64,000 nt of DNA, from positions 124,001 through 188,000 of the forward strand of contig BEIQ01000003.1 of the NCBI GenBank assembly GCA_002898275.1, written 5' to 3'. A program made the position numbers and the translations under genes. The notes under the pieces were generated by a model that did not search any database, was not told the origin of the DNA, and saw nothing but the letters and a program-made list of their open reading frames with translations. This DNA comes from a bacterium HR40 (lineage in GTDB: Bacteria > Pseudomonadota > Alphaproteobacteria > Geminicoccales > Geminicoccaceae). Shown here piece by piece: positions 1 to 64,000 of the stretch (within the stretch, counting starts at the first letter, position 1; the number at the start of each line of letters is the position of its first letter).

Positions 1-1
1 G

Positions 2-1714
2 CGCGATCTCTACAGCCGCGACATCGAGGAAGTCCTGGTCGAGGGCGAGGAGGCCTACCGGGCGGCGCGGCGCCTCATGCAGATCATGATCCCGAGCCGG
101 GCGCGGCAAGTCAAACTCTATGCCGACGAAGTGCCCCTTTTCGTCCGCTACGGCATCGAGGACCAGCTCGACGCCATGATGAGCCCGGTGGTGGAATTGC
201 CCTCCGGTGGCTCGATCGTCATTCACACCACCGAGGCCCTCACCGCGATCGACGTCAACTCGGGTCGCTCCACCCGCGAACGCCACATCGACGAGACGGC
301 GCTCAAGACCAATCTCGAGGCAGCCGACGAGATCGCCCGCCAGTTGCGGCTGCGCGATCTCGCCGGGCTCATCGTCATCGACTTCATCGACATGACCGAC
401 CCCCGCCACCAGCGGCAGGTGGAGCGGCGACTCCGGGAAGCCCTCAAGGCCGACCGGGCGCGATTGCAGATCGGACGGATCTCGAATTTCGGCCTGCTCG
501 AATTGTCGCGACAGCGTCTGCGTCCGAGCCTGCTCGAGTTGTCGAGCCGCACCTGTCCCACCTGTGCCGGTGCCGGCGTGGTGCGCTCGACCGAAAGCAT
601 CGCACTCCAGGCGCTGCGGCGGATCCAGGAGGAGGGCATCAAGAACGAAGCCCAGAGCCTGCGACTCACCGTCCCGGTGGATGTCGCCCTCTATCTCCTC
701 AATCGCAAGCGCGACGCCCTCTCCCGCCTCGAGGAGCGCTACGGGATCCGGGTCGAGGTCACGGTGGACGACCGCATGGCGGCGCACGCCATGACTTTGG
801 AAGTGGTGGAAAAGCGCGAAGCGCCGGCGGTGGCGGAGGCCCCGGCCGAGGAAACCGCCCCTCCACCTGCGGCGGTCGCCCCAGCCGGTGAGGAGACGGG
901 GGAGGAAGCCGGCCGACGCCGTCGCCGGCGGCGTCGCCGGCGGCGGGCCGCCGAGGTCGGAGGCGAGGCCGCGGCCGCGGTTCCAGCCACCGCGGCTGCC
1001 GAAGCGGAACCGGCCGCGGCCGCCGAAGCGGAGGCGGCTCCTGCGATCGCCGAGGCGGCTGCAGCCGCCGCCAGCGACACGGAGAGGGGCGAAGTCGCGG
1101 CAGCGAGCGCGCCGCCTGCGGTCGAGCCCGAGCGGCCGGCCCGCCGCCGCCGGCGGCGGCGTCGCCGGACCGCCGAAGCTGGCAGCCGTGCCGGCGATTT
1201 TGCGGCTGCGGGCGAGGAAGTCGGGCGCGTGGCGCTCGAACCTCGGGCTCCCGAGGAACCGGCTCGGCCCGAAGGGCTCCTGCCGGCCGCTGGCGCGACC
1301 GGCACGGCCGAGGCCGCGAGCGCCCCGCGGCCGCTCGTACCGCTGGCCGAGGAGGTGCCCGCAGGGGCGATGGAGGAAGGTGCGGTGGCTCGCGCGCCGC
1401 GACCGCTCGCCGAGGAGGAGATCGCCCCTCTCTCCGAGAGGGTGCCGGCAGGCGTCGCCAGCGAGGTGCCGCGGCCGCAGGCTCCGGTCGAGGGTCCAGC
1501 AGCGGCGGCCACAGCGGCCGCTGCCACGCCCACGGCAGCACCCGAGGCGTCGCCGATGTCGCTCGCTTCCGCCGAGATGTCCGGCCGACAGCAGCAGGAG
1601 CCGGCAGAACCGCCGGAGCCTGCCATAGCCTCTGCGGGCAGCGAGGCGACCGGCGCGGAACGGCGTTCTTCCGAGCGCCGGCGCACCGGCTGGTGGAGCC
1701 GCTGGCTCAGCTGA
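2..1714 (+). CDS. rne: Ribonuclease E, C-terminal part (5' end outside window)
   Basis: This is the 3' portion of RNase E, the endoribonuclease that begins mRNA decay and matures rRNA and tRNA. The frame is open from base 2, so the S1 domain and first catalytic part lie upstream. Visible are the DNase I-like catalytic segment (VIDFIDM; the AIDVNSGRST loop with its magnesium-binding Asp) and the zinc-link CPTCAGAG at about base 557, followed by the small domain. The last 300 or so residues are an Ala/Pro/Glu-rich disordered tail of the degradosome-scaffold kind, with two runs of about ten arginines (near 910-945 and 1140-1172). It converges on the aminotransferase gene, overlapping its stop by 8 bases. 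Confidence 0.95.
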   Translation, partial: RDLYSRDIEEVLVEGEEAYRAARRLMQIMIPSRARQVKLYADEVPLFVRYGIEDQLDAMMSPVVELPSGGSIVIHTTEALTAIDVNSGRSTRERHIDETALKTNLEAADEIARQLRLRDLAGLIVIDFIDMTDPRHQRQVERRLREALKADRARLQIGRISNFGLLELSRQRLRPSLLELSSRTCPTCAGAGVVRSTESIALQALRRIQEEGIKNEAQSLRLTVPVDVALYLLNRKRDALSRLEERYGIRVEVTVDDRMAAHAMTLEVVEKREAPAVAEAPAEETAPPPAAVAPAGEETGEEAGRRRRRRRRRRRAAEVGGEAAAAVPATAAAEAEPAAAAEAEAAPAIAEAAAAAASDTERGEVAAASAPPAVEPERPARRRRRRRRRTAEAGSRAGDFAAAGEEVGRVALEPRAPEEPARPEGLLPAAGATGTAEAASAPRPLVPLAEEVPAGAMEEGAVARAPRPLAEEEIAPLSERVPAGVASEVPRPQAPVEGPAAAATAAAATPTAAPEASPMSLASAEMSGRQQQEPAEPPEPAIASAGSEATGAERRSSERRRTGWWSRWLS

Positions 1715-2885
1715 GATCGCGAGGACCGCGGCTGGCCGCCCGCTGCCGCAGCCACGGCACGAGGCGGCGGCCCGCCTCGGCGATCACTTCTTCGCTGCCG
1801 GCGAAAGACAAACGCACGTAGCGATCGCCCCTCTGGGGGTCGAAGTCGGTGCCGGGGGTGATGGCGATGCCCGTGTCGGCGAGCAGGCTCGCGCAGAATT
1901 CCGCGCTGTTGGCGGCGAAGTCCGAGACGTCGGCATAGAGATAGAAGGCCCCCTCGGGCGGAGCCACGCGCTCGATCCCGCCCTCGCGCAGGGCCTCGAG
2001 CAGACGATCACGGTTGCGGCGGTAGACGGCAACCCGGGCATCGAGCCGCTCGCGTTCGTCGAAGACGGCGAGTGCCGCCATCTGCGACACGGTGGCCGGG
2101 GCGATGAAGAGGTTTTGCGCGAGGCGCAGGACCGCCTCCTGCAGATCGGCAGGGACCACCATCCAGCCGAGCCGCCAGCCGGTCATGCAGAAGTATTTGG
2201 AGAAGCCGCTGATGACGATCGCCGAACGATCGTAAGCCAACATGGTCGAAGCGGGCTTCTCGTACGTGATTCCGTGGTAGATCTCGTCGGAAACGATGCG
2301 AATTTTCCGCGCCCGGCAGAAGGCCGCCAGTTCTGCCAGTTCGCTTTCGTGTAGCATGCTTCCGGTCGGATTGGCAGGACTGGCGATGAGCAGCCCGTCG
2401 AGCGGTCCGATATGCTCGAGGCGGGCCGGGGTCGGCTGAAACCGCTCCTCGAGGGTCGTCGCCACGATCACGGGCTCGATGCCGAGGGCCTCCAGGATAT
2501 TGCGATAGCAGGGGTAACCGGGAGCGGCGAGCGCCACGCGCTGGCCGACGTCGAACGCGGCGAGGAAGGCGAGCACGAAGGCACCCGAGGCGCCTGTCGT
2601 GACTGCGACGTCCCGCGGTGCCAGCTCGATGCCGTATCGCTCGAGATAGTGTGCGGCGATGCGCTGGCGCAGCGGGGGAATGCCGAGGGCCTCGGTGTAG
2701 CCGAGCGTTTGCGGTCGCTCGAGGGCGCGCCGCGCAGCGGCGATGGCGGCCGGCGGTGCCCCACCCGCCGGTTCCCCCACCTCGAGGTGCAGCACATCCT
2801 GTCCCGCAGCGGCGCGGGCATTTGCCTCTTCGAGCACGTCCATGGCGATGAAGGGCGCGATCTGGCTGCGCCGCGATGGTCTCAT
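1707..2885 (-). CDS. Class I/II PLP-dependent aminotransferase
   Basis: A 392-residue fold-type I aminotransferase that would move an amino group between an amino acid and a 2-oxo acid in the cytoplasm; the substrate cannot be read from sequence. The PLP lysine lies in SGFSKYFCMTGWRLGW, the conserved SPANPTG loop is present, and SDEIYHG carries the Asp that contacts the pyridine nitrogen. An upstream in-frame ATG at 2924 would add 13 unlikely residues. The ATG at 2885 is chosen because it follows a purine-rich GGGGG stretch and begins the usual family N-terminus. It is a single-gene unit converging with rne. Confidence 0.88.
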   Translation of the reverse strand: MRPSRRSQIAPFIAMDVLEEANARAAAGQDVLHLEVGEPAGGAPPAAIAAARRALERPQTLGYTEALGIPPLRQRIAAHYLERYGIELAPRDVAVTTGASGAFVLAFLAAFDVGQRVALAAPGYPCYRNILEALGIEPVIVATTLEERFQPTPARLEHIGPLDGLLIASPANPTGSMLHESELAELAAFCRARKIRIVSDEIYHGITYEKPASTMLAYDRSAIVISGFSKYFCMTGWRLGWMVVPADLQEAVLRLAQNLFIAPATVSQMAALAVFDERERLDARVAVYRRNRDRLLEALREGGIERVAPPEGAFYLYADVSDFAANSAEFCASLLADTGIAITPGTDFDPQRGDRYVRLSFAGSEEVIAEAGRRLVPWLRQRAASRGPRDLS

Positions 2886-2997
2886 GCCGCCTGCCCCCTT
2901 TCTCCAACCGGCTCCTGCCGCCATATGGCATGCGCTTGGCTGGCCGTCAGCCGGCTACCGCAGCGTCGGGAATCTCGCATCGTCCGTGACCGCGTCC

Positions 2998-4374
2998 ATG
3001 GTCCGTCTCGTCTGCGCGCTCGGCCTGGTCTGGGCGCTCCTCGTGAGCGGTGGAGCGCGGGCCGCCACGGTGGTGCGCGATGCCGAGATCGAGTCCTACT
3101 TGCGCCAGCTCGCCCGGCCGGTGTTCGAGGCAGCGGGGCTCGATCCGTCGGCCGTGCAACTGCGCCTGCTCGCGAGCCCCGACCTCAACGCTTTCGTCGC
3201 CGGCGGCCAGCAGCTCTTCCTCTATACCGGCCTCGTCCTGCGCACCGAGAGCCCGGAACAATTGGCCGGTGTGATCGCCCACGAGACCGGCCACATCGCC
3301 GGCGGTCACTTGACGCGGGTGGCCCGCGCGGCCGAGACGGCAGCGGTGGAAGCGCTGATCGGAGTGCTCCTGGGCGCGGCCGCCGCCGTCTCCGGGGCGC
3401 CCGAGCTCGGGACCGCCATCATCGCTGGCGGCCAGACCCTGGCCCAGCGCGGACTGCTCGCCTTTACCCGCAGCCAGGAGCAAAATGCCGACCAGGCGGC
3501 GGTCGGTTATCTCGAGCGCGCCGGTTATTCGCCGCGCGGACTGCTCGAGTTTCTCCGGGTGCTCGAACAGCGCAACTTGCGGATCACGGCCGAGGGGGCG
3601 GAGTTCCTGCGCACCCATCCGTTGACCCGCAACCGCATCCTGTTGCTCGAGGAGCAGGTGGAAAAGTCGCCGACGCGCGAGGCTCGCGTTCCCGATCCCC
3701 TCGTCCGACAGCACCAGCGTGCGGTGGCCAAGATCGAGGGCTTTCTCGGCAATCCCGAGGAGGTCCTGGCGAAACGCCGCGGCGACAGCTTCCCCGACCG
3801 CTACGCCCGCAGTGTGGCGCTCTTTCGCAGCGGCCGAGTGGAGGAGGCGGTGCGGCTCATCGAAGCGATGCTGGCCGAAAGCCCGCGCGATCCCTGGCTG
3901 CACGAGCTTTTGGGCCAGGTGTTGTTCGAGAGCGGGCGGGTCCGGGAAGCCGAGGCTCCCTATGGCGAGGCGCTGCGCCTCATGCCCGGCGAGCCGCTGT
4001 TGCGGCTCGAGCTCGCCCGAGTGCTGGTCGAGGGAGGCGACCCGGCTCGGCTCGACGAGGCGCGAGCGCTCTTGACCGAAGTGGTCCGGCTGGAGCCCCG
4101 TCATCCCTTGGCCTGGCGTCTCCTCGGGGTGGTCGAGGGACGGCGGAGTCGGGAAGGAGAGTCGCTGCTCGCACTCGCCGAATGGGCGGTGCTCGCCCGT
4201 CGCGGCGAAGACGCCCTCATGTATATCGACCGCGCCCGGCGACATGTGACGCCCGGTTCCCCCGCTGCGGTCCGGCTCGCCGACCTCGAACGGGAAGCCG
4301 AGGAGCTCTATGCCGAACAGCGGCGGCGCCAGCGACGTCCCCTCTTGCAGCGAGAGGCTCCACTCCCCAACTGA
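2998..4374 (+). CDS. Secreted M48-family zinc metalloprotease with TPR-like tail (BepA/YfgC-like)
   Basis: A 458-residue protein with an N-terminal hydrophobic signal segment ending near GGARAA, so probably periplasmic. The zinc motif HETGHIAGGH sits at about residue 95, and the third ligand is probably in the SQEQNADQAA helix (the E-x-x-x-D motif of M48). After about residue 235 the sequence becomes helical repeats rich in paired Ala/Leu (RSGRVEEAVRLIEAML, ESGRVREAEAPYGEAL), as in the TPR domain of BepA, which assists and degrades outer-membrane proteins. The start is uncertain: ATG at 2998 has no obvious ribosome site, and GTG at 2986 is possible. Confidence 0.85.
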   Translation: MVRLVCALGLVWALLVSGGARAATVVRDAEIESYLRQLARPVFEAAGLDPSAVQLRLLASPDLNAFVAGGQQLFLYTGLVLRTESPEQLAGVIAHETGHIAGGHLTRVARAAETAAVEALIGVLLGAAAAVSGAPELGTAIIAGGQTLAQRGLLAFTRSQEQNADQAAVGYLERAGYSPRGLLEFLRVLEQRNLRITAEGAEFLRTHPLTRNRILLLEEQVEKSPTREARVPDPLVRQHQRAVAKIEGFLGNPEEVLAKRRGDSFPDRYARSVALFRSGRVEEAVRLIEAMLAESPRDPWLHELLGQVLFESGRVREAEAPYGEALRLMPGEPLLRLELARVLVEGGDPARLDEARALLTEVVRLEPRHPLAWRLLGVVEGRRSREGESLLALAEWAVLARRGEDALMYIDRARRHVTPGSPAAVRLADLEREAEELYAEQRRRQRRPLLQREAPLPN

Positions 4375-4437
4375 GGATCGCCTCACCGAGGCTTCTTCGC
4401 GTCGACCCGCGCAGGAGCAGCTGTTGGGAGGTGAGCC

Positions 4438-4800
4438 ATGACCTTCGGTGAACGCTTGTCGCGTCACTGGCAGGATGCGGTCAACACGCTCCTCGGTGTC
4501 TGGCTCGTGATCTCGCCCTGGCTCTTCGGATACTCCGCGGAGACGGCGGCGGCCTGGAACGCCTGGATCCCCGGCGTGATCATCGCCGTGGCGGCGATCG
4601 CCGCGTTCACCTCCTTCCAGGAATGGGAAGAGTGGTTGAACGGGCTGCTCGGCCTCTGGCTGATCGTCTCGCCGTGGCTCGTGGGCTACACCGCTATCGC
4701 GGCGGCGATGTGGAATCACGTCATCGTCGGCATCCTGACGGCCGTCTTGGCGTTCTGGGAGGCCTACCAGGAGCGTCACCGGGCGGCAACCGCCCATTGA
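4438..4800 (+). CDS. SPW-repeat membrane protein
   Basis: A 120-residue integral membrane protein with about four transmembrane helices arranged as two similar halves. Each half carries the SPW signature: GVWLVISPWLFGY near residue 21 and GLWLIVSPWLVGY near residue 71. The family is widespread and its molecular function is not known to me. A strong GGGAGGTG ribosome site lies just before the ATG, and an intrinsic terminator follows, so this is probably a single-gene transcript or the last gene after the M48 protease, 63 bases upstream. Confidence 0.85.
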   Translation: MTFGERLSRHWQDAVNTLLGVWLVISPWLFGYSAETAAAWNAWIPGVIIAVAAIAAFTSFQEWEEWLNGLLGLWLIVSPWLVGYTAIAAAMWNHVIVGILTAVLAFWEAYQERHRAATAH

Positions 4801-4850
4801 CCGCCTGCACCGCGGAACCGGCGCGCGCGGCGCGTCGCTTCCCGGTCGTC

Positions 4851-4878
4851 GAACGGGCCTCGAGCCCGTTCTTTTTTT
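4851..4878 (+). terminator. Intrinsic terminator after the SPW-repeat gene
   Basis: A perfect 8-base stem (4851-4858 with 4864-4871), a 5-base loop CTCGA, then seven T residues. It closes the rightward SPW transcript. The T run abuts the stop codon of the opposing O-methyltransferase gene. Confidence 0.85.
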
Positions 4879-5558
4879 CAGCCTCGATCGGCGCGGGGGC
4901 GCTTGCGAAGGAGAGCGAGGCCGTCCCCGATGGGCAGGGTGCAGAAGGCCAACCGCGGATCCGCGCGCACGCGCGCGAGGAAGGTGCGTACCGCCTCGAC
5001 CCGGCGGCTGCGGACCTGTGGGTCGGCTATCGCCCCCTCCAGGAGGACATTGTCGGCAGCGACGATCCCACCCTCGCGCAGCAAGACGAGCGCCCGCTCG
5101 AGGTAGAGCGGGTAGCGCTTCTTGTCGGCGTCGATGTAGACGAAGTCGAAGCTTTCTGCCGCACCGCTCGCCACGAGCCGGTCGAGAGCGAGGACCGCAT
5201 CGCCGAGGACGAGCTCGATGCGCTCTTCGACACCGGCCTCGCGCCAATAGCGCCGGCCAATCTCGGGAAAGCGGGCATCGCGCTCGAGACTGACGACTCG
5301 CCCGTGTGGTGGCAGGGCGAGGGCCATGGCGAGCGTGCCGTACCCGGTGAAGCAGCCGATCTCGAGTACCCGGCTCGCGCTCGCGAGCTCGAGGAGAAAT
5401 GCGAGGAGCTGCATCTGCTCGGCCGAGGAGCGCATCGCGCCTTGCGGCAGGCGATCGGTCGCCGCGCGCAGGGCGGCGAGCGCCGGATGCTCGCGCAGGC
5501 CTTGCCGCAACAGAAAGGCATGCACCGCCTCCGACCAGCCGGGAGTCCGCGGGCTCAT
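4878..5558 (-). CDS. SAM-dependent O-methyltransferase (class I, COMT-like)
   Basis: A 226-residue Rossmann-fold methyltransferase of the small metal-dependent O-methyltransferase family. Motif I VLEIGCFTGYG binds S-adenosylmethionine, the acidic LERD follows, and YIDADK with the later AADNVLLEGA supply the divalent-metal and catechol-type site. The substrate is unknown. Its ATG overlaps the bcp stop codon by 4 bases, making it the last gene of the glnE-bcp operon; how it relates to nitrogen control or peroxide defence is unclear. Confidence 0.88.
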   Translation of the reverse strand: MSPRTPGWSEAVHAFLLRQGLREHPALAALRAATDRLPQGAMRSSAEQMQLLAFLLELASASRVLEIGCFTGYGTLAMALALPPHGRVVSLERDARFPEIGRRYWREAGVEERIELVLGDAVLALDRLVASGAAESFDFVYIDADKKRYPLYLERALVLLREGGIVAADNVLLEGAIADPQVRSRRVEAVRTFLARVRADPRLAFCTLPIGDGLALLRKRPRADRG

Positions 5559-6046
5559 GAAGCCTGTCCGGCGACCAGGGCGCGCGCCGCCTCGAGCACC
5601 TCCTCGGCATGCCCGGGAACCCTCACCTTCCGCCACACCCGCGCGATCCGGCCGTCGGCGTCGACGAGAAAGGTCGAGCGATCGATCCCCATATAGCGGC
5701 GACCGTACAGGCTCTTCTCCGTCCACACGCCGAAGGCCTCGCAGGCCTTGCCGTCCTCGTCGCTGGCGAGCTTGACCGAAAGGCCGTGCTTGCTGCGGAA
5801 CCTCGCATGGGAGGCGAGGGAATCGCGCGACACCCCGATCACTTCCACGCCAAGCGCCTGGAAGGCATCGAGCAGGGCCGAGAACGCGACGGCCTCCTTG
5901 GTGCATCCGGAGGTGTCGTCCTTGGGATAGAAGTAGAGGACGTACGGTCGCCCGCGCAGCGCTCGCGGCGAGATCCGTCCGCCCGTGTCGAGAGGAAGAT
6001 CGAAGGGCGGGACCGGATCGCCGGGTTGCAAGGATTCTCCCCTCAC
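5555..6046 (-). CDS. bcp: Thioredoxin-dependent thiol peroxidase (BCP/PrxQ type)
   Basis: A 163-residue peroxiredoxin that reduces peroxides in the cytoplasm. The peroxidatic cysteine is C48 in DDTSGCTKEAVAF. The usual resolving cysteine five residues later is replaced by Val; the only other cysteine is C102 (GKACEAFGVW), so resolution would be through C102 or an external thiol. The gene overlaps glnE upstream and the O-methyltransferase downstream by 4 bases each. Confidence 0.93.
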   Translation of the reverse strand: MRGESLQPGDPVPPFDLPLDTGGRISPRALRGRPYVLYFYPKDDTSGCTKEAVAFSALLDAFQALGVEVIGVSRDSLASHARFRSKHGLSVKLASDEDGKACEAFGVWTEKSLYGRRYMGIDRSTFLVDADGRIARVWRKVRVPGHAEEVLEAARALVAGQAS

Positions 6047-9039
6047 AGCTCGCCTCCTTTGCCGCTCGTTAGGGGTTCGCCTTCGGGCTCGATGGGTGGA
6101 CAGAGGCGGTCGAAGGCGAGGCGGGCCACCTCCTGCGCTTCCCGAAGCTGCCGTGCGAGGGCGTCGAAACTGCCGAGCGGCAGCCCGCCGAGCACGCCGT
6201 TGGCAGCCCGCAGCAGCGCCTCGCGCACGCCCGGCGAGGTGCCCTCGGGTGCCAGGCCCGGTGCGGTCGAAAGGCGCAGCACCGCCTGCAGGGCGTGCTG
6301 CAGGTCGAGACTCCGGACGAGGGCCTGCGATGTGTCGGGATCGAGGATTCCGACCTCGCCCGCCGCGACGAGCGCGTCGCGGGTGCCCGTGGTGCGCAGC
6401 TGCCGGTGCGCGTGGGCGTGGACGAGCTGCAGGAACTGGGCGGTGAATTCGAGATCGACGAGACCGCCGCGCACATGCTTGAGGTTCCAGGGGTCCCGGC
6501 TCCCGTGCTCGCGGAAGATGCGTTCGCGCATCGCCCGCACCGCCCGCGCCGTCCTCGCCGGATCGCGCGGCCTGCAGATCACCTCGTCGATCACCGCCGC
6601 GATCTCTTTAATGAGGGTGGGATCGCCAGCCACCGGCCGCGCCCGGGTCAGCGCCTGGTGCTCCCAGGTCTCCGCTGTTTCCCGCTCGTAGCGGGCGAAG
6701 CTCTCGAGGCTGCAGGCGACGGGCCCGACGTTGCCCGAAGGCCTGAGCCGCATGTCGATATCGTAGAGGCGGCCCTCGGCCGTGCGCGCCGAAAGCGCGC
6801 TCACGAGGCGCTGGGCGAAACGCGCGAACCAGCTGGCAGCGGGCAGCGACTGCGGTCCGCTCGAACAGGCATCGGGCGGTGCGTCATAGACGAACACGAG
6901 ATCGAGGTCGGAACCGATCGTGAGCTCGCGGCTGCCGAGCTTGCCCATGCCCACGACGACAAAGCGTCCCTTCTCGATGGTCCCGTGACGCTCCTCGATC
7001 CAGGCGCCCACCCAGGGCAAAAGCGCTTCGAGGATGACTTCGGCGACGGCGGAAAGACAACTCTCGGCGGCGAGCACGTCGCTCACCCCGAGCAAGACGT
7101 GCATGCCGGCCTGGAACTGGCGGCCGTGCGCCCAACGCCGGCAGAGATCGAGGGCCTCCTCGAGATGGCGGGCGTCGGCGAGTCGCCGCGCGAGTTCCGC
7201 TGCGAGCGCCTCTCGCGGCGGGAGAGGCTCGAAGAAATCCGGGGCGAGCATCGCCTCGAAGAGATCGACGTGGGCGCTCAAATGGCGGGCGAGACGAGGA
7301 GCCGCGCCGAAGATGTCGGAGAGCAGCTCGAGGAGCCGCCGATTGGCGTGGAGCAGGGAGAAGATCTGCACTCCCGCCGGCAAACTCGAAACGAACTCGT
7401 CGAACAGCCGGAAGGCCTCGTCAGGATCGGGTTCGCGGCGAAGCGCCTCGAGGATCGAAGGGGTGAGCTCGGTCAACAGTTCCCGCGCGCGGGCGCTACG
7501 GGTGGCGCGGATGTGACCGTGGTGCCAGCTGCGGATCCGGCTGGCCACCGCGTGCGGCTCGCGAAAGCCCATCTCGCGCAACGTCTCGAGCGTGCCCGGA
7601 TCGTCCTCGGTGCCGGTGAACACCAGTCTCCGACCGAGGCCGAGGTCGGGCTCGTGCTCGAACAGCGCGGCATAATGACGTTCGACCGTGCGCAACGCCT
7701 CGGCGATGTCGGCCTCCAGTCGCGCCGCATCCGCATAGCCAGCAAAGCTGGCGAAGCGAGCGAATTCCTCGGCTCGCGCCGGCAGCTGTTGGGTCTGCCG
7801 GTCATGGACCATCTGCAAGCGGTGCTCGAGGGCGCGCAGGAAGGTGTACGCACGATCCAGCTCGTCGCGCGCCTCGGCGGCGATCCAGCGGCCGGCGGCG
7901 AGGGCCGCCAGCGCTTCGCGGGTGCGGCGGGTGCGCAGCTCCGGATAGCGTCCACCCAGGATCAGCTGCTGAGTCTGGACGAAGAACTCGATCTCGCGAA
8001 TGCCTCCGCGTCCCACTTTGAGATCGTGACCGAGCACGCGGATCACGGCAAAGCCCCGATGGGCGTGGATCTGCCGCTTGATCGAATGGATGTCGCGGAT
8101 CGCCGCGTAGTCGAGGTACTTGCGCCAGACGTAAGGGCGAAGCCGCGCGAGGAAGGCCTGGCCGGCAGCGATGTCGGCGGCGCAGGCGCGCGCCTTGATG
8201 AGCGCCGCGCGTTCCCAGTTCTGACCGTGCCGTTCGTAGTAGAGCTCGGCCTCGCCGCAGGAGAGGGCGAGCGGATGGCCAGGGAGATGCGGTCGCAGCC
8301 GCAGGTCGGTACGGAAGACATAGCCCTCGGCCGTCTTCTGCTCGAGGATGTAGCACAGGGAGCGAGTGAAACGGGAGGCGAAGGCGAGTGGCGTTTCTTG
8401 CCCCCGATAGCGCAGTCGGTGCTCGTCGAACAAGACGATGAGATCGATGTCGGAGGAATAGTTGAGCTCGAACGCTCCTTGCTTGCCCATCGCCAAGAGA
8501 ACGACGCCGCTTCCCGCCGGGCTGCCATCGACGAGTGCGATCTCTCCGCGCCGTTCCGCCTCGGCGAGCAGAAAGTCGGCCGCGCGGTTCACCGCGGCAT
8601 CGGCAAAGCGGGTGAGCGCCGCGACCGTCTGCTCGAGATCCCACGCCCCGGAAAGATCGGCGAGCGCCACGAGCAGCGCCACCCGCCGCCGCAGCCGACG
8701 CAGCTCGGCCATGAGGCGACTACGGTCATCGACCGGCGCGGTCGCGGTCTGCGCCAGCAGCTCCTCGAAGGCTGGCGCGTACGCCGTTTCCGCCAGTCGG
8801 CCGAGGAATTCCGGCTCGCGCAGGGCGCAGTCGGCGAGGAACGGGCTGCCGGCCAGCGCGGCGAGGAAAACCGGCGCCTTGTCGGCATCCTCGAGCCAGG
8901 CGGCGGCCGCTCGCAGTGCGGCATTGCCAGGTGCCCGCTCGAGGCGCCGTCGAAAGCGCTCGCGCTCCTCGTCGAGCCGCGCCCCATCCTCGGCACGCGG
9001 AGGTGGCAGGCCAGCAGGGAACACGCCGTCCTCTGGCAC
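6043..9039 (-). CDS. glnE: Bifunctional glutamine synthetase adenylyltransferase/adenylyl-removing enzyme
   Basis: A 998-residue protein that attaches AMP to or removes it from glutamine synthetase, tuning ammonia assimilation in response to PII. Two nucleotidyltransferase domains are visible: the N-terminal deadenylylation half with NYSSDIDLIVLFDEH, and the C-terminal adenylylation half with IGSDLDLVFVYDAP. Length and domain order are as usual for the family. It begins with GTG. Glutamate synthase (gltBD) is encoded elsewhere in this window and belongs to the same assimilation route. Confidence 0.95.
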   Translation of the reverse strand: MPEDGVFPAGLPPPRAEDGARLDEERERFRRRLERAPGNAALRAAAAWLEDADKAPVFLAALAGSPFLADCALREPEFLGRLAETAYAPAFEELLAQTATAPVDDRSRLMAELRRLRRRVALLVALADLSGAWDLEQTVAALTRFADAAVNRAADFLLAEAERRGEIALVDGSPAGSGVVLLAMGKQGAFELNYSSDIDLIVLFDEHRLRYRGQETPLAFASRFTRSLCYILEQKTAEGYVFRTDLRLRPHLPGHPLALSCGEAELYYERHGQNWERAALIKARACAADIAAGQAFLARLRPYVWRKYLDYAAIRDIHSIKRQIHAHRGFAVIRVLGHDLKVGRGGIREIEFFVQTQQLILGGRYPELRTRRTREALAALAAGRWIAAEARDELDRAYTFLRALEHRLQMVHDRQTQQLPARAEEFARFASFAGYADAARLEADIAEALRTVERHYAALFEHEPDLGLGRRLVFTGTEDDPGTLETLREMGFREPHAVASRIRSWHHGHIRATRSARARELLTELTPSILEALRREPDPDEAFRLFDEFVSSLPAGVQIFSLLHANRRLLELLSDIFGAAPRLARHLSAHVDLFEAMLAPDFFEPLPPREALAAELARRLADARHLEEALDLCRRWAHGRQFQAGMHVLLGVSDVLAAESCLSAVAEVILEALLPWVGAWIEERHGTIEKGRFVVVGMGKLGSRELTIGSDLDLVFVYDAPPDACSSGPQSLPAASWFARFAQRLVSALSARTAEGRLYDIDMRLRPSGNVGPVACSLESFARYERETAETWEHQALTRARPVAGDPTLIKEIAAVIDEVICRPRDPARTARAVRAMRERIFREHGSRDPWNLKHVRGGLVDLEFTAQFLQLVHAHAHRQLRTTGTRDALVAAGEVGILDPDTSQALVRSLDLQHALQAVLRLSTAPGLAPEGTSPGVREALLRAANGVLGGLPLGSFDALARQLREAQEVARLAFDRLCPPIEPEGEPLTSGKGGEL

Positions 9040-9081
9040 CCTAGTGTCCGCCCGGCAGGGTGGTGCCCGCGCCGCGCGCCG

Positions 9082-10119
9082 TCAACCAGGCGCCGGCGCG
9101 AGTCGTTCGCTTGCGCGCGGATGCGCGGCTGCCCGGCTGCCGGTGAGGCGCAAAAACAGCTCCTCGAGGTCGGGCTCGCGGGTCGCGAGATCGAGGATCG
9201 ACAGTCCCGCGTCGCGAATGCGGTCGAGGATCTCGCCCGCGCGCACCCGGCTCGGGCGGTAACGGATCCGGATGCGACCATCCGGCTCGCGAACCGCCCC
9301 CATGGCAGACAGTGCGGCCGGCAGCTCGGCCGGTACCGCATCGACGGTGATCAGCAGTTCCTTCTCGTCGAGCCGACGGACGAGCGCCCATTTCTCGTCG
9401 CAGGCGACCACCCGTCCGTGGTCGATGATGGCGATGCGGTCGCAGAGCTGTTCCGCTTCCTCGAGATAGTGGGTGGTGAGCACGATCGTCACGCCCTGGG
9501 CGTTGAGCTCGCGCATGTAGCGCCAGAGCGAACGGCGCAGCTCGACATCTACCCCGGCTGTCGGCTCGTCGAGCACCACCACCGGCGGCCGATGGACGAG
9601 CGCTTTGGCGACCAGGAGCCGCCGCCGCATGCCGCCGGAAAGCGAGCGGGCGTAGGCATCTGCGACTTCGGCAAGGCCGAGAGCGGCGAGGATCTCGTCG
9701 GTCCGGCGCTCCGCCTTGGGCACTCCATAGAGGCCGGCTTGCAGTTCCAGGGTCTCGCGGGGAGTGAAGAACGGGTCGAGATTGAGCTCCTGGGGCACGA
9801 CCCCGATCGCCCGCCGCAGCCGTCGCGGATGCCGGTCGAGATCGATTCCGAATACCTTCACGCTACCGGCGGACTTGATCGCGAGCCCGGCGAGGATGTT
9901 GATGGCGGTGGACTTGCCGGCGCCGTTCGGGCCCAGAAGCCCGAAGAAGGAGCCCCGCGGCACCAGCAGATCGATGCCGCGCAGGGCCTCCTTGTCGGGA
10001 CGGCCGTCGCGGCCACGATAGATCTTGCGCAGGCCGCGCAGCTCGATGGCGACCGGCGGCAGTCCCGACGGCGGACCGTCCGACGGGGTCGGCGACGGAA
10101 AAGGAACCGCGGTCGGCAA
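9082..10119 (-). CDS. ABC transporter ATP-binding protein (drug/NodI type), TTG start
   Basis: A 345-residue ATPase of the ABC-2 exporter class. Walker A is GLLGPNGAGKST, the signature is SLSGGMRRR, Walker B is VVVLDEPTAGVD and the H-loop is LTTHYLEEAE. A C-terminal extension of about 80 residues follows, as in NodI/CcmA-like exporters. No permease gene adjoins it. The start is TTG at 10119, decided by a GGAGG at 10128-10132 exactly 8 bases upstream; no ATG or GTG is suitably placed. It diverges from the zinc-finger gene with 23 bases between start codons. Confidence 0.87.
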   Translation of the reverse strand: MPTAVPFPSPTPSDGPPSGLPPVAIELRGLRKIYRGRDGRPDKEALRGIDLLVPRGSFFGLLGPNGAGKSTAINILAGLAIKSAGSVKVFGIDLDRHPRRLRRAIGVVPQELNLDPFFTPRETLELQAGLYGVPKAERRTDEILAALGLAEVADAYARSLSGGMRRRLLVAKALVHRPPVVVLDEPTAGVDVELRRSLWRYMRELNAQGVTIVLTTHYLEEAEQLCDRIAIIDHGRVVACDEKWALVRRLDEKELLITVDAVPAELPAALSAMGAVREPDGRIRIRYRPSRVRAGEILDRIRDAGLSILDLATREPDLEELFLRLTGSRAAAHPRASERLAPAPG

Positions 10120-10127
10120 GATCCGTA

Positions 10128-10136
10128 CCTCCGGAG
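10128..10136. promoter_or_regulatory. Nested divergent ribosome-binding sites
   Basis: The 9-base element CCTCCGGAG provides GGAGG on the minus strand, 8 bases before the TTG of the ABC ATPase, and GGAG on the plus strand, 6 bases before the ATG of the zinc-finger gene. It settles both starts. Both promoters must lie inside the opposite gene. Confidence 0.6.
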
Positions 10137-10142
10137 ACGACG

Positions 10143-10388
10143 ATGGACGTGGTTGAGATGGAACGGACCGACGAGCATTTCCTCCTCGATGGCGAGGAGT
10201 TCGTGATCACCCCAGCGCTGCGGGTGCGCTGCGACGGAGGTGGCGGCCCCCTCGGTCATCCGGTCGAGTACATCACCCTCGAAAAGGGCGGGCAGGCCGT
10301 ATGCAAGTACTGCGACCGACGCTTTCTCCACAGCAGCCATCCCGAGGTCGCGCGGGTGCGGGCAGAAGGACGCCCCTTCGCGCCATGA
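10143..10388 (+). CDS. Zinc-finger protein of the CHCC (NDUFS6-like) family
   Basis: An 81-residue protein with the pattern Cys...His...Cys-x-x-Cys: VRCDGGGGPLGHP then QAVCKYCDRRF. This is the domain of the mitochondrial complex I accessory subunit NDUFS6, whose alphaproteobacterial homologues bind zinc and are associated with respiratory complex I. The ATG at 10143 follows GGAG by 6 bases; a second in-frame ATG at 10158 is less well placed. Function in this organism is inferred from the family. Confidence 0.85.
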   Translation: MDVVEMERTDEHFLLDGEEFVITPALRVRCDGGGGPLGHPVEYITLEKGGQAVCKYCDRRFLHSSHPEVARVRAEGRPFAP

Positions 10389-10395
10389 ACCGGGC

Positions 10396-11079
10396 CTAGA
10401 GCACCCGCATCTCCGCCTGCCAGAGCCGCAAGGCCCCGGAGCGCACGAACGCCTCGGGATCGCCGGCGCGGCAGCCCGGCGGCAGGGGCTCGACGAGGCG
10501 GGCGTTGCCACCGCCCAGGACCACCTCGTCGGCGATCATCGCAGGGGCGAAGATCGCGATCGCTCGGGCGAGGTCGGACAGCCAGACCTCCCGGCCGTTG
10601 CGGGCGAGGCCGCGGGCGCCGAGCCGGTCTTCGAAGGTGCCTCCTGCCGGCCATGGCAGCTGGCCGAGCTCGAGCGAGACGGCGACGCCCTCCGCGACCA
10701 GGGCGGCACCGAGTCCCGTGCCGAGCCCCAGATAGAGCATGCGGCCGCCGCGCCAGGCACCCATCGCCTGCAGCAAGGCATCGTTGACGAGCCGCACAGG
10801 TCGACCGAGCGCGGCGGCGAAATCGAACCCGACCCAGCCGGGCCCGAGATGGAGGGGAGGAGCCACCACGCGCTCGGCCCGCACCGGTCCGGGACAGCCG
10901 ATGGCGATGCGGTCGAACCGCCAGACGTCCGCAAGTTCCTGGATCTGGCGCACCGCATCCTGCGGCCGGAAGTCCCGACCGGTCGGGACCTCGCGCCACG
11001 GGCCGCCTTCGGCGAGCATGAGCCGCATGCGGCTGCCGCCAATGTCGACCACCAGCAGCCCTTCGGAATTGCCGCTCAT
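10396..11079 (-). CDS. ROK-type / polyphosphate-glucokinase-like sugar kinase
   Basis: A 227-residue actin-fold kinase. VVDIGGSRMRL is the phosphate-1 loop, GCPGPV the connecting motif, VNDAL holds the probable catalytic Asp, and GLGTGLGAALV is the phosphate-2 loop. The GTFEDRLGARGL segment resembles that of polyphosphate glucokinases. The zinc-binding CxCGxxGC motif of regulatory ROK proteins is absent. Sugar specificity cannot be settled. Its ATG overlaps the stop of the PfkB kinase by 4 bases, so the two kinases are co-translated. Confidence 0.75.
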   Translation of the reverse strand: MSGNSEGLLVVDIGGSRMRLMLAEGGPWREVPTGRDFRPQDAVRQIQELADVWRFDRIAIGCPGPVRAERVVAPPLHLGPGWVGFDFAAALGRPVRLVNDALLQAMGAWRGGRMLYLGLGTGLGAALVAEGVAVSLELGQLPWPAGGTFEDRLGARGLARNGREVWLSDLARAIAIFAPAMIADEVVLGGGNARLVEPLPPGCRAGDPEAFVRSGALRLWQAEMRVL

Positions 11080-12017
11080 GCGGCTCGTCCGGCGAGGAAC
11101 CGTTCGACCTGCTCGCGCCGCGGGATGGGGGCGATCGCGCCCAGGCCCGTCGTGGAGAGCGCCGCTGCGGCATTGGCATAGGTGGCGGCGCGGGCGACGT
11201 CTCGCGTGCGCAGGTATTCGGCGAGAAAGGCGCCATCGAAGGTGTCGCCAGCGCCGGTGGCATCGACCGCGGTCACCGGGTACCCGCCAATCCGCAACCG
11301 CCGGTCGGCAGTCGCCACGAGACAACCTCGAGCCCCGAGCGTGAGGGCTACGATTTTCGCCCCGCGCTCGAGCCAGCGGTCGCAGATCTGCTCGGGATCC
11401 TCGAGGCCGGTGAGCGCCCGCGCGTCGTCCAGCCCAGGCAAGAGGATGTCGCACAGCTCGATCGTCGTTTCGATGATGGCTCGCGCCCGCGGCAGTGGCC
11501 ACAGGCGCGGACGGTAGTTGGGATCGTAGGCGACGAGCGCGCCAGCTGCCTTGGCGATCTCGACCGCCCGGAAGAGCGTGTCGCAGGCGGATGACGAGAT
11601 CGCCTGGCCGATACCCGAGAGGTGGAGGATGCGCGCCCGCGCGATCCACGCCTCGGGCAGGTCCTCCGGCCTCAGCCGGCTCGCCGCCGATCCGTCGCGG
11701 ACATAGGTGAAGTGGTGGCCGCGCTCGTCGTAGGTCACGAAGTAGATGCCGGTCGGTGCATCGCTCCGGCGCAGCACCTGGGAGACGTCGATACCCTCTC
11801 GCTGCCAGAGATGCATCAGGGCGTCGCCGAAGCGATCGCTGCCGAGGGCGGTGAAATAGCCGACCTTGGCACCCTGGCGGGCGGCAGCGATGGCACAGTT
11901 GGAGCTGTCCCCGCCAAAGCCCATGCGGAATTCCGGCGGCTCGTCACGGATCTGGGCGAACTCCACGAGGGGCTCGCCGATCGCCACGAGATCGAGATCG
12001 AAAGCGGCTTCCGTCAT
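11076..12017 (-). CDS. PfkB-family carbohydrate kinase (KDG kinase-like)
   Basis: A 313-residue ribokinase-fold enzyme. The GFGGDSSNCAIAAARQGA segment is the sugar-binding start of the domain, and VDATGAGDTFDGAF is the PfkB signature with the catalytic Asp and anion hole. Overall it resembles 2-dehydro-3-deoxygluconokinases, but other 2-keto sugars or nucleosides are possible. It starts 7 bases after the stop of the RND pump gene and overlaps the ROK-type kinase downstream, an unusual operon mixture. Confidence 0.8.
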   Translation of the reverse strand: MTEAAFDLDLVAIGEPLVEFAQIRDEPPEFRMGFGGDSSNCAIAAARQGAKVGYFTALGSDRFGDALMHLWQREGIDVSQVLRRSDAPTGIYFVTYDERGHHFTYVRDGSAASRLRPEDLPEAWIARARILHLSGIGQAISSSACDTLFRAVEIAKAAGALVAYDPNYRPRLWPLPRARAIIETTIELCDILLPGLDDARALTGLEDPEQICDRWLERGAKIVALTLGARGCLVATADRRLRIGGYPVTAVDATGAGDTFDGAFLAEYLRTRDVARAATYANAAAALSTTGLGAIAPIPRREQVERFLAGRAA

Positions 12018-12024
12018 CTCGTGG

Positions 12025-15000
12025 TCACTCCGCAGGGGCGGCCTCGCCCGCCGGTCGCTCGGAGCGAGCGCCGCGCGCCCGCGCGCCGGCGCGCCGTTCC
12101 ACCCAACGTTCGCGCGTGACGAGTACGATCGAGAGCAGCGGCGGCACCAAGAACAAGGTGAGCAGGGCGGAGAGGGACAGGCCGCCCACGATCACGGCGC
12201 CGAGGCCGCGGTAGAGCTCCGATCCGGGGCCAGGGACGACGACGAGCGGCAGCATGCCAAAGACGCTCGTGAGAGAGGTCATGAAGATGGGCCGCAACCG
12301 GTCGGTGACGGCGGCGACGATCGCCTGGACGGCATCGTGCCCCTCCTCGTGCCAATAGGAGACGGCTCGGTCGACGAGCAGGATCGCGTTGTTGACCACG
12401 ATCCCGATCAGGATCACGAAACCGAGCAAGGTCAACATGTCGAGAGCATGGAAAACGAAGAGATTGAGGACGAGAAGGCCGAGCACGCCACCCGCCGCGG
12501 CGAGCGGCACCGAGATCATGATGACGATGGGATAGAGGAAGCTCTCGAGCAGCACCGCCATCACGAGATAGACGATCATCACCGCGAGCACGAGGTCGAA
12601 GGAGAGTTCCCGGAAGGTCTGGGTGAGCTGATCGGCGGTACCCGCGAGCTGGAGCCGTACGCCCTCGGGCAAGCCTGCCTGCTCGAGCGGGGCGATCACG
12701 CCGGTGGCGATCTTCTCCATCGCCACTTCGAGCGGCACCGAAGCTGCAGGCCGGACCTCCAAGGTGACGGTGCGCTGGCGCTCGATGTGGCGGATCTCCG
12801 TCGGGCCGGCGGTCACCACCAGCCGGGCGAGTTCGGCTGCCGGCAAGATGGTGCCATCCGGCAGTACCACCGGGATCGCGCCGATGCCCTGGGTGCGCAC
12901 GGCGCGGTCGCGCGGCCCCATGAGGACGAGATCGAATCGCTCGCCGCCCTCGGCGATCTCCGAGACCCGCACCCCGTCGTTGAGGGCGTCGACCGTGAGG
13001 GCGAAGGTCTCGGCCGAGAGCCCGGCATCGGCGAGGCGAACGCGGTCGGGGAGGAGCCGAACCTCCGGCGCTCCCATCTCGAGCCCCGGGCGTGGTCGCA
13101 GTTGATGGCCCTGCTCCCGCGGCAGCACCTGTTGCAGGCGGGTGGCAGCGGCCATCGCCACCTCGAGCAAGGTCTCGAGGTCGGGCCCCGAGATGTCGAG
13201 GCGAATCACCCGGCCGCCGCCGATGCCGCTGCCGAAGATCGACGGCTGGGACATGAAGCCGAAGGTGCCAGGTTCGGAAAAGACCGGTCGGCGAAGGGGC
13301 TCGATGAGCTCGCGAGCGCGCGTCGGGTCGGCCGCACTGGCGCCCACGAAGGCGAAGCCGCGCAGGGCGACGAAGAAGAATTCCTCGATCTTCGGCGGCT
13401 CGCCAGGGGCCGATTGCGGCCCCGAGACACTCGCCCACAGCGGCCGGACTTCCGCCTCGATCCGCTCGCCGATCCGCTGGGTGGTAGCGAGATTGTAGCC
13501 AGGTGGCGGTTGAATGACCCCGAAGACGAGGTTGCGGTTGCCTTCCGGCAGATATTCGAGCTTGGGCAAAAAACGCCAGGCGAAGGCGCCCGCGGCGATA
13601 GAGACGAGGAGGACGAGGGCGAGGGAGAGGCCTCGGTGCGCTACGATGCGTCGCAGGAAGCCGACGAGCAGACGGCTCGACAGCGCAGCCATGGCATCGA
13701 TCAGCGGCAGACGACGCTCCTCGGCGAGCCGCGCGACGTCGAAGCGCAGGAAGCGGCAGGCGAGCGCCGGCACCACCGTGCCCGCGACGACGAGGGAAAG
13801 GAGCACGGACGCCGAGATGGCGACGGCGATGTCGCGGAAGAGCTGGCCAACCTCCGACTGCATGAGGAGGATGGGCACGAACACCAGCACCGTCGTCAGG
13901 GTGGCGACGATGATCGCGCCCCACACCTGGACCGTACCGCGATAGGCCGCTTCCATGGGGCCGAGGCCCTTCTGGCGCAGACGGAAGATGTTCTCGAGCA
14001 CGACGATGGCGGCATCGACCACCATGCCCACGGCAAAGGCGAGACCGGCCAGCGACATCACATTGAGGGTACGGCCGGCGAGCGCCATGGCGACGAAGGT
14101 CGCCACCACCGAGACGGGAATCGCAAGCGCGACGACGAGGGTCGCGCCGAGGGAGCGCAGGAACAACAGCAACACGGCCGCGGCGAGCGCGCCGCCCGCC
14201 CAGATGTTCTGGACGACGAGGTCGATGGCATTCTGGATGTAGATGGTCTCGTCGTAGACTTGGCGGATGGCGAGCCCTTGTGCCCGCAGCGGACCGGCGG
14301 CGAGTGCCTCCACCTCCGCCCGCACGTCGCGCATGATCTCCATCACGTTGGCGCCGGGTGCGCGGGTGAGGTTGACGGCGAGCGCCGGCTCCCCGAGCCT
14401 GCGAATGCGCGCGACGGGCTCGCTGTAACCCCAGCGTACCTCGGCGACATCCCCCACCCGGATGCGCGCGACCCGCCCGCTCGCCGGGTCCTGCAGCGAG
14501 CGTACCAGCACCGCCGCAACCGCCTCGGGCACTGCCAGCGGACCGTGCACCCGCACGACGTAACGCCGCTTGCCCTCCTCGACGTCCCCTGCGCTGACCG
14601 AGACATCGGCATGGCGCAACGCCTGCAGCACGTCCGCTACAGTGAGCCGGTAGAGGGCGAGCTGCTGAGGCTCGACGATCACCTGCAGTTCGCGCTGGGC
14701 GCCTCCGAAAAAGTTCACCCGCGACACCCCGGGCACCCGCTCGAGGCGATCCTTGACCACCTCTTCGATGAAAGGGCCGTACTCGTGGATCGGGCGTTCG
14801 TTGCCCGGCAGCCGGGTGATGGCGAACCAAGCGATGGCGGTGTCCTCGTTGCCAGCGATCTCGAGCCGCGGCTCGTCCACCTCCTCGGGATAACCCGAGA
14901 TCTGCTGCAGCCGGTTGGACACCAGCACGAGCGCTCGATCCATGTCGGTGCCGAGGCGGAAGTCCAAGGTGACCTGAGCCCGCCCGGTCTCCGCCACGGA

Positions 15001-15243
15001 GGAGATCTCGAGTACCCCCTCGAGCCCCCGGAGCGCTTCCTCCTGGCGACTCACGATCTCGCGCTCGACCTCCTCGGGGGCCGCTCCTGGCCACGGTGTG
15101 CTCACGGTGATCTGCGGCCGGCGCACGTCGGGAGCGAGCTGGATCGGGATGGCGAGCAGCGCGATCCCGCCGAACAGCATGACGAGGAAGACCACCGAGA
15201 CGACGGCGACCGGCCGTTCGAGCGAGAGGCGGATGAGGTTCAT
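12025..15243 (-). CDS. RND efflux transporter inner-membrane pump
   Basis: A 1072-residue proton-driven pump of the AcrB/HAE superfamily. It begins with a transmembrane helix (RPVAVVSVVFLVMLFGG) and has two large periplasmic regions and about twelve helices. TM4 contains the proton-relay motif GMVVDAAIVVLENI. Length is as usual for the family. It overlaps the adaptor gene by 4 bases; no outer-membrane TolC-type gene is in the window. Substrates are unknown. Confidence 0.92.
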   Translation of the reverse strand: MNLIRLSLERPVAVVSVVFLVMLFGGIALLAIPIQLAPDVRRPQITVSTPWPGAAPEEVEREIVSRQEEALRGLEGVLEISSVAETGRAQVTLDFRLGTDMDRALVLVSNRLQQISGYPEEVDEPRLEIAGNEDTAIAWFAITRLPGNERPIHEYGPFIEEVVKDRLERVPGVSRVNFFGGAQRELQVIVEPQQLALYRLTVADVLQALRHADVSVSAGDVEEGKRRYVVRVHGPLAVPEAVAAVLVRSLQDPASGRVARIRVGDVAEVRWGYSEPVARIRRLGEPALAVNLTRAPGANVMEIMRDVRAEVEALAAGPLRAQGLAIRQVYDETIYIQNAIDLVVQNIWAGGALAAAVLLLFLRSLGATLVVALAIPVSVVATFVAMALAGRTLNVMSLAGLAFAVGMVVDAAIVVLENIFRLRQKGLGPMEAAYRGTVQVWGAIIVATLTTVLVFVPILLMQSEVGQLFRDIAVAISASVLLSLVVAGTVVPALACRFLRFDVARLAEERRLPLIDAMAALSSRLLVGFLRRIVAHRGLSLALVLLVSIAAGAFAWRFLPKLEYLPEGNRNLVFGVIQPPPGYNLATTQRIGERIEAEVRPLWASVSGPQSAPGEPPKIEEFFFVALRGFAFVGASAADPTRARELIEPLRRPVFSEPGTFGFMSQPSIFGSGIGGGRVIRLDISGPDLETLLEVAMAAATRLQQVLPREQGHQLRPRPGLEMGAPEVRLLPDRVRLADAGLSAETFALTVDALNDGVRVSEIAEGGERFDLVLMGPRDRAVRTQGIGAIPVVLPDGTILPAAELARLVVTAGPTEIRHIERQRTVTLEVRPAASVPLEVAMEKIATGVIAPLEQAGLPEGVRLQLAGTADQLTQTFRELSFDLVLAVMIVYLVMAVLLESFLYPIVIMISVPLAAAGGVLGLLVLNLFVFHALDMLTLLGFVILIGIVVNNAILLVDRAVSYWHEEGHDAVQAIVAAVTDRLRPIFMTSLTSVFGMLPLVVVPGPGSELYRGLGAVIVGGLSLSALLTLFLVPPLLSIVLVTRERWVERRAGARARGARSERPAGEAAPAE

Positions 15244-16355
15244 CCGCGGTCCTCCCCCGACTCCGCCGAGGACGTCACCGCTCGCACCTTTTGACCGGGT
15301 TGGAGCCGCTCGTTGCCGCGGACCACCACCCGCTCGCCGGGACGAAGCCCGGAGAGCACCACGAAACGTTCGCCGATGGCCTCGCCCAGTTCGACGGTCC
15401 GTGGCTGTGCGCTATCGCCCTCGACCACGAATACCCGATAGGTGCCGCGCACGACCGAAACCGCATCCTTCGGTACGGTCACCACCGTCTGCCCCGTTTT
15501 CGCCGCGAGCCGCAGGCCCACCGACTGACCGACGGCCAGGTGGGCGGGTTGCGGGTCGAGGAAAACGAAGCGGACGGCGCGGGTGCGGGTGAGCGGGTTT
15601 TCGACGGGAATCACCGCCCGGGGCGTCAACTTCGTTCCCGAGGGGGCGAGAATCGCCGTGAGATCGCCCGTCAGCACGGCAAGCCAGCTGCCTGGCACAT
15701 CCGCCTCGATCTCCAGGCCGGAGACGTCGATGAGACGGACGACCACCTCTCCGGCCTCGACATATTCCCCCGGGCTCACCTCGCGCGCCGTGACGACGCC
15801 GGCATAGGGCGCGGCGATGGCGGCGTCGGCCAGGTCCGCCTGGCGGCGCCGCAGCTCCACCTCGGCCTGGGCGAGGCGCGCCTCGGCGGCCGCGATCCGG
15901 CTCCGTTCGACCTCCATTTCGGCGAGCTTGTCCTCGTACTGGGCGCGCGGGAAGGCGGCGGAGCGGCGCAGGCCCTCGAGGCGTCGGAGCTCCTGCTCGC
16001 GGAGCGCGAGACTGCGGCGCGCCTGCTCGAGCTCGGCGGCGGCGGTGTCTCGGCTGGCGCGCGCCAGTTCGAATCCGAGCAGCAGGCGAGTGTCGTCGAG
16101 ACGCACGAGCGGGGCTCCCGCCTCGACGCGGTCGCCCACCTGGACCAGCACCTCGCGCACCGGGGCGGCGATGCGCGAGGCCACACCTCCCTCCCGCACT
16201 GCCACCACGCGCCCGACCACCTCGAGCTCGCGTTGCGCCGCTTCGGTCCGCACTTCCTCGACCACCACCTGCGGCGGCGGCATCTGGGCCGAGCCCGCCC
16301 CCGAAGAGAGCAGGAGTCCGATCATCGCGAAGCCGAGGCGACTGGATCGACGCAT
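15240..16355 (-). CDS. RND efflux periplasmic adaptor (membrane fusion protein)
   Basis: A 371-residue adaptor with a signal peptide (LGFAMIGLLLSSGAGSAQ), biotinyl-lipoyl halves around RIAAPVREVLVQVGDRV and IAAPYAGVVTAREVSPG, and a coiled-coil hairpin between them (EQARRSLALREQELRRLEGL). Beta-barrel and membrane-proximal domains follow. It would link the pump at 12025-15243 to an outer-membrane channel. ATG at 16355 is chosen because GGAG lies about ten bases upstream and the signal peptide follows directly; ATG at 16397 would add an Arg-rich leader. Confidence 0.88.
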   Translation of the reverse strand: MRRSSRLGFAMIGLLLSSGAGSAQMPPPQVVVEEVRTEAAQRELEVVGRVVAVREGGVASRIAAPVREVLVQVGDRVEAGAPLVRLDDTRLLLGFELARASRDTAAAELEQARRSLALREQELRRLEGLRRSAAFPRAQYEDKLAEMEVERSRIAAAEARLAQAEVELRRRQADLADAAIAAPYAGVVTAREVSPGEYVEAGEVVVRLIDVSGLEIEADVPGSWLAVLTGDLTAILAPSGTKLTPRAVIPVENPLTRTRAVRFVFLDPQPAHLAVGQSVGLRLAAKTGQTVVTVPKDAVSVVRGTYRVFVVEGDSAQPRTVELGEAIGERFVVLSGLRPGERVVVRGNERLQPGQKVRAVTSSAESGEDRG

Positions 16356-16469
16356 GCGGAGGCGTCTCCGTCGAACGCGGCGCGAGCGCTCGCACACCCC
16401 GCAGCATCTAGTTCGGCTCCAGACCCCTGTCGATCGCAGCCCAGGCCGCGGCGGGCGGCGAAACTGTAA

Positions 16470-16479
16470 CGAACGTTCG
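16470..16479. promoter_or_regulatory. Short palindrome in the efflux operon/chemoreceptor intergenic region
   Basis: CGAACGTTCG is a perfect 10-base palindrome about 115 bases upstream of the efflux adaptor start and 130 bases before the chemoreceptor start. Operators of efflux regulators often look like this, but no regulator gene adjoins, and short palindromes occur by chance in GC-rich DNA. Confidence 0.2.
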
Positions 16480-16611
16480 CAAGCGCGCAGCAGCGGCGGC
16501 GAAGCAGAGCGCGCGATCCGTTAACTCTTGGGCAACGGCTGTCGCTTAGATTGCACGCCGCGCCCGCGGCATGGAGTGGCGAGCGCGCCGATAGGAGACG
16601 GGAGCCCGGAG

Positions 16612-17988
16612 ATGTTTCAGCGCTTACGCAGGAATCCCGCTGGAGAGGCCTTGGCCCTGATCGAACCGCTCTTGCGCGACGACTACCGGGTTCCCGTCTC
16701 CGCACCGGCGGTCGATGGTCCGCTCGCGCGCGCGTTCAGCGAACTGCGCGAGCATCTCAGCCGCCAGGCGCGAGCGGCTCTCGATAGCCTCATCGAGTTC
16801 GCCAAGCTGTCGACCACCACCACGGTACAGGTCCTCGGCCTCGTACCCGATGTGCGCGAGACCCTCGGCCGCTGCCAGAGCATTGCCGCCGCCACGGAGG
16901 AGATGTCGGTCACCGTGCGCGACATCAGCGTACGCGGCGAACGCGTGGCGGCCGACGCCGCGGAAGTGCGCGACCGGCTGCAGGCCGGTCTCGCGCGGGT
17001 GCAGGAGGCGCTCGGCCGGATCGAGGAGGTGAGCCAGGCGGTCGATCGAGCGGTGGCACGGGTGGAGGCGTTGCGTCAGGCTTCGGCGCAGATCGACGAG
17101 ATCGTCGACATGATCGACGGTATAGCCGAACAGACCAAGCTGTTGTCGCTCAATGCCAGTATCGAGGCGGCACGGGCCGGCGAGGCCGGGCGCGGCTTTG
17201 CGGTGGTGGCAACCGAGATCCGCTCGCTGGCGCAGCGCACTGCCGAGGCTACCGAGGACGTCCGGCGACGGATCGGACATCTGCGCAGCGAGGCCGAAGC
17301 CATCGGCAGCGCCATGGAAGAGGGGCTTTCGGTGGTGCGCGAGTGGCGACGGGCGATGGGCGAACTCGGCGAGGAGATCAGCCGGGTCGGCGATCGGAAC
17401 GAGGCGGTCACCCGCACCATGGGGGAAATCGCGACAGCCCTCTCCCAGCAGAGTGCCGCCACCAGCGAAGTGGCCCAGGCCGTCGCGGTGATCTCGGCGC
17501 TCAGCGAGCGTACCCACCAACGCGTTGGCCGCCTCGCCGACACCGCCGAGAGTCTGCAAGAACATGTCAAGAAGCGGCTGTCCAGCTTCGTGGCCGCCGA
17601 ATTCCCCGGCAAGGTGGTCCGGCTCGCCAAGATCGACCATCTCTTGTGGAAGTCGCGGCTGTTTTCCGTCCATGCCGGACGCCTGCATCTGCGGCCGGAC
17701 GAGCTCGCCGATCACCACAGCTGCCGTTTGGGCAAGTGGTACTATAGCGACGCCGGACGCGAATATGCCTCTCATCCCGCCTACCGGGCCCTGGAAGCCC
17801 CGCACGCGCGGGTCCATGCCGCCGGCATCGCCGCAGCCCGCGCCTATGCGGCGGGCGACGTGGAGACGGGCGTGCGCCAGCTCGAGGAACTGGAAAAGGC
17901 CTCGGACGAGGTGCTGCAGCTGCTCGATGCGCTGACTGCGGAGGCCGATGCCCGCGCCGAGGCCAAGGGCTCGGCAAAGGCCGCCTGA
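16612..17988 (+). CDS. Soluble methyl-accepting chemotaxis protein with C-terminal CZB zinc-binding domain
   Basis: A 458-residue chemoreceptor with no transmembrane helix or signal peptide, so cytoplasmic. The signalling hairpin tip is at about residues 164-222 ([20 protein letters not shown], then [18 protein letters not shown]), where CheA and CheW bind. A CZB domain follows from about residue 340: [22 protein letters not shown] and EAPHARVH supply the His/Cys zinc ligands. CZB receptors sense zinc or oxidants such as hypochlorite. GGGAG precedes the ATG. No other chemotaxis gene is near. Confidence 0.9.
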
Positions 17989-18710
17989 TCCGAGCCGGGC
18001 GGTCGCTGCACCGGGCCTCGACCGCCTCGTCGCCATCCTCGCGAGGCGTGCCCGCAGCACAACCCCGGCAGCTCCGGCTCGAGGGGAGAGTCCTCCGGTC
18101 GCCCCGGCGCTTTCGCGGACCCTCGCTCGGGACATGCCCGTGCGACACCGGTGCTTTCGAGCGCGAGGGACGGGTCGCAAAGCGGGCGGTCGACGTCGCC
18201 CCCGACTTGCAAGGGCCGATCGCTTCTCCGCTTTCGAGGGAGCGGGCCGTTCGATAGGCGCGAAAGCGCGTCAGCCGATCCGGCGGACCCTCGCCAACGC
18301 TCTGCCCTCGTTGCCCGGAAGGCCCGAGAGCTCCTCACCGCACGGCCTGCGGACCGTGGCGCGGGAACCCGGACGCTCCCCTCGCCCTTCGGCTGCCGAG
18401 CTCCTCCGGCTGTCGCGCCTGACGGAGGCCTGCCGCCGAGGGACGCGGGCCGAGGCGTCGGGGAACCCGTCCCGGTGCGCGCGGCAGACCCTCGACCGGG
18501 AAGGTCGGCAGGGACGAACGCGGGGCCGGCGTCCCGAGAGATAGCGGGCCGACAGACGCCCGCTCTCGCCTTCCAGTCGAATCGGCCATCGCTCTCCAGC
18601 CGTCGGTGGAACGTCGTCTTCCCTGGGGTCCGAGGCGGCCTCGATGGGCCGCCCGTCGCCGCGGCCCCGGCTGGGATCGCTGGGGGTCGAAGCCCGAGGG
18701 AGCCGCCCGA
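17989..18710. other. Geneless stretch of about 720 bases
   Basis: Between the chemoreceptor stop and the end of the ABC permease gene no frame gives a recognisable protein. The open frames present are Arg/Ser/Pro-rich, as expected from random GC-rich DNA. An imperfect inverted repeat is visible (CCCTCGCTCG near 18120 with CGAGCGCGAGGG near 18159). No tRNA, terminator with a T run, or mobile-element end was seen. Confidence 0.5.
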
Positions 18711-19820
18711 TCATGCGAGCCGGCGGCGGAACATCAGAGCCGCGCAGGCGAGACTCGCGACGCCGATGAGCGCCATCGGCCACAACTGATCGAGGAGAAG
18801 CGCTGGTGGCAGATCGCGCAGGAACGCGCCGCGCACCACGACCAGGAGGTAGCGCAGCGGGTTCAGGAAAGTCAGCAGCTGGACGGCGGGCTCCATGTTG
18901 GCGATCGGAGTGGCGAAGCCAGAGAGGATGGAGCCGGGAGCGAGGAACAGGAAGGCGCCGACGATGGCCTGTTGCTGGGTCCGACAGAGCGAGGAGATCA
19001 TGAGCCCGATTCCGGCCACGGCGAGCATGAAGACGAGAAGGGCGAGGTAGAGGAAGGCGAGGTCGCCGCGCAGGGGCACGCCGAACCACAGACGAGCGGC
19101 GAGCACGATCGCGCTGACCTCGAAAAGACCCACGAGGATCGCCGGCAGGAGCTTGCCGAGCGCGATCTCCAACGGTCGGAAGGGAGCGACCAACAGTTGA
19201 TCGAAGGTGCCGAGTTCGCGTTCGCGCGCCACCGACAGTGCGGTCACCGCGACCACCACGACCATGCTGAGCATGCCCACCAGGCCTGGCACGATGAACC
19301 ATGAACTGTCGAGATTGGGATTGAACCAGGCCCGCGGTTCGAGGCGGACGGCCGGCAGCGGCAGCTGATGGCGCGCCGCCAGCTCGCGGCCAAAGCGATC
19401 GAAGAGCTCGAGGCCGTAAGCGAGGATGCCGACAGCGGTATTCGACTGGCGGCCATCCAGGAGGAGTTGCAAGGGCGCGTCGCGTCCGGCCGCCAGGCGA
19501 GCTCCGAAATCCGGCGGAACATGGAGCACGAAGGCCACCTCGCGGCGATCGAGAGCGGCCCGCGCCTCCTCGAGGGTGGCAAAAGCGAGCAGGGGCCCGA
19601 AGTTGGGCGAGCCCTCGAGGCGGGCCACCAGCTCGCGCGATGCGGGAGAGCGGTCACGATCGAGCACCCCTGCCGGAATGCGGGTGAGCTCGAAGGTCGC
19701 CGCGTAGCTGAAGACGAAGAGTTGGAGGATCGGCGGGGCCATCACCACCATGCGGCTGCGCGGGTTGCGCCAGAGGATGGCGAGCTCGCGGAGGAGGAGG
19801 GCCAAGATGCGACGCAGCAT
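18711..19820 (-). CDS. ABC-2 type exporter permease (YbhR-like)
   Basis: A 369-residue permease: one N-terminal helix, a large extracytoplasmic domain (about residues 45-170), then five or six helices from WFIVPGLVGMLSMVVVV onward, the classic ABC-2 layout. RERELGTFDQLLVAPF is the conserved cytoplasmic coupling segment. It is the last gene of a four-gene exporter (HlyD, dual ATPase, two permeases), 3 bases after its partner permease. The E. coli counterpart YbhGFSR exports drugs; the substrate here is unknown. Confidence 0.88.
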   Translation of the reverse strand: MLRRILALLLRELAILWRNPRSRMVVMAPPILQLFVFSYAATFELTRIPAGVLDRDRSPASRELVARLEGSPNFGPLLAFATLEEARAALDRREVAFVLHVPPDFGARLAAGRDAPLQLLLDGRQSNTAVGILAYGLELFDRFGRELAARHQLPLPAVRLEPRAWFNPNLDSSWFIVPGLVGMLSMVVVVAVTALSVARERELGTFDQLLVAPFRPLEIALGKLLPAILVGLFEVSAIVLAARLWFGVPLRGDLAFLYLALLVFMLAVAGIGLMISSLCRTQQQAIVGAFLFLAPGSILSGFATPIANMEPAVQLLTFLNPLRYLLVVVRGAFLRDLPPALLLDQLWPMALIGVASLACAALMFRRRLA

Positions 19821-19823
19821 GCC

Positions 19824-20939
19824 TCACTCCAGCGATTTGGCGAGCTGCCGGCGGACCAACAGGCCGAGCAGGGCCGCGCCAAAACCGAGCACCGCGGCGT
19901 CGCGGAGCACCACTCCCCACACGTCGCCGGCCAAGAACAGGGTCTGCAGGGAAGAGACGAGCCAGCGGGCCGGGACCAGCAGCGAGAGCCATTGCAAGGC
20001 GATCGGCATGCTGCGGAGGTCGAACAGGAAACCCGAGAGCATGAAGGCCGGAAGAAAGGCGACAAAGAGCGTAATCTGGGCAGCGAGGAACTGGTTCCGC
20101 GCGGCTCCCGAGACGAGGAGCCCGAAGGCGAGGGCGAGCAGCAGGTAGAGGGCGCACACCAAAGCGAGCGCCGCAAAGGAGCCGCGGAAGGGCACGCCGA
20201 AGAGCCACACCGCGAACCCCACGGTGGCGAGCATGCCGCCCATGCCGAGAAGGAAATAGGGCAACAGCTTGCTCAGGAGCAGCTCGCCCGGACGCACGGG
20301 AGTGACGAAGAGTGCCTCGAAACTCCCCTGCTCCCACTCGCGGGCCACCACGAGAGCCGTGAGCAGGGCACCGATCAGGGTCATGACGATGGCGACCAGT
20401 CCCGGGATGAGGAAGTGTCGGCTGTTCACCTCTTCGTTGAACCAAATCCGCGGTTCCGGCCGCAGGCCCGCAGCGAAGGTGCCGGGAGGAGCCCGCCGCG
20501 CCAGCCACTGGGTGAGCACACCGCGCACATAGCCGAGGACGATGCGGGCCGTGTTGGCGTCGACCCCATCCACGATCACCTGCACCGGCGCATCGCCGCG
20601 CTCGAGCCGGTCGGCGAAATCGTCCCGCAGGCGGACGATCGCCTCGACCTGGCCCCGGTCGAGCAACCGGACGGCCATGCGCATGTCGCGCAGCTCGACC
20701 ACCTCGAACCATGGCGAGCCGGCGAAGGCGGCGCGCAGCGCCCGCGTCGCCTGGCTGCGCACCGGCTCGACGAAGGCCACGGCGATACGCCGCGGATCGA
20801 GCGACACCCCATAGCCGAACAGCCACAGCAAGATCGCCGGCAGCACGAAGGCGATGGCGAGGCTGCTCGGATCGCGCACGACGAGCCGCCATTCCTTGCG
20901 CAACAGAGCCCCGAGCCGCCGGGCTCCGTTTTCTCTCAT
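19824..20939 (-). CDS. ABC-2 type exporter permease (YbhS-like)
   Basis: A 371-residue partner permease with the same layout: N-terminal helix (LAIAFVLPAILLWLFGYG), an extracytoplasmic domain, then helices beginning at HFLIPGLVAIVMTLIGALL. The coupling segment is REWEQGSFEALFVTPV. Its ATG overlaps the stop of the dual ATPase by 4 bases, so ATPase and permease are coupled. It would form a heterodimeric channel with the 18711-19820 product. Confidence 0.88.
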   Translation of the reverse strand: MRENGARRLGALLRKEWRLVVRDPSSLAIAFVLPAILLWLFGYGVSLDPRRIAVAFVEPVRSQATRALRAAFAGSPWFEVVELRDMRMAVRLLDRGQVEAIVRLRDDFADRLERGDAPVQVIVDGVDANTARIVLGYVRGVLTQWLARRAPPGTFAAGLRPEPRIWFNEEVNSRHFLIPGLVAIVMTLIGALLTALVVAREWEQGSFEALFVTPVRPGELLLSKLLPYFLLGMGGMLATVGFAVWLFGVPFRGSFAALALVCALYLLLALAFGLLVSGAARNQFLAAQITLFVAFLPAFMLSGFLFDLRSMPIALQWLSLLVPARWLVSSLQTLFLAGDVWGVVLRDAAVLGFGAALLGLLVRRQLAKSLE

Positions 20940-22648
20940 GCCGCCCTCGCCCGCCGTCGCTCGTCGAGCAGCGCTACAAAGGCGTCCTCGAGATCCGCCA
21001 CCTCCGGGTGGCGGGCGCGGGTGTCCGCGAGGATGCGTGCCGGTTCGCCCAGGGCGAGCGCGCGTCCGCCATCGACGATGAGAACCCGGTCGCAGTATTC
21101 CGCCTCGTCGAGGAAGTGGGTGGTGACGAGGACCGTCGTGCCGGCTTCGGCAAGTCGAGCGATCCGATACCAGAAGGCCCGGCGAGCGAGGGGATCGACC
21201 CCCGAGGTCGGCTCGTCCAGGAACAGGATCTCGGGATCGTGCACCAGCGCGGCCGCCATCGCCAGCCGTTGACGAAAGCCGGGGGGTAGCTCGTGGGTCG
21301 GTCGCTCGAGCACCGGCAGAAGCGCGAACGCTTCGGCGAGCTCGCGGATGCGCCGGCGCCGCCGCCACAACGGCAAGCCGTAGGCGGCGGCCGCGAAGGC
21401 GAGGTTCGCCCGGACCGGCAAATCTGGCGAGAGCCCGAACCTCTGCGCCATGTACCCGATCCTGGCGCGTGCGTGCCGAGCGGCGCGAGAGAGATCGAAG
21501 CCGAGGACCTCGGCCCGCCCGCCGCTCGGCGGCAGCAGGCCACAGAGCATGCGGAAGGTGGTCGACTTGCCAGCCCCGTTCGGCCCGAGCAGGCCGAAGA
21601 TCTCGCCGCGCCGCACGCTGAAGGTGAGGCCATCGACCGCGCGAAAATCGCCAAAGTCGCGTGCGAGCTGTTGCACCTCGATCACCACCTCCGGCCCCCG
21701 CACGGGCGGGCGCGGTAGCTCCGGATCGGGCGGCGATGGCGGATCCAGGGCGGCGAGCCGCGCCACCACGGCGTCCTCGAGCCTCGCCGCCACCGGTTCG
21801 AGATCTGGTGCCAGTCCTGCGGTTTTCCCCGGCTCCCGCGTCACCAGGCGCAGCGCGCCGCCGCGCACCGCGACGTCGACGACGGCTGGGTGCCGCCAGA
21901 ACTGCAGAAACCATGGCCGCGGCCGCCCGTCGCCCGGGACGAGACGGAAGACGCGCCCGGCCAGCTCCGCCCGCAACTCCGCTGGGCTGCCGTCGGCGAT
22001 CCTCCGGCCCTCCTGCAGCACGAGCACTCGCTCGCACCGTTCCGCCTCTTCGAGATAGGCGGTGCTCCAGACGATGGTGGTCTCCGGCCCCACGAGGCGC
22101 TGGGTGAGTTCCCAAAGCTCGCGCCGCGACAGCGGGTCGATCCCGACACTGGGTTCGTCGAGCAAGAGAAGCGGCGGGGTGCGCAGCAGCACGACGGCCA
22201 GCGCGAGCTTCTGCCGCATACCGCCCGAAAGCTCGCGCGCCAGGCGATTCTGGAAGGGCGCAAGCCCGCTCGCCTGGAGGAGCGTCGCCAGTCGCTCGCG
22301 CCTCGCCTCGCGCGCAAGACCGTAGAGATCGGCCCACAGGGTGAGGTTCTCGGCCACCGTTAGATCGTCGTAGAGGCCGAACCGCTGAGGCAGATAGCCG
22401 ATCTCGGCTTGCACGGCGGCGGCCTCGGCAGGCAGCTCTCGGCCGAGCACCCGCAGCCTCCCCGTATCCGGCGCGAGCAGCCCGGCGAGCAGCCGCAGAA
22501 GGGTCGTCTTGCCTGCCCCGTCCGGTCCCACGAGGGCGAGCCGCTGACCCACCGGGACCGACAGAGAGAGCTCGCGTATCGCGACGATCCTCTGGCCCCG
22601 CTGGGGGAAGGTGCGCGAGACGTTCTCCAGTCGGATCGCCTCCTTCAT
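20936..22648 (-). CDS. Dual-domain ABC exporter ATPase (YbhF-like)
   Basis: A 570-residue protein with two complete ATPase modules. The first has Walker A VGPDGAGKTT, signature RELSGGMRQK and Walker B LLLLDEPSVGID. The second has GLLGPNGAGKST, a degenerate signature ELPPGFRQR in place of LSGGQ, and ILFLDEPTSGVD. The H-loop of the first module lacks His (WSTAYLEEAE), while the second keeps it (VTTHFLDEAE), so the two sites are probably asymmetric. It is coupled by 4-base overlaps to the HlyD gene upstream and the permease downstream. Confidence 0.9.
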   Translation of the reverse strand: MKEAIRLENVSRTFPQRGQRIVAIRELSLSVPVGQRLALVGPDGAGKTTLLRLLAGLLAPDTGRLRVLGRELPAEAAAVQAEIGYLPQRFGLYDDLTVAENLTLWADLYGLAREARRERLATLLQASGLAPFQNRLARELSGGMRQKLALAVVLLRTPPLLLLDEPSVGIDPLSRRELWELTQRLVGPETTIVWSTAYLEEAERCERVLVLQEGRRIADGSPAELRAELAGRVFRLVPGDGRPRPWFLQFWRHPAVVDVAVRGGALRLVTREPGKTAGLAPDLEPVAARLEDAVVARLAALDPPSPPDPELPRPPVRGPEVVIEVQQLARDFGDFRAVDGLTFSVRRGEIFGLLGPNGAGKSTTFRMLCGLLPPSGGRAEVLGFDLSRAARHARARIGYMAQRFGLSPDLPVRANLAFAAAAYGLPLWRRRRRIRELAEAFALLPVLERPTHELPPGFRQRLAMAAALVHDPEILFLDEPTSGVDPLARRAFWYRIARLAEAGTTVLVTTHFLDEAEYCDRVLIVDGGRALALGEPARILADTRARHPEVADLEDAFVALLDERRRARAA

Positions 22649-23682
22649 CGCCCCGCCGGCTCCCGTGCGGGTCGCAGGATCTCGACCGTCACCGGCATGC
22701 CCTGGCGCAGGTCGTTCGGCGAATCGGCATAGACCCGGACCTCGTAGACGAGGCTCGTGCGAAGCTCTTCGGTCTGCACGGTCTTGGGCGTGAACTCGGC
22801 GACCGGCGAGATATAGCCGATGCGCGCCGGGACGCGGGCTCCCGAATCGGTGACGATCTCCGCCGCCAGGCCCTCGCGCAGCCAGCCGAGGGCTGGCTCG
22901 GGCGCCCACACCCGTGCGAAGACCGGTGTCTCGAGCGCGATCGCGTAGATCGGTGTCTGGGCCAACACCACATTGCCGGGCTCCTGCAGGCGGCCGGTGA
23001 TCGCGCCGCGCACCCGGCTCACGAGCCGGGTATCGGCGAGCTGCTTGGTTGCCGCCGCCAGTTCGGCTTCCGCCCGCGCCACTTCCGCGCGTTGGGCAGC
23101 GAGCTGTTCGCGCCGGGGCCCCTCCTCGAACAGCGAGAGGGTCTGCCGCGCCGCCTCGAGTTCGGCGAGCAAGGCGTCGCGCCGGCTGCGCGCCGCATCG
23201 AGCTCCGCCTGTGGGGCCGCCCGGCTCAGCACCAGCCGCTCGAGGCGGTCGACCTCGAGTCCGGCGTGGCGGACGAGCGCCTCGAGCCGCGCCACTTCGG
23301 CGCGGGCCCGCGCCACCTCCTGCGGCCGGCTGCCAGCCTCGAGCTCGGCCAGGCGCGCCCGCGCGGCCTCGAGCGCTGCCCGTGCCGCTGCCTCGCGCGC
23401 CCGGAACTCATCGTCCTCGAGCTGCCCGATGGGTTCCCCCGCCTCGACCCGATCGCCCTCTTCTTTGTCCAACTGCGCGATCCGTCCCGAGACATTGAAG
23501 GCGGGATAGGCCTCGCGCACGTCGATTTCGCCGTAGAGGCGCAGGACTCGGTCCTCGGGACCGGGCACGAGCCATGCCGCCAAGGGCCGCAAGGCGGCCT
23601 CGCGCAGGTCCGGCCGCCAGGCGACGAGCGCGCCGACTGCCGCGAGCGACAGCATCGGGACCAGGATGAGGATTCGTCGCAC
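22645..23682 (-). CDS. HlyD-family secretion adaptor (YbhG-like)
   Basis: A 345-residue adaptor, first gene of the ABC exporter operon, starting with GTG. An N-terminal membrane anchor (ILILVPMLSLAAVGALVAW) leads to a lipoyl half (GRIAQLDKEEGDRVEAGEP), a long Ala/Glu/Arg coiled coil (about residues 90-215) and a beta-barrel region. It would sit in the periplasm and connect the two permeases to an outer-membrane channel. Confidence 0.88.
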   Translation of the reverse strand: MRRILILVPMLSLAAVGALVAWRPDLREAALRPLAAWLVPGPEDRVLRLYGEIDVREAYPAFNVSGRIAQLDKEEGDRVEAGEPIGQLEDDEFRAREAAARAALEAARARLAELEAGSRPQEVARARAEVARLEALVRHAGLEVDRLERLVLSRAAPQAELDAARSRRDALLAELEAARQTLSLFEEGPRREQLAAQRAEVARAEAELAAATKQLADTRLVSRVRGAITGRLQEPGNVVLAQTPIYAIALETPVFARVWAPEPALGWLREGLAAEIVTDSGARVPARIGYISPVAEFTPKTVQTEELRTSLVYEVRVYADSPNDLRQGMPVTVEILRPAREPAGR

Positions 23683-23712
23683 GGCGCGATGATCCGCAGG
23701 ATCGGCCGCAGC

Positions 23713-24336
23713 CTAGTCGGTTTGCCCCCCGGGTCGAGACGCGCCGCTCGCTGCCCCTGCTGCGCGTTGCCGCAGGGCGAGCGTGACGGCGTTCATGAAG
23801 CCGCTCGCGTCGCCCCGCGCGAGCCGCGGTGCCGCCTCCGCGATCGCCGCGAGCAGCGGCTCGAGCCACAGCTGATCGGTTCTGGCGAAGTCGCTCAGGA
23901 CCCAGGACACGACACGGTCGCGATCCCCGGGATGGCCGATGCCGATGCGCACCCGCACGAAATCGGTCGTGCCGAGACAGGCGGCGATGCTCCTCAGGCC
24001 GTTGTGGCCGGCGGTGCCACCGCCGTGTTTGACCCGCACCTTGCCCGGCGCGAGATCGAGCTCGTCGTGGAAGACGACGAGACGGGCGGGAGCGAGCCTG
24101 TAGAACCGCATCGCCTCGGCCACCGACCGGCCGGATTCGTTCATGAAGGTGAGGGGCTTGAGCAACAGGACCCGCTCACCTTCGAGCTCGACCTCGGAGC
24201 ATTCGCCGTGGAACTTTCGCCGCCAGCCGGGTGCCCGCCACCGCCGGGCGATGGCATCCACCGCCATGAAACCGACATTGTGGCGGTGGCGAGCGTATTG
24301 CGGACCCGGATTGCCGAGCCCGACGAAGAGGTGCAT
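23713..24336 (-). CDS. pth: Peptidyl-tRNA hydrolase
   Basis: A 207-residue Pth, which frees tRNA from peptidyl-tRNA dropped by ribosomes. The start VGLGNPGPQYARHRHNVGF contains the catalytic His, and FMNESG, HDELDLAPGKVRVK and GGGTAGHNGLRS are the family's other landmarks with the catalytic Asp. It lies 33 bases after rplY, the common pairing. Confidence 0.96.
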   Translation of the reverse strand: MHLFVGLGNPGPQYARHRHNVGFMAVDAIARRWRAPGWRRKFHGECSEVELEGERVLLLKPLTFMNESGRSVAEAMRFYRLAPARLVVFHDELDLAPGKVRVKHGGGTAGHNGLRSIAACLGTTDFVRVRIGIGHPGDRDRVVSWVLSDFARTDQLWLEPLLAAIAEAAPRLARGDASGFMNAVTLALRQRAAGAASGASRPGGQTD

Positions 24337-24369
24337 GGCGGCCTCGGTCGGCGTCGCAGGCCGGCGGGA

Positions 24370-24993
24370 TCACTCGCTCGTGGCGCCCTCCGTCGCTTCC
24401 GCAGCCGATGTCACCTCGCGCACCACCGTCGGCGGCACGATAGTGGCGATGGTGAAGTCGCGATCGCGAATGGTCGGGCGCACGTTTTGCGGCAGCCGGA
24501 CGTGGCTGATGTGGATGCTGTCGCCGATGTCGAAGCCGGCGAGATCGACCACGATCTCGTCGGGAATCGCCTCGACCGGGCATTCGAGCTCGACTTCGCG
24601 CCGCACCACGTTGAGCACCCCGCCGCGTCGGAGACCGACGCAGGTCTCCTCGTTGACGAAGGTCACCGGGACGGCGACGGCGATGCGCGCTCCCGCCTCG
24701 GCGCGCAGGAAGTCGAGGTGTAGGGGCTCGTCGGTCACCGGATGGCGCTGGATCTCGCGCGGCACCGCCCGGAGCGGCCGGTCGAGCCCGTGGAGCTCGC
24801 ACACGGAGCTCATGAAGTGCGGGTGGCGCACCAACGCGCGCTTGAGCTCGACAGCCGAGAGGGAAATCTTCTGCGGCTCGTGGTGCCCGCCGTAGACGAT
24901 CGCCGGGATCCGGCCGGCGCGCCTGAGAGCTCGCGCCCCGCCCTTGCCGGTGCGGTCCCGCGGTTCGACATGGAGAACGATGATCTCGGCCAT
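24370..24993 (-). CDS. rplY: Ribosomal protein bL25 (long CTC form)
   Basis: A 207-residue large-subunit protein that binds 5S rRNA. The N-terminal L25 domain (RDRTGKGGARALRRAGRIPAIVYG) is followed by the C-terminal beta domain found in the long CTC version. The ATG follows AAAGGAG by a few bases. It probably forms an operon with pth, as in many bacteria. Confidence 0.95.
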   Translation of the reverse strand: MAEIIVLHVEPRDRTGKGGARALRRAGRIPAIVYGGHHEPQKISLSAVELKRALVRHPHFMSSVCELHGLDRPLRAVPREIQRHPVTDEPLHLDFLRAEAGARIAVAVPVTFVNEETCVGLRRGGVLNVVRREVELECPVEAIPDEIVVDLAGFDIGDSIHISHVRLPQNVRPTIRDRDFTIATIVPPTVVREVTSAAEATEGATSE

Positions 24994-25064
24994 CTCTCGC
25001 TCCTTTCGCCCCTCCGGTGCGGCGCCTAGGCTGCCCCGGACAGACCCTTCGATATCACCAACCC

Positions 25065-25997
25065 TCAGTCGAAAAGGCTCGAGACCGAGGTCTCGGAGCT
25101 GATGCGGCTGATCGCCTCACCCATGAGCTGGGCGATCGACAGCACCCGGATCTTTTCGGTGACCCGTACCGCCTCGCTCGGCCGGATGCTGTCGGTAATC
25201 ACGAGGCGCTCGAGCGAACTCGCCGCGATTCGCGCCACCGCTCCGGCCGACAGCACGCCATGGCAGACATAGGCCTGAACCGACGCGGCGCCAGCCTGGA
25301 GCAGCGCTTCCGCGGCATTGCACAGGGTGCCACCGGAATCGACGATGTCGTCGACCAGCACGCAGCGCCTGCCGGCGACGTCCCCGATGACGTTCATGAC
25401 CTCCGATACACCCGCCCGCTCGCGCCTCTTGTCGACGATGGCGAGACCGACCCCGAGTCTCTTGGCGAAGCCCCGCGCTCTCGCCACACCCCCGACATCC
25501 GGCGACACGATCATGAGGTCGTCGGTTCCGAGATTGTTGCGGATGTCGGGCACCATGAGCGGCGTACAGTAGAGATTGTCGAGCGGGATGTCGAAGAAGC
25601 CCTGGATTTGCCCGGCATGGAGTTCGAGGGTCAGCACCCGGTCGGCCCCAGCTACGGTGATGAGATTGGCGACCAGCTTGGCCGAAATGGGAGTACGGGG
25701 GGCGGTCTTGCGGTCCTGGCGCGCGTAACCGAAGTAGGGGATCACCGCCGTGATTCGCCGGGCCGAGGCGCGCTTGAGGGCGTCGATGATGACGAGCAGC
25801 TCCATGAGATTGTCGTTCGCCGGATAGGACGTCGACTGGATGACGAACACGTCCTCGCCGCGCACGTTCTCGTGCACCTCGACGAACACCTCCATGTCGG
25901 CGAAGCGGTGCACCGTCGCCTTGGCGAGCTCGACCCGCAGGGACGCCGCGATCGCCTCGGCCAGCGGCCGATTGCTGTTGCCGGCGATGAGCTTCAT
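25065..25997 (-). CDS. prs: Ribose-phosphate pyrophosphokinase
   Basis: A 310-residue PRPP synthase that transfers pyrophosphate from ATP to ribose 5-phosphate, feeding purine, pyrimidine, His and Trp synthesis. [20 protein letters not shown] and [10 protein letters not shown] are the ATP-binding parts, and [13 protein letters not shown] is the PRPP-binding loop. An ATG further upstream would add residues unlike the family; the ATG at 25997 begins the conserved MKLIAGNSN. Confidence 0.96.
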
Positions 25998-26148
25998 GGT
26001 ACGGGATCCGTGAACGATCCGAAATGGCGGGTGGCGCTTTCCTACCAGCGGGCGACGGCCACGGCAACTGCCGCAGTGCAGCATGCCCCTCGCCGCCCCC
26101 TGGTTTCCGAGCCACCCCTGCCGCGCTATAGAGATGCGCGTGGCGCCT

Positions 26149-26225
26149 GGCCCCGTAGCTCAACCGGATAGAGCACCGGCCTTCTAAGCCGGGGGTTGGT
26201 GGTTCGAGCCCACCCGGGGTCGCCA
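26149..26225 (+). tRNA. tRNA-Arg(TCT)
   Basis: A complete 77-base cloverleaf: acceptor GGCCCCG paired with CGGGGTC (one G-T pair), D arm GCTC/GAGC, anticodon stem CCGGC/GCCGG with loop CTTCTAA (anticodon TCT, reading AGA), T arm GGTGG/CCACC with loop TTCGAGC, discriminator G, and CCA encoded in the DNA. AGA is a rare codon in this GC-rich genome. Confidence 0.97.
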
Positions 26226-26244
26226 GTTGGCCGGCTCGCCGCCC

Positions 26245-27567
26245 TCACACCCGTGCCTCGACGCTCGGCAGGAGACGTTTCACCGCCGAGGCGTGAATGA
26301 CCTCGCCGGTTGCCACATAGGCCTCGTGATTGCGCTCGATGCGCCCCGGATCGTAGAGATAGTTCACGAGGATCCCGAAGCTCTGGGCGATCCCCCGCTC
26401 CGACGTGTCGGCGAGCCAGTTGATCCGCTCGAGCCGGGCACCATTGCGCAGATGGAAGCGCGCCACCGGATCGCGTGGCAGACCCCGCTCCTTGACCCGC
26501 ACGAGATAGTGGCTGCACAGACCGAGCAGCACGGGTTTGGCCTGTTGCGCCAGTTCGATGTCCTCCACCCAGTTGGGGCTCTCGAGCCGCTCCAGCAGTT
26601 CGCGTTCGGCCTGGCCGAGCACCGGATCGCCCGCTTCTCTCGCCTCCTCGAGCCAGCGCCGGAAGCCGGGGACCGGGGAGAGGGTGACGAACTGACGCAA
26701 CTGCGGCAGCTCGCGCTGCAAATCGGCGACCACGAGCTTGATCAGGAAGTTGCCGAGATTGACCCCGCGCAATCCCTCCTGACAGTTGTTGATGGAATAG
26801 AACACAGCGGTGTCGGCTTCGGCCACCGGGAACAGCGGGGTGGCCTCGTCGATGAGCGGTTGCACGCGGTCGGCGATGCCACGGGTGAGTGCCACCTCGA
26901 CGAAGATGAGCGGTTCGTCCGGAAGCGCCGGATGGAAGAAGGCGAAGCAACGGCGGTCGGCCGCCAGTCGTCGGCGCAGGGCCTCGAGCGCCGGGATCCG
27001 GTGCACCTGCTCGTAGCGCACGATCTTTTCGAGCAGCGAGGCGGGACTGTTCCAATCGATGCGGGCCAGCGTGAGGAAGCCGGGATTGAACCAACTGGTC
27101 AGCAGGTGATGGAGGTCGGCGTCGACCTGCCGGAGTTCGGGGTGCGCCGGCAGATGGCGCAGGAGGTCGGCACGCATGCCGACGAGCGCGCGCGTGCCGT
27201 TGGGCGCCATATTGGTGCGGCGAAAGAGTTCCTGGCGTGGAGGCTCGGTCACCCGGCGCAACGCCTGCAGCCGCTCGAACCCCGGATCGCGCTGATAGTC
27301 CTCGATCGCCGCTTCGACCCGATCGGGATCGACATCGAATTCCCGCAAGAGTGTCTGGAAAAAGGCGAGCCGCCCAGCTTGATCGAGGGCTGCATAGGCC
27401 TCGACGATTTCGCGGGCGAGGGCGGCGCCCGAGGCCTCGCCCCGGGTCGACAGCAGATCGCGGCACAGCTGTTCGATCCGCGGCCGGCGATTCGGTCGAA
27501 GCCTGAGAAGCTCGCGGCCGGCATCGGCGATCGAGGTCAGGAGCATGTTGACACGGTATGTCGGCAC
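26245..27567 (-). CDS. Malonyl-CoA decarboxylase
   Basis: A 440-residue enzyme that decarboxylates malonyl-CoA to acetyl-CoA. The N-terminal helical domain leads into the GNAT-like catalytic domain with RRCFAFFHPALPDEPLIFVE; FHPALPDEPL is a family hallmark, and FYSINNCQEGLRGVNLGNFL, HYLVRVKERG and DPVARFHLRNGA are further conserved blocks. No malonyl-CoA synthetase or malonate transporter lies beside it. GTG at 27567 is preferred because GGAGG lies 6 bases upstream; ATG at 27546 is the alternative. The gene ends just after tRNA-Arg on the opposite strand. Confidence 0.92.
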   Translation of the reverse strand: MPTYRVNMLLTSIADAGRELLRLRPNRRPRIEQLCRDLLSTRGEASGAALAREIVEAYAALDQAGRLAFFQTLLREFDVDPDRVEAAIEDYQRDPGFERLQALRRVTEPPRQELFRRTNMAPNGTRALVGMRADLLRHLPAHPELRQVDADLHHLLTSWFNPGFLTLARIDWNSPASLLEKIVRYEQVHRIPALEALRRRLAADRRCFAFFHPALPDEPLIFVEVALTRGIADRVQPLIDEATPLFPVAEADTAVFYSINNCQEGLRGVNLGNFLIKLVVADLQRELPQLRQFVTLSPVPGFRRWLEEAREAGDPVLGQAERELLERLESPNWVEDIELAQQAKPVLLGLCSHYLVRVKERGLPRDPVARFHLRNGARLERINWLADTSERGIAQSFGILVNYLYDPGRIERNHEAYVATGEVIHASAVKRLLPSVEARV

Positions 27568-27736
27568 CTCGAACCTCCATCCCGCACCGGGGGCCGCCAT
27601 TCCTCTACGACCGCCCGCATCCGGCGGCAACGGTCGGCGGCGGACGCGCTCTCGCAAGGGCGCGACGGAGCTGCGCTTGTTCGCGCCAGCTGCCGCTGCT
27701 ATCCCGGCGACCGGGCCTCTTGTCTGCCGGAAGCGG

Positions 27737-28771
27737 ATGGAACGAATCGGTGTGATGGTCTGCGGCCACGGCAGCCGCGACCCGGAAGCCTGCGCCCAGT
27801 TCGCCCGTCTCGTGGAGCAGATCCGCGAGCGACTCCCGGAATGGCCGATCGAGATGGGCTATCTCGAATTCGCTCGGCCCATCATCCGCGAGGGCCTCGA
27901 TCGATTGCGCGCCCGCGGGGTCGAACGCATCCTCGCCGTTCCCGGTATGCTGTTCGCGGCCGGACACGTGAAAAACGACGTGCCGTCGGTGTTGCGCGCC
28001 TATGGCGACGAGCACGGGATCCGCATCGACATGGGGCGGGATCTCGGCATCGATCCCCTGCTCTTGCGTGCCTCGGCCGATCGCATCTTCGAAGCCCTGT
28101 CCCGGGCGAGAGTCGCGGTCCCCCTCGAGGAGACCCTGCTCCTCGTCGTCGGCCGCGGCACCTCGGACAGCGATGCCAACGGCAATGTCGCCAAGGTGAT
28201 GCGCATGCTGTGGGAGGGGATGGGCTTCGGACACGCCGAAGTCGCGTATTCCGGAGTCGCTCACCCGCGCACCGACGTGGCGCTCCAACGCGCCGCTCGC
28301 CTGGGCTTCCGCCGCATCGTGGTGTTTCCCTACTTCCTCTTCACCGGGGTGCTCGTGCGTCGCATCTACGACGCCACCGCCGAGGCGGCGGCCCGCTTCC
28401 CCCATCTCGAGTTCCTGCGGGCGCGGTATCTCGACGACCACCCGCTCGTGGTGCAGGCCTTCCTCGATCGCATCCACGGCATCCTCGACGGCGACACGGC
28501 GATGAACTGCAGCCTGTGCAAGTACCGGGTGCCGATCGTCGGCTACGAGCGCGATCTCGGCCTGCCGCAGCAGGCCCATCACCACCACGTCGAAGGCATC
28601 GGTACGGACGCCGATCGACAAGGCTCGTCGCCGCACCCGACGAGCGGCCATCGCCCTCATCCCCATGCGCACCCGCACCCCCCTGGCCATCGTCACCACC
28701 ACCATCCTCACCATCATCATCCCCACCCCCATCGCTATCCGCCGGACGACGAGGATGGCCGGGACGGCTAG
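27737..28771 (+). CDS. cbiX: Sirohydrochlorin cobaltochelatase CbiX with FeS motif and His-rich tail
   Basis: A 344-residue long-form CbiX that inserts cobalt into sirohydrochlorin, the first committed step of the cobalt-early cobalamin route. MVCGHGSRDP starts the first chelatase half with the metal-binding His, and LLVVGRGTSD marks the second half. MNCSLC (residues 256-261) fits the MxCxxC motif known to hold an iron-sulfur cluster in CbiX. From about residue 284 the tail is crowded with His (HHHH, then many His/Pro pairs to residue 335), presumably a cobalt store. It is the first gene of the cob operon and overlaps cobH by 17 bases. Confidence 0.93.
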   Translation: MERIGVMVCGHGSRDPEACAQFARLVEQIRERLPEWPIEMGYLEFARPIIREGLDRLRARGVERILAVPGMLFAAGHVKNDVPSVLRAYGDEHGIRIDMGRDLGIDPLLLRASADRIFEALSRARVAVPLEETLLLVVGRGTSDSDANGNVAKVMRMLWEGMGFGHAEVAYSGVAHPRTDVALQRAARLGFRRIVVFPYFLFTGVLVRRIYDATAEAAARFPHLEFLRARYLDDHPLVVQAFLDRIHGILDGDTAMNCSLCKYRVPIVGYERDLGLPQQAHHHHVEGIGTDADRQGSSPHPTSGHRPHPHAHPHPPGHRHHHHPHHHHPHPHRYPPDDEDGRDG

Positions 28772-29417
28772 GCCAGGGACACCGCCCTTCGCCTATCTCC
28801 GCGACCCGCGGGAGATCTACCGCCTCTCGTTCGCCCGCATTCGCGCCGAGATCGATCTGTCGACATTCGCCCCGACCTGCCATGCCCTCGTGCTGCGGCT
28901 CGTGCACGCCTGCGGCATGCCGGATCTCGTCGCCGATCTCCGGCTCTCGGGCGAGCCGGTGACAGCGGCGCGAGCAGCGCTCGAGCGCGGCAAGGCGATA
29001 CTGTGCGACACCGAAATGGTGCGAGCCGGAATCGCGACGCGGCGTCTGCCGGCGTCCAATCCCCTGCTGTGCACCCTCGCCTCCCCCGAGGTCGACGAAC
29101 TCGCGCAGCGATTTGCCACCACCCGCGCCGCCGCGGCAGTGGAGCTGTGGCAGCCGTGGCTCGACGGCGCGGTGGTGGCGATCGGCAATGCGCCAACCAC
29201 GCTTTTCCACCTGCTCGAGCGGCTCCTCGCGGGCTGGCCGCGCCCGGCTGCCATCTTCGCTTTTCCGGTGGGCTTCGTCGGCGCGGCCGAGAGCAAAGAG
29301 GCCCTGCTCGAGGCAGGCCTCGATATCCCCTTTGTCACCCTGCTCGGAAGACGCGGCGGCAGCGCACTCGCCGCTGCCGCTGTCAATGCCGTGCTGTGTT
29401 CAGACGATGCCCCATGA
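28755..29417 (+). CDS. cobH: Precorrin-8X / cobalt-precorrin-8 methylmutase
   Basis: A 220-residue CobH/CbiC that shifts a methyl from C11 to C12, giving (cobalt-)hydrogenobyrinate. The start PREIYRLSFARIRAEIDL is typical, the conserved catalytic His lies in LVLRLVHACGMPDL, and VGFVGAAESKEAL closes the fold. The ATG at 28755 lies inside the 3' end of cbiX; an earlier ATG at 28665 would merely read the His-tail DNA in another frame. cobL overlaps by 4 bases. Confidence 0.94.
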   Translation: MAGTARPGTPPFAYLRDPREIYRLSFARIRAEIDLSTFAPTCHALVLRLVHACGMPDLVADLRLSGEPVTAARAALERGKAILCDTEMVRAGIATRRLPASNPLLCTLASPEVDELAQRFATTRAAAAVELWQPWLDGAVVAIGNAPTTLFHLLERLLAGWPRPAAIFAFPVGFVGAAESKEALLEAGLDIPFVTLLGRRGGSALAAAAVNAVLCSDDAP

Positions 29418-30625
29418 CACGGCCGTGGATCGTGGTCGTCGGCATTGGCGAGGAGGGACTTGACGGGCTCGGCGAGAACGCCCGCCGTCGCATCGCCGAG
29501 GCCGAGGTGCTGGTGGGCGGTCGGCGCCATCTCGGCTTGGTGCCCGAGAGCCGGGCCGAGCGCGTCCTCTGGCGCTCGCCGCTCGCCGACACCTTCGCCG
29601 AGATCGAGGCGCGGGCGCACCGACGGATCGTGGTGCTGGCAAGTGGCGATCCGCTCTGGTACGGCGTCGGCCGCAGCCTGATCGCTCGCTTCGGCCGCGA
29701 GGCGGTGGAGGTCGTGCCGCATGTTTCGGCCTTCCAGCTCGCCTGCGCGCGGCTTGGCTGGCCGCTCGAGGACACTCTCGCCCTATCCCTCCACGGCCGT
29801 CCCCTCGCCCTGCTGCTGCGCCACCTGCAACCAGGCCGCCGGCTGCTCCTCCTCACGTCCGACGGCGCTGCACCTTCGGCTATCGGCAGACGCCTGGTCG
29901 ACGCCGGCTTCGCTGCCTCCTCCTGCCACGTGCTCGCCCATCTCGGCGGTCGGCACGAACAGGCGTGGTCGGGAACCGCCGAGGAGCTCGCACGAACTCC
30001 GCATTTCGCCGACCTCAATGTGGTCGCCGTCCACTGTCGGGCCGATCCCGACTGCCGGTCGCTGCCGCGCATCGCGGGACTCGACGACGACGTCTTCCTC
30101 CACGATGGGACCGTCACCAAAGCGGAGGTACGGGCCGTCGCCGTGGCTGCGCTCCTGCCGATGCCGGGTCTGCTGCTGTGGGACATCGGGGCCGGTGCGG
30201 GCAGCATCGCCATCGAATGGCTGCGCTGCGAGCCCACCGCCCGCGCCATCGCCGTCGAGTTGCGCAGCGATCGGATCGCTTCCATCCGCGCCAATGCCGA
30301 GCGCCTCGGAGCACCGGACCTCGAGGTGGTGGAAGGGCGCGCACCCGAGGTCCTCTCCAACCTCGCCGATCCCGACCGCATCTTTCTCGGCGGCGGTGTA
30401 GCGGAGCCGGGTCTCCTCGATTATCTCGCAGCCCGTCTGCGCGCCGGCGGCAGACTCGTCGCCCATGCCGTCACCATCGAGGGCGAAGCCGCGCTTTTGG
30501 CCTTCGCCGAGGGGCGGGAAGTGAGGCTCCGGCGCATCGCCGTGAGCCGGGCCGAGACGCGCCATGGACATCGGTTGTGGCGGGCACTCGCCCCGGTAAC
30601 CCAGCTCGTGTGGGAGAAGCGGTGA
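29414..30625 (+). CDS. cobL: Precorrin-6Y C5,15-methyltransferase, decarboxylating (CbiE-CbiT fusion)
   Basis: A 403-residue two-domain enzyme. The N-terminal CbiE-like methyltransferase (VVGIGEEGLDGL; VVLASGDPLWYGVG) methylates one meso position; the C-terminal CbiT-like Rossmann domain (LLWDIGAGAGSIAIEW) decarboxylates the acetate side chain and methylates the other. ATG overlaps the cobH stop in an ATGA, and cobI starts with a GTG in its own stop region. Confidence 0.95.
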   Translation: MTRPWIVVVGIGEEGLDGLGENARRRIAEAEVLVGGRRHLGLVPESRAERVLWRSPLADTFAEIEARAHRRIVVLASGDPLWYGVGRSLIARFGREAVEVVPHVSAFQLACARLGWPLEDTLALSLHGRPLALLLRHLQPGRRLLLLTSDGAAPSAIGRRLVDAGFAASSCHVLAHLGGRHEQAWSGTAEELARTPHFADLNVVAVHCRADPDCRSLPRIAGLDDDVFLHDGTVTKAEVRAVAVAALLPMPGLLLWDIGAGAGSIAIEWLRCEPTARAIAVELRSDRIASIRANAERLGAPDLEVVEGRAPEVLSNLADPDRIFLGGGVAEPGLLDYLAARLRAGGRLVAHAVTIEGEAALLAFAEGREVRLRRIAVSRAETRHGHRLWRALAPVTQLVWEKR

Positions 30626-31323
30626 CTGGAAAACTCTGGGGCATCGGGGTGGGTCCCGGGGATCCCGAACTCCTCACCCTCAAGGCCGTGCGGCTTCTCG
30701 GCGAGGTCGACGTGGTCGCGAGTCTCGCCGCCGATGGCCGCGATCGGATCGCGCGCACCATCGTCGCCCCCTATCTGCCACCGGGCCAGCACGAGCTCTT
30801 GTTCGCCGCTCCGATGCGCGCCGACCGCGCCACGCGCGAGACGTTTTACGACGAAGTGGCCGAGAAGCTCGCCACCCAGCTCGATGCCGGGCTGCAGGTG
30901 GGCTTTCTCTGCCTCGGCGATCCCCTTTTCTACGGCTCGTTCGTGAACCTGCTGGCACGGCTCGGCGGCCGTTATCCGTGTGCCGTGATTCCAGGGATTA
31001 CCGCGATGTCGGCGGCGGCCGCCGCCATCGGCACGCCCCTCGCGCACGGCTCCGAGAGCGTGGCGGTGCTGCCCGGCACCCTGCCCGATGCGGAGCTCGT
31101 CCGCCGGCTGGAGAGCGCGGAGGTGGCGGTGATCCTCAAGCTCGGCCAACATCTGCCGCGCATCCGCCGCCTGCTCGAACGCCAAGGTCTCGTCGGCTGC
31201 ACCTGGATCGCCAGCGAGCTGGGCAGCCCCCGCGAACGGGTGTCGCGACTCGCCGACTGGCGCCACGAAGCGGCACCCTATATGTCGTTGCTGCTCCTGC
31301 GCAGGCAGGCACCTGGGCCGTGA
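30622..31323 (+). CDS. cobI: Precorrin-2 / cobalt-factor II C20-methyltransferase
   Basis: A 233-residue SAM methyltransferase of the tetrapyrrole family (CobI/CbiL), adding the C20 methyl. GIGVGPGDPELLTLKAV is the opening motif, GFLCLGDPLFYGSF the SAM-side loop, and PGITAMSAAAAAIG the third. Whether it takes metal-free or cobalt-bearing substrate cannot be read directly; the neighbouring cbiX, cbiG and cbiD favour the cobalt form. It starts with GTG in a GTGA overlap with cobL. Confidence 0.93.
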   Translation: MTGKLWGIGVGPGDPELLTLKAVRLLGEVDVVASLAADGRDRIARTIVAPYLPPGQHELLFAAPMRADRATRETFYDEVAEKLATQLDAGLQVGFLCLGDPLFYGSFVNLLARLGGRYPCAVIPGITAMSAAAAAIGTPLAHGSESVAVLPGTLPDAELVRRLESAEVAVILKLGQHLPRIRRLLERQGLVGCTWIASELGSPRERVSRLADWRHEAAPYMSLLLLRRQAPGP

Positions 31324-33083
31324 GGATCGCCATTCTCGCACCCCGGCCGCGCGATCTGGGACTGGCCGGTCGCATTCGCGCCATCCTCGATGGCGACACC
31401 GACATCGTGGCCGGATCCTTGCGCCAAAGCCTGCCGAGCGCCTTTCGCTCGGGCACTGGCGTCGTCGTCATCGGTGCAGCCGGTATGGTGGTGCGCCTTC
31501 TCGGCCCGGAGCTGTCCCACAAGGACCGCGATCCGCCGGTGGTAGCGGTGGCGCCCGATGGCTCCTGTGCCGTGCCGCTCGTGGGCGGCCATCGGGGAGC
31601 CAACCGCCTCGCCCGACGGATCGCAGCGGGGCTCGGGGCCTTCGCCGCGATCACGACGGCCAGCGACACCCTGCTCGGGCTCGCCCTGGACGAGCCGCCG
31701 CCAGGCTGGCGGCTTCGGCCTCCCCCCGATTTCGCGGCATTCGCGGGTGCGCTCCTCGACGGCGCGCCGGTGCGCCTCGTCGACGAGACCGGGGCCGGGG
31801 ACTGGCTGCGCGCGGCTGGCCTGAGGTTCGCGGACGATGCGCGCCACGAGATCCTCGTGACCGTGCGCGACAGGGCGCCGACGCCGGAGTGTCTCGTCTG
31901 CCATCCGCCGCAGCTCGCCCTCGGCGTGGGATGCAGCCGCGGCGCCGATCCCGAGGCCCTCTCCGTCCTCGCCCGTTCCGTGCTCGCCGAGGCCGGCCTC
32001 GCACCCGAGGCCGTTGCCTGCGTGGTCTCGGTCGACCTCAAGGCGGACGAACCGGCCATCCACGCGCTTGCCGAGGAGCTCGGTGTGCCGGCCCGCTTTT
32101 TCCCGCGCGAGCGGCTCGCCGAGGAACGGTCTCGGATCGCCCATGCCTCGGAAGCGGTCGAGCGGGCGATCGGCATTCCCTCGGTAGCGGAGGCTGCCGC
32201 CCTCGCCGCCGCCGGCGGCGACGCGCGGCTGGTGGTCGCCAAACGAAAAGGGCGCGGAGCGACGGTGGCGGTAGCCGAGGCGACCCGGCCCATCGATCCC
32301 GCCGCCGTCGGCCGGCCGCGCGGACGGCTGGCCATCGTCGGCCTCGGGCCGGGCGATCCCGCCTTCCTCACCCGCGCCGCGGAGGCGGCTTTGGCGCGGG
32401 CGACCGACCTCGTCGGCTACCGGCTCTATCTCGAGCTCGCAAAACCGCTCGCCCGGGGCAAGAGACTCCATCCCTTCGCGCTAGGCGAGGAAGAGGAACG
32501 TTGCCGGCGCGCTCTCGAGCTCGCGGCGGAGGGACGCGAGGTGGCCCTCGTCTGTTCGGGCGACCCTGGCATCTACGCCATGGCCTCGCCGCTTTTCGAG
32601 CTCCTCGCCAGCCAGGCCGAGCACCAGCCAGCATGGCAGCGAATCGCCCTCGAGGTGGTACCCGGGATTTCGGCGATGCAGCTCGCTGCCGCACGGAGCG
32701 GGGCGATCCTCGGCCACGACTTCTGCGCCATCTCCCTCTCCGACTTGCTCACGCCCGCCGCGACGATCGAGCGGCGGATCGAGGCCGCCGCCGAAGCGGG
32801 CTTCGTCATCGCCCTCTACAACCCGGTGTCGGCCCGCCGGCGAAACCTGCTCCTGCGGGCACGGGACATCCTTTTGCGCCACCGCCCAGCCTCGACCCCG
32901 GTCGTGGTGGGGCGCGCTCTCGGCCGCGTCGGTGAGGAGGTCCGGATCATCACGCTCGCGGACCTGACGCCTTCCGGCCTCGACATGCTCACGACCGTCG
33001 TCGTCGGCGCACCCTCCAGCCGGACCCTCACCCTCGCCGGAAAGCCGTGGGCGTTCACCCCCCGCGGCTATCGCTTGCCATGA
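31320..33083 (+). CDS. cobJ: CbiG-CobJ fusion: cobalt-precorrin-5A hydrolase / C17-methyltransferase
   Basis: A 587-residue fusion. Residues 1 to about 330 are CbiG: N-terminal domain with [18 protein letters not shown] and C-terminal CobE-like domain with [16 protein letters not shown] and [15 protein letters not shown]. CbiG opens the delta-lactone and releases acetaldehyde. From residue 335 ([20 protein letters not shown]) it is CobJ/CbiH, which methylates C17 and contracts the ring. Conserved [14 protein letters not shown] and [12 protein letters not shown] are present. It starts with GTG, overlapping cobI by 4 bases, and overlaps cobM by 4. Confidence 0.93.
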
Positions 33084-33862
33084 CCGTCCATTTCATCGGG
33101 GCCGGGCCGGGAGCACCCGATCTCATTACCGTGCGCGGGCTCCAGCTGGTCCGCCGGTGCCCGGTCGTCCTCTACGCCGGCTCGCTCGTGCCCAGCGAGG
33201 TGGTGGCCGAGGCGCCGGCAGGCGCGCGGGTCGTCGATACCGCGGCGATGACCCTCGAGGAGATCGTCGACGAGATGGCGCGAGCCCATGCCGCCGGGCT
33301 CGAGGTGGCACGGCTCCATTCCGGCGATCCGTCGCTCTATGGCGCCATTGCCGAACAGACCCGGAGGCTCGATGCTCTCGGCATTCCCTGGGACATCACG
33401 CCCGGAGTGCCGGCTTTCGCGGCCGCCGCCGCCGTCCTCGGGCTCGAGCTGACGCTGCCCGAGGTCGCCCAGTCGGTGGTGCTCACCCGCACTTCCGTGC
33501 GCTCCTCGCCGATGCCGCCCGGGGAGAGCCTCGCCGCCTTTGCCCGCACCGGCGCGACCCTCGCCATCCATCTCTCGATCAACAATCTCGCTCGGGTGGT
33601 CCGCGAGCTGGCACCCGCGCTCGGCGAGGACATGCCGGTCGCCGTCGTCTACCGCGCGAGTTGGCCGGACCAGTGCGTGATCCGCGGCACGCTCGCCGAC
33701 ATTCGCGCGAAGGTGAAGGAAGCGGGGATCACCCGCACGGCGCTCATCCTCGTCGGCCGGGTACTGGCGGAGCGACAGTTCCCCGACAGCCGGCTCTACG
33801 CTCCCGACCACCATCACCGACTGCGGCCAGCGAGCAGATCTTCGAGCCAGGAGCGCAGCTGA
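33080..33862 (+). CDS. cobM: Precorrin-4 C11-methyltransferase
   Basis: A 260-residue CobM/CbiF that methylates C11. [17 protein letters not shown] is the opening motif, then [23 protein letters not shown] and [13 protein letters not shown] as in the family. It is the last gene of the rightward cob run. Its 3' end overlaps the convergent cobK by 49 bases, so the last 16 residues (His/Ser/Arg-rich) are encoded opposite the cobK C-terminus. Confidence 0.95.
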
Positions 33863-34584
33863 ACGGGCGTCTCGACCACCGGGCCGACGGCGAGCGGCGG
33901 CCGCGCGATCATCACCACCTCGAGGCCGAGGGCACGGGCGGCTGCGAGCTTGGACCAGGCGCCCGAGCCACCGACATTGCGGACGAGCAGCCGCTCCACC
34001 CCCAGCTCTTCGAAGAGCGCGCGATCCCCCTCGACCGTATAAGGGGGCCGTGCCGTCACCACATGGACCCGCGGTGCCGGCGGATCGACCGGCTCGATCG
34101 TCCGCACGACGAACCGACAGCGTTCGAAGGTGGCGAGCAGGGGCCAAGCGCTGCGCCCGATACTGGCGAAGATGCAGCCCCCCTCGCGGCAGGCCCGCTC
34201 CAGTCCCGCCGAGAGATCCGGGACCTCGATCCAACGGTCGCCGGGCTCGGGTGTCCAGGCCGGACGTTCGAAGCGCAGATAAGGGATGCCCAGGCGGGTG
34301 CAGACACGGTAAGCCGTGACGCTCATGGTTCGGGCGAAGGGATGAGTGGCGTCGACCACCGCTCCCACACCCGTTTCGCCCAGATAGCGGGCCAATCCGC
34401 TCTCGCCGCCGAAGCCGCCCACGCGGACTTCCCCCGGCGGCAGATCGGGCGTGCGCGTCCGCCCAGCGAGGGAGCTCACGACCGCGATCCGGGGGTCGCC
34501 GGCGAGATCGCGGGCAAGCTCGCGCGCCTCGCCGGTGCCCGCGAGCAAGAGCAAGGAGAGCTTCCCTCGGTCACCTCGCGGCAC
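33814..34584 (-). CDS. cobK: Precorrin-6A / cobalt-precorrin-6A reductase
   Basis: A 256-residue NAD(P)H-dependent reductase of the corrin ring (CobK/CbiJ). [16 protein letters not shown] is the nucleotide-binding start; [13 protein letters not shown] and [19 protein letters not shown] are the family motifs. The start is uncertain: GTG at 34584 after CGAGG is used, which overlaps the cbiD stop by 14 bases; TTG at 34554 after GAGGG is a good alternative. Confidence 0.9.
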
Positions 34585-35683
34585 CGACCACCTCGCCTGC
34601 ACGATCGACGACGAGCACGTCGATGCACACCGCCGGACCGACCCTCGCCTGCGCCACCCGACGCGCCTGCTCCGCGACCCTGTCGCCGATCGCCACGCCC
34701 GCTTCCCGGCAGAGGGCGAGCACCCCGCCGGCGCTGGGGGCGGAAGTGGCGGCCCTGCAGAGGGCGGAATCCCCTCCGGCCTCGGCCACGAGCCGGGCGA
34801 GGCCCTGAGGGTCGAGTCGCGAGCGGCCGGAATGGAGGTCCATCGCTCCTTGGGCGAGCTTGGCCAGCTTGCCGAAACCGCCGGCAATGGTGAACCGGGC
34901 GACGGGATGGCGGCGCAGATATTTGAGGGTGGCGCCCACGAAATCCCCCATGTCGATGAGGGCGAGCTCGGGAAGCCCGTAAAGGATCTGTGCCGTCCGT
35001 TCGGAGGTCCTGCCGGTGGCTCCCACCAGATGGGTGAGGCCGGCAGCGCGCGCCACATCGATGCCGCGGTGAATGGAATGGATCCAGGCGCTGCAGCTAT
35101 AGGGTACGACGATGCCGGTGGTCCCGAGAATGGAGAGTCCGCCCACGATGCCGAGGCGCGGGTTCCAGGTATGGCGGGCGATTTCCTCACCGCCCGGAAT
35201 GGAGATCTCGATCTCGACGTCGGGAGCCTCGCCCGCCGCCCGCGCGAGCTCCTCGACCACTTCCCGCATCATCCGCCGCGGCACGGGATTGATCGCGGGC
35301 TCGCCGGGCGGCAGCGGCAGGCCCGGCAGGGTGACGGTACCGACCCCGGGGCCGGCGCGGAAGCTCACGCCACTGCCAGGCGGACCGCGGCGGACGGTGA
35401 CACGGACGAGGCAGAGGTGGGTGACGTCGGGGTCGTCGCCGGCGTCCTTGACGACCGCGGCGACAGCGGCACCTTCCGCCCATCCTTTTTCGGCGAGGGC
35501 AAAGGACGGAGTCTCGCCTCTTGGCAGACGGATCGTGACGGGATCCGGAAAGCCGAGCCCGAGGAGCGCGCTGTATGCCGCCCGCGTCGCGGCGGTGGCG
35601 CAGGCACCGGTCGTGAAGCCACAGCGGAGTCCTGCACGCGGGCGTCTCGGGGATTGCGGATCCTTGGGAGCAGAGACGGTCAT
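34571..35683 (-). CDS. cbiD: Cobalt-precorrin-5B (C1)-methyltransferase
   Basis: A 370-residue CbiD, which methylates C1 in the cobalt-early pathway. The start [21 protein letters not shown] is typical, followed by [33 protein letters not shown] and [16 protein letters not shown]. CbiD replaces CobF of the oxygen-dependent route. The gene diverges from cobB with 42 bases between starts and is co-transcribed with cobK. Confidence 0.94.
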
Positions 35684-35725
35684 GCCAGGCCAAGCTCGGA
35701 CAAATGCGGCAGGAGGGCCGGGACG

Positions 35726-37054
35726 GTGAGCGCGCCGACCCTGATCGTTGGAGCTCCGTTTTCGGGTTCGGGCAAGACCGTCGTCACCCTCGGCTTGTTG
35801 CGGGCGCTCCGCAGACGGGGACTCCGGGCGACCTCCTTCAAGGTCGGCCCCGACTATATCGATCCGGCCTTCCACAGCCGCGCCACCAACCGGCCGTGCT
35901 TGAACCTCGATTCCTGGGCGATGCGCCTGCAGACCCTGGTTGGCCTGCTCGAGGAGACGGCAAGGGGCTCGGATATCGTGGTCGGGGAAGGGGTCATGGG
36001 CCTCTTCGACGGTGCGCCCGACGGCTCTGGTTCGACCGCCGATCTCGCGGCCACCCTCGATCTCCCGGTGCTCCTCGTGGTCGACGCGCAGAAACTCGGA
36101 CAGTCCGCAGCTGCCATGGTCGAGGGTTTCGTCCGCTTCCGCGAGGATGTGGAAGTAGCGGCGGTCCTCTTCAATCGCGTCGGCAGTCCGGCCCATGCGG
36201 AGCTGCTGCGCGAAGCGGTGGATGCGCGCCTCTCGCTGCCGGTGGTAGGCGCGCTGCCGCGCGACCCCACGCTCCTGTTGCCAGAGCGCCACCTCGGCCT
36301 CGTCCAGGCCTGCGAACACCCGGAACTCGAGACAGTGCTCGAACGGGCGGCGGATCTCGTCGAGCACCACCTCGACCTCGACCGACTGCTCAGGATCGCG
36401 CGGCCGCCTTCGGTCACGGTCCTCGCCGGTGCCGCCGTGCCCCTCGAGCCGCCCGCTTCCCGCGTCGCGGTGGCCCGCGATCCCGCCTTCGCCTTCATCT
36501 ACGAGGCCACCCTCGCCGGCTGGCGGCGACGCGGGGTCGAGATCGTCTTCTTCTCGCCGCTCGCCGACCAACCGCCGGATCCGGAAGCCGGCGCGATCTG
36601 GCTTCCGGGCGGCTATCCCGAGCTCCATGCCGGGCGGCTCGCCACCTGCGGGCGCTTCCTAGCCGGCCTGCGCTCGGCCGCCGACCGCGGCGCCTTCGTC
36701 TTCGGCGAATGCGGCGGCTATATGGTGCTCGGTCGCGGCCTCGTGACCCGAGAAGGCGAGTCCGTCGCCATGGCCGGCCTCCTCCCGGTCGAAACCAGCT
36801 TCGCCTCGCCGCGCCTGCATCTTGGCTACCGCGAGGTGGAGGTCGCAGCGGCATTGCCCTTTGCTGCCGCCGGCAGCCTGCTGCGGGGCCACGAATTCCA
36901 CTTCGCCTGCGAGAGCCGCTGCGACGGCCCACCCCTCTTTTCCCGCACCCGCGATGCCCGTGGCCGGCCGCTCGGACCGGCTGGCTGTCGGATCGGCAAT
37001 GTCGCGGGATCCTTCATCCACCTGATCGATCGTCGGGAGGAACCGAAGCCGTGA
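35726..37054 (+). CDS. cobB: Cobyrinate a,c-diamide synthase
   Basis: A 442-residue CobB/CbiA that amidates the a and c side chains with glutamine and ATP. The ATP loop [17 protein letters not shown] opens the protein, [12 protein letters not shown] and [20 protein letters not shown] follow, and the C-terminal glutamine amidotransferase domain has its nucleophilic Cys in [11 protein letters not shown]. It starts with GTG after AGGAGG and ends in a 4-base overlap with the GMC oxidoreductase gene. Confidence 0.94.
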
Positions 37055-38715
37055 GCCTGCCCAGCGAGACCGATTTCCTCGTGGTCGGTGCCGGGAGCGC
37101 CGGTTGCGCGCTGGCCTCGCGTCTATCCGAGGACGGGCACCATCGCGTCCTGGTGATCGAAGCCGGTGGCAGCGACATCGGGCCGTTCATCCAGATGCCA
37201 GCCGCCCTCTCCTATCCCATGAACATGCAACGCTACGACTGGGGGTATTGGAGCGAGCCCGAGCCTGCCCTCGGCGGTCGCCGGCTGCAGTGTCCGCGCG
37301 GCCGCGTGATCGGCGGTTCGTCCTCGATCAACGGCATGGTCTACGTGCGCGGGCATGCCCGCGACTACGATACCTGGGAACGGATGGGGGCGCGCGGCTG
37401 GGCGTTCCGCCACGTCCTTCCCTATTTCCAGCGGATGGAGTGCTGTCACGGCGGCGAGCCGGGCTGGCGAGGCACCGATGGCCCCCTGCACGTGACGCGG
37501 GGCCGGATGACCAATCCCCTCTATCGCGCCTTCATCGAGGCCGGGGTGCAGGCAGGCTACCAGCGCACCGAGGATTACAATGGCGCGAAGCAGGAAGGCT
37601 TCGGGCCGATGGAAATGACCGTGTGGCAGGGACGCCGCTGGTCAGCGGCGCAAGCCTATCTGCGACCGGCTCTGCGCCGCCCCAATGTCCAGCTCCTCGC
37701 CCGCACCCTCGTGCGCCGGATCTTGTTCGAGGGCCGGCGCGCCGTCGGGGTGGAGGTGGAGCGGCACCGTCGGATCTTCACCATTCGCGCTCGTCGCGAG
37801 GTCATCCTTGCAGCCGGGGCGATCGGCTCGCCGACCCTGCTGCAACTCTCGGGGGTGGGCGATCCGGAGCATCTCCGCCAGGTCGGCGTCGAGCCGGTGC
37901 ACGCCCTGCCCGGAGTGGGAGCCAATCTGCAGGACCATCTCGAACTCTACGTGCAAATGGAGTGCACCCAACCCGTCACCCTCAACGGGCTCCTCGGCCC
38001 GTTCGCCAAGGCGCGGGTCGGGCTCGAGTGGTTGCTCTTCAAGAGCGGTCCCGGTGCCACCAATCACTTCGAGGCCTGCGCCTTCATCCGTTCCCGCGCC
38101 GGCATCGAATATCCCGATATCCAGTATCACTTCCTGCCAGGGGCCATCCGCTACGACGGACGTTCCGCCGCCCCCGGCCACGGCTTCCAGGTGCATGTCG
38201 GGCCGATGCGCTCGAAATCCCGCGGCCAGGTGCGACTGCGTTCACCCGACCCGCGCGTCGCGCCCGAGATCCGCTTCAACTATATGTCGCATCCCGACGA
38301 CTGGCTCGAGTTCCGGTTGTGCATCCGGCTCACTCGCGAGATCTTCGCCCAGCCGGCTTTCGCGCCCTTCCGGGGCCGCGAGATCGCGCCAGGCGAGCGG
38401 GTGCAGAGCGACGAGCAGATCGACGAGTTCGTCCGCGAACACGTCGAGAGCGCCTATCACCCCTGTGGCACCTGCCGCATGGGCGATCCTGCCGACCCGC
38501 TCGCCGTCGTGGATCCCAGCTGCCGGGTGATCGGCCTCGAGGGACTGAGAGTGGCCGACAGCTCCATCATTCCGCGGATCACCAACGGCAATCTCAATGC
38601 CCCCTCGATCATGATCGGCGAGAAGGCGAGCGACCATATCCTCGGCCGCCCGCCACTTCCGGCCTCGAACCTCGAGCCCTGGATCCATCCGCATTGGCGC
38701 ACCCGCCAGCGCTAG
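37051..38715 (+). CDS. betA: GMC-family flavin oxidoreductase, choline dehydrogenase-like
   Basis: A 554-residue FAD enzyme close to BetA, which oxidises choline to betaine aldehyde. [18 protein letters not shown] binds [21 protein letters not shown] is GMC signature 1, [15 protein letters not shown] signature 2, and the active-site His and Asn appear in [11 protein letters not shown] and [10 protein letters not shown]. Start GTG overlaps the cobB stop (GTGA) and follows GGGAGG, so it is translated with a cobalamin gene. Other alcohols are possible substrates, since betB and betI are absent here. Confidence 0.88.
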
Positions 38716-38733
38716 GCGGGCCGAAGCTGCGAC

Positions 38734-39423
38734 TCAGGCGGTGAAGGATTCGCCCGGAGTGGCGATGTGAACCCGTCCGCGCGTGACCTGTCTCGCGAAC
38801 TCGTGCGGATCGCCGTGCAGGAGATCGAAGGTGCCCCAGTGGATGGGCACCACGAGGTCGAGGTGGAGGAACTCGTTGCAGGCGATGGCCGCCTGCTCGG
38901 GACCCATGGTGAAGCGGTCGCCGACCGGGAGGAAACCGATTTGCGGCCGGTAGAGGCGATGGACGAGCGCCATATCGGAGAACAGGCAGGTATCGCCGGC
39001 GTGATAGACACTTCGGCCTTCGCCGAGGATCACGAAGCCCGCCGGATCGCCGCGCGTGAAGAGGCCGCCGTCGCGCAGGGTCGCAGAGCTGTGGAAAGCC
39101 GGCACCATGGCGTAGCGCACCCCCTCCACCTCGATGCAGCCGCCGGTGTTCATGGGCTGGATCTTCTCGACTCCGGCATTCGCGGCTTCCATGCAGATCT
39201 CCCATTGGCCGATCACCGTGGCCCCGTATTTCTTGGCGAGACGCACGGTGTCGCCGAAATGATCGTCGTGGCCGTGGGTGACGACGATGGCATCGATCCG
39301 CTGCACCCGCTCCTCGTAGCCTTGCGGGAACTTCGGATTACCCGTCCAGAACGGGTCGATCGCGATGCTCTTGCCGGCGAGCTCGAGATGGACGGCAGAA
39401 TGTCCGAGCCAGGTGATGCGCAT
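38734..39423 (-). CDS. UPF0173-type metal-dependent hydrolase (metallo-beta-lactamase fold)
   Basis: A 229-residue protein with the metal motif THGHDDHFGD (HxHxDH), later ligands in YHAGDT and PIHWGTFD, and the usual length of the UPF0173 family. Its reaction is unknown. AGGAGGAG lies just before the ATG. It converges with betA, 18 bases apart, and stands alone. Confidence 0.88.
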   Translation of the reverse strand: MRITWLGHSAVHLELAGKSIAIDPFWTGNPKFPQGYEERVQRIDAIVVTHGHDDHFGDTVRLAKKYGATVIGQWEICMEAANAGVEKIQPMNTGGCIEVEGVRYAMVPAFHSSATLRDGGLFTRGDPAGFVILGEGRSVYHAGDTCLFSDMALVHRLYRPQIGFLPVGDRFTMGPEQAAIACNEFLHLDLVVPIHWGTFDLLHGDPHEFARQVTRGRVHIATPGESFTA

Positions 39424-39542
39424 GTCCGTCTCCTCCTCTTGCTGGTGCATCCGCAAGGTCGCCGCGCCGTCGCCCGCGCGCAAGATCGCCCCTCCCGGCT
39501 ATTCGGGCTCGGCACGCGCCGCGCCGGGAAGCGACCTCGACG

Positions 39543-40091
39543 TCAGCGCAGCAGCGGCGCCACTTTGCGAAACAGGTCGCTTCCAGCCCGCTCGAGCCAT
39601 TCGAAGGCGGCCATTTCCGAGTGCAGGATGGCGATCCCCTCCTGGCGCATCCGCTCGAGACCGAGCCGCCGCCGCTCTTCGTCGCGCGACCCGGTAGCAT
39701 CGGCGACCACCGCCACCGTCAAGCCCCGGTCGCGGAAGTCGATCGCCGTCTGCAGGACACAGACGTGGGTCTCGATACCCGCGATCACCAGCTGGTCGCG
39801 CCCACTCTCCTGCACCGCCCGCACCAGGCCCTCGTCCCGGCCGCAGGAAAAGGCGAGCTTGGCGTAAATCTCCTCTGGCCGCAGCCTGTCCCGCAGCTCC
39901 CCGACGGTGGCGCCGAGGCCCTTGGGATATTGCTCCGAAGCCACAACCGGCACCTCGAGGAGGCGGGCCACTTCGAGCAACAGGCGCGTGCGAGCGAGCC
40001 GCTCCGCGCCGCGGTCGATGACAGGAAGCAGCCGCTCCTGGAAGTCGATCACGAGGAGCAGGGAACGATCGCGGGAAAGCAGCACGAGCAT
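39543..40091 (-). CDS. Isochorismatase-family cysteine hydrolase
   Basis: A 182-residue hydrolase of the isochorismatase/nicotinamidase fold. The catalytic Asp is in LLLVIDFQERLLP, the probable Lys in EEIYAKLAFSC, and the nucleophile Cys in GIETHVCVLQTAID. The VASEQYPKGLG segment is that of the YcaC/ISOC1 subgroup, whose substrates are mostly unknown. ATG at 40091 follows GGGGGGAG; an upstream ATG at 40220 lacks family sequence. Confidence 0.85.
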   Translation of the reverse strand: MLVLLSRDRSLLLVIDFQERLLPVIDRGAERLARTRLLLEVARLLEVPVVASEQYPKGLGATVGELRDRLRPEEIYAKLAFSCGRDEGLVRAVQESGRDQLVIAGIETHVCVLQTAIDFRDRGLTVAVVADATGSRDEERRRLGLERMRQEGIAILHSEMAAFEWLERAGSDLFRKVAPLLR

Positions 40092-40423
40092 CTCCCCCCC
40101 GGAATCCACCGCTATGCTGGTCCGTGCCCCGGACGCCGGCAAGAGCGCCTGCGGCCCCCTTGTCGTCGTCGTGGCGCTGCCATCCAAGGCCACGGGACCG
40201 GGACGGCGCACTTGGGCCATCTCTTCCGCCGCCCGATCGGCAAACGGGGCCTCGGGGAGCGCGCGAGGCCGCGGGCGACGAGCCAGAGGCCGAGGTCCTC
40301 GCCCCTGGGATTATCGTCGCGGCCGACCGAGCAGGTGGCGAGCCTCGAATCCTCGGCCGACCGTCGAACGCCCCCGCACGCGACGAAGCCGGACACTCGG
40401 CGGCCTGAGGCCAGCGCCGCACG
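40092..40423. other. Intergenic stretch of about 330 bases
   Basis: Upstream of the isochorismatase-family gene and downstream of the possible small secreted-protein gene. No frame gives a convincing protein, and no RNA gene or terminator was found. It probably contains the promoter of the leftward hydrolase gene. Confidence 0.4.
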
Positions 40424-40638
40424 TCAGCCGCAGCGCACCGGGCGAAAGAGGGTGTCGCAGGTGCGGCCGCCGTCGGGAATCTGGATGCCTGCCAGCACCG
40501 ACCGCACACCCTCCACCCCCACGCTCGCGTCGGCATGAACGCGGGCGAGAGCGCGCGCTCTTCTGGAGCGACGGCTGGCGTGGCGAGGACGAGGGTGCCG
40601 AACAGGGCCGCGAGGACGGCAGGAAGCGGACGACACAT
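40424..40638 (-). pseudogene. Possible small secreted protein interrupted by a dinucleotide frameshift
   Basis: From ATG at 40638 one frame reads a good signal peptide, MCRPLPAVLAALFGTLVLA followed by TPAVA. About 25 codons on, GC-rich third positions move to another frame that reads ARVHADASVGVEGVRSVLAG and ends RTCDTLFRPVRCG with a stop at 40424. Removing one GC pair from the (GC)4 run at 40551-40558 would join them into a protein of about 70 residues with two cysteines near the C-terminus. The ribosome site is poor and I recognise no family, so this may be a decayed gene, a sequence error or chance. Confidence 0.35.
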
Positions 40639-40762
40639 CCGGTGCACCGCGCACTCCGCGGTTCGGAGATGCGCCTGGGCGCAGCCCGCGGCAACTCCGC
40701 CCCTTTCCGCCGACCAGACCGCAGTCAAGATCGGCGCCGTAGCGCCAGCACGGGAGATCGGC

Positions 40763-41590
40763 GTGCGCATTCTCTTCATCGGCGACATCGTGGGCCGCTC
40801 CGGCCGGGCGGCCATCTTGCACCATCTGCCGGAGCTCAGGCGGCGCTACGCGCCGGATCGCATCGTCGCCAATGCCGAGAATGCCGCCGCCGGCTTCGGC
40901 CTCACGCGCAAGATCGCGGACCAACTGTTCGAAGCCGGGGTCGACATCCTCACCCTCGGCAATCATGGCTTCGATCAACGGGAGATGGTCGCCCATATCG
41001 AGCACGAGCAGCGGATCGTGCGGCCCCTCAACATGGCGCCCGGGACGCCGGGGCGCGGGCTGCAGTTGGTGCGCGACCCGCGGGGCCGCGATCTTCTCGT
41101 GTGTCAGGTGATGGGCCGGCTGTTCATGGGGCTGTTCGACGATCCCTTCCGCGCCCTCGAGCAGGCCCTCGCGCCTTATGCGCTGGGTGGCAGCGTCGCC
41201 GCCATTCTCGTCGACGTCCACGCCGAGGCCACCAGCGAGAAGATGGCGCTCGGTCATTTCCTCGATGGACGGGTCTCGGCGGTCCTCGGCACTCACACCC
41301 ATGTGCCAACGGCCGACCACCGAATCCTTCCGGGCGGTACCGCCTATGTGAGCGACGTCGGGATGACCGGCGACTACGACAGTGTCATCGGCATGGAGAA
41401 GGAGGGCTCCCTTTATCGCTGGCGCAGCGACGTCCCGGGACCCCGCCTCGAGCCGGCGCGAGGGCCCGCTACCCTGTGCGGTGTCCTGGTCGATACCGAC
41501 GACACGACGGGCTTGGCCCGCCGCATCCTGCCCATCCGCACAGGCGGCTGCCTCGACCCCTCGCTGCCCGATCTGCCGCCACCCGGATGA
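40763..41590 (+). CDS. YmdB-type metallophosphoesterase (TIGR00282 family)
   Basis: A 275-residue calcineurin-like phosphoesterase. The metal ligands are in RILFIGDIVGRSGR, NAENAAAGFG, LGNHGFDQRE, VDVHAEATSEK and GTHTHVPTAD. Bacillus YmdB and its relatives hydrolyse 2',3'-cyclic nucleotides. It starts with GTG after GGGAG, and a promoter-like element and carA follow. Confidence 0.92.
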   Translation: MRILFIGDIVGRSGRAAILHHLPELRRRYAPDRIVANAENAAAGFGLTRKIADQLFEAGVDILTLGNHGFDQREMVAHIEHEQRIVRPLNMAPGTPGRGLQLVRDPRGRDLLVCQVMGRLFMGLFDDPFRALEQALAPYALGGSVAAILVDVHAEATSEKMALGHFLDGRVSAVLGTHTHVPTADHRILPGGTAYVSDVGMTGDYDSVIGMEKEGSLYRWRSDVPGPRLEPARGPATLCGVLVDTDDTTGLARRILPIRTGGCLDPSLPDLPPPG

Positions 41591-41602
41591 CGCCCACCCC
41601 GC

Positions 41603-41630
41603 CTTGACCCGAGGACTGCCGGAACTAGAA
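41603..41630 (+). promoter_or_regulatory. Probable sigma-70 promoter of carAB
   Basis: CTTGAC (41603-41608), 16 bases, then CTAGAA (41625-41630), close to the alphaproteobacterial consensus CTTGAC-N17-CTATAT. It lies in the 90-base gap before carA and would give a leader of about 45 bases. No attenuator or PyrR-type site was seen. Confidence 0.45.
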
Positions 41631-41680
41631 CCGCCTGCGGTGCGCCTTGCGCCCGTCCGCCCACCGGAAGCGTCCCGCAC

Positions 41681-42838
41681 ATGCTGCACATCTTGAAGCG
41701 CCGTCCCGACGCTGCACTCGCGCTGGAGGACGGCACGGTCTTCCGCGGCTTCGGTACCGGCCGGCCAGGGAGTGTGGTCGGCGAGCTCGTCTTCCACACC
41801 GGCATGACCGGCTACCAGGAGATCTTGACCGATCCCTCCTACGCCGGTCAGATCGTGACTTTCACCTTCCCGCACATCGGCATCGTCGGCACCAACGAGG
41901 AAGACGTGGAGGCCGCGCGACCAGCCGCCCTCGGTATGGTCTGCCGCCAACCCATCGGCGAAGCGTCGAACTGGCGAGCCCGCGAGGATCTCGCGAGCTG
42001 GCTCGAACGCCATGGGTTGGTCGCGATCTTCGGGCTCGATACGCGACGACTGACCCGCATCCTGCGCGATCGTGGCTTCCAGCGTTGCGCCCTCGCCTTT
42101 CACCCCGACGAGGCGATCGATGGCGAGGAGCTCGTCGAGAGCGCGCGAGCCTGGCCCGGCATGGTCGGCCTCGATCTCGTTCCCGCCGTCACTTGCCGCG
42201 AGCCCTACGAGTGGCGCGAGGGGCGTTGGGATTGGCCAGGCGGCTACCGCAAGGGTCCGGCGGGCGGTGCCCGCTGCGTCGTCCTCGACTATGGAGTGAA
42301 GCGCAACATTCTGCGCTCCCTCGTCGACGCCGGTTTCCAGGTGACCGTGGTGCCGGGAACCACGCCAGCCGAGAAAGTGCTCGCCATGTCGCCGGATGCG
42401 GTCCTGCTGTCCAACGGCCCGGGCGATCCCGCCGCCACCGGTCGCTGGGCGGTGCCCGAGATCCGGAGGCTCGTCGACGCGGGCGTGCCGCTTTTCGGCA
42501 TCTGCCTCGGCCACCAGATGCTGGCGCTCGCCATGGGCGCGCGCACCGAGAAGATGCGCTTCGGCCATCACGGCGCCAATCACCCGGTCGCCGATCTCGA
42601 GACCGGCCGGGTCGAGATCACGAGCCAGAACCACGGTTTTGCCGTCGCCGAGGAGGGGTTGCCGAACGTTTTGCGCATCACCCACCGCTCGCTCTTCGAT
42701 GGCACGATCCAGGGTCTCGCGGTGGAAGGTACGGCCTGCTTCTCCGTTCAGTTCCACCCCGAAGCGTCGCCGGGGCCGCACGACAGCCATTATCTCTTCG
42801 AACGCTTCGCCGCGCTCGTGCGCGGTCGCAGGACCTGA
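41681..42838 (+). CDS. carA: Carbamoyl-phosphate synthase small subunit
   Basis: A 385-residue glutaminase subunit that supplies ammonia for carbamoyl phosphate in arginine and pyrimidine synthesis. HTGMTGYQEILTDPSYAGQ is the N-terminal signature, and the amidotransferase triad is GICLGHQ (Cys) with the His and Glu of QFHPEASPGP. carB begins 3 bases after its stop. Confidence 0.97.
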   Translation: MLHILKRRPDAALALEDGTVFRGFGTGRPGSVVGELVFHTGMTGYQEILTDPSYAGQIVTFTFPHIGIVGTNEEDVEAARPAALGMVCRQPIGEASNWRAREDLASWLERHGLVAIFGLDTRRLTRILRDRGFQRCALAFHPDEAIDGEELVESARAWPGMVGLDLVPAVTCREPYEWREGRWDWPGGYRKGPAGGARCVVLDYGVKRNILRSLVDAGFQVTVVPGTTPAEKVLAMSPDAVLLSNGPGDPAATGRWAVPEIRRLVDAGVPLFGICLGHQMLALAMGARTEKMRFGHHGANHPVADLETGRVEITSQNHGFAVAEEGLPNVLRITHRSLFDGTIQGLAVEGTACFSVQFHPEASPGPHDSHYLFERFAALVRGRRT

Positions 42839-42841
42839 GCC

Positions 42842-45800
42842 ATGCCCAAACGCACGGACCTCCGCTCGATCCTGGTGATCGGTGCCGGGCCGATCGTCAT
42901 CGGCCAAGCCTGCGAGTTCGACTACTCCGGCACCCAAGCGTGCAAGGCGTTGGTGGCGGAAGGCTACCGGGTGATCCTCGTCAATTCCAATCCGGCCACC
43001 ATCATGACCGATCCCGAGGTGGCACATGCCACCTACATCGAGCCCATCACGCCGGAATTCGTCGAGAAGATCATCGCCCGCGAACGACCGGATGCGTTGC
43101 TGCCCACGATGGGCGGTCAGACGGCCCTGAACGTGGCGCGTGCCCTCGCCGTCTCCGGGGTGCTCGAGCGCTACGGAGTCGAGCTCATCGGCGCCTCCCT
43201 CGAGGCCATCGAAAAGGCCGAGGACCGCGAGAAGTTCCGCGAGGCCATGCGCCGCATCGGCTTGGATGTGCCCAAGAGCGCCGTTGCCCGCAACCTCGCC
43301 GAGGCGCGGGCGGCGCTCGAGCTCACCGGACTTCCTGCGATCGTTCGCCCGTCCTATACCCTGGGCGGCACCGGCGGCGGTATCGCCTACAACCGCGAGG
43401 AATTCGATCGTATCGCCGCAGCCGGTCTCGAGGCCTCGCCCATCTCGGAGATCCTCGTCGAGGAGTCGGTTCTCGGCTGGAAGGAATTCGAGATGGAGGT
43501 GGTGCGCGACCGGCACGACAATTGCATCATCGTCTGCTCCATCGAGAATCTCGACCCGATGGGGGTGCACACTGGCGATTCCATCACCATCGCCCCCGCT
43601 CTCACCCTCACCGACAAGGAATACCAGCGCATGCGCAGCGCCGCCATCGCGGTGTTGCGCGAGATCGGCGTCGATACCGGTGGCTCCAACGTCCAGTTCG
43701 CCATCGATCCGGAAAACGGCCGGATGGTGGTGATCGAGATGAATCCGCGAGTATCCCGCTCCTCTGCCCTGGCTTCCAAAGCTACGGGTTTTCCCATCGC
43801 CAAGGTGGCCGCGCGACTCGCCGTGGGCTATACTCTCGACGAGATCCTGAACGACATCACTGGGGTCACGCCGGCCTCCTTCGAACCTTCGATCGATTAC
43901 GTCGTTACCAAGATCCCGCGTTTCACCTTCGAGAAGTTCCCGGAAACCGAACCCACCCTCACTACCTCGATGAAGTCGGTGGGCGAGGCGATGGCGATCG
44001 GGCGGTCGTTCGAGGAGTCGCTGCAAAAGGCGCTGCGCTCCCTCGAGACCGGGCTCACCGGCCTCGACGAGATCGAGATCCCGGGGCTCGCCGATGCCGA
44101 TAGTCCGGTCGACGCTCTGCTCTCCGCCCTCGCCATGCCCACCGCGGATCGGCTGCGGCAAGTGGCGCAGGCGTTCCGGCTCGGCATCGACCTCGAGCGC
44201 ATCTACGCCGTTTGCCGCTACGATCGCTGGTTCCTCGCCCGCATTCGGGACCTCGTGAGGGTGGAGGAGGAGGTCCGGCGCCATGGGCTGCCGCAGGATC
44301 CCGAAGAGCTGCGGCGGCTCAAAGCGCTGGGCTTCTCCGACGCCCGACTGGCCACTCTTGCCGGCACCACGGAGGGCGCGGTGCGGGCGCTGCGCGAACG
44401 CCTCGGAGTCCTCCCCGTCTATAAGCGAGTCGATACCTGCGCCGCCGAGTTCGAGGCGCGCACTCCCTACATGTACAGCACCTACGAGGCACCGGCGGTC
44501 GCTGGCGAACAGCCCGAAGACGAGTGCCAACCGAGCGACCGGCGCAAGGTGGTGATCCTGGGCAGCGGACCGAACCGCATCGGTCAAGGCATCGAGTTCG
44601 ACTACTGCTGCGTGCATGCCGCCTTCGGCCTGCGCGAGGCGGGCATCGAGACCATCATGGTCAATTGCAACCCGGAGACGGTGTCGACGGATCCCGATAC
44701 CTCCGACCGCCTCTATTTCGAACCCCTGACCACGGAGGAGGTGCTCGCCATCTGCCGTGCCGAGCGGAAAAACGGCGAACTGCTCGGGGTCATCGTCCAG
44801 CTCGGCGGCCAGACGCCCCTCAAGCTGTGCCATGAGCTCGCCCGCGCCGGCATCCCGATCCTCGGCACCTCTCCCGACGCCATCGACCTCGCCGAGGACC
44901 GCGATCGCTTCCAAAAGCTTCTCAAGCGCCTCGGCTTGCGTCAGCCCGAAAACGACATCTGCACGAGCCTCGAGGAAGCGCGCGAGAAGGTGGCGCGCCT
45001 CGGCCTGCCGGTGGTGATGCGGCCCTCCTATGTGCTCGGCGGTCGGGCGATGCGCATCGTCCACAGCCCGGCCGAGCTCGAGGAGTTCTTCAGCGAGGCA
45101 GCGCGTGCCTCGGAGCTCGGGCCGGTGCTGCTCGACCGCTATCTCCAGGATGCCATCGAGGTCGACGTCGATGTCCTGGCGGACGGCCGCGATGTCTTCG
45201 TGGCCGGGATCATGGAGCATATCGAGGAGGCCGGCATTCATTCCGGCGACAGCGCCTGCGCCCTGCCACCCTACAGCCTCGACGCCGGACTGCAGCGAGA
45301 GATCGCGCGCCAGGCCGAGGCCCTCGCCCGAGCCCTCGAGGTGCGCGGCCTCATGAACGTGCAGATGGCGGTCAAGGACGGCCAGCTGTTCATCCTCGAG
45401 GTCAATCCTCGTGCGAGCCGCACCGTACCCTTCGTCGCCAAGGCCACCGGTCGGCCCATCGCCCGCATCGCCGCCCGGGTGATGGCGGGCGAACCGCTTT
45501 CGCGCTTCGGGCTCGCGGAGCGGCCGCTCTCCCATGTCGCGGTCAAAGAGGCGGTCTTTCCTTTCGCCCGCTTCCCCGGAGTCGATCTCCTGCTCGGGCC
45601 GGAGATGAAGTCGACCGGCGAGGTCATGGGAATCGACCTCGACTTCGGCACCGCCTACCTGAAGTCGCAGATCGCCGCCGGCAATGCACTCCCCCGGGCC
45701 GGCCGGGTCTTCTTGTCGGTGCGGGACGCCGACAAGCCGGCGCTCGTCGAGGTCGCACGCCGGCTCGCCGCCCTCGGCTTCGAGCTGGTGGCGACCCGTG

Positions 45801-46123
45801 GCACGCGCGAGTTCCTCGCGCGGCACGGGCTCGCGGTGGCGCATGTCAACAAGGTGCACGAGGGCCGACCGCATATCGTGGATCGGCTCAAGGATCGGGA
45901 CATCGCGCTCGTCATCAACACGGTCGAGGGGCGGCAGGCAGTGCGCGACAGCTATGGGCTCAGGCGCACCGCGCTCACCTGCCAGATCCCCTACTATACC
46001 ACCATCGCCGGCGCCCGGGCGGTCGTGCGGGCGCTCGAACGGCTGCGGGAGGGCGAGGTCGGGGTGCGGCCGTTGCAATCCTATTGCGCGGACCTAGAAT
46101 GGGGACTGCGGCATTCGGCGTGA
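42842..46123 (+). CDS. carB: Carbamoyl-phosphate synthase large subunit
   Basis: A 1093-residue synthetase with two homologous ATP-grasp halves. The first starts [19 protein letters not shown], the second [19 protein letters not shown] at about residue 570. [16 protein letters not shown] and [14 protein letters not shown] are the ATP loops. The last 130 residues are the allosteric MGS-like domain ([19 protein letters not shown]). A small insert of about 15 residues near 550-565 ([12 protein letters not shown]) precedes the second half. It is followed by greA. Confidence 0.97.
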
Positions 46124-46172
46124 TCGCCGCGCTTTTCTCTGTCCTTCCCGGTCCTGTGACGGTCGAGGGGTC

Positions 46173-46673
46173 ATGGCGAACAGGGTGCCGATGACGCCGG
46201 AAGGCTATGCCCGGCTCTCCGAAGAACTGAAGCGACTGAAGACCATCGAACGCCCGGCCATCATCCGGGCGATCGCCGCCGCGCGCGAGCATGGAGATCT
46301 GTCGGAGAACGCCGAGTACCACGCCGCCCGCGAGCGCCAAAGCTTCATCGAAGGGCGAGTGCTGGAGCTCGAGGACCAGTTGGCGCGCGCCGAGGTCATC
46401 GACGCCGCGAAGCTGTCGGGCGACCGGGTGATGTTCGGCGCGACCGTGCGGCTCGTCGACGAGGAAACCGACGAGGAGGTGACCTATCGGATCGTCGGAC
46501 CGCTCGAGGCCGACATCGGTCTCGGGCTCCTCTCGGTCGAATCGCCTCTGGCACGTGCCCTCCTCGGCCGCAAGGCGGGCGATCATGTCGAAGTGGAAAC
46601 ACCGCGCGGCACCCGCTACTTCGAGATCCTCGAGGTGAGCTTCGCCTCCGCGGCTTCTCCGCAAAAGGCGTGA
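46173..46673 (+). CDS. greA: Transcription elongation factor GreA
   Basis: A 166-residue factor that rescues backtracked RNA polymerase by stimulating transcript cleavage. The N-terminal coiled coil carries [19 protein letters not shown], whose acidic tip (D/E) enters the polymerase channel; the C-terminal FKBP-like domain ends with [15 protein letters not shown]. It follows carB by 49 bases, the usual alphaproteobacterial order, and precedes trxB by 15. Confidence 0.97.
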
Positions 46674-46688
46674 GGAAAGGGTCTGGCG

Positions 46689-47636
46689 GTGGCCGCACGG
46701 CACGTCCGTCTCTTGATCCTGGGCTCCGGCCCGGCCGGTTGCACGGCCGCCATCTATGGCGCGCGGGCGGGTCTCGGCCCGGTGCTCCTCGAAGGTCTCG
46801 AGCCCGGTGGTCAGCTGTCGATCACCACCGAGGTCGAGAACTATCCGGGTTTTGCCGAGCCGGTCCAGGGTCCGTGGCTCATGGAACAGATGCGTCGCCA
46901 GGCCGCGAACTGCGGCGCCGAGCTCGTGTCCGATCTCGCCTCGGAAGTGGATCTTCGGGTCCGGCCGTTTCGACTGGTCACCGATGGCGGTCTCGTCTTC
47001 ACCTGCGATGCCCTGGTGATCGCCACGGGTGCCACCGCCCGCTGGCTCGGCCTCGAGAGCGAACGCCGCTTCCGCGGCCACGGCGTGTCGGCCTGCGCCA
47101 CCTGCGACGGCTTTTTCTTCCGCGGACGGCCGGTAGCGGTGATCGGTGGCGGCAACACGGCGGTCGAGGAAGCTCTCTACCTCGCTGGCTTGTGCGAGAA
47201 AGTGTGGCTCGTGCACCGGCGCGATCGCCTGCGGGCCGAGAAGGTGCTGCAGGAACGCTTGTTCCGGCATCCCAAGGTGGAAGTCGTCTGGGACCACGTG
47301 GTCGACGAGATCCTGGGCGAGGATCGGCCGGCACCCCACGTCACCGGCCTGCGGTTGCGCCATGTCCACAGCGGCGCACGGCGGGAGCTGCGGGTCGACG
47401 GAGTCTTCATCGCCATCGGCCACGAGCCGGCTACCGCCCTTTTCCGCGGCCAGCTCGAGATGGACGACCAGGGCTATATCGTCACCGCGCCGGACAGCAC
47501 CCGCACGAGCGTGCCGGGCGTGTTCGCGGCAGGGGACGTACAGGATCGGGTGTTCCGGCAGGCGGTGACCGCGGCCGGCACCGGCTGCATGGCGGCCTTC
47601 GAGGCCGAAAAGTATCTGATGGCGCTCGAGCACTAG
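46689..47636 (+). CDS. trxB: Thioredoxin reductase (NADPH)
   Basis: A 315-residue FAD enzyme that reduces thioredoxin. LLILGSGPAGCTAAIYGARA binds FAD, SACATCDGFFFRG holds the redox Cys pair CATC, VAVIGGGNTAVEEALYL binds NADPH, and VFAAGDVQDRVFRQAVTAAG completes the FAD site. It starts with GTG. The bcp peroxiredoxin of this window would draw electrons through this enzyme. Confidence 0.96.
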   Translation: MAARHVRLLILGSGPAGCTAAIYGARAGLGPVLLEGLEPGGQLSITTEVENYPGFAEPVQGPWLMEQMRRQAANCGAELVSDLASEVDLRVRPFRLVTDGGLVFTCDALVIATGATARWLGLESERRFRGHGVSACATCDGFFFRGRPVAVIGGGNTAVEEALYLAGLCEKVWLVHRRDRLRAEKVLQERLFRHPKVEVVWDHVVDEILGEDRPAPHVTGLRLRHVHSGARRELRVDGVFIAIGHEPATALFRGQLEMDDQGYIVTAPDSTRTSVPGVFAAGDVQDRVFRQAVTAAGTGCMAAFEAEKYLMALEH

Positions 47637-47697
47637 GCCGTCGCGCGCCCTGGCGCGAACGCGAGGCCGAGGCCCGGCGGACGGGGTCGGGGAAGGG

Positions 47698-48603
47698 ATG
47701 CTGAACTGGGACCGCATACGCGTGTTCGTGGCGGTGGCCGAGGCCGGAAGCTTCACCCGCGCCGCCGAGCGCCTCGGCTCCAGCCAGTCGGCGGTGAGCC
47801 GACAGATCGGAGCCCTCGAGGAGGACCTCGGGGTGACCCTGTTCCACCGCCACGCCCGCGGTCTCGTGCTCACCGAACAAGGCGAGCTCCTCTACCACAC
47901 CGCACGCGAAATGGCGGAGAAACTGGCGCGGGCGGAAACCCTCATCACCGAAAGCCGCGATCGACCAGCTGGCCATTTGCGCGTCAACACTCCGGTGGGT
48001 GTGGGTACGGTGTGGTTGGCCTCGCATCTCGCCGAGTTCTGCGATCGCTATCCCGACATCTCGGTGAGCATCATCGTGAGCGACACCGACCTCGATCTCA
48101 CCATGCGCGAGGCCGACGTCGCCATCCGCCTGCACCGGCCGCGCCAGCCGGATCTCGTGCAACGCCGGCTGATGACGGTGCACACCCACATCTACGGCTC
48201 GAGGCCCTATCTCGAGCGCTACGGTATCCCGCAGACCGCCGACGACCTCGATCACCATCGGCTCATCGCCTATGGCGACGACTGGAACCTGCCCGTGCCG
48301 AGCCTCAACTGGATCCTCACCGCCGGCCGCGAGCCAGGGGACGATCGGCCGCCGCGCAAGGCACAGATCCGCATCAACAACGTCTACGGCATGTTGCGAG
48401 CGGCGGAACGCGGGGCGGGGCTCGCCTCCCTTCCGGACTATCTGGCGAGCACGAGCTTCCGCCTGCAGCAGGTCCTGCCCGAGCTCGAGGGACCGAGTTT
48501 CACCGCCTATTTCGTCTATCCGAGCGAGCTCAGGGCGAGCCGGCGAGTGGCGGTGTTCCGCGATTTCCTGCTCGAGAAGGTGGCCGAGCAACCGGTCTGG
48601 TAG
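47698..48603 (+). CDS. LysR-family transcriptional regulator
   Basis: A 301-residue regulator. The N-terminal helix-turn-helix (VFVAVAEAGSFTRAAERLGS then SQSAVSRQIGALEEDLG) binds DNA; the rest is the periplasmic-binding-like effector domain starting near HLRVNTPVGVGTVWLA. GGGGAAGGG precedes the ATG. It lies 61 bases after trxB in the same direction. Its target and inducer are unknown. Confidence 0.93.
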   Translation: MLNWDRIRVFVAVAEAGSFTRAAERLGSSQSAVSRQIGALEEDLGVTLFHRHARGLVLTEQGELLYHTAREMAEKLARAETLITESRDRPAGHLRVNTPVGVGTVWLASHLAEFCDRYPDISVSIIVSDTDLDLTMREADVAIRLHRPRQPDLVQRRLMTVHTHIYGSRPYLERYGIPQTADDLDHHRLIAYGDDWNLPVPSLNWILTAGREPGDDRPPRKAQIRINNVYGMLRAAERGAGLASLPDYLASTSFRLQQVLPELEGPSFTAYFVYPSELRASRRVAVFRDFLLEKVAEQPVW

Positions 48604-48692
48604 CTGCGACCCTCTGCCGCTGCCTTCCGGCCTCACCTATCGGTCAACACTCTGGCCGAAAGGGAGAGGTCGGACTATCTAGCCGGACAGGC

Positions 48693-48843
48693 GGGACGGA
48701 TTTCTGGGCCGTTTCGCCGACCGCCTCGATGGCGGTCGCCCCGGGCGCGACGCCCGGGGTGGGGAAGTCTTCGGTTTTCCCCGCTCCCAGACGTTTAGCC
48801 TCCCTGATCCACTTGGCCGGGTCCGCTGACCCGGCTTTTTTTT
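48693..48843 (+). ncRNA. Candidate structured RNA between LysR and PNPOx genes
   Basis: Three perfect or near-perfect hairpins stand in a row: 48719-48725/48731-48737 (7 pairs, loop TCGAT), 48739-48746/48752-48759 (8 pairs, loop GCGAC) and 48761-48766/48777-48782 (6 pairs). They are enclosed by the outer pairings CTGGG (48704-48708) with CCCAG (48786-48790) and GGGA (48693-48696) with TCCC (48801-48804), and followed by an intrinsic terminator. It does not show the signatures of SRP RNA, RNase P RNA or tmRNA. It could instead be the long 3' end of the LysR transcript. No clear promoter was found. Confidence 0.3.
48816..48843 (+). terminator. Strong intrinsic terminator
   Basis: A perfect 8-base stem GCCGGGTC/GACCCGGC (48816-48823 with 48828-48835), loop CGCT, then eight T residues. 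It ends rightward transcription after the LysR gene or the candidate RNA; the next gene is on the other strand and ends at 48858. Confidence 0.88.
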
Positions 48844-48857
48844 GCGCCCTCCGCTCC

Positions 48858-49511
48858 TCAGCCGAGGCGGAAGCTTCGCACATACTCCGGCGGCTCGAGC
48901 CCCGCCAGACCGCGCGGATCCGCTTCGGGCTCGCCCGTCACCATGCGCACCGGCAGCACTCCCGCCCAGATCGGCAGGGCGTAGTCCTCTTCCTCGTCCT
49001 TGGGCGGGCCGCTGCGGATCTTGGCGCTGGCCTCGCCGATCTCCATGCCCAGCACCGTCGTCGCCTTGAGCTCCTGCGGCCGGTCGGCGCGCAGCGTCGC
49101 GTAGCGGCCAGGGAAAAGCCGCTCGATGAACTGGCGCAGACGCTCCCGTTTTTCCTCGGGATCCGCGACCCGAAAGGCCCGCCCGAACAGCATGACCGAG
49201 CGGTAGTTCACCGAATGGTGGAAGCCCGAGCGGGCGAGGACGAAGCCATCGAGGATGGCGACCGTGAGACAGACCTCCTGTCCGTCTTGGTGGCGCAGCG
49301 CGCGACTGGCACTCGAGCCATGCCAGTAGACGCGATCGCCCTCCCGCCACTGCAAGGTCGGGGTGACCACCGGCCGACCATCGACCACCCAGCCGACGAA
49401 GGCCAACGGTTGGGCATCGAGGATGCCATGGATGGTCGCACGGTCGTAATGGCCCCGTTCGTGCAGACGGCGCAACCGGGTACGTTCGGTGGGAGGAACG
49501 ATCGGCTCCAT
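48858..49511 (-). CDS. Pyridoxamine 5'-phosphate oxidase-fold protein (FMN-binding)
   Basis: A 217-residue split-barrel protein resembling NimA-like and PNPOx-related flavin-binding proteins. The start RLHERGHYDRATIHGIL, the VTPTLQWREGDRVYWHGSSASRA barrel segment and the FHHSVNYRSVMLFG segment are typical. The reaction is unknown. ATG at 49511 is used; an ATG at 49607 would add 32 unrelated residues. Confidence 0.82.
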   Translation of the reverse strand: MEPIVPPTERTRLRRLHERGHYDRATIHGILDAQPLAFVGWVVDGRPVVTPTLQWREGDRVYWHGSSASRALRHQDGQEVCLTVAILDGFVLARSGFHHSVNYRSVMLFGRAFRVADPEEKRERLRQFIERLFPGRYATLRADRPQELKATTVLGMEIGEASAKIRSGPPKDEEEDYALPIWAGVLPVRMVTGEPEADPRGLAGLEPPEYVRSFRLG

Positions 49512-49610
49512 GGGGCGGCTTGCTCCGCTCGCGATGCAGCCGTCAGATGACCCGATTCCCGGGGCCGGGCAATGGGCCGCGGTGCGGCGAGCGGCCATCC
49601 GTGCCATCCC

Positions 49611-49958
49611 TCAGCTGCCGGCGCCCGCGCCGTCGCCGTAGCGGATCACCTGCACTCGCTCGAGGGTCACGAGGCCACTCGCCATCATCGGCTCCAGCAC
49701 CTCGAGGAAGCCGCGGATCCGTTCCTCGGCATCGACGATCTCGATCACCACCGGGAGATCCTCCGACAGCCTCAGGATCTTCGCCGTATGCAACCGGCTC
49801 GAGCGGCCGAAGCCCATGGGTCCGCGCAACACGGTGGCGCCGGCAAGGTGGTGGGCACGGGCAGCGAGGACGATGGCCTCGTAGAGCGGCCGTCCCTCGT
49901 AGCGGTCCGCTTCGCCGACGAAAACGCGGAGGAGGACGGCGTCGCGCGGCAGCTGCAC
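49611..49958 (-). CDS. DUF190 protein (PII-like fold)
   Basis: A 115-residue DUF190 protein; AVLLRVFVGEADRYEGRPLYE and GATVLRGPMGFG are the family landmarks, and the fold is ferredoxin-like as in PII proteins. These are commonly encoded next to CrcB fluoride channels, as here (10 bases apart), and may regulate them; that role is inference. It starts with GTG after AGAGGTG. Confidence 0.9.
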   Translation of the reverse strand: MQLPRDAVLLRVFVGEADRYEGRPLYEAIVLAARAHHLAGATVLRGPMGFGRSSRLHTAKILRLSEDLPVVIEIVDAEERIRGFLEVLEPMMASGLVTLERVQVIRYGDGAGAGS

Positions 49959-49968
49959 CTTTCACCTC

Positions 49969-50373
49969 TCACGGCAGACGGTTCAGGCCTTGGCCGAGCT
50001 GCCAGCCCAGCCAGACGGCGGCGAGACAGCCGATGACCGAGGCCAAGACGTTGAGGCTCGCGAGCCACCACTCCCCCTCCTGCAGCAGGACGAGGGTCTG
50101 CAGGCTGAAGGAGGAAAAGGTGGTGAAGCCACCGCACAGTCCCAGGGTCACGAACTGGCGGATCGACGGATCGACGAGCAGCCGGCCATCCGGACCGGTG
50201 ACCGCGACGAAGAGGCCGATGACCAACGAGCCCAGCACGTTGACGGCGAGGGTGCCAAAGGGAAAGGTCTCGCCGATCGCCCGTGCCACCACGCCCGAGA
50301 CGAGATAGCGCGCCATGCCGCCAAGGGCGCTGCCCAATCCGACCCAGAAATAGAGAGCCAGAGCCTGTGCCAC
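49969..50373 (-). CDS. crcB: Fluoride-specific ion channel CrcB/Fluc
   Basis: A 134-residue membrane protein with four helices that exports fluoride as a dual-topology dimer. GSALGGMARYLVSG, GTLAVNVLGSLVIGLF (the Asn-containing pore motif) and GLCGGFTTFSSFSLQTL (the phenylalanine/TFS box) are all present. It starts with GTG after CGGAGG. Only 30 bases separate it from gltB, so there is no room for a fluoride riboswitch directly upstream. Confidence 0.95.
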   Translation of the reverse strand: MAQALALYFWVGLGSALGGMARYLVSGVVARAIGETFPFGTLAVNVLGSLVIGLFVAVTGPDGRLLVDPSIRQFVTLGLCGGFTTFSSFSLQTLVLLQEGEWWLASLNVLASVIGCLAAVWLGWQLGQGLNRLP

Positions 50374-50403
50374 AGCGCGGCCTCCGAGCCGAGGCGGTGC
50401 CGC

Positions 50404-53400
50404 CTAGGCGCGCCGTTCCACGGCTTCCTCGCGCCGCGGCGCGACTTCGAGCTTGTCCAACATCTCCTTGGGCACGATCTGCCAGAACCGCGGGATTTCC
50501 TGCTCGAAGTCGAGCAGGATGCGCTCCGCCAGCACACTGCCCGTGTTGCGACGGTGCTCCTCGAGCAGCGAGCGCAACTGGTCGATGTAGAAATCGACCT
50601 CGGGACGATGGTAGACCACCATGTCGGTATTGATGTGCAGCGGGAGCAGTTCCTCGGGATCCCATACATAGGCCATGCCACCGCTCATACCCGCGGCGAA
50701 ATTGTCGCCCACCGGCCCGAGGATGACGACGATGCCGCCGGTCATGTACTCGCAGCCATTGTCGCCGCAGCCCTCGACCACGGCGATCGCACCCGAATTG
50801 CGCACGGCGAAGCGTTCGCCGGCACGGCCCGCGGCGAAGAGCTTGCCGGCGGTGGCACCATAGAGGCAGGTATTGCCGATGATCACGTTCTCGTGCGCCA
50901 CGAGGGGGCTCGAAACCAGGGGCCGGACCACGATGGTGCCGCCGGACAACCCTTTGCCCACATAGTCGTTGGCATCGCCGAGCACTTCCAGCTTGAGGCC
51001 TTGGACGGCGAAGGCTCCCAGCGACTGGCCGGCCGAACCGCGCAGCCGCACGGAGATGTGATCCGGCGGCAGGCGATCCATGCCAAAACGCCGGGTGATG
51101 TGCGAGGAAAGCCGGGTGCCCACCGCCCGGTGCACGTTTCGGACGTTGTATTGCAACTGCATCTTGGCACCTTCCTCGAGCGCCGGCCGAGCGTCGCGAA
51201 CCATCTGCGCATCGAGGGTGTCCGGCACTTCGTTGCGGCCGACCACGGCGCAGCGCTGGGGCAGCCCCCCCGAATCCACCTGCACCAGGATCGGGGTGAG
51301 ATCGAGGTCGTCGAGGTCAGGGCTGCCGCGGCTCACCTGCTTGAGCAGGTCGGTGCGGCCGATGGCCTCGTCCAGCGAGCGCAAGCCGAGGGAGGCCAGG
51401 ATCTCGCGCACTTCCTCGGCGAGGAAGCTCATGAGATTGACCACTTTTTCCGGGGTGCCACGGAACTTCGCCCGCAGGTCCTCGCGCTGGGTGCACACAC
51501 CGACCGGACAGGTGTTGCTGTGGCACTGCCGCACCATGATGCAGCCCATGGCGATGAGGGACAGTGTGCCGATGCCATACTCCTCGGCTCCGAGCAGGGC
51601 AGCGATGACGATGTCACGCCCGGTCTTGATGCCGCCGTCGGTACGCAGCACCACCCGGTGACGCAGCCGATTGAGGGTGAGCAGCTGGTGGGCCTCGGCG
51701 AGCCCGAGCTCCCACGGCGAGCCCGCGAACTTGATCGAGCTCAGCGGACTCGCCCCGGTGCCACCGACATGGCCGGAGATCAGGATGACGTCCGCCTTGG
51801 CCTTGGCGACACCGGCGGCGATGGTGCCGATGCCGGCTTCGGACACCAGCTTCACGCACACCTTGGCATCGGGATTGATCTGTTTGAGGTCGTAGATGAG
51901 CTGGGCGAGGTCCTCGATGGAATAGATGTCATGGTGAGGTGGTGGCGAGATCAGGGTGACACCGGGGGTGGAGTGGCGCAGGCGCGCGATTTCCACCGTC
52001 ACCTTGAAGCCTGGCAATTGCCCACCTTCGCCCGGCTTGGCGCCCTGCGCGATCTTGATCTCAAGCTCCTTGGCGGCGTTCAGATATTCCGCCGTCACGC
52101 CGAAGCGGCCCGACGCCACCTGCTTGATGGGCGAGTTGGGATTGTCGCCGTTGGGGCGCGGATGGTAGCGCTCTCGTCCTTCGCCACCCTCGCCGCAGTC
52201 GGATTTGGCGCCGATCCGGTTCATCGCGATGGTGAGGGTCTCGTGCGCCTCGGGCGAGAGGGCACCGAGCGACATGCCGGGCGTGACGAAGCGCTTCCGG
52301 ATCTCGGTGATGCTCTCCACCTCGTCGACCGGCACCGGTGGCAGTTTGTAGTCGAAGTCCAGCAGGTCGCGGATCGACACCGGTTCCTGGGCATAGACCA
52401 TCTCGGCGTAACGCTTGTAAGCCTGATAGGAATCGGTAGCGACCGCATGCTGCAGCTGGTGGATGATCCGCGCCTCCAGCGCGTGTCGCTCTCCGCCCCG
52501 GCGAAAGCGGTAGAAGCCGCCGACATCGATGGGGGGTTCCGCCTCGCCGAAGGCCTTGGCGTGTTGCATGCGCACCCGATTGGCGATGCCGGTGAGGCCA
52601 ATGCCGGAGATGCGCGTCGGCAGGCCGGGGAAATACTCGCGGCAGAGCGTGCGGGACAGGCCGATGGCCTCGAAATTGTAGCCGCCGCGGTACGAACTCA
52701 CGATGGAAATGCCCATCTTGGACATGATCTTGAGCAGACCCTGTTCGACCGCTTCGCGATAGCGGGCCATACAGGTCTCGAGATCGAGTCCGGGGAACAG
52801 ACCGCGGGCGTGACGATCGGCGATGGCGGCTTCGGCGAGATAGGCATGGACCGCCGTGGCGCCGACCCCGATCAGCACGGCATAGTAATGGACATCGAGG
52901 CACTCCCCGGAGCGCACGGTGATATAGCTGAAGCTCCTGAGCCCCACCCGGACGAGATGGCTGTGGACAGCGCCGACCGCGAGGATCATCGGGATCGGCA
53001 TCCGCGCCGGCCCCACGTGTTCGTCGGTGAGCACGAGGGATTCGGAGCCGCCGCGCACCGCTTCCTCGGCCTCGGCGCGCAGCCGCTCCAATGCCTCCTT
53101 CAGGCTCTCCGAGCCGTCGGCCGGGAAGGTGCAGTCGAGGATGCGCACCTTCGGGCCGAAATAGGTGAGCACCGCCTCGTATTCGCGGCTCGTCAGCACC
53201 GGGCTGTCGAGCTCGAGGATCGCCGTCTGGCTCGGATCCTCGTCACAGATGTTGCCGAGATTCCCGTAGCGCGTCTTGAGGCTCATCACCCGGTATTCGC
53301 GCAGCGGGTCGATGGGCGGATTGGTCACCTGGCTGAACTGCTGGCGGAAGAAATGGTGCAGACCACGATAGCGGCGGGAGAGAACGGCGAGCGGCGTGTC

Positions 53401-54933
53401 GTCGCCCATCGAGCCGACCGGCTCCTTGCCCTCCGTCACCATCGGCGCCAGCACGAGCTCGATGTCCTCGAGGCTGATGCCGTAGAGCGCCTGGCGTCGA
53501 CGGAGCTCGGCTCGCTCCAGACGCACCGGCACGAGCGGCCGACCCTCGACGAGCTTCTCGGCGCGGGTGATGTTCTCGACCCATTTGCCATAGGGCTTGA
53601 GGCCGGCGAGGAAATCCTTGAGCTCGCCGTCGCGGTAGAAGACGCCCGCCTCGAGGTCGACACCGATCATCTCGCCCGGGCCGACCCTGCCCTTTTCGAC
53701 GATGTCCATCTCGGGGAGCGGCACCATGCCCGTCTCCGAGCCGACGACCAACAGGCCGTCGCGGGTGCGCGAGTACCGCATCGGCCGCAGACCGTTGCGG
53801 TCCATGCCAGCGATCACCCAGCGGCTGTCGGTGGCGACCACCGCCGCCGGTCCGTCCCAAGGCTCCATGACGCAGTTGCAATAACTGAAGAGGTCCCGGT
53901 GCGCCTGGGGCATGGCCATCTTCTGCGACCAGGCGGGCGGGATGAGCAGCGTCTTGACCAGCGGGAGCAGACGCCCGGCTTGCGTCAAAAGCTCGAAGAC
54001 GGCATCGAGCGCCGCACTGTCCGAGCTACCGGGCTGGATGACCGGCTTCAAATCCTCGTTGTAGGGCTCGAAGACCGGCGCGTACATCCGCGTCTCGTGG
54101 CTCTTCATCCAATTGATGTTGCCACGCAGCGTGTTGATCTCGCCGTTGTGGGCGAGGACGCGGAACGGTTGAGCCAGCTTCCAAGATGGCCAGGTATTGG
54201 TCGAATAGCGCTGATGGAAGATCGCGTAGTTGGAGACGAACCGCTCGTCCGCCAGATCCGGGTAGAAATTATCGAGCTGCTCGGCGAGAAACAAGCCCTT
54301 GTACACGATGGACCGACAGCTGAGAGAGCAGATGTAGAAATCGGCAATGTTCTCCTTGAGAACCTGCTTCTCGATGCGCCGACGAATGACATAGAGGTCG
54401 CGTTCGAAACGGTCCTCGGGCACCCCGTCGGGGTTGCCGATGATGATCTGCTCGATCTCGGGGCGGGTGGCGGCCGCCTTCTCGCCGATCACCGAAGTGT
54501 CGACCGGCACCTGCCGCCAGCCGCGCACCGAATAGCCGAAGCGCAGCACCTCGCTCTCCACCAGCGTGCGGCAGATCTCCTGCTGATCGAGGCTGTTGCG
54601 CGGCAAGAACACCATGCCGATGGCGAGCCGCCCCTCCTCCCGCGGCCCCTTGATTTGATCGCGGAAGAAGTCCTGCGGGATCTGGAGATGGATGCCGGCG
54701 CCGTCCCCGCTCTTCCCGTCGGCATCCACCGCTCCGCGGTGCCACACCGCCTTGAGCGCCTGGATGGCCTTGAGCACCACCTCGCGCCGCGGCACCCCGT
54801 CGATCGCCACCACGCAGCCGACCCCGCAGGCGTCATGCTCGAAAGCGGGATCGTAGGCGCCGGCCGCGACCAAGCGTTCGACGTCGCGCTGGTAGCGCTC
54901 GACGAATTCGGCTGCGGTCTCGATGGTGCTCAT
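50404..54933 (-). CDS. gltB: Glutamate synthase (NADPH) large subunit
   Basis: A 1509-residue subunit that converts glutamine and 2-oxoglutarate into two glutamates. C36 in EHDACGVG becomes the N-terminal nucleophile once the propeptide is cut. The central domain, the FMN-binding synthase domain (PPPHHDIYSIEDLAQLIYDL, GHVGGTGASPLSS) and the 3Fe-4S cysteines in CHSNTCPVGVCTQ follow, then the beta-helix domain with GGDNG-type repeats. It lies 11 bases after gltD and works with glutamine synthetase, the target of GlnE. Confidence 0.97.
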   Translation of the reverse strand: MSTIETAAEFVERYQRDVERLVAAGAYDPAFEHDACGVGCVVAIDGVPRREVVLKAIQALKAVWHRGAVDADGKSGDGAGIHLQIPQDFFRDQIKGPREEGRLAIGMVFLPRNSLDQQEICRTLVESEVLRFGYSVRGWRQVPVDTSVIGEKAAATRPEIEQIIIGNPDGVPEDRFERDLYVIRRRIEKQVLKENIADFYICSLSCRSIVYKGLFLAEQLDNFYPDLADERFVSNYAIFHQRYSTNTWPSWKLAQPFRVLAHNGEINTLRGNINWMKSHETRMYAPVFEPYNEDLKPVIQPGSSDSAALDAVFELLTQAGRLLPLVKTLLIPPAWSQKMAMPQAHRDLFSYCNCVMEPWDGPAAVVATDSRWVIAGMDRNGLRPMRYSRTRDGLLVVGSETGMVPLPEMDIVEKGRVGPGEMIGVDLEAGVFYRDGELKDFLAGLKPYGKWVENITRAEKLVEGRPLVPVRLERAELRRRQALYGISLEDIELVLAPMVTEGKEPVGSMGDDTPLAVLSRRYRGLHHFFRQQFSQVTNPPIDPLREYRVMSLKTRYGNLGNICDEDPSQTAILELDSPVLTSREYEAVLTYFGPKVRILDCTFPADGSESLKEALERLRAEAEEAVRGGSESLVLTDEHVGPARMPIPMILAVGAVHSHLVRVGLRSFSYITVRSGECLDVHYYAVLIGVGATAVHAYLAEAAIADRHARGLFPGLDLETCMARYREAVEQGLLKIMSKMGISIVSSYRGGYNFEAIGLSRTLCREYFPGLPTRISGIGLTGIANRVRMQHAKAFGEAEPPIDVGGFYRFRRGGERHALEARIIHQLQHAVATDSYQAYKRYAEMVYAQEPVSIRDLLDFDYKLPPVPVDEVESITEIRKRFVTPGMSLGALSPEAHETLTIAMNRIGAKSDCGEGGEGRERYHPRPNGDNPNSPIKQVASGRFGVTAEYLNAAKELEIKIAQGAKPGEGGQLPGFKVTVEIARLRHSTPGVTLISPPPHHDIYSIEDLAQLIYDLKQINPDAKVCVKLVSEAGIGTIAAGVAKAKADVILISGHVGGTGASPLSSIKFAGSPWELGLAEAHQLLTLNRLRHRVVLRTDGGIKTGRDIVIAALLGAEEYGIGTLSLIAMGCIMVRQCHSNTCPVGVCTQREDLRAKFRGTPEKVVNLMSFLAEEVREILASLGLRSLDEAIGRTDLLKQVSRGSPDLDDLDLTPILVQVDSGGLPQRCAVVGRNEVPDTLDAQMVRDARPALEEGAKMQLQYNVRNVHRAVGTRLSSHITRRFGMDRLPPDHISVRLRGSAGQSLGAFAVQGLKLEVLGDANDYVGKGLSGGTIVVRPLVSSPLVAHENVIIGNTCLYGATAGKLFAAGRAGERFAVRNSGAIAVVEGCGDNGCEYMTGGIVVILGPVGDNFAAGMSGGMAYVWDPEELLPLHINTDMVVYHRPEVDFYIDQLRSLLEEHRRNTGSVLAERILLDFEQEIPRFWQIVPKEMLDKLEVAPRREEAVERRA

Positions 54934-54944
54934 GGCGGGCGTCC

Positions 54945-56402
54945 TCAGGAAGCCAAAGCGAAACGCGAGGGTGCGAGGCTGGCGCGAGCCTCGAGCCAGT
55001 CGTGGATGGCGGCGGCGGCATCCCGGCCGTCGCGGATCCCCCACACCACGAGCGAGGCCCCGCGCACGATGTCGCCGCCGGCAAACACCCCCTCGAGGCT
55101 GGTCATCATGCTGTTCCAGTCGATGCGCAACGTGCCCCAGCGGGTCAGCTGCAGCCCCGGCTCGTCGAACAGCGTCGCGAGGTCCTCGGGATCGAAGCCG
55201 AGCGCCTCGATGACGAGATCGGCCTCGAGTTCGAAGCGCGAACCGGGCACGGGCTCGGGACGCTGGCGGCCGGTCGCGTCGGGCGGCCCGAGACGCATGC
55301 GCACCGCCCGCACCCGTTCGACCCGACCGTCGCCCAAAAAGGCCTCGGGGGCCGAAAGCCAGACGAACTCGACCCCCTCCTCCTCGGCGTAGGCGACCTC
55401 CCGCCGGGAACCCGGCATGTTGGCGCGATCCCGACGATAGAGGCAGGTCACCGACTTCGCTCCTTGGCGGATGGCGGTTCGCACGCAGTCCATGGCGGTG
55501 TCGCCACCGCCCACCACCACCACATGCTTGCCGGCGGCATTGAGGGTGCCATCCTCGAACTCCGGCACCCGATCGCCAAAGCCCTTGCGGTTGCTCGCGG
55601 TCAGATAGGCCAAGGCGGGCACCACACCCCGCAGGCCTGCTCCGGGCAGCTGCAGCCGGCGGGCCTTGTAGACGCCGGTGGCGACGAACAAGGCGTCGTG
55701 GCGCTCGCGCAGTTCGGCGAAGCTCCGTTGCCCGCGCACGCCGATCTCGCACTCGAGGTGGAAGCGTACGCCGCTCTCCTCGAGCCAGTGCGCCCGCCGC
55801 ATCACCACCGACTTCTCGAGCTTGAAGCCGGGAATGCCGTAGACGAGAAGCCCGCCCACGCGATCGTAGCGGTCGTAGACGTCGACGCGGTAGCCGCGGC
55901 GGCGGAGCGCCTCGGCACAGGCGAGGCCGGCTGGACCGGCGCCGATGATGCCGACGGAGCGGTCTCGCTCGCGCTGCGGCCGGATCGGCTCGACCCACCC
56001 CTCGCGGAAGGCGTTCTCCGCGATGAAGCGCTCGATGGCGCCGATGGTCACCGTGCCGTGACCGGCCTGCTCGATGACGCAGTTGCCCTCGCACAACCGA
56101 TCCTGCGGGCAGATGCGACCGCAGACTTCGGGAAAAGTGTTGGTGGCAGAGGCGAGCTCCCAGGCCTCTCGCAGTCGGCCTTCAGCCGTCATGTAGAGCC
56201 AGTCGGGAATATTGTTGTGCAGCGGGCAATGCACCTGGCAAAAGGGCACGCCGCACTGCTCGCAGCGCGCCGCCTGTTCGGCCGCCCGGTCCGGCGCGAA
56301 TTCGAGATAGATCTCGCGGAAATCGCGCCGGCGCTCCTGCGGCGACCGCATGTCGGGCATGCGCCGGGGTACGCGGACGAATTGCATCATGCGACTGGCC
56401 AT
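54945..56402 (-). CDS. gltD: Glutamate synthase (NADPH) small subunit
   Basis: A 485-residue flavoprotein that passes electrons from NADPH to GltB. The N-terminal 4Fe-4S domain has CEQCGVPFCQVHC and CGRICPQDRLCEGNC; FAD is bound by VGIIGAGPAGLACAEALRRRG, and NADPH by HVVVVGGGDTAMDCVRTAIR. FAGGDIVRGASLVVWGIRDG closes the FAD site. It is the first gene of the gltDB unit; 215 bases of non-coding DNA lie upstream. Confidence 0.97.
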   Translation of the reverse strand: MASRMMQFVRVPRRMPDMRSPQERRRDFREIYLEFAPDRAAEQAARCEQCGVPFCQVHCPLHNNIPDWLYMTAEGRLREAWELASATNTFPEVCGRICPQDRLCEGNCVIEQAGHGTVTIGAIERFIAENAFREGWVEPIRPQRERDRSVGIIGAGPAGLACAEALRRRGYRVDVYDRYDRVGGLLVYGIPGFKLEKSVVMRRAHWLEESGVRFHLECEIGVRGQRSFAELRERHDALFVATGVYKARRLQLPGAGLRGVVPALAYLTASNRKGFGDRVPEFEDGTLNAAGKHVVVVGGGDTAMDCVRTAIRQGAKSVTCLYRRDRANMPGSRREVAYAEEEGVEFVWLSAPEAFLGDGRVERVRAVRMRLGPPDATGRQRPEPVPGSRFELEADLVIEALGFDPEDLATLFDEPGLQLTRWGTLRIDWNSMMTSLEGVFAGGDIVRGASLVVWGIRDGRDAAAAIHDWLEARASLAPSRFALAS

Positions 56403-56540
56403 GGGTCATCCCGAAAATTGCGGCACGCCGCTCCCATCGGCGACCAAAGCGTCGGGAACCCCGACTTAGCCCACGCGACCGGGTCCGTAAAGGGCGATCC
56501 GGAACAAATGTTGCAAATCGTGACAAGTTTCCCGCCCTGG

Positions 56541-56557
56541 CCGCGGCAATGCCGCGG
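56541..56557. repeat. Inverted repeat in the gltD upstream region
   Basis: CCGCGGC and GCCGCGG with a 3-base loop AAT form a perfect 7-base stem. It has no T run, so it is unlikely to be an intrinsic terminator. It may belong to the end of the NfeD-slipin-HhH transcript. Confidence 0.4.
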
Positions 56558-56580
56558 AGCTCCGCGGGAGATCGTCGCGA

Positions 56581-56603
56581 TTCGGAAGGATAATCCTTCC
56601 GAA
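56581..56603. promoter_or_regulatory. Perfect 23-base palindrome upstream of gltD
   Basis: TTCGGAAGGAT, one central base, ATCCTTCCGAA: an 11+1+11 perfect palindrome, 15 bases beyond the stop of the HhH gene and about 180 bases before gltD. It could be a dimeric regulator's operator or an RNA hairpin ending the upstream operon. It matches no regulator site known to me and has no T run. Confidence 0.45.
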
Positions 56604-56617
56604 ACGTGACTGTCTCG

Positions 56618-57493
56618 TCAGAGGCCGTAATGGGCCCGGCACTCGCCCTCTCGGCCCCGAACCACCCGCCGTCCGGCGAGCGGACCCCGGGTCTCCGTCA
56701 CCACCGTACGCTGGCCCTCCTCCGCTTCGCCGTCGCGATGGAAGTAGATCACCACCCAGTCGCGCACCGTGCCCAGCTGATGGGCGAGCGCCGTGTTGGA
56801 GTAGAGGGCGGTGAAGTGCCAGGGACCGCGCTGGGTGTGCAGCACCGGAAGCCACGCCTCCCCGGTCGGATTGAAGCGCCGCGGGGCGATACGGGGTAGC
56901 CGTCCGGCCTCGGCCTTCGACCGGTATTCGGCGTCGACATCGAGCAGAGTGGCGACATCGGGCTCCTCGCGGGGCCGTTGGCGGGGACCGCGGCGACGGG
57001 TACGGGCGAGCGTTTCGGCGAGCACGGCGCGCAGCATCGCCGCCCGCTCGGGGCCGATGCCCCGCACCTCGAGGAGTCGGCCGTCATGCGCCGCGAGTTC
57101 GAGTTCTTCGAGGGTGTCGATGCCGAGGGTGTCGTGGATGCGGCGGGCGAGTTCCGGTCCGAGTCCGGGCACGCTCGCAAACAGCGCCACGGGATCGACC
57201 GCCCCTTTGAGCCGCTCCAGCTGCGCCCAGCGGCCGGTACGCACCATCTCCTCGATCGCCGCGGCGAGGGAACGACCGATGCGCGGGAGTCGCTCGAGCC
57301 CTTCGAGACCTTGCTCCTCGAGGATCTCGCCCACGTCCCGATCGAGGGTCTCGACGGTCGCTGCCGCGTCGCGATAGGCCTTCACCCGAAACGGGTTGGC
57401 CCCCTGCGCCTCGAGCAGTTCCGCGGCCTGTCGCAATCGATCGGCAATCCGCCGGTTGCGGCTTTCCCTCCCGTCCGCCGGACCGTCCGTCAT
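56618..57493 (-). CDS. PolX-type helix-hairpin-helix protein without polymerase domain
   Basis: A 291-residue protein. The first 150 or so residues match the N-terminus of PolX DNA polymerases: the 8-kDa domain ([36 protein letters not shown]) and the HhH motifs [17 protein letters not shown] and [18 protein letters not shown]. No polymerase palm or PHP domain follows. Instead there is a separate C-terminal domain of about 100 residues ([46 protein letters not shown]), which I have seen in similar proteins but whose function I do not know. DNA binding is likely. Its ATG overlaps the slipin stop by 4 bases. Confidence 0.82.
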
Positions 57494-58245
57494 GAGGCCC
57501 TGCCATCCACCTGTGGCAGCAGTTTCGCGAGCTCGATCGGAAACGGGAAGATCACCGTCTGGCTCCGTTCGCTCGCGATCTCCTGGAGCGCCACGAGATA
57601 GCGCAGCTGCATCGCCTCGGGCCGCTGCGCCATGATCTTCGCCGCCTCCAGCATGCGCTCGGCCGCCTGGTACTCGCCCTCGGCGCTGATGATCTTCGCC
57701 CGTCGAATGCGCTCGGCCTCGGCCTGCTTGGCGATGGCGCGAATCATGCTCTCGTCGAGATCGACGTGCTTGAGCTCGACGTTCGAGACCTTGATCCCCC
57801 AGGCATCCGTCTGTTCGTCGAGAATGCGCCGGATATCGGCATTGAGCCGGTCGCGCTCGGCTAACATCTCGTCGAGCTCGTGCTGGCCGAGCACCGAACG
57901 CAGCGTCGTCTGGGCGAGCTGGCTGGTCGCCGCCTCGAAGTCCTCGACTCGGATCACCGCTCTTTCCGGATCGAGCACCCGATAGTAGACGACGGCGTTC
58001 ACCTTCACCGACACATTGTCGCGGGAGATGACATCTTGAGTGGGCACGTCCAGCACCCGGATCCTGAGATCGACCCGCACCATCTGCTGGATCACCGGTA
58101 GGACGACGATGAGACCGGGCCCCTTCACCCGGTAGAAGCGCCCGAGCAGGAACACTACTGCGCGTTCATATTCCCGGATGACCCGCAACGACGAGAGGAT
58201 GACGAGAAGCGGGATGGCAACGGCGACGAGGGTGGCAGCGAACAT
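57490..58245 (-). CDS. Slipin (SPFH/stomatin-domain membrane protein)
   Basis: A 251-residue membrane-anchored SPFH protein: one N-terminal helix ([18 protein letters not shown]), then [20 protein letters not shown] and [25 protein letters not shown], ending in an Ala/Glu helix ([26 protein letters not shown]). Such proteins organise membrane microdomains and are usually encoded with NfeD, as here (12 bases downstream of it). Confidence 0.93.
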
Positions 58246-58257
58246 CGTCCTACTCTC

Positions 58258-59649
58258 CTACTCTCTTCGGCTCGCAGCATCGAGCGGGGCCACCTCGAGG
58301 ACCAGCCCGTCACGGCCGACGACGCGCACATCTTGGCCGGCGGCGAGAAGGCGCGGTCCGCGCGCCGCCCACCGCTCGCCCTCGAACAGCACCGTGCCCC
58401 TCCCGTCCTGCCACTCCAAGACGCGCGCCCGCTCCTGGGTGACGCGCTCGGGGCCGATGGCGACCGGGCGGTTCCGGCTGCGGGCGACCATGGCCATGGT
58501 CAGCAAGAGCAGACTGCCGCCACCGGCGGCGACCCCTGCGGCGAGCCAGATCGATACCTGGAATCCGGGCGCCTCGGTGTCGAAGAGCATGATGGCGCCG
58601 ACCGCGAGGGCGGCGACCCCGGCCACACCCAGGACACCGAAGGTGCCGATGAAGGCCTCGGCTACGAGCAGGGTGGCGCCGAGCAGCACGAGGGCGAGCC
58701 CGGCATAGCTCACCGGCAGGACCTGGAAGGCATAGAGGGCGAGCAACAGCGAGATGGCGCCAATCAACCCCGGTCCGGTGAGGCCCGGGCTGTAGAACTC
58801 GAGCACGATGCCGTAGATGCCGATAAGCAGCAAAATGTAGGCGACGTTCGGATTGGTCACGATCTGCAGCAGCCGTGCCCGCCAATCGGGTTCGAGGCGT
58901 TCCAGTACCACCCCGGTGGACCGGAGCCTGAGGGTCGTCCTTCCCATGGCGATCTCGCGGCCGTCGAGCTGACGGACGAGATCGTCGAGGTCGGCCGCCA
59001 GCAAATCGACCACCCCCAGCGCGAGCGCCTCTTCGGCGGCCAGGCTCGCCGCCTCGCGCACCGCCTTCTCCGCCCACTCGGCGTTGCGGCCGCGCATCTT
59101 GGCGAGCGAGCGCAGATAGGCAGCGGCGTCGTTGATCACTTTGTCCATCATACCGGCATGACCGCGTCCCGGCTCGCCGGTTCTTCGCGGTTCGTCCTTC
59201 TCTCCTGTCCGATCGTCGTCGCCTTCCGGTTGCGGCCCTCCTGGCAGGCCGCCGATGGCGACCGGCGTGGCGGCCCCGAGGTTGGTCCCTGGCGCCATGG
59301 CCGCCACGTGCGCGGCATAGAGAATGTAGGTGCCGGCGCTCGCCGCTCGCGCTCCACCGGGGCCAACCCATGCCACCACCGGTATCCGGCTGGCGAGGAT
59401 ATCGCGGATGATGTCGCGCATGGCGGTATCGAGGCCACCCGGCGTGTCGAGGCGCAACACCACGAAGGCGGCCCCTTCCGCCTCCGCCCGCTCGAAGCCG
59501 CGGTGCAGCCAATCGCTGGTGGCCGGACCGATCGGCCCCTCGACATCGAGGACGAAGGCCCGCGGCGCCGACTCCGGCATCTGCGCGTTCGTCTCCGCTG
59601 CCGCAAGCGCGAGCGCCACGATGGCAAGCAAGGTGGCCACGGGCGCCAT
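58258..59649 (-). CDS. NfeD-family membrane serine protease (long form)
   Basis: A 463-residue protein with a signal peptide (VATLLAIVALALAAAETNA), a ClpP-like protease domain (APRAFVLDVEGPIGPATSD; RLDTPGGLDTAMRDI; GGARAASAGTYILYAAHVAAM, with the catalytic Ser and Lys expected there and in KVINDAAAYLRSLA), four or five membrane helices and a C-terminal soluble OB-fold domain. In archaeal and bacterial homologues it cleaves the C-terminus of the partner stomatin/slipin. The ATG at 59649 has an excellent GGGAGGGAG site. Confidence 0.92.
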   Translation of the reverse strand: MAPVATLLAIVALALAAAETNAQMPESAPRAFVLDVEGPIGPATSDWLHRGFERAEAEGAAFVVLRLDTPGGLDTAMRDIIRDILASRIPVVAWVGPGGARAASAGTYILYAAHVAAMAPGTNLGAATPVAIGGLPGGPQPEGDDDRTGEKDEPRRTGEPGRGHAGMMDKVINDAAAYLRSLAKMRGRNAEWAEKAVREAASLAAEEALALGVVDLLAADLDDLVRQLDGREIAMGRTTLRLRSTGVVLERLEPDWRARLLQIVTNPNVAYILLLIGIYGIVLEFYSPGLTGPGLIGAISLLLALYAFQVLPVSYAGLALVLLGATLLVAEAFIGTFGVLGVAGVAALAVGAIMLFDTEAPGFQVSIWLAAGVAAGGGSLLLLTMAMVARSRNRPVAIGPERVTQERARVLEWQDGRGTVLFEGERWAARGPRLLAAGQDVRVVGRDGLVLEVAPLDAASRRE

Positions 59650-59768
59650 AGCTCCCTCCCGCAGCGCCAGGGGCACGGATGCAGGATGAAGCGCCCGGGG
59701 CGGCGGTGCAAGCATCCGCCCGCGCCGGACGAGGCGACCAGCCGCCCGCGCCCGGGGCCCGGGATTCC

Positions 59769-60737
59769 TCAGCCGCCAAAGGAGCGGGCGAGCAGCTCCG
59801 GATCGACGCCTCCTGCCCGCCGACTGCGACCGCTCTCGAGGCTGGTCACCACCACCTCGGCCGGCGAGAAGAGCATGCGGTCGATGCGGTAAAAATCGCG
59901 GCCCGCCGCCTCGAAGAGTTCGCGGAACGGCCGTCCATAGTCGGGCGAAGCGGAACTCGGCAGCCGGTCGGCCAGCGCCAGCGCCTCCTCCTCGGGGCCG
60001 GCGACGAACAGCTGCACCGTACCGCCGAACAGGATGGCATCATTGGTACGACCCATGGCCTCGAGGAAGTCGGGCGAGGGCGGCGGCAGCGGGGCCCGGC
60101 CGATGCCATCGACGATGCGCGCGAGCGGGAAACCCAGCTCGTGCACCTTGTGGAGCGCGACTTCCAACACTCGCGCCACGATTTGCACGGAGCCCGCGAG
60201 CGAGGTCGTGGGCGTGAGCACGAAGGCCAGCGCTTCCGGTGGGAGGCCGCACGCGGCCGCCACCTCGGCGACGAGCGGATCGGGCGGCGGCCGGTCGGTC
60301 TCGAGCACGAAGATGCCGCGCGTGGCGTGGTCACGGTAGCCGAGCTCGGCGAAGAGCGGCTCGCGCGCGGCAAGGGCCCGCCCCGGTCCCGAGGCCATAG
60401 CGAACCACCGCCCATGGGAGAGCGACCAGCCAGCGTATTGCGCGAGCAGGCAGGCGCTCACCGGCTCGCTCGCGTGCACGCACACCGAGAAGGGCGAGAG
60501 GGTCGCCGGCGAGCCGGGCGCGAAACGGACGACCCCGAGCCCCCCCATGCACAGTTCGGCAATTCGCCGCCCAGCCTCGAGCCCGCCACGGGCCTCGATG
60601 CCGGCATCCACCACGAGCGCTCCGGTCGGCGAACGGTACAGGCGAAGCCGCAGGGCCTCGGCATCGGCAACGAGCCTCTCGAGGAGGGGCACAGCGCGGG
60701 CACCCACCGAGGGCCAATGGCCAGCGGGCGCCGTCAT
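59769..60737 (-). CDS. mch: Methenyl-tetrahydromethanopterin cyclohydrolase
   Basis: A 322-residue Mch that hydrolyses methenyl-H4MPT to formyl-H4MPT in the formaldehyde-oxidation path of methylotrophs. Conserved blocks seen are AELCMGGLGVV, CLLAQYAGWSLS, FAMASGPGRALAA, PTTSLAGSVQIVARVLEVAL and MGRTNDAILFGG. Its ATG overlaps the ATP-grasp gene by 4 bases. With mtdB it supplies two successive steps; Fae and the formyltransferase/hydrolase complex are not in the window. Confidence 0.93.
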   Translation of the reverse strand: MTAPAGHWPSVGARAVPLLERLVADAEALRLRLYRSPTGALVVDAGIEARGGLEAGRRIAELCMGGLGVVRFAPGSPATLSPFSVCVHASEPVSACLLAQYAGWSLSHGRWFAMASGPGRALAAREPLFAELGYRDHATRGIFVLETDRPPPDPLVAEVAAACGLPPEALAFVLTPTTSLAGSVQIVARVLEVALHKVHELGFPLARIVDGIGRAPLPPPSPDFLEAMGRTNDAILFGGTVQLFVAGPEEEALALADRLPSSASPDYGRPFRELFEAAGRDFYRIDRMLFSPAEVVVTSLESGRSRRAGGVDPELLARSFGG

Positions 60738-61876
60738 GTCGGCTGCTCCGTGGCAAACGCTCCGGCGGCCCGCAGGCGCGCGAGCAAGAGCTCGCGCCGC
60801 CGGCAGACCTCTCGCCGGGCCACCGATGCTTCCGACGCGGTGGCGACCACCGTGGCAACGGGCCCGTTGCGGGCGATCGCCGTGCCACCGGGAGTGCGGT
60901 CGCCGGCCCATCGCGGCCACCGGAAACCATCCGGCATGACACAATCCTCCGGAACGAAGACGATTTCGCTCGCCGCCGCCCGTCGCGGCTCGGGCGCCTG
61001 CCGCGGGAGAATCCCCTCCACGGCCCGTCGGTGCAGTGCCAGCATGCTCGCACCGGTCGCGAGCTCCAGCGCCTCGAGACTGGCGGTGGGGCGCGCATTG
61101 AGCTCGAGCACCCAGATGTGCTCTCCGTCGAACAGCGCATCGAGGCTCGCGAACCCCCTGACCCCGAAATGCACGGCGAGAGTGGCCGCCGCCACTCGCA
61201 GGGCTTCGCTGGCGGCGTCCGGCAGGTCTTCGGGCAGGCTCACCCCCGAAAAGCGGAAGCCGCGCCCCGGCGCCGTCCACTGGCGGGTGATGGCGAGCGG
61301 CACGACTCCGCGCCCGTCGCAGAGCAACAGCAGGGACACCGCGATACCGGGAACCTGGCGCTGGAAGTACCACTCCTCCGTCCCGACCGGAACCTCCGCC
61401 GCCGGTCGCACGTGTCCCCCGCCCGCACCACCGCGGCGCTTGGCGAGCCAGCCCGCAGGGTGGGAGGGCGGATCGGCGCGCGTTTCCGGGTGCCGCAAAC
61501 CGAAACGATGGCAGGCCTCGGCGAAGAGCGAGGGATCGAGCGTGCGGGCGAAAGCGGTCGGAGGCGTACCGATGAGCGGGCGGCCTTCGGCGAGGGCCGC
61601 AAGGAGCTCGGGATCGCGCTCGAAGCCACTGCCGTAGACGAGAGGCACGGATGGCGGCGCAAGCCCGCGGGCGAGCGCGAGCAAGGCCGCGGGTTCGAAT
61701 CGCCAGTCGGAGCGCAGCGGAGCTTTCGCCCAAGCCACCGCGGCGACGCGAGTGTCGAGGTCGGCGAAGGCGTCGATGACCGCAGGTCGCAGGCCGCCGC
61801 GGCGTGCCGATCGAGCCATGGCGCGAGCCGAAAGGGCGCAGATCAGGAGATCGGGCGGCTCACGCGCCGCCGACAT
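60734..61876 (-). CDS. ATP-grasp protein of the H4MPT gene cluster
   Basis: A 380-residue protein with an ATP-grasp-like core: KRRGGAGGGHVRPA looks like the glycine-rich loop, and WVLELNARPTASLEAL holds the Glu/Asn magnesium ligands. Proteins of this kind occur in the H4MPT clusters of methylotrophs (the Orf7/OrfY group, from memory) and are thought to act in cofactor synthesis, perhaps adding a glutamyl-like group. The exact reaction is unknown. It overlaps mtdB by 17 bases upstream and mch by 4 downstream. Confidence 0.78.
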   Translation of the reverse strand: MSAAREPPDLLICALSARAMARSARRGGLRPAVIDAFADLDTRVAAVAWAKAPLRSDWRFEPAALLALARGLAPPSVPLVYGSGFERDPELLAALAEGRPLIGTPPTAFARTLDPSLFAEACHRFGLRHPETRADPPSHPAGWLAKRRGGAGGGHVRPAAEVPVGTEEWYFQRQVPGIAVSLLLLCDGRGVVPLAITRQWTAPGRGFRFSGVSLPEDLPDAASEALRVAAATLAVHFGVRGFASLDALFDGEHIWVLELNARPTASLEALELATGASMLALHRRAVEGILPRQAPEPRRAAASEIVFVPEDCVMPDGFRWPRWAGDRTPGGTAIARNGPVATVVATASEASVARREVCRRRELLLARLRAAGAFATEQPT

Positions 61877-62765
61877 GGCGACGGGCCTCGGCGAAGGCCT
61901 CGTCGATGCCGATGCGGCGGCGCGGTTCGGCGTCGCGCATGGAGGCGAGGAGGGCGTGTTCGGTCTTGAACTTCACATTGCCGACGGCGAGGGCACCGAC
62001 GCCTACGGCGGAGGTGCCCTCGATCGGCTTGCCGTCGGCGAACGGGTCGACCCCCTCGATGCCGGGCGGCGGCACCGCGTTGACGTCGATGGCAACGAGG
62101 AGCTTCTTGGCCACCTGGAGATGACCCTTCGAGAGGATCTGGGTACCGGCGCGACCGGCTGCGAGGACCACCTCGGCGCGTTCGAGAATGGCGAGCTTCT
62201 TGGCGTCGTCGCTGCCGTCCGCCGGTTCGAGGGCGACTCCGAAGCGCTCGCCGAACTGGTCCGCCCTGAGCGTCACCCGCTGCAGTCCATCATAGCCGAC
62301 GAGGATCGCCCGGGCTCCGGCCCGCGCGGCGATCAGCCCGGCCGCGCTGCCCACCGGTCCGGTGGCACCGAAGACGGCGACCGTAGTGCCGCCGAGCGCG
62401 CGCCCGAGCTTCGCGAGATAGCGCTCGGCTACCGCGACCATGGCAGCGGCTGTGGTGAAGGCCCCGGACGGATCGGCCATCACCGATATCTCGAAGTGCG
62501 GCGGGACCATCGCCTTTTTCGCCGCTTCGAACATGTCGATCGCCAGGATCGGATCGCGGCCGCCGATCAAGAGCGCGGTGCGCCGGCCATCGCGCGGCGA
62601 GCGGGAGAAGATCGCGTCCTGGACGAGCCCGGTGACCTCGCGCAGATCGACATCGGTATAGGGCGCCACCACATCGAAGCCGGCGTCGACCGCCATGTTG
62701 ACGTCGAACGGGCTCACGTGTTTGAGGGGCGACACGAAATGGAGGATGTAGCGCTTCTCGGTCAT
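61860..62765 (-). CDS. mtdB: NAD(P)-dependent methylene-tetrahydromethanopterin dehydrogenase
   Basis: A 301-residue MtdB that oxidises methylene-H4MPT to methenyl-H4MPT with NAD+ or NADP+. SPLKHVSPFDVNMAVDAGFD and VQDAIFSRSPRDGRRTALLI match MtdB closely; VAVFGATGPVGSAAGLIAA is the nucleotide loop, and LLVAIDVNAVPPPGIEGVDP and VGVGALAVGNVKFKTE close the fold. ATG at 62765 is chosen to match the family N-terminus. It is the first gene of the mtdB-ATP-grasp-mch operon and diverges from the CitG-like gene 63 bases away. Confidence 0.95.
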   Translation of the reverse strand: MTEKRYILHFVSPLKHVSPFDVNMAVDAGFDVVAPYTDVDLREVTGLVQDAIFSRSPRDGRRTALLIGGRDPILAIDMFEAAKKAMVPPHFEISVMADPSGAFTTAAAMVAVAERYLAKLGRALGGTTVAVFGATGPVGSAAGLIAARAGARAILVGYDGLQRVTLRADQFGERFGVALEPADGSDDAKKLAILERAEVVLAAGRAGTQILSKGHLQVAKKLLVAIDVNAVPPPGIEGVDPFADGKPIEGTSAVGVGALAVGNVKFKTEHALLASMRDAEPRRRIGIDEAFAEARRHVGGA

Positions 62766-62828
62766 CTTCCCGGAATCCTGTGTGGTGGGGCGCCCCGCGC
62801 CGCGCTTTCCTAGCCAAGGCACCGGCGG

Positions 62829-63701
62829 ATGCAAGGGGGGGAAAGCCGGAGTGCGGTGGCGGCTGCCGCCTTTCTCGCCGCGTGCCGGCTCGAACTCGCT
62901 GCCCCCAAGCCGGGCAATGTGCACCGTTTCGCTGCCGGGCACGGCATGACGGTGGCGGATTTCGAGGCCAGCGCCCTCGCCGCCGCTCCGGCGATCGCCG
63001 CCGGGCAGCCGGGGGTAGGGCTGCGGATCTTGGCCGCGGTCGAGGCCACCCGTCGCCGCGTCGGCCAGAACACCAATCTCGGCATCCTCCTGCTCTGCGC
63101 CCCGCTCGCCGAGGCGTTCGTGATCGAGGGGGCGCTTCCCGACCTCGAGCGCGCCACCCAGGAGGTGCTAGCCCGCCTCGATCGTACCGAGGCGAGCCAC
63201 GCGTTCCAGGCGATCCGGCTCGCCAGCCCGGGTGGCCTCGGCAGGGTCGCGCGCCACGATGTCGCGGCCGAGCCCGAGGTGTCGCTCGTCGAGGCGATGC
63301 GCGAGGCAGCCGGACGCGATCGCATCGCCTGGAACTTCGCCCACGGCTTTTTCGACATCTTCCGCCGCGGGCTTCCTTGGTGGCGCGAGGCACAGCGGAG
63401 CGGGCGCGAGGCGACTTGGGCTTGCGCTCAAGTGTATCTGCACTTTCTGGCGACCGTTCCCGACACCCACATCGCCCGCAAGCACGGGCATGCGATGGCC
63501 GAGACCGTTCGCCGAGAGGCCCGACCGCTCTGCCGTCGGCTGCGCCAAGCGCGAAAACCCGACCAGCTGCTCGACCAGCTCCTCGCCTTCGATGCCGCGC
63601 TCAAGGAAAAAGGGCTCAATCCGGGGACGAGCGCCGATCTCACGGTGGCGACGATCTTCGCGAGCCTCCTCGAGGATGCCGGCGGAGTCCGTCCAGCCTA
63701 G
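62829..63701 (+). CDS. Triphosphoribosyl-dephospho-CoA synthase-like protein (Orf5 of H4MPT clusters)
   Basis: A 290-residue protein of the CitG/MdcB fold. AACRLELAAPKPGNVHRFAA and RVGQNTNLGILLLCAPLAEA are its main signatures, and PDTHIARKHGHAMAETV is conserved late in the family. In methylotrophs this relative (Orf5) is linked to H4MPT synthesis rather than to citrate lyase or malonate decarboxylase, neither of which is present here. ATG at 62829 has no clear ribosome site; GTG at 62856 after GGAG is an alternative. It ends by overlapping the SoxYZ-like gene tail to tail by 4 bases. Confidence 0.82.
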   Translation: MQGGESRSAVAAAAFLAACRLELAAPKPGNVHRFAAGHGMTVADFEASALAAAPAIAAGQPGVGLRILAAVEATRRRVGQNTNLGILLLCAPLAEAFVIEGALPDLERATQEVLARLDRTEASHAFQAIRLASPGGLGRVARHDVAAEPEVSLVEAMREAAGRDRIAWNFAHGFFDIFRRGLPWWREAQRSGREATWACAQVYLHFLATVPDTHIARKHGHAMAETVRREARPLCRRLRQARKPDQLLDQLLAFDAALKEKGLNPGTSADLTVATIFASLLEDAGGVRPA

Positions 63702-64000
63702 GAGGTCGGCCCGATCTGCCAGCGTTCCTCGAACCTGCGGCCAGAGCTGTCCTCGACCACAGCGGTCAGGGTTCCGGGCTTCGCGGCGAGGAAATCGAAG
63801 ACGAAGGTCGGGTCTTCGGATAGGGAAATGTCTCCTTCGACGAAGAGGAGCGGCTTGCCGTCGAGCCGGATGTCCACCTTGGTGACATAATCCGGCGGGA
63901 TCCAGTTGCGGGTCACTTGGTCGATCTGCATACCGGTGTAGTTGGGATGGCCGATCTTGAGCTTGGCGCGGAGCACCCGACCGGGCTCGAAGGGATCGAG
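63698..64000 (-). CDS. Quinoprotein dehydrogenase-associated SoxYZ-like carrier, C-terminal part
   Basis: About 100 residues are seen, open to the window edge (upstream codons read LDPFEPGR), so the N-terminus is outside. KIGHPNYTGMQIDQVTRNW, FVEGDISLSEDP and TFVFDFLAAKPGTL are typical of the SoxZ half of the fused SoxYZ-like carriers found beside PQQ alcohol dehydrogenases. A GTG at 63976 could wrongly be taken as a start for a free SoxZ. Its role with the dehydrogenase is not established. Confidence 0.75.
   Translation of the reverse strand, partial: LDPFEPGRVLRAKLKIGHPNYTGMQIDQVTRNWIPPDYVTKVDIRLDGKPLLFVEGDISLSEDPTFVFDFLAAKPGTLTAVVEDSSGRRFEERWQIGPTS

Follow-up and report, generated by a model that had tools for sequence, protein, structure and literature searches.

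At the right-hand end of a 64,000-nucleotide stretch of the bacterium HR40 genome (contig BEIQ01000003.1, positions 124,001 to 188,000; hereafter the window), we found mch, an ATP-grasp gene, mtdB, a CitG-family gene and the 3' part of a fused SoxYZ-like carrier gene (Table 1). The ATP-grasp, mtdB and CitG identities rest on Pfam models above their gathering scores and those of the other window genes on curated NCBIfam models above cut-off; no NCBIfam equivalog model exceeded its cut-off for mtdB, which is identified by its Pfam domain only. The tabulated mtdB interval runs from the stop to a likely ATG, with the frame open up to 62942. Reading frames overlap between mch and the ATP-grasp gene (at 60734) and between the ATP-grasp gene and mtdB (at 61860-61876), which fits the claim of an earlier note on this DNA that the three form one coupled operon, and they are likely co-transcribed. 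As that note also described, the CitG-like gene diverges from the operon (63 bases to the likely mtdB start) and the carrier gene ends against it, its frame being open from the window end to 63698 and overlapping the CitG-like ORF by 4 bases.

Table 1. Features at the right-hand end of the window (window positions unless stated otherwise).
Feature	Position	Strand	Model match
mch, methenyl-H4MPT cyclohydrolase	59769..60734	-	TIGR03120, 374 bits vs cut-off 229; PF02289
ATP-grasp gene of the H4MPT set (cluster c16)	60734..61876	-	PF02655, 50 bits
mtdB, methylene-H4MPT dehydrogenase	61860..62765	-	PF09176 (Mpt_N), 113.6 bits
CitG-family gene	62829..63701	+	PF01874, 236.8 bits
Fused SoxYZ-like carrier, C-terminal part	63698..64000, on to contig C3:188507	-	TIGR04557

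The H4MPT-related genes of the window constitute the cytoplasmic branch of a methanol-oxidation island, whose periplasmic part would lie mostly past the window edge. In the cytoplasm, mtdB and mch would oxidise methylene-H4MPT, with the ATP-grasp and CitG-like genes probably contributing to cofactor synthesis. Homologues of the ATP-grasp gene adjoin mtdB/mch in other loci, and a CitG homologue occurs in 13 of 80 carrier-centred named loci, all 13 of which also have at least two other H4MPT genes. The CitG-like protein scored far under the CitG/MdcB equivalog models (best 48.1 bits against a cut-off of 272.3), and our literature search found no paper containing both CitG and methanopterin. The combination of mtdB, ATP-grasp, mch and CitG-like genes recurs in H4MPT islands of methylotrophic proteobacteria (Azospirillum, L044, L048); unlike in those islands, contigs C1 and C4 share out the fae, fhc, mptG and methanofuran-type genes here at scattered positions. 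Elsewhere in the genome we identified fae, fhcA, fhcC and fhcD (the fhc genes searched for), mptG (beta-RFAP synthase, a TIGR00144 match), pqqE and xoxJ. The genome thereby holds the H4MPT C1 module set of mch, mtdB, fae, fhcA/C/D and beta-RFAP synthase, in line with the earlier reading of this locus as the mark of a methylotroph. Neither of the findings that the earlier note named as refuting it turned up.

The whole carrier gene (L002:5698-6507, counted from the likely ATG) encodes a protein scoring 248.3 bits against a cut-off of 140 for TIGR04557, 'quinoprotein dehydrogenase-associated SoxYZ-like carrier'. The initial assignment as SoxYZ-like therefore stands, with the correction that the gene is a SoxY-SoxZ fusion of which the window holds only the C-terminal, SoxZ-like third. 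Both domains lie on one chain (PF13501 at residues 62-172, PF08770 at 200-287), and the predicted structure matches SoxY and SoxZ structures. The cysteine of its GGC arm, invariant in 30 of 30 aligned carriers, is internal (motif GGCSAP) and lies between the SoxY- and SoxZ-like domains, where confidence in the model is lower. By eye the N-terminus resembles a signal peptide, suggesting a periplasmic location. No other SoxYZ-type match was found in 14 of 24 carrier genomes.

The carrier gene is the last of four in an operon that begins past the window edge with two coiled-coil genes and continues with a metallo-beta-lactamase-fold (MBL) gene. A coiled-coil stop overlaps the MBL start and 5 bases separate the MBL stop from the carrier ATG, so tight a spacing that co-transcription is likely. 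This operon diverges, across a 281-base gap, from xoxF, a lanthanide-type PQQ methanol dehydrogenase gene that starts 4.4 kb beyond the edge and bears out the prediction of a PQQ alcohol dehydrogenase (ADH) just to the right of the window. The XoxF product scored 748.8 bits (cut-off 480) against the PQQ methanol/ethanol family model, is a near full-length match to the solved lanthanide XoxF structure PDB 6oc5 (989 bits) and has vicinal cysteines. Its motif WDYDGINE fits WDxDG.NE, whose second aspartate we take to be a marker of lanthanide use; this assumed meaning agrees with the best structural match. A carrier-MBL-coiled-coil operon is likewise divergent from xoxF in the family member G267. 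In contrast to the known XoxF system, xoxF here lies away from its cytochrome-like partner and xoxJ, both found on another contig (C1:969 kb).

The MBL protein exceeds the cut-off for TIGR04559, 'quinoprotein relay system zinc metallohydrolase 2'. Carrier and MBL thus belong to named families whose link to PQQ dehydrogenases is already in print, although the earlier statement that the carrier has no settled function is right. Known counterparts are PP_2677/PP_2678 of Pseudomonas putida and SoxYZ-S4 of lucinid symbionts, and the HR40 locus resembles these systems in that both models score above cut-off and the two genes are adjacent and near a PQQ ADH. It differs from them in the two coiled-coil genes heading the operon, in having xoxJ on another contig and in the H4MPT operon next door.

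We then compared the occurrence of the carrier with those of lanthanide-type ADHs and of H4MPT genes. The ADH classification covered 133 proteins from 76 genomes, with at most four candidates scored per genome, so that more ADHs may exist; nine of the weakest matches were left out (two each in G063 and G277, and one each in G192, G145, G226, G208 and G196, the last partial). Locus L010, framed on the wrong strand, was also dropped ahead of the counts. ADHs were assigned by hand as lying beside a carrier if the two were on one contig and no more than about 10 kb apart. All 16 of these had the lanthanide motif, vs 9 of the 117 other ADHs. By genome, a lanthanide-type ADH occurred in 20/22 ADH-holding genomes with the carrier and in 4/54 without it, and in the named loci 41 of 43 ADHs with a readable motif were of this type. 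Among the carrier genomes, G111 and G160 yielded no ADH, and G107 and G264 none with the strict lanthanide motif. Conversely, the fused carrier is missing from four genomes with a lanthanide-type ADH, including the single-contig family member G112; it is therefore dispensable. The MBL shares the genome in 22/24 carrier genomes and the locus in 75 of 80 named loci, on the same strand in 75/75 and within 2 kb in 74/75.

On the H4MPT side, mch is absent from 15/24 carrier genomes and makes little difference within the 17 XoxF genomes, where the carrier occurs in 8/8 with mch and in 8/9 without. We therefore rejected H4MPT as a predictor: carrier presence is predicted by a lanthanide-type ADH, not by H4MPT. 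The closeness of carrier and H4MPT genes pointed out earlier does recur, with mch no more than 15 kb from the carrier in five of the nine genomes that have both (0.12 expected at random placement) and at least one H4MPT gene in 25/80 named carrier loci; what fails is a joint H4MPT role as the reason for the carrier.

From the gene identities and their order, the conserved cysteine, the fold match and the association with lanthanide-type ADHs, we consider it likely that the carrier is an accessory of the lanthanide-type dehydrogenase. In this reading a flexible arm joins its two Ig-like domains, and the single conserved cysteine on that arm would bind a small group, which the MBL hydrolase would then remove. 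The load would most readily be a sulfur species (or else an aldehyde) that, left free, would block the PQQ site; sulfur in particular is a tentative guess. The Pseudomonas putida homologues have minimal phenotypes, but these were recorded without rare earths (PMC12997753, section 15).

An unlikely alternative is that the carrier works jointly with H4MPT to oxidise formaldehyde. Here the carrier thiol would trap periplasmic formaldehyde, which would be oxidised on the carrier and freed as formate by a glyoxalase II-like MBL, lightening the load on Fae and H4MPT. Besides the gene linkage described above, this explanation can draw on a weak likeness of the MBL to hydroxyacylglutathione hydrolase (21.7 bits against a cut-off of 200) and on seven named loci (six Azospirillum, one named Roseomonas) where a run of seven H4MPT genes leads into MBL and carrier and the fetched flanks contain no ADH. 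Counting against the dehydrogenase-accessory role more generally, ADHs were absent from the fetched flanks of 34/80 named carrier loci, and of 18/45 among those with full flanks; in four full-length Azospirillum loci without an ADH, the carrier lies next to H4MPT genes. Linkage to H4MPT genes would, however, also arise by selection for a shared C1 island, and the many carrier genomes without mch, together with its small effect among XoxF genomes, speak against the formaldehyde reading.

It also seems improbable that the task of carrier and MBL is to form or mend the dehydrogenase's vicinal disulfide, as proposed in PMC12997753, a review that names rhodanese and thioredoxin-like neighbours for other species. 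The Cys-Cys pair is present in 16/16 ADHs beside a carrier, but also in 99/117 of those away from one; the pair therefore fails to account for the carrier's distribution, and we rejected it as the reason. Finally, thiosulfate-oxidation SoxYZ is a very remote reading that we rejected: the carrier shares SoxY- and SoxZ-like domains and folds and a cysteine arm with those proteins, and thiosulfate-oxidation genes do exist in this genome, but it is fused, scores far below the cut-offs for true SoxY (58.5 vs 125 bits) and true SoxZ (44.1 vs 76 bits), has its cysteine internally rather than in a C-terminal GGCGG and adjoins no sox oxidation genes, whereas separate soxY (ending GGCGG), soxZ and soxB lie at C1:374 kb.

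The genome comparison also brought up a second candidate accessory, c5, an unnamed, secreted-looking protein of about 115 residues with invariant C38, C52, C54 and C114. The HR40 genome has genes for c5 and its neighbour c11 away from this locus, and both seem to accompany XoxF. In one draw it occurred in 27/27 XoxF genomes vs 1/242 others, and in a second draw in 16/17 vs 2/272, the one exception being truncated at a contig end; it was absent from 7/7 ExaF-type genomes. Three c5 and two c11 (neighbour) proteins matched no Pfam family at E 0.05, and no NCBIfam family was matched by the L041 pair (E 0.0001) or the L261 pair (E 1e-20). The c5 profile reached at best E 0.18 against PDB sequences. 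The predicted c5 model is all-helical (mean pLDDT 86.6); Foldseek returned no match to it at E 0.001 or better, and the best VIA-align Z of 4.7 falls in the chance range for helical proteins according to the tool's note. Searches with this model thus point neither to a new fold nor to a known one.

In G238 (L261) the gene order is xoxF-xoxG-xoxJ-three genes-orf6 (c5)-orf7 (c11)-pqqE-pqqCD-pqqB, which fits the Methylorubrum extorquens AM1 locus tags META1p1740-1742 and 1746-1750 given in PMC7391723. By gene order, c5 and c11 correspond to AM1 orf6 and orf7, whose deletion is reported to hurt methanol growth only with lanthanum. We lean towards c5 and c11 being an obligate periplasmic XoxF accessory pair that, with carrier and MBL, forms machinery for XoxF maturation or maintenance. 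The c5 protein would act on XoxF itself, in metal or PQQ loading or at the XoxF-cytochrome step.

The HR40 locus is a further example of a carrier-hydrolase pair associated with a lanthanide methanol dehydrogenase and bears on the wider question of how this enzyme is loaded and kept active. The comparison gives orf6 and orf7, known in the literature we found from single-strain mutants, a wider identity, and it sharpens the loose 'PQQ-associated' label to a statement that can be tested, namely that the carrier-hydrolase pair goes with lanthanide-type enzymes and not with H4MPT.

The HR40 genome (2,892,134 bases in 8 contigs, the window being C3:124001-188000) holds all five features named in the earlier note (mtdB, ATP-grasp gene, mch, CitG-like gene and fused SoxYZ-like carrier) in the arrangement described there. 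The mch, ATP-grasp and mtdB genes, all on the minus strand, overlap end to end; mtdB and the CitG-family gene diverge, and the carrier converges on the latter with a 4-base overlap. The PQQ alcohol dehydrogenase (ADH) predicted beyond the right edge is encoded there by xoxF, which exceeds the TIGR03075 cut-off and lies 281 bases from the operon of the carrier and a metallo-beta-lactamase-fold (MBL) hydrolase. The closest solved structures to this XoxF are the lanthanide enzymes 6oc5 (989 bits) and 6dam (895 bits), the remaining methanol dehydrogenases among the listed matches scoring at most 668 bits. Two long coiled-coil genes with generic coiled-coil matches only head the MBL-carrier operon, and one similar gene occupies the equivalent position in a family member (G267).

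Elsewhere in the genome, we located fae, fhcA, fhcC, fhcD, beta-RFAP synthase and pqqE, together with a cytochrome match below cut-off. Thus, the fae, fhc and PQQ dehydrogenase genes, whose absence was to count against a methylotroph, are present, and the last gene of the window is not matched best by sulfur-oxidation SoxZ; two further PQQ-dehydrogenase matches were found, one under cut-off. The xoxG-like cytochrome and xoxJ sit on a different contig from xoxF. Given its soxY, soxZ and soxB, HR40 may oxidize thiosulfate alongside methanol. The CitG-like gene recurs in 13 of 80 carrier-centred loci from named records (best 80 of at least 582), each of the 13 also holding at least two other H4MPT genes. 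As it scores far under the cut-offs of the CitG and MdcB equivalog models, we regard it as a family member with an unassigned substrate. Because CitG enzymes attach ribose phosphate, it may perform an unassigned ribosyl-transfer step in H4MPT synthesis.

Features of the HR40 methanol island and related genes (C, contig; L, extracted locus; L002 = C3:182001-202000, L002 position = window position - 58000)
Feature	Location	Strand	Remark
CitG-family gene	window 62829-63701		
Carrier	L002:5698-6507	minus	
MBL hydrolase	L002:6513-7427	minus	TIGR04559, 355.9 bits (cut-off 280)
Coiled-coil gene	L002:7424-8245	minus	
Coiled-coil gene	L002:8341-10128	minus	
xoxF	L002:10410-12206	plus	TIGR03075, 748.8 bits (cut-off 480)
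DUF3280 gene	L002:12298-12783		
c5	L004:8402-8752	minus	C1, beside fae
c11	L004:8784-9584	minus	C1, beside fae
pqqB-like gene	L004:6241-7167		named by eye
pqqE	C1:574070		
fae	C1:580322		
beta-RFAP synthase	C1:803698		
xoxG-like (methanol-type) cytochrome	L060:9051 onward (C1:969 kb)		just upstream of xoxJ; 148 bits, under cut-off 162
xoxJ	C1:969615		
soxZ, soxB	L061, C1:374 kb		over cut-off
soxY	L061, C1:374 kb		GGCGG end
fhcD	C4:109655		
fhcA, fhcC	C4		adjoining fhcD

From their proximity, a joint role of the carrier and the H4MPT genes had been suggested. In one draw of 289 class genomes searched by profile, TIGR04557 exceeded its cut-off in 26; G072 and G165, in which the match spans a stop codon (split SoxY and SoxZ), were removed, leaving 24 carrier genomes, of which 22 have an ADH, 22 an MBL match (E no higher than 1e-40) and 9 mch. 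The mch gene occurs in 11 of the 289 genomes, and the two with mch and no carrier (G247, G287) also lack an ADH at E 1e-100. Ignoring relatedness, mch is present in 9/24 genomes with the carrier versus 2/265 without, an association to be expected if XoxF is what both accompany. Active-site motifs were used to sort 133 ADH proteins (76 genomes), the lanthanide type being defined as WDxDG.NE with [MP]CCD. This motif marks 16/16 ADHs beside a carrier versus 9/117 others, and a lanthanide-type ADH is found in 20/22 ADH genomes with the carrier versus 4/54 without (Fisher 2e-12, relatedness ignored). Among the 17 XoxF-type genomes, the carrier is present in 8/8 with mch and 8/9 without (relatedness likewise ignored); it therefore tracks the lanthanide-type ADH, and a joint role with H4MPT is not favoured. 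A single-contig family member (G112, locus L262) has XoxF, c5 and c11, yet no match to the fused carrier exceeds the cut-off; this natural case hints that the carrier may be dispensable.

Physical linkage of mch and the carrier (<15 kb) was seen in 5 of the 9 genomes having both, with 0.12 expected at random placement: G000 (3.0 kb), G048 (11.8 kb), G196 (13.7 kb), G204 (10.6 kb) and G273 (10.6 kb), of which G000 and G196 share one family, as likewise do G204 and G273. The two genes lie on separate contigs in G058, G111 and G195, and megabases apart in G238. The named loci, 45 of them with full flanks, are tilted to close relatives because the 80 best were kept out of at least 582; within these 80, MBL occurs in 75, c5 in 61, ADH in 46 and xoxJ in 45, while 25 loci have one or more H4MPT genes and 21 have at least two (among loci with full flanks, 13/45). 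Their ADHs are lanthanide-type in 41 of 43 readable cases, three more being incomplete; the two exceptions are both from Bradyrhizobium, 7 to 10 kb away. In seven loci (L081, L083, L084, L085, L088, L097, L099), a run of seven H4MPT genes is followed by MBL and carrier, and the examined flanks (incomplete for L083, L088 and L097) show no ADH. An MBL-carrier-XoxF-c5-XoxJ locus occurs in Vibrionaceae (Enterovibrio, Grimontia, Photobacterium; L086, L087, L090, L093, L094, L101, L113), the examined flanks holding no H4MPT genes.

The association of the carrier with PQQ dehydrogenases was already known from the literature, which describes PP_2666/2677/2678 and Methylorubrum extorquens AM1 META1p1703-1705, with disulfide formation, cofactor stabilisation or shielding of PQQ from sulfur proposed (PMC12997753); fused SoxYZ adjoining xoxF and fdh in symbionts, with suggested protection from thiosulfate (PMC11237559); Sox(YZ)-SoxH genes next to a PQQ enzyme in Hyphomicrobium (PMC11582611); soxH within a xoxF5 cluster (PMC5934484); and a lone SoxZ-like protein in Starkeya, Snov_1060, numbered near xoxF (Snov_1035-1038) and one fae (Snov_1050) (PMC3797975). 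In the portions of the literature searched, we found no contrast of the lanthanide motif against H4MPT. The predicted carrier model (mean pLDDT 89.7) has two beta domains matching SoxY (2ox5) and SoxZ (1v8h) by Foldseek and by sequence profile, joined by a lower-confidence linker containing the conserved cysteine. Free SoxY has its C-terminal arm where the carrier has this linker, which may thus be the SoxY swinging arm converted to a linker.

Two unnamed protein families, c5 and c11, also appear to be linked to XoxF. The c5 protein looks secreted, has invariant C38, C52, C54 and C114, and is encoded within 2 kb of the carrier in 53 of the 80 best named loci (out of at least 582), often with c11 as its immediate neighbour. 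The c5 family is matched strongly (E no higher than 8e-12; weaker matches in G124, G206 and G247 dropped) in 18/289 class genomes, namely 16 of the 17 XoxF genomes, G022 and G111, and in none of the 7 ExaF-type genomes of this draw. In the sole XoxF genome without c5, G007, the contig breaks off within the carrier gene, at the end that faces c5 in its sister G204; G022 has an ADH fragment with an XoxF-like motif at a contig end, and G111, which is not among the XoxF genomes, is left as the exception. A second draw, this one of 269 phylum genomes, shared three XoxF/c5 genomes with the first (XoxF called at >=61% identity to HR40 XoxF, at most four ADH candidates scored per genome); in it, c5 was present in 27/27 XoxF genomes versus 1/242 others (Fisher 3e-36, many genomes being close kin), spread over 17 of 165 genera. 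In the single c5 genome without XoxF, G485, the contig stops beside xoxG and xoxJ, just short of the expected place of xoxF.

Gene order in G238 runs xoxF, xoxG, xoxJ, a YkuD-like gene (by eye), folK, folP, c5, c11, pqqE, pqqCD and pqqB, with 54% identity to HR40 for c5 (98 residues) and 25% for c11 (266 residues). This eleven-gene order fits META1p1740-1750 of M. extorquens AM1, so that by synteny c5 would be orf6 (1746) and c11 orf7 (1747); META1p1743-1745 are not named in the passages of PMC7391723 covered. On lanthanum, that paper reports, the wild type grows at 0.16 per hour, a strain deleted for orf6 at 0.03 and one deleted for orf7 at 0.08 following a 9 h lag, the requirement being seen only with lanthanum (PMC7391723). 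PMC12875217 was the sole further match in the literature covered.

Together, the methanol island itself is real and of a well-described kind, and the functional place of the carrier is probably with the lanthanide dehydrogenase. The link to c5 and c11 is the finding that most deserves a bench test.
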